NCBI GenBank assembly: GCA_030453055.1
Contig: JAKDLC010000042.1
Span: forward strand, 1-10,942
Direction: 5' to 3'
DNA from: Nitrosospira sp.
GTDB taxonomy: Bacteria > Pseudomonadota > Gammaproteobacteria > Burkholderiales > Nitrosomonadaceae
Length of the DNA: 10,942 nucleotides
Shown: positions 1 to 10,942 of the stretch, piece after piece
Numbering within the stretch: position 1 is the first letter of the stretch
Layout: the number at the start of each line of letters is the position of its first letter
Program-made: the position numbers and the translations under genes
The notes under the pieces: model-generated
The model's input: only the letters and a program-made list of their open reading frames with translations
What the model was told of the DNA's origin: nothing
Database searches by the model: none

Positions 1-534
1 AGCAGAAACGGTAGCTTCCAGCATGGCAAGCTGTATTCCTATCTGGGCAGTTGTCAATCCTCTTGCAATATATTTCAGCACCTGTAATTCAGTGGGCGTA
101 GGCTTTCTCTCAATCGGCATGTCCTCGATCTCATTTAGAGGCCATGTGTCGTTGCCGTTTCCTACCTCCCGTATGACTCGTACAGTTTCAATGCCTGGAG
201 CGTTTTTACTTATGAAACCATTAGCACCCACCAGTTTTGCTTGCTGGATGTACGGAGCGTCGTCATAGATGCTAAGTACTAGAATCTTCATTTTTTTGAA
301 ATCTGTTTTGATCTGCTCTGCGAGCACAAGTCCGCTCGGCCCATCATCCGACAAATGAATATCTATCAATATCAAATCAATCTCCGCCAGATCATTGCAA
401 TAACGCAGCGCTTCTTGCACGTCACTTGTTATGGCAATTACCTTAAAATCAGGTTGCGTCTCCAGCAAGCTTTTCAGGCTGTCTGCCATCAGTCGCTGAT
501 CTTCGACGAGGAGGATGTTCAGCTGTTTTTCCAT
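1..534 (-). CDS. NarL/FixJ-family response regulator, 3' end cut by window edge
   Basis: This is the DNA-binding partner of the adjacent histidine kinase. The start is the ATG at 534-532, giving MEKQLNILLVEDQRLMADSL; 178 codons are visible and the stop lies beyond the window. Residues about 5-120 form a receiver domain: acidic pocket E11/D12, phospho-acceptor D58 in LILIDIH, S88 in the Thr/Ser position and K110 in FISKN. From about residue 150 a LuxR-type helix-turn-helix begins (PTPTELQVLKYIARGLTTAQI, then LEATVS). Its start lies inside the kinase gene (16-bp overlap), so the two are probably translationally coupled. Regulators of this family dimerise on phosphorylation and bind short repeated sites. 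The GTAC-motif array upstream of the kinase and cstA is the obvious candidate target, but that link is inference. Confidence 0.93.
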   Translation of the reverse strand, partial: MEKQLNILLVEDQRLMADSLKSLLETQPDFKVIAITSDVQEALRYCNDLAEIDLILIDIHLSDDGPSGLVLAEQIKTDFKKMKILVLSIYDDAPYIQQAKLVGANGFISKNAPGIETVRVIREVGNGNDTWPLNEIEDMPIERKPTPTELQVLKYIARGLTTAQIGIQLAMLEATVSA

Positions 535-1883
535 GGGAAGAAGTTGATCAAGAAAATATTGCGGGGTTTACGGGGTACCCTGGCGGTTATGGTGGTGCCT
601 GCTGGCGAAAAATGGATAGTCAATTTCCCATCGATTCTTTCATCTTCGAGCCTTTCCCTTATGCTTTGCAATCCAAGGCCAGTTTTTCCTTCGAATTTGT
701 ATTTATCGAGATCAAAACCCACGCCATCATCGTTTATCTCAAGGGTGACATAACGCTCCTCTCCTACCAGACGAAGGATTATTTGGCTTGCTTTGGCATG
801 CTTCTGTATATTATCAAGCGCTGTCTGGGCGGTTCGATATAATGCCCATTCAGCATAAATAGGCAGGTTATTCACCTCGCCCTCCGAAATAAAAGTAATG
901 GGAGTATTGGGGTAGTCATGTGCGAACTGCCGTATGGCCGGTTCAAGACGGAAGTCCGTTAATATTTTTGCATGTAATTCATGCGCGATGTTTCGTATCT
1001 CCACGTTTACTTTTGCTATTCTCCCCGCCATTTCCCCCAGCGTGTCTTGTGTTGCAAAGGTATCCTGGGTCGAGCTCATTAATTTAAGCATGGCAGCTTC
1101 CATATGGTACTTAATGGCCCCTAGCTTTTGGCAGACCCCGTCGTGCAACTCGCGTGCGATCCGTTTCCGTGCTTTTTCCAAGGTATCCCGCTGTTCCCAT
1201 ATATTTAGTGCCAGGCCCAGGGAAATTATCACTAGCAAGGTCAACACCGTAATGACCAATATCCATAGCATGGTGCTAGTGATATTGTTCGATGCCTTTT
1301 TGTCAGCCTCCGCCAATGCCGCGTCGATATCATCCAGATAAACGCCTGTCCCCAGCATCCATCCCCACTCGGGCAGTCCAACAACGTATGCTCGCTTCGG
1401 CTTGGGCTCCAAAGTTGGAGTGGAAAATTTCGTATAGCTGTAGTCGTAGAAACCATCGCCTTTCTTAGCAATGTCAATCAGATCCTTGATGAGCGGTTTT
1501 CCGTTCTGATCCTTCTCTCCGATCATGCTCATTCCTACTTTTTCCTTTTGCTTGGGATGCATCAGCAAGGTCCCCTCCCGAAAGTCATAGAGGAAGAAGT
1601 ACCCGTCCACGCTGTATTCCAATCTCTCCAAAATTGCCTTGGCTGCATCCTGGGTAGCGGCATCTGATCTGCCCGATTCATACAGATGTGAAATTGCGAG
1701 CTTTGCCACTGCCACATAATTTTTCAATTCACTATCCTTGGTTGCAAGATAGGTAGTTTTAATGAGCTCCCGTTCCTGGTTGGCCAAGGAGTTCCCTTGA
1801 TAGAAGACTGTCAACGAAATGGCACACAGCGCCAGAAGTAGCGGGACAACCGCGAACAGGATGATCTTTTGTCTGAATTTCAT
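519..1883 (-). CDS. Cache-domain sensor histidine kinase (HisKA_3, NarX/DegS-like)
   Basis: A 454-residue membrane sensor kinase. TM1 is at about residues 7-29. A periplasmic single-Cache domain spans about 30-200, with the typical stretches VDGYFFLYD, TLLMHP and GWMLGTGVYLDDID. TM2 is at about 203-228. The HisKA_3 dimerisation and phosphotransfer box is RIARELHDGVCQKLG with phospho-acceptor H247. A HATPase domain follows, with N-box N358 (ALDNIQKHA), G1 box DDGVGF (385-390) and G2 GLGL (402-405). All catalytic motifs are intact, so the kinase should be active. It overlaps the response regulator gene by 16 bp and is divergent from cstA. Single-Cache domains of this type in chemoreceptors bind small carboxylates such as acetate, pyruvate and lactate; a ligand of that kind is inferred here from the cstA context only. 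No strong ribosome binding site is visible before the ATG at 1883. Confidence 0.93.
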   Translation of the reverse strand: MKFRQKIILFAVVPLLLALCAISLTVFYQGNSLANQERELIKTTYLATKDSELKNYVAVAKLAISHLYESGRSDAATQDAAKAILERLEYSVDGYFFLYDFREGTLLMHPKQKEKVGMSMIGEKDQNGKPLIKDLIDIAKKGDGFYDYSYTKFSTPTLEPKPKRAYVVGLPEWGWMLGTGVYLDDIDAALAEADKKASNNITSTMLWILVITVLTLLVIISLGLALNIWEQRDTLEKARKRIARELHDGVCQKLGAIKYHMEAAMLKLMSSTQDTFATQDTLGEMAGRIAKVNVEIRNIAHELHAKILTDFRLEPAIRQFAHDYPNTPITFISEGEVNNLPIYAEWALYRTAQTALDNIQKHAKASQIILRLVGEERYVTLEINDDGVGFDLDKYKFEGKTGLGLQSIRERLEDERIDGKLTIHFSPAGTTITARVPRKPRNIFLINFFPWKNS

Positions 1884-1917
1884 GGTCGGCTAAGCATATC
1901 AAGTGATTTGGCCTGCG

Positions 1918-2087
1918 TCACGTACGCACGATTACCTACACAGTTTCATGTACGCAGAAGCCTCTATTTCCCCTTCTGATTTATTCAAATAGCCTTATCC
2001 GTTTATGGCGAGTGCTTAAGCCTGGCAGGCGCAATTACGTACACAACGTGACGTACGTAATTCCAGGTACGTATTTCTAAGTACACA
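1918..2087. promoter_or_regulatory. Seven GTAC-centred motifs in two 14-bp-phased clusters
   Basis: The core tetramer lies at 1922, 1936 (CTAC) and 1950, then at 2039, 2053, 2067 and 2081, exactly 14 bp apart within each cluster. Consensus around it is TNANGTACRYA; copies at 1936, 2067 and 2081 each have one mismatch. Six exact GTACs fall in 163 bp, where fewer than one is expected by chance. The second cluster ends about 25 bp before the inferred TSS of cstA and the first lies close to the kinase gene, so one regulator could control both directions. The neighbouring NarL-type regulator is the natural candidate. Confidence 0.6.
2033..2062. repeat. Perfect inverted repeat, 10-bp arms with 10-bp spacer
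   Basis: AATTACGTAC at 2033-2042 is repeated inverted as GTACGTAATT at 2053-2062. Arm centres are 20 bp apart, close to two helical turns, so both sit on the same DNA face. The inverted repeat contains the first two motif copies of the second GTAC cluster. It would lie near -60 relative to a start site about 7 bp after the TATAGA box, a usual position for an activator. Confidence 0.6.
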
Positions 2088-2266
2088 AAACATCATATAG
2101 ATATTGGTTACCCCTTCACCTAGGATTTTTCAACCTGATTCGGTTTTGGTTTTGCATGAGATGAACGAGCCGAGTCAGCCGCCGCTAAAGCCATTTGTGC
2201 TCGGCTGATTTTATCTGCAAAGCGTTTGAAGGTTGCAATGCATCACTACGATGTTTGGGGGAAGAA

Positions 2267-4297
2267 ATGAATAGATTGATGAGTAAGTCGGCACTGTTTG
2301 CAATCTCCAGTTTGGGAACCGGCGCCTTTGCTGTCATCGCCTTGCAGCAGGGAGAATCAATTGGTGCCATCTGGATTGTCATCGCGGCCGTATGCGTCTA
2401 CACAATCGCTTACCGCTTCTACAGCCGCTTCATAGCGGAGCGGGTGCTGAGGCTCGACCCCACCCGCATGACGCCCGCTTACAAGTTCAACGACGGCCTG
2501 GATTACGTGCCAACCAATAGATACGTGTTATTCGGGCATCATTTTGCCGCGATTGCCGGCGCCGGGCCACTGGTAGGCCCGATATTGGCCGCCCAGATGG
2601 GCTATATGCCCGGCATGCTGTGGCTGCTGGCGGGCGTGGTCTTTGGGGGGGCAGTGCAGGACTTCACGGTGCTGTTCATTTCCACTCGCCGTGATGGCCG
2701 CTCGCTGGGCGATCTGATCAAGCGGGAAATGGGGCGGGCCTCCGGCATGATTGCCTTGTTCGGCACCTTCTTCATCATGCTGATCCTCCTGGCGGTGCTC
2801 GCACTCATCGTCGTCAAAGCCCTGGCCGAATCGCCGTGGGGCACCTTCACTGTGGCAGCTACCATCCCCATCGCCCTCTTGATGGGTGTTTACTCACGCT
2901 TTCTCCAGCCCGGTGCCATTGGCGAAGTCTCATTGATTGGTTTTATCCTGCTGATGCTCGCGATTGTGGGTGGCCAGTATGTGCAGGACATCCCCTCGCT
3001 GGCTGCTTTGTTCACCCTCACGGGCGAACAGCTCACCTGGCTCCTGATCGGTTATGGCTTCATCGCCTCCGTCTTGCCGGTGTGGCTGTTGCTTGCACCC
3101 CGGGACTACCTGTCCACCTTCCTCAAGATCGGCACCATTCTCGGACTTGCGATCGGCGTCCTCTTCATTTCCCCCGAACTCAAAATGCCGGCCTTCACGC
3201 AATTTACCGACGGGTCGGGTCCAGTCTGGTCGGGGAGTCTGTTTCCCTTCCTCTTCATTACCATCGCCTGCGGCGCGATATCGGGCTTCCATTCCCTGAT
3301 TTCGTCTGGCACCACCCCGAAGATGATCGGCAATGAAGCAGATGCACGCTTCATCGGTTATGGCGCGATGCTGACAGAGTCCTTTGTTGCGATTATGGCT
3401 CTGGTTGCCGCCTCCAGCCTGGAACCCGGCGTGTACTTTGCCATGAACAGCCCGGCGGCAATCATCGGCACAACCCCGGAATCAGCTGCGCAAACCATAT
3501 CCCAGTGGGGTTTTTACGTCACACCCGAGATGATCACTCAAACCGCGAAGGACGTGGGCGAGCATTCCATTATCTCCCGCACCGGCGGTGCGCCCACATT
3601 CGCGGTAGGTATGGCGCAGATCCTATCGGATGTAATAGGTGGAAGGAGCTTGATGGCATTCTGGTATCACTTCGCGATCCTGTTCGAGGCGCTATTTATT
3701 CTGACAGCGATAGATGCCGGTACACGGGTAGGACGGTTCATGCTGCAGGCACTGCTGGGCGCGTTCATTCCTGCGATGAAGCGTACTGATTCTATCGCCG
3801 CGAGCTTTATCGCAACTGGTCTGTGCGTAGGAGGGTGGGGCTATTTCCTCTACCAAGGGGTGGTCGATCCTTTGGGTGGCATCAATACCCTGTGGCCGCT
3901 GTTTGGCATCGCCAACCAGATGCTTGCAGGCATTGCGCTGATTCTCTGCACCTGCGTGCTGTTCAAGACCAAACGCGGCCGTTTTGCGTGGGTCACTATG
4001 GTCCCCGCTACATGGGTCATCGTGTGCACGCTTACCGCCGCCTGGCAGAAGATTTTCGACTCCAATCCACGCATCGGTTTCCTTGCGCATGCTGATTCAT
4101 ATACGACGGCCATCGCAAAGGAGGTCCTGCTTGCCCCCGCGAAATCCGCCGCCCAGATGCAACAGGTCATTTTTAATGATCATGTCAATGCATCGCTCAC
4201 GGCCATGTTCATGCTGGTATTGATCAGCATCCTGTTGTTCGGCATCAGAACGATTTTTCAAAAGGAAAGTAAGGAGATATCCGAATGTTATCCATGA
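2267..4297 (+). CDS. cstA: CstA-family pyruvate/peptide transporter (carbon starvation protein A)
   Basis: A polytopic inner-membrane protein of 676 residues, close to the roughly 700 of E. coli CstA. Family members are linked to peptide use during starvation and to pyruvate uptake (CstA and BtsT in E. coli). Family signature stretches are intact: DPTRMTPAYKFNDGLDYVP, VLFGHHFAAIAGAGPLVGP, AGVVFGGAVQDF, STRRDGRSLGDL, LAPRDYLSTFLKIGT, ISSGTTPKMIGNEADARFIG, WYHFAILFEALFILTAIDAG and GGINTLWPLFGIANQMLAG. ATG 2267 is chosen because the family N-terminus begins there and GGGGGAAG lies just upstream; the reading frame stays open back to a TTG at 2195, which would add 24 unlikely residues. It overlaps ybdD by 13 bp, the usual cstA-ybdD arrangement. 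Control by the divergent two-component system is inferred. Confidence 0.97.
   Translation: MNRLMSKSALFAISSLGTGAFAVIALQQGESIGAIWIVIAAVCVYTIAYRFYSRFIAERVLRLDPTRMTPAYKFNDGLDYVPTNRYVLFGHHFAAIAGAGPLVGPILAAQMGYMPGMLWLLAGVVFGGAVQDFTVLFISTRRDGRSLGDLIKREMGRASGMIALFGTFFIMLILLAVLALIVVKALAESPWGTFTVAATIPIALLMGVYSRFLQPGAIGEVSLIGFILLMLAIVGGQYVQDIPSLAALFTLTGEQLTWLLIGYGFIASVLPVWLLLAPRDYLSTFLKIGTILGLAIGVLFISPELKMPAFTQFTDGSGPVWSGSLFPFLFITIACGAISGFHSLISSGTTPKMIGNEADARFIGYGAMLTESFVAIMALVAASSLEPGVYFAMNSPAAIIGTTPESAAQTISQWGFYVTPEMITQTAKDVGEHSIISRTGGAPTFAVGMAQILSDVIGGRSLMAFWYHFAILFEALFILTAIDAGTRVGRFMLQALLGAFIPAMKRTDSIAASFIATGLCVGGWGYFLYQGVVDPLGGINTLWPLFGIANQMLAGIALILCTCVLFKTKRGRFAWVTMVPATWVIVCTLTAAWQKIFDSNPRIGFLAHADSYTTAIAKEVLLAPAKSAAQMQQVIFNDHVNASLTAMFMLVLISILLFGIRTIFQKESKEISECYP
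4271..4276 (+). promoter_or_regulatory. Ribosome binding site of ybdD inside cstA
   Basis: AAGGAG lies 8 bp before the ATG at 4285. This favours 4285 over the second in-frame ATG at 4294 and shows that ybdD is translated from within the end of cstA. Confidence 0.7.
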
Positions 4298-4482
4298 CGA
4301 TCAAGAGAAGCCTGGACCTTGCGGGGCAAAGCCTGCGGCTGATGGTAGGTGTACCCGAATACAGCGCCTACGCCGCGCATATGCGTGACAGGCATCCGGA
4401 TCAGGCCTTCATGACTTACCAGGAATTTTTTCGCGAGCGACAGGCAGCCCGCTATGGAGGGAAGGTTGGACGGTGCTGTTAG
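4285..4482 (+). CDS. ybdD: YbdD/YjiX family protein (small partner of CstA)
   Basis: A 65-residue soluble protein with the whole conserved family pattern: LMVGVPEYSAYAAHM, HPDQAFMTYQEFFRERQAARYGGK and the C-terminal RCC. In E. coli the homologues YbdD and YjiX are encoded directly after cstA and btsT. The family has been linked to transporter activity, but a molecular function is not established here. The start codon lies inside cstA (13-bp overlap, different frame), so expression is almost certainly coupled. The terminal Cys-Cys pair is conserved in the family; a role in metal binding or redox is only a guess. No good terminator follows. A weak palindrome, GCATCA-T-TGATGC, lies at 4537-4549, and its loop is too tight to trust. 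Confidence 0.95.
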   Translation: MLSMTIKRSLDLAGQSLRLMVGVPEYSAYAAHMRDRHPDQAFMTYQEFFRERQAARYGGKVGRCC

Positions 4483-4571
4483 AAGCTCAGGTGTTTTTTT
4501 ACTTAACGGCTCAGCGATGCGGCTTTAGGCGCTGCAGCATCATTGATGCGTTTTAAATCAAGGAGGAGACA

Positions 4572-5330
4572 ATGAACGCAATAGAGGACTTGAACCCCAA
4601 CAAGCAGCCTGGTTTAGCCCCGATCCTGGTGAAACCGAAGCAATACCTCTTCGACGCACCTCTCGGATTATGGTTGGTGTTTTTAGCAATGGCCTGTTTC
4701 TCGTTTTATATCTCGCTGGAGTCTTTCTTTTCAGCCGAAAGCATTTGGGGCCCGGTTTTTATTCTCGCGATTCCGATATCGGTTGCGCATGTATGGCTAA
4801 GTAGAAAAAAACGCATACAGCGCGCTGTTTTCCTGGAAACCTATGAGTTTCCGCCCGCAATCAAGGATGAGGTCGCCACACGCTATCCGCATCTGTCGGA
4901 CGAGCAGTTGGTTTCGATAATTGAAGGGCTACGGCAGTATTTTCAGTTATGTCATGCGGCAGGACAGCAGATGGTTTCCATGCCTTCCCGGGTTGTGGAC
5001 GTTGCATGGCACGCATTTATCCTGTCCACGCATCTCTATGCGGAGTTCTGCAAAAACGGGCTGGGGCGCTTTCTCCACCACACCCGTGTGGACGACCTAA
5101 AGGAATCTAAACCCATCGTCCAAGGGTTGAAGGTCGCGTGGCTGTATGCCTGCAAGTGGGAAGCAATCGACCAAAAATCTCCGTCCAGGTTGCCTTTCCT
5201 GTTTGCCCTCGACGCAGCCCTCGCTATCCCGGATGGATTCTACCATCCCCTTGAAAATGACTACGCTACCGAGGGCACGGATGATGCTGGCGGTGGCGGT
5301 TGCGGCGGCGGATGTGGGGGTGGCTGTTAA
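4572..5330 (+). CDS. Membrane protein with GRDP-like domain and Gly/Cys tail
   Basis: A 252-residue protein of unknown function. Two membrane segments lie at about residues 31-52 and 57-77, followed by a cytoplasmic or otherwise soluble domain. Residues about 137-175 (PSRVVDVAWHAFILSTHLYAEFC, then GRFLHH) resemble the core motif of plant glycine-rich domain proteins (GRDP-like, formerly DUF1399), where a V-D-x-x-W-H box precedes a Y-x-x-x-C and an R-x-L-x-H. W146, H147, C160 and H169/H170 are the notable residues. The last 13 residues are only Gly and Cys with C244, C248 and C252 at four-residue spacing, a possible metal site or modification tail. The ribosome binding site AAGGAGGAG lies just before the ATG. 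It is codirectional with ybdD after an 89-bp gap, so cotranscription is possible. The domain call rests on motif recall alone. Confidence 0.8.
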   Translation: MNAIEDLNPNKQPGLAPILVKPKQYLFDAPLGLWLVFLAMACFSFYISLESFFSAESIWGPVFILAIPISVAHVWLSRKKRIQRAVFLETYEFPPAIKDEVATRYPHLSDEQLVSIIEGLRQYFQLCHAAGQQMVSMPSRVVDVAWHAFILSTHLYAEFCKNGLGRFLHHTRVDDLKESKPIVQGLKVAWLYACKWEAIDQKSPSRLPFLFALDAALAIPDGFYHPLENDYATEGTDDAGGGGCGGGCGGGC

Positions 5331-5492
5331 ACGATATTGATTTTGAGGCCACCGGCGCCGTGAGTTTCAATGATGAGCTGGCATTGCAAGAGGGGCGACA
5401 GTACTTGATTTAGATACATGATGTCGATCCGTAGCATCAATTAGCAATAGCTATAAAGCTGCTTTTAACGAAAGTCCATTGGAGGATAGGAA

Positions 5493-5882
5493 ATGAAAAT
5501 AGTAAAAAGTTTTGCAGGTGCAGTTCTGGTTGCTTTAGTAGCTGGCTGCGCAACGTCTGGAAACGAGAAATTGAAAGATCATACTCAGTCAACAATTTCC
5601 CAGCAAATAACGGAAGGCAGGACCACCAAAAACCAGGTTATTGCCGCGCTGGGTCAGCCTTCCGTTGTCAGCTTTACTGATGCTGGCAACGAGATCTGGA
5701 CTTACAAGCATGCGCGAGCAACTCCCCAAGCTCAAAACTTCATCCCGCTTGTCGGCTTGGTTTCAAGTGGCGCTGACGTAAAAACGAAAGAGCTTGTAGT
5801 TATGTTCAACAAGCATGATGTGGTTTCGAAGTACACCATGCGGGAGACAGAGGAGGTGGTAAAAAGCGGACTTGCCCATTGA
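5493..5882 (+). CDS. BamE-like (SmpA/OmlA domain) lipoprotein
   Basis: A 129-residue precursor. The signal peptide ends in the lipobox LVAGC with the lipidated cysteine at position 19. Position +2 is Ala rather than Asp, so sorting to the outer membrane is expected. Residues about 38-75 carry the SmpA/OmlA pattern: ITEGRTTKNQVIAALGQPS, then a strand with NEIWTYKHAR. After this come a hydrophobic turn and strands ending KELVVMFNKHDVVSKY. This fold is shared by the beta-barrel assembly protein BamE and by many unrelated small lipoproteins, so the gene should not be called bamE without orthology. GGAGGA lies 7 bp before the ATG. It has its own 162-bp upstream gap and is probably monocistronic. 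Confidence 0.85.
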   Translation: MKIVKSFAGAVLVALVAGCATSGNEKLKDHTQSTISQQITEGRTTKNQVIAALGQPSVVSFTDAGNEIWTYKHARATPQAQNFIPLVGLVSSGADVKTKELVVMFNKHDVVSKYTMRETEEVVKSGLAH

Positions 5883-6187
5883 TGCAATTGACGCGGAATG
5901 ATACCTCCGTTAATCGGGACGGAACGCTATACCTGGTTACAAGTACGTCCCGCTGCTTCGCACCATTTATATTAGGGGCAGTGTGCACATAGCTGCAAAA
6001 ACCGCAGGCGAAGTGCCGAGCCTGGGTCTTCCCCACGCCCGTGGGGGTGTTTCGAATCAAGCGCAAGTGAACACGGCCCACCCTGGCAAGAATATACAGT
6101 TCTGCGCGGGACAAGCGTAGACAGATGTGACCCTTGTAAAAGCCACGAGAACATGCATTGCGCTCATGATGAAACGGAAGCCTGAAG
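5883..6187. other. Intergenic region, 305 bp
   Basis: No gene is supported here. The region contains the isolated CRISPR-like repeat at 6026-6053. A weak inverted pair, GGGACG at 5916-5921 and CGTCCC at 5946-5951, is too widely separated to call a terminator. Overlapping frames on the minus strand show no family features. Confidence 0.5.
6026..6053. CRISPR. Solitary type I-E-like CRISPR repeat (no array)
   Basis: A 28-bp unit with the features of a type I-E repeat. It has a perfect 7-bp stem, CCCCACG (6031-6037) and CGTGGGG (6040-6046), with a two-base loop, flanked by GTCTT on the left and GTGTTTC on the right. Read on the minus strand it starts GAAACACCCCCACGGGCG, a form I recall from proteobacterial I-E arrays. 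No second repeat occurs about 60 bp either side and no cas gene is in the window, so this is at most a relic or orphan unit. As a plain hairpin it lacks the T-run of a terminator. Confidence 0.4.
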
Positions 6188-7318
6188 ATGAGCCTTGCAA
6201 CCGCTGCGTTGTTCCTCGCCGCCACCGCCGCATTGATTGCGGGGGCGGTGTGGTACCGCATGACCCACGTCGCAGACAAGCGCGATCTCCAATCACGGCT
6301 GGACTTCACCATCGGCAAATTCGTCAGCAAGGGGATGACGCCCGGCGTTGCCATCGGTGTGTACAAAGCCGGCCGATCGTTCGTCAAGGGCTACGGCCAG
6401 ACGTCGATGGAAGGCGGGCACACCACGGGGGCGGACACGGTCTTTGAGATCGGCTCGATCACCAAGCTGTTCACGGCCAGCGCGCTGCAGCAGATGTGCG
6501 ATGCAGGCCGATTGACCCTGGACACGACGCTGGCGGCCGTACTCGGCGAAGAGCGGCTGGATCCTGCCGTGCGCCACATCACGCTGCGGCAACTGGCCAG
6601 CCATCGATCCGGGTTGCCGGCATTTCCGCCTGACTATCTGAAGCGAGCGGACAGCACCGACAACATCTCCAGAGATTTCACCGTCTCGGACATGTACGCC
6701 TTCCTGGCCAAGCCCGGCGTGGAGATGCACCCAGGCAAGTTCTGCTACTCGAATTTCGGTGCTGGGCTGTTGGGCCATGTCCTGGAGCTCACGTCGGGGC
6801 AGCGCTACGAAGAACTGCTTCAGGAACTTCTCCTGCAACCGCTGGGCTTGACGTCGACCTTCGTGGCCTGGCCCGACAACACCCCTGCGGATACCGCGCA
6901 GGGTTACGGCATCGGCAAGACGCCCGCCGCGCCGCTTGATTGGTCTGGAGGCAGCCTGGACGGGGCAGGCTCCTTGAAATCAACCGCGGCCGACGTGCTG
7001 CGGCTGCTGTGTGCATTCGTGCAAGACCCGCCCACCGGCGCAGCGGCGAGCCTTCAGCGCACCTTGCCGACACCCTCGCGAGAAGCTGCGATCGGCTGGA
7101 TGACACCTACCTCGTTCGACAGGTTCCTGGGCAACAAGGAGATTGCCTGGCACAACGGCATGACACCGGGATTTGCTTCCTATGTGGCGGTGGATCCGCG
7201 CCGCAAGAGCGCGATCGTGTTGCTGATCAACCGTGCGGTGGATGTCACGATACCCGGCGCCATGCTAATGCGACACGTCCGTACGCAGTCGTGGGCTCTC
7301 AAGGAAACGGAAACGTAG
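6188..7318 (+). CDS. Serine hydrolase, class C beta-lactamase/esterase family
   Basis: A 376-residue protein with an N-terminal hydrophobic segment (residues about 3-22) that is either a membrane anchor or a signal peptide. The enzyme would therefore act in the periplasm. It has the penicillin-binding-protein fold signatures of the beta-lactamase family: nucleophile box S90-I-T-K93 in VFEIGSITKLFTA, the family stretch LRQLASHRSGLP (about 133-144), Y187-S-N189, and H322-N-G324 in the position of the KTG triad. HNG or HxG is common in esterases and peptidases of this family, so true beta-lactamase activity cannot be assumed. The gene is visibly richer in GC than the genes on both sides, which may indicate transfer. 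The ribosome binding site is weak (GGAAG about 8 bp upstream). No partner gene is adjacent; the Tn3-type element begins 53 bp downstream. Confidence 0.9.
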   Translation: MSLATAALFLAATAALIAGAVWYRMTHVADKRDLQSRLDFTIGKFVSKGMTPGVAIGVYKAGRSFVKGYGQTSMEGGHTTGADTVFEIGSITKLFTASALQQMCDAGRLTLDTTLAAVLGEERLDPAVRHITLRQLASHRSGLPAFPPDYLKRADSTDNISRDFTVSDMYAFLAKPGVEMHPGKFCYSNFGAGLLGHVLELTSGQRYEELLQELLLQPLGLTSTFVAWPDNTPADTAQGYGIGKTPAAPLDWSGGSLDGAGSLKSTAADVLRLLCAFVQDPPTGAAASLQRTLPTPSREAAIGWMTPTSFDRFLGNKEIAWHNGMTPGFASYVAVDPRRKSAIVLLINRAVDVTIPGAMLMRHVRTQSWALKETET

Positions 7319-7371
7319 GGACACCCCAGGTTTTCCTGACCGCGCGGGAGCACGGAGCAGGAAGGCCTACA

Positions 7372-7618
7372 GGGGTTGTAAGCCCAAACCCTCGGAATTT
7401 TCCCACGGTCTTTCAATCAATCTGTTAATCCAGTTTTATGTTTGCCAGCATTGTCTCAACATCGATTGGGTTATGGTTATTTCGAAAGGCATAATGCCCG
7501 AGGAAGTGGATATGCTGCCAAGCGACAGGCGAGATTTTCTTGAGGAGCTCCAGCGCTTTCTGATTGTCAGCTGCTTGATACCGGTCAAGCAACATCGACA
7601 GCAAGATCGAATTGTAGG
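7372..7618 (-). repeat. Left copy of 247-bp inverted repeat (Tn3-type end)
   Basis: Matches 9136-9382 in inverted orientation over 247 bp without gaps. The only difference seen is T7567 against the complement of G9187. The first 38 or so bases are the presumed transposon terminal repeat; the rest is the 3' end of tnpA. Similarity stops sharply after GTAGG at 7618. Confidence 0.95.
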
Positions 7619-7808
7619 CGGTCACCACATTCGCAATGAGCCACCCGCATTGGTTGCTGATCGCCACATCCAGGTCGGTTTTGCCGATCAGTTCCTTCTT
7701 GCCACCGACCTGCGTAATCACTGATCGCAATTGATGGTAAGCCTCAATGCGATTTTGCGAACGATGAACGTCCCGCTGCAGTTGCGGATCGCGCAGATAG
7801 CGTAGCGT
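7425..7808 (-). pseudogene. tnpA: Tn3-family transposase TnpA, C-terminal remnant (left)
   Basis: An open stretch of 127 sense codons running from 7808 to the TAA at 7425-7427. It includes YLRDPQLQRDVHRSQNRIEA, SNQCGWLIANVVTAYNSILL and KKISPVAWQHIHFLGHYAF, which match the end of Tn3-family TnpA (typically about 1000 residues), including the characteristic SPVAWQHI-FLG-Y motif before the terminus. All upstream catalytic DDE residues are missing. The reading frame runs into a TAG at 7811-7809, next to the TGTAGC end of the inner element at 7814. The intact terminal repeat follows 15 bp after the stop region, as in complete Tn3 elements. It cannot encode an active transposase. Confidence 0.85.
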
Positions 7809-7813
7809 CTAGA

Positions 7814-7983
7814 TGTAGCAACCTGCATTTGAAACAGCGCCGACCAGCATTTAGCGCGATTTTGAGCCAGCATTAGCTGCATCTATCGGCCCGGCAAACC
7901 AGAGATAATTGCAAATAAACCTGCATTCAGCCGGGCCGACCTGCATTTGATCGGCGCAAACCCGAATAAAATGCAACTGACCA
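7814..7983 (+). repeat. Left terminal region: five ACCTGCATT-like motifs
   Basis: Motif copies lie at 7821-7830, 7843-7852, 7866-7875 (degenerate), 7919-7928 and 7939-7948, a spacing of 22, 23, 53 and 20 bp. Between the third and fourth lies AACCAGAGATAATTGC, shared with the right end. The order and distances mirror the right terminal region, which is what a set of transposase-binding sites would show. Confidence 0.7.
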
Positions 7984-8128
7984 GGTGCCAGCGCTCAGCA
8001 GCAATGTTGCGTGGCGAGTTCGATGATGCGCGGGTTGAACTCTTCGAGCCGCAGTATTCCATTGGACCACGCTGCGGCCACACCTTGAGGATATGGACCG
8101 GGTGGTGGTACGCCTCATGCGCAGCGTT

Positions 8129-8460
8129 TTAAACGTTTGCGTGAGGCTCGGATTCAACCGATAATCGTAGCCCGACTGTCTTGAGAACCGCCAGCAGCGT
8201 TTTGAGAGTCGGGTTGCCTTTTGGCGATAACGTGCGATACAGGGATTCACGGCTGATGCCAGCTTCGGCGGCAACTACCGTAAGCCCGCGCCATAGGCTT
8301 CAGCCACCGTGCGAAGCGCCAACAAGCCGGCAGCGCGGTCGTCGGGATTATCGAGCGATTCCATTGCTGCCTTCAAATACTCGACTGCCAATTCGCGATC
8401 AGCGCTCAATTCGGCGATTTCTCGTTCGTGGTGCGAGACGACGCCTTTCAATTTGCTCAT
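8129..8460 (-). pseudogene. HigA-like antitoxin (addiction module antidote), frameshifted
   Basis: Starts at the ATG 8460-8458, giving MSKLKGVVSHHEREIAELSA and then DRELAVEYLKAAME and LLALRTVAEAYG. The frame ends early at a TAG (8277-8275). Shifting the frame between about 8278 and 8292 restores a full helix-turn-helix domain, with VVAAEAGISRESLYRTLSPK and GNPTLKTLLAVLKTVGLRLS, ending at a TAA at 8131-8129. One missing base (or two extra) explains it. The restored protein has the length of about 110 residues usual for antidotes of the HigA-like family that neutralise RelE/ParE-fold killer toxins. Its start overlaps the toxin stop as ATGA, so the pair was translationally coupled in toxin-first order. 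As the sequence stands, the DNA-binding domain would not be made. Confidence 0.85.
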
Positions 8461-8746
8461 GCTTGCCTCCGTTTCCATTCCATCCAAAGTGCCTTGGCCT
8501 GCTTGATATCTGCAGGCTGCGAATGCTTGTCGCCACCGCAAAGCAGGATTACCACTGATTTTCCATGCCGTCCAAAGTACGCACGGTATCCAGCGCCGAC
8601 ATGAACACGTAATTCTGCCACTCCCTTACCAACCGGCTCGCAGTCGCCGAAGTTGCCGGCTTGTACCCGGCGCAAACGAATCCGAATGCGCATTCAGTGA
8701 AGGGCTCGCGCCCATCGTCACGCTGATATCGGAGAAGTTCTATCAT
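8457..8746 (-). pseudogene. RelE/ParE-superfamily killer toxin (HigB-like), internal deletion and frameshift
   Basis: The ATG at 8746-8744 begins MIELLRYQRDDGREPFTE, a typical start for this addiction-module killer family. After 18 residues the expected W-L-x-x-L-R-D helix is missing. The family continues in another frame with RIRIRLRRVQAGNFGDCEPV, GVAELRVHVGAGYRAYF, VVILLCGGDK and ADIKQAKALW, ending at the TGA 8459-8457. A deletion of roughly a dozen codons with a net frameshift near 8690-8695 explains both facts. An ATG at 8693 could restart the second part, but the product would lack the first helix. Toxins of this family are mRNA interferases or gyrase inhibitors; which applies here cannot be told. 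It overlaps the antitoxin start by 4 bp. Confidence 0.85.
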
Positions 8747-8756
8747 GTGCCCTATT

Positions 8757-8772
8757 GTAGCTTAAAAGCTAC
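8757..8772. promoter_or_regulatory. Palindromic operator candidate of the toxin-antitoxin pair
   Basis: GTAGCTT-AA-AAGCTAC is a perfect palindrome with 7-bp arms, 11 bp upstream of the toxin ATG. Toxin-antitoxin operons of this type are repressed by their antitoxin binding such a site, and its position is as expected. The site is intact although both genes are broken. Confidence 0.65.
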
Positions 8773-8782
8773 CCCAAGGCCA

Positions 8783-8806
8783 TCCAACAAACGTCCGTTT
8801 GTTGGA
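8783..8806. promoter_or_regulatory. 24-bp palindrome with 11-bp arms
   Basis: TCCAACAAACG at 8783-8793 and CGTTTGTTGGA at 8796-8806, separated by TC. All 11 positions pair. The ACAAACG/CGTTTGT form resembles operators of TetR-type repressors, but no such regulator is in the window. It has no following T-run, so it is not a convincing terminator. It may be a second operator of the toxin-antitoxin promoter or a leftover from a lost gene. Confidence 0.5.
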
Positions 8807-8965
8807 CTCGATTACCAGCCTCGCGCAAATGCGCTGTAACCCGCATTCCGGTACTCCATAATCTCTTTCCAATATTCAAATTCCAGCTATACTTGAATTT
8901 CGTGATTTATTAGACTTGCTGCCATGCTGATCGGCGGCGGGATTGCCGATCTAAAATGAGGGGCA

Positions 8966-9135
8966 CGTCAATCGCACTTATTCCTGGTTCGCCGCGATGA
9001 AATGCAGGTCGGTGCGGATGAATGCAGGTTCATTCGCAATTATCTCTGGTTTGAGGTGGGCGCCGGTCGCTGTTAATTCCGGTCGAAAAAGCCGTTGAAT
9101 GCAGGTCGGGCCGTTTTTGATTGCAGGTCGCTACA
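8966..9135 (-). repeat. Right terminal region: five ACCTGCATT-like motifs
   Basis: Read on the minus strand from 9135, copies lie at 9128-9119, 9106-9097, 9083-9074 (degenerate), 9029-9020 and 9009-9000. Spacings of 22, 23, 54 and 20 bp are almost the same as in the left end. AACCAGAGATAATTGC is again between copies three and four. Sequence identity to the left end is partial, so the two ends diverged long before the recent 247-bp duplication outside them. Confidence 0.7.
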
Positions 9136-9329
9136 CCTACAATTCGATCTTGCTGTCGATGTTGCTTGACCGGTATCAAGCAGCTGGCAATCAGAAAGCG
9201 CTGGAGCTCCTCAAGAAAATCTCGCCTGTCGCTTGGCAGCATATCCACTTCCTCGGGCATTATGCCTTTCGAAATAACCATAACCCAATCGATGTTGAGA
9301 CAATGCTGGCAAACATAAAACTGGATTAA
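9136..9329 (+). pseudogene. tnpA: Tn3-family transposase TnpA, C-terminal remnant (right)
   Basis: The last 64 codons of tnpA, beginning YNSILLSMLLDRYQAAGNQK and ending ANIKLD, identical to the left remnant except for G in place of D in the AA[D/G]NQ stretch. The coding match starts exactly at the end of the inner element (GCTACA, 9135). An upstream in-frame ATG at 9099 lies inside that element and does not indicate a real gene. Only the extreme C-terminus of the transposase is present, so it is inactive. Confidence 0.85.
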
Positions 9330-9382
9330 CAGATTGATTGAAAGACCGTGGGAAAATTCCGAGGGTTTGGGCTTACAACCCC
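9136..9382 (+). repeat. Right copy of 247-bp inverted repeat (Tn3-type end)
   Basis: Inverted partner of 7372-7618 with one mismatch. It ends in ...GGGCTTACAACCCC at 9382, the outer tip of the transposon terminal repeat, directly followed by the truncated resolvase gene. Confidence 0.95.
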
Positions 9383-9718
9383 TTGATGGAAAAAGTCCAG
9401 CATGCCGGGGCGGGGTTCCAGAGCTTGACCGAAGCGATTGACACCACTTCGCCCGGTGGCCGTATGATGATGCAGATTGTCGGTGCATTTGCCGAATTCG
9501 AGCGGGCCATGCTGCGCGAGCGCACCCGAAATGGCCTGGATGCCGCACGTAGGGAAGGGCGTGTCGGAGGTCGGCGCCCAAAACTCAAGACACACCAGCG
9601 TCAGGAGATCATGCACTTGGTCAATTCCGGACAGAAGACCGCAGCGGATGTCGCCAGACTATTCAACGTCCATCCCGCTACCGTGTCGCGTCTCCTGCAA
9701 ACTGTTAAGGTGCCTTAA
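9383..9718 (+). pseudogene. Serine recombinase/resolvase (TnpR-like), N-terminal half missing
   Basis: Starts abruptly at the transposon tip with LMEKVQHAGAGFQSLTEAID, then TTSPGGRMMMQIVGAFAEFE, RAMLRERTRNGLDAARR and GRRPK, all typical of the second half of Tn3-type resolvases. A C-terminal helix-turn-helix follows (AADVARLFNVHPATVSRLL). About 70-80 N-terminal residues, including the catalytic serine of the Y-x-R-V-S motif, are absent, and they are not found left of 7372. The frame is open from an ATG at 9338 within the transposon end, so a fusion protein of 126 residues could be made, but it could only bind DNA, not recombine it. It is unclear whether this resolvase belonged to the same Tn3 element or was the target of an insertion. 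Confidence 0.85.
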
Positions 9719-9838
9719 CCAAGTTACTTTGGCGCTTCGATGCCGTTTAGGGTAGTGGGCGTCCATTCCATTATTTTTCGATGCGTTGGGCAATAATAGC
9801 CAATTTGTTTTGATATCAATCTCCGTTCAGGAACAGCC

Positions 9839-10017
9839 ATGAAAATAGGTTGTTTATCGCTATAATTATCTTGTTCACGCTGCCGGTGGGTGCAGCGGCA
9901 CCGGAAGATAGGGGTGTAGACAATGAAAATTGGTGTGCCTTTTTTTCTCATAGTTATAGTGATTTGCTCGTCATGCTCAAGAATGGTGAAACCGACACCT
10001 ACTCTTCCGGTTTCTAG
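9839..10017 (+). pseudogene. Possible small secreted peptide, frame-broken near its start
   Basis: CAGGA lies a few bases before an ATG at 9839 that reads M-K-I-G and then hits a TAA at 9863. In another frame, open from TTG 9850 to the TAG at 10015-10017, the sequence reads LFIAIIILFTLPVGAAAPED and continues to NENWCAFFSHSYSDLLVML. This looks like a signal peptide with an A-x-A cleavage site followed by a short mature part. One extra base after codon 4 would join the two into a protein of about 59 residues. It overlaps the next gene by 95 bp in a different frame, which counts against both being real. No family is recognised. Confidence 0.3.
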
Positions 10018-10843
10018 CGTTCTCTTGCAACTCCACCATCACTCACTACAAAACGCATTTAAGATCATTAAAATAGATCCAGCGACCCGCGATCTTGATA
10101 CTTGGAAACTTCGTCCTCGCTTTGCCCAAGTGCCGGTACGTCTACACAATAATAGGACAATCAAGGTGATCGGCACCCATGTAGCCGAAGCCTACATGGA
10201 TCAGCCCTTATGTCAGGCAATTCCTGTTGTTCATGCTCGTTTTCATGGTTTCAGGTGGGGAAAATATTTGTACGAAGATCTCCAGGCCACGCGCACAGCG
10301 TTTTTGAATCAGCTTAAAATGCTTATTAAGGCCAATTGCGCCCCGGGACAAGTTAAAGCAATTCAGCTTGCAGTATTTGACCGCGTAGCTATTTATATTC
10401 ATTCGAGTCATAACGCCCGCTATATCGATCGATATGATGAAAAGATGAATGGAACGCCAGCTGGCCGTTATGTTTATTACGGCGTAGTTTCGCTCGGCGA
10501 AAATTACACCCTCGTCCATCAAGATCCTGATGGATTAGAGCGTTATTATCGGACTAATCGCGCAATGGAAAATAGATTCGAGGGGATAACTGCCATTAGG
10601 CATGCTGAAAGACGATTACAGAAAGAAGGCATAGGTATTCTTTTTACGGATTATTGTTCAGCGAATCCTCTTGTTTGCATCGGACTTGCGGCAACAATTG
10701 CCGCTTCTGCGGGGTATTCGAATTCCAACACGGGAGGGTCTAATTCACAAACGTTCGCATCCTGTACTGCCCAATGCCTATCAAAACCGCAGATGGAGCA
10801 ACCGACCTGTCGATCACTCTGCTATGAGTTCATAACTCGTTAG
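9923..10843 (+). CDS. Exported protein of unknown family, Cys-rich C-terminus
   Basis: A 306-residue reading frame with no family I recognise. The N-terminus, MKIGVPFFLIVIVICSSCSR, is a plausible signal peptide; C18 could be lipidated although the lipobox is not canonical. The middle part is soluble and basic, with stretches such as FHGFRWGKYLYEDLQATR and HNARYIDRYDEKM. The last 60 residues hold six cysteines (DYC, LVC, SC, QC, TC, LC) and a Ser/Asn/Gly-rich linker, so disulfides in the periplasm are likely. AGGGG lies 9 bp before the ATG. The start is uncertain because the small reading frame described at 9839-10017 overlaps the first 32 codons. Base composition is more AT-rich than the serine hydrolase gene. 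It stands alone beside the transposon wreck. Confidence 0.65.
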   Translation: MKIGVPFFLIVIVICSSCSRMVKPTPTLPVSSVLLQLHHHSLQNAFKIIKIDPATRDLDTWKLRPRFAQVPVRLHNNRTIKVIGTHVAEAYMDQPLCQAIPVVHARFHGFRWGKYLYEDLQATRTAFLNQLKMLIKANCAPGQVKAIQLAVFDRVAIYIHSSHNARYIDRYDEKMNGTPAGRYVYYGVVSLGENYTLVHQDPDGLERYYRTNRAMENRFEGITAIRHAERRLQKEGIGILFTDYCSANPLVCIGLAATIAASAGYSNSNTGGSNSQTFASCTAQCLSKPQMEQPTCRSLCYEFITR

Positions 10844-10897
10844 TTAGTTCTCATCCAGAAACGTAAGTCATTGCTACAAAAAGGAAAAAGTCAAATA

Positions 10898-10916
10898 CCA
10901 CCGGCAAAGCCGGTGG
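10898..10916. repeat. Perfect hairpin after the last gene
   Basis: CCACCGGC-AAA-GCCGGTGG, 8-bp stem. No T-run follows, so it is not a standard intrinsic terminator. A second small stem, GCCT-CAA-AGGC (10932-10942), reaches the window edge. Paired short GC hairpins like these occur at ends of IS200/IS605-type elements, but no transposase is visible to support that. Confidence 0.45.
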
Positions 10917-10942
10917 CTTGGAATGGTGAGCGCCTCAAAGGC

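What the first reader, a model, noticed from the sequence alone, without database searches (positions are those of the whole stretch)
1918..2087. Seven-copy, 14-bp-phased GTAC motif array between a two-component system and cstA
The motif TNANGTACRYA occurs at core positions 1922, 1936, 1950 and again at 2039, 2053, 2067, 2081. Spacing is exactly 14 bp inside each cluster, a third of 42 bp (four helical turns). The two clusters sit one near each divergent gene, next to a LuxR-type response regulator. This looks like a cooperative operator of a kind I do not know for cstA, distinct from the tandem repeats bound by the LytTR regulators BtsR and YpdB in E. coli.
Basis: partly seen in the sequence, partly recalled or inferred. 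Interest (0 to 1): 0.72.

Follow-up and report, generated by a model that had tools for sequence, protein, structure and literature searches.

The report
Seven-site DNA switch for pyruvate transporter
Between a sensor-kinase gene and a likely pyruvate-uptake gene lies an evenly spaced row of seven near-identical DNA sites, most likely where the neighbouring regulator binds in several copies to switch both genes; related bacteria have sites of the same type in front of the same gene pair, but this evenly packed row was seen only here among the genomes searched.

Summary
The array is real. Seven TNANGTACRYA-like units (4 exact, 3 with one mismatch) sit at exact 14-bp pitch in clusters of 3 and 4. 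No other perfect 14-bp TACRYA pair exists in the held genome, nor a perfect three-unit array in 125 family genomes. Neighbours: a Cache-domain kinase, a LuxR-type regulator cut by the contig end, and CstA. In 13 of 13 loci from other families of the order with a homologous kinase divergent from cstA, the intergenic DNA holds dyads TRCGTAG-N2-CTRCGYA, usually two about 23 bp apart, the second 33-34 bp from a -10-like hexamer; two kin loci have mctP instead. A matrix from relatives' dyads picks sites in this array as its top three in 10.9 kb. Most likely this is the regulator family's operator, repacked into 14-bp arrays. Against: all 8 other family kinase-cstA loci lack it, including the closest cstA orthologues (whose regulators differ); half-site pairing is unresolved; no orthologous DNA could be read; no binding is shown.

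The parts
1..534 (-). LuxR/NarL-type response regulator gene, 3' end missing (contig end); receiver domain plus first half of the GerE helix-turn-helix
   Evidence: Pfam Response_reg and GerE; the window is C254:1-10942; longest contig of the identical protein is 10942; one 87% relative, P0122, carries the rest of the helix-turn-helix
519..1883 (-). Sensor histidine kinase, sCache_2 domain, HisKA_3, HATPase_c
   Evidence: Pfam; best NCBIfam model MctS at 323 bits, below its cut-off of 700
1918..1956 (.). Array 1: three units, cores 1922, 1936 (CTAC), 1950; may be read as dyads 1923-1938 and 1937-1952 plus end half-sites
1893..1898 (-). -10-like hexamer TATGCT for the kinase gene, 35 bp from the nearest dyad centre (weak)
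   Evidence: the consensus promoter scan finds none
2035..2088 (.). Array 2: four units, cores 2039, 2053, 2067, 2081; may be read as dyads 2040-2055, 2054-2069 and 2068-2083 plus end half-sites
2096..2101 (+). -10-like hexamer TATAGA for cstA (weak; geometry does not match relatives)
2267..4297 (+). cstA, carbon starvation protein / probable pyruvate symporter; one of two copies in this genome
   Evidence: Pfam CstA 867 bits; NCBIfam PRK15015 1039 bits, below its cut-off of 1188; second copy at C274
4285..4482 (+). Small KCU-star / Sel_put protein gene overlapping the end of cstA
   Evidence: Pfam Sel_put 86.7 bits; NCBIfam KCU-star 53 bits, below its cut-off of 85

Best explanation
The array is the operator of the adjacent two-component system. 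The Cache-domain kinase senses a small carboxylate outside the cell (pyruvate or similar; inferred) and phosphorylates the LuxR-type regulator. The regulator binds several times, as dimers, to TACRYR half-sites in both arrays: array 2 to turn on cstA, array 1 to adjust its own operon. The same regulator family elsewhere has separate 7-2-7 dyads (TRCGTAG-N2-CTRCGYA), usually two about 23 bp apart. Here the half-sites are packed at a 14-bp pitch, which can be read as a chain of 7-2-7 dyads overlapping by 2 bp. Shown by computation: the array, the shared half-site, the recurring dyads and their near-fixed distance to a -10-like hexamer in relatives. Inferred: binding, ligand, activation, autoregulation, cooperativity.
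For: Array beyond chance and unique in the own genome and in 125 family genomes. 13 of 13 kinase-cstA loci from other families of the order have a dyad scoring 11-14 of 14; between 0 and 13 of 200 shuffles reach the score. A NATACT or NATAGT hexamer lies 33 bp from the second dyad's centre in 8 of these 13 and 34 bp in 5. Two further loci with dyads have mctP as divergent gene; in one of them the hexamer is also at 33 bp, in the other none was found. 7 of 14 same-genus kinase loci not at cstA carry the dyad at 12 or more of 14. A matrix from 22 relatives' dyads scores window dyads 2068, 1923 and 2054 first to third and 2040 and 1937 fifth and sixth of all positions in 10.9 kb; their sum, 56.5, is not reached in 2000 shuffles, maximum 31.8. 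25 cstA upstream regions without a kinase, the own second cstA among them, score at most 10 of 14 for the dyad and at most 18 of 27 for a three-unit array; the window scores 26 of 27 (19, 6).
Against: No binding or expression data. 7-2-7 is not the best-scoring pairing inside the array: direct 14 bp 81.8, direct 18 bp 79.4, head-to-head offset 15 70.2, head-to-head offset 19 69.0, tail-to-tail offset 13 68.9, head-to-head overlap (offset 5) 66.5, direct 4 bp 64.7, direct 10 bp 63.6, 7-2-7 56.5. Eight of eight other kinase-cstA loci of the family lack both dyad and array (in L017 and L025 only 450 bp next to the kinase was scanned). Recognition helix and dyad go together only loosely: regulators at 7 of the 8 order loci without a dyad also have the SVRTVE[TA]HR helix (no regulator was found at the eighth), and same-genus regulators beside dyads have other helices. 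The window's regulator is cut inside its DNA-binding domain. No sigma-70 promoter is found, and the 33-34 bp geometry is not reproduced on the cstA side. Dyad consensus, matrix members and -10-like hexamers were chosen by eye from the same loci then scored. 8 of 11 order kinase loci not beside cstA lack the dyad.
Confidence: 0.72

Rival explanations
1. The unit is a true directional direct repeat: one regulator subunit per 14-bp unit, in head-to-tail order, independent of the 7-2-7 dyads of relatives.
For: The 14-bp direct pairing has the highest score (81.8); all seven units share orientation; invariant A3 and A11 break the palindrome. [quoted passage not shown]
Against: Units are near palindromes (YRYGTACRYR); the relatives' dyad matrix independently picks the array; dimeric NarL binds 7-2-7 inverted repeats (PMC7419079 passages).
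Confidence: 0.35
2. The array is bound by an unrelated transcription factor encoded elsewhere.
For: Other kinase-cstA loci of the family lack it; other regulator families can use similar short palindromes (general knowledge).
Against: No other perfect 14-bp pair in the held genome; half-site match to dyads at homologous kinase/regulator pairs; position between the two divergent genes.
Confidence: 0.17
3. A recent 14-bp tandem duplication without function.
For: Exact pitch; found in one genome of 125.
Against: Core columns are invariant while linker columns vary freely (1.0 against 0.19-0.29); two separate clusters out of register; Tandem Repeats Finder finds only 2.3 copies; match to an independent matrix.
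Confidence: 0.04

Closest known systems
NarL-type tandem 7-2-7 operators (E. coli ogt promoter, PMC7419079, passages)
   Same: Inverted heptamers with a 2-bp spacer; one site abuts the -35 region (-44.5) with a second upstream (-77.5), as in the order relatives here
   Different: ogt sites are 33 bp apart by their stated centres; here there are 14-bp arrays of 3 and 4 units, and a TACGYA heptamer (NarL heptamer TACYYMT is recalled)
MctS/MctR and RpuS/RpuR control of the monocarboxylate/pyruvate permease MctP in rhizobia (PMC9100948, passages and section 17)
   Same: Two-component system beside a pyruvate/monocarboxylate transporter; the kinase's best NCBIfam model is MctS; two kin loci here have mctP as divergent gene
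   Different: Kinase scores 323 against a cut-off of 700; transporter here is CstA; the RpuR site is an imperfect direct repeat at -80 to -43 whose letters I could not see
CrbS/CrbR (MxtR/ErdR) and the ACTU motif (PMC5715377, passages)
   Same: LuxR-type regulator, inverted repeat at -52 to -36 of its target promoter, acetate-utilization genes
   Different: The kinase has an SLC5 domain; its listed motif sequences are inverted repeats such as GACTAAAGTC, not TACGYA; not formally compared
BtsS/BtsR and YpdA/YpdB (PyrS/PyrR) of E. coli (PMC7730263, passages)
   Same: Two-component control of pyruvate uptake, including a CstA-family transporter (BtsT)
   Different: Those regulators are LytTR type (recalled); E. 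coli cstA itself is described there under CRP, Fis and CsrA

Membership tests
NarL/FixJ (LuxR-type) response regulators | Receiver domain plus GerE helix-turn-helix | tested here: met
   Response_reg 68.7 bits, GerE 24.9 bits on the truncated domain, both above cut-off
NarL-type 7-2-7 operator | Two inverted heptamers separated by 2 bp | tested here: inconclusive
   Relatives: yes. Window: five such dyads rank 1-3, 5 and 6 in 10.9 kb, but other pairings in the array score higher
MctS/MctR | Scores above NCBIfam equivalog cut-offs | tested here: not met
   Kinase 323.2 against 700; regulator (truncated) 74.7 against 300
MctS/MctR | Adjacent mctP | tested here: not met
   Window neighbour is cstA; mctP is the neighbour in kin loci L092 and L100
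LytTR-type pyruvate systems (BtsR/YpdB) | LytTR DNA-binding domain | tested here: not met
   GerE, not LytTR, in Pfam; the domain is cut by the contig end
CstA transporters | CstA domain over the full length | tested here: met
   PF02554, 867 bits, positions 2-560 of 560
CstA pyruvate/proton symporter equivalog (PRK15015) | Score above 1188 bits | tested here: not met
   1039.4 bits; pyruvate transport is therefore inferred
RpuR direct-repeat operator | Sequence of the repeat | not testable with these tools
   Figure not held
CrbR ACTU motif | Consensus match | not tested
   Only passages of the paper seen

The most novel reading that the evidence does not exclude
A LuxR-type response regulator whose family commonly uses isolated 7-2-7 dyads has evolved a dense operator in which dyads overlap by 2 bp at a 14-bp pitch, each dimer turned about 120 degrees from the last, so that dimers coat the DNA as a short helical filament and switch two divergent promoters sharply. 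This would be one outcome of rapid diversification of paralogous Cache-kinase/LuxR-regulator pairs and their operators in Nitrosospira-like ammonia oxidisers.
Probability: 0.2. Interest if true: 0.65.

Novelty: new variant of a known kind. Interest (0 to 1): 0.45.

Why it matters
It gives a testable operator, with a near-fixed distance to the promoter, for a two-component system next to cstA or mctP that my paper searches did not show described. It is also a natural case in which a regulator family keeps its half-site but changes how many sites are packed together. This lets operator spacing, dimer cooperativity and insulation between paralogous systems be tested, and bears on how autotrophic ammonia oxidisers may sense and take up organic acids.

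Tried and rejected
Chance tandem duplication: rejected on column conservation and independent matrix match. Simple conservation test in cstA orthologues: done, negative, but judged not decisive because the regulators there differ. Search for true orthologous DNA: the protein search finds kinases at 91%, 65-80% and 63-64% identity, but the family search of 125 genomes, listed to E 1e-90, has none above 48% over the full length; partial matches reach 56%. The class search of 369 genomes matched only the own genome at E up to 1e-80. One genome-contig scan found only a 30% relative; the viral scan with the alignment found no relative. The viral pattern scan gave 21 stretches with an exact three-unit match, not followed up. 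Rfam: nothing at gathering scores. Sigma-70 scan: nothing. My idea that 7-2-7 is the unique pairing was tested and dropped. Two-dyad pattern in 23 genus genomes, up to 2 mismatches: 41 hits against 46 for the backward control, so no excess overall; 3 of the 4 zero-mismatch hits lie within 160 bp upstream of kinases listed, the fourth (G008) was not examined; own genome 1 hit with one mismatch, control 3. Papers: searches did not show this system or array in their listings; that is what these searches of an open-licence library gave, not proof of absence. Papers seen: PMC5715377, PMC7730263 and PMC7419079 as passages; PMC9100948 as passages plus section 17; all others as search listings only. 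I also added six cstA upstream regions that one search had dropped because the alignment did not reach the start.

Full report
Observation. The 383-bp region between the kinase gene (519-1883, minus strand) and cstA (2267-4297, plus strand) holds seven 14-bp units at 1918, 1932, 1946 and 2035, 2049, 2063, 2077. Four match TNANGTACRYA exactly and three have one mismatch; the core at 1936 is CTAC. The in-register positions looked at beyond the clusters score at most 5 of 9, so the clusters end cleanly. TACRYA occurs 8 times on the + strand against a shuffle mean of 0.57 and maximum of 5 in 2000. In the held genome (2.5 Mb, 80% complete) every zero-mismatch TACRYA-N8-TACRYA row, 6 of 6, is here. 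In 125 family genomes the three-unit pattern with up to one mismatch is found in 4: the own genome, with all three zero-mismatch hits, and three others with one one-mismatch hit each, no more than the backward control gives.

Neighbours. The kinase has sCache_2, HisKA_3 and HATPase_c domains; the regulator has a receiver and a GerE domain cut by the contig end; CstA is full length. The best NCBIfam kinase model is MctS, below cut-off. cstA is one of two copies in this genome; 72 of 125 family genomes have cstA at E up to 1e-200, and 4 of 23 genus genomes have two copies.

Comparison within the family. Eight other kinase-cstA loci of the family (L010, L013, L014, L016, L017, L020, L025, L043) have neither array nor TACGYA dyad; best dyad score is 10 of 14. 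In L017 and L025 the genes are about 1.2 kb apart and only 450 bp next to the kinase was scored. L010 and L013 have the closest cstA (93% and 91%) but a 44% kinase and regulators with other recognition helices. So the regulator next to cstA has been replaced or has diverged quickly, and these loci do not test the array. 25 cstA upstream regions without a kinase, including the own second cstA, score at most 10 of 14 for the dyad and 18 of 27 for a three-unit array.

Comparison outside the family. A search of 399 order genomes with the kinase of L003 gave 24 genomes besides the own at E up to 1e-110. In 13, cstA is divergent next to it. All 13 have a dyad of the form TRCGTAG-N2-CTRCGYA scoring 11-14 of 14; 0 to 13 of 200 shuffles reach the score. 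The two best dyads are 21-25 bp apart in 12 of 13; in L098 the two top-scoring windows overlap. A NATACT or NATAGT hexamer, matching TATAAT at 4 of 6 positions, lies 33 bp from the second dyad's centre in 8 of 13 and 34 bp in 5. This is the geometry of an activator abutting the -35 region, comparable with NarL at -44.5 of ogt (PMC7419079 passages). Of the other 11 loci, L092 and L100 have mctP as divergent gene (NCBIfam monocarbox_MctP, 543 and 527 bits on partial proteins, below the full-length cut-off of 625) and dyads of 13 of 14; L105 has dyads with an unstudied neighbour; 8 have none. Of 14 same-genus kinase loci not at cstA, 7 carry the dyad at 12 or more of 14; L018 has 11; 6 have none, three of them with another regulator gene upstream.

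Regulators. Those of the 13 loci share the recognition helix SVRT[VA]E[TA]HR. This is not a clean predictor: regulators at 7 of the 8 order loci without a dyad also have SVRTVE[TA]HR (none was found at L102), and same-genus regulators beside dyads have other helices. Family loci without dyads mostly have other helices, except L014 and L020 (KVRTVEA). The window's (LEATVSA, then cut) is by eye most like L006-type paralogues (VEATVNTHR), whose dyad TACGTAATTCTGCGTA resembles window 2054-2069 TACGTAATTCCAGGTA.

Matrix test. A half-site matrix from 22 dyads of relatives, none from the window, was run over the whole window. The dyad positions expected if the array is a chain of 7-2-7 dyads (1923, 1937, 2040, 2054, 2068) rank 2, 6, 5, 3 and 1; their summed score is 56.5 against a shuffle maximum of 31.8 in 2000. 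In this reading the TNANGTA part of a unit is the right heptamer of one dyad and TACRYA the left heptamer of the next, sharing TA. Against it as the only reading: eight other pairings (direct 4, 10, 14 and 18 bp, tail-to-tail offset 13, head-to-head offsets 5, 15 and 19) score higher in the same array, in part because TACGTA is its own reverse complement. Pairing is therefore open.

Mechanism. Most likely the phosphorylated regulator binds both arrays in several copies, activating cstA and adjusting its own operon; the signal is probably pyruvate or another small monocarboxylate, inferred from CstA and MctP as the family's neighbours and from the Cache domain. A 14-bp pitch turns successive sites by about 120 degrees, so three units make four helical turns; whether adjacent sites are filled together is unknown. 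No convincing promoter is seen in the window; the best -10-like hexamers are TATGCT, 35 bp from an array-1 dyad centre, and, on the cstA side, 4-of-6 matches such as CATCAT (32 bp from one array-2 dyad centre) and TATAGA (23 or 37 bp).

Verdict. Limits: consensus, matrix members and hexamers were chosen by eye from the loci then scored, related loci are not independent, no orthologous DNA was available, and nothing was tested at the bench.

Noticed in passing
window 7371-7618 and 9136-9383: A perfect 248-bp inverted repeat, arms 1517 bp apart, overlapping the 3' end of a Tn3-family transposase frame (7425-7730, Pfam), with a resolvase fragment at 9338-9718 at the other arm.
   Followed up: partly
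window 7895-7981 and 8967-9053: A second, inner 87-bp inverted repeat, 82% complementary, nested inside the first.
   Followed up: no
window 6188-7318: Protein of the serine beta-lactamase-fold family (PF00144, 198 bits); which enzyme it is was not studied.
   Followed up: no
window 4572-5330; L017 and L025 between kinase and cstA: A 252-aa protein with a Gly/Cys-rich C-terminus and no Pfam or NCBIfam match; by eye, similar coding sequence lies between kinase and cstA in L017 and L025, so it may belong to the same system.
   Followed up: no
loci L004-L025: Same-genus genomes hold up to six paralogous Cache kinases of this type at E up to 1e-60, some in tandem with LuxR-type regulators whose recognition helices differ strongly.
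   Followed up: partly
L092 and L100: The same dyad sits between a homologous kinase and mctP.
   Followed up: partly
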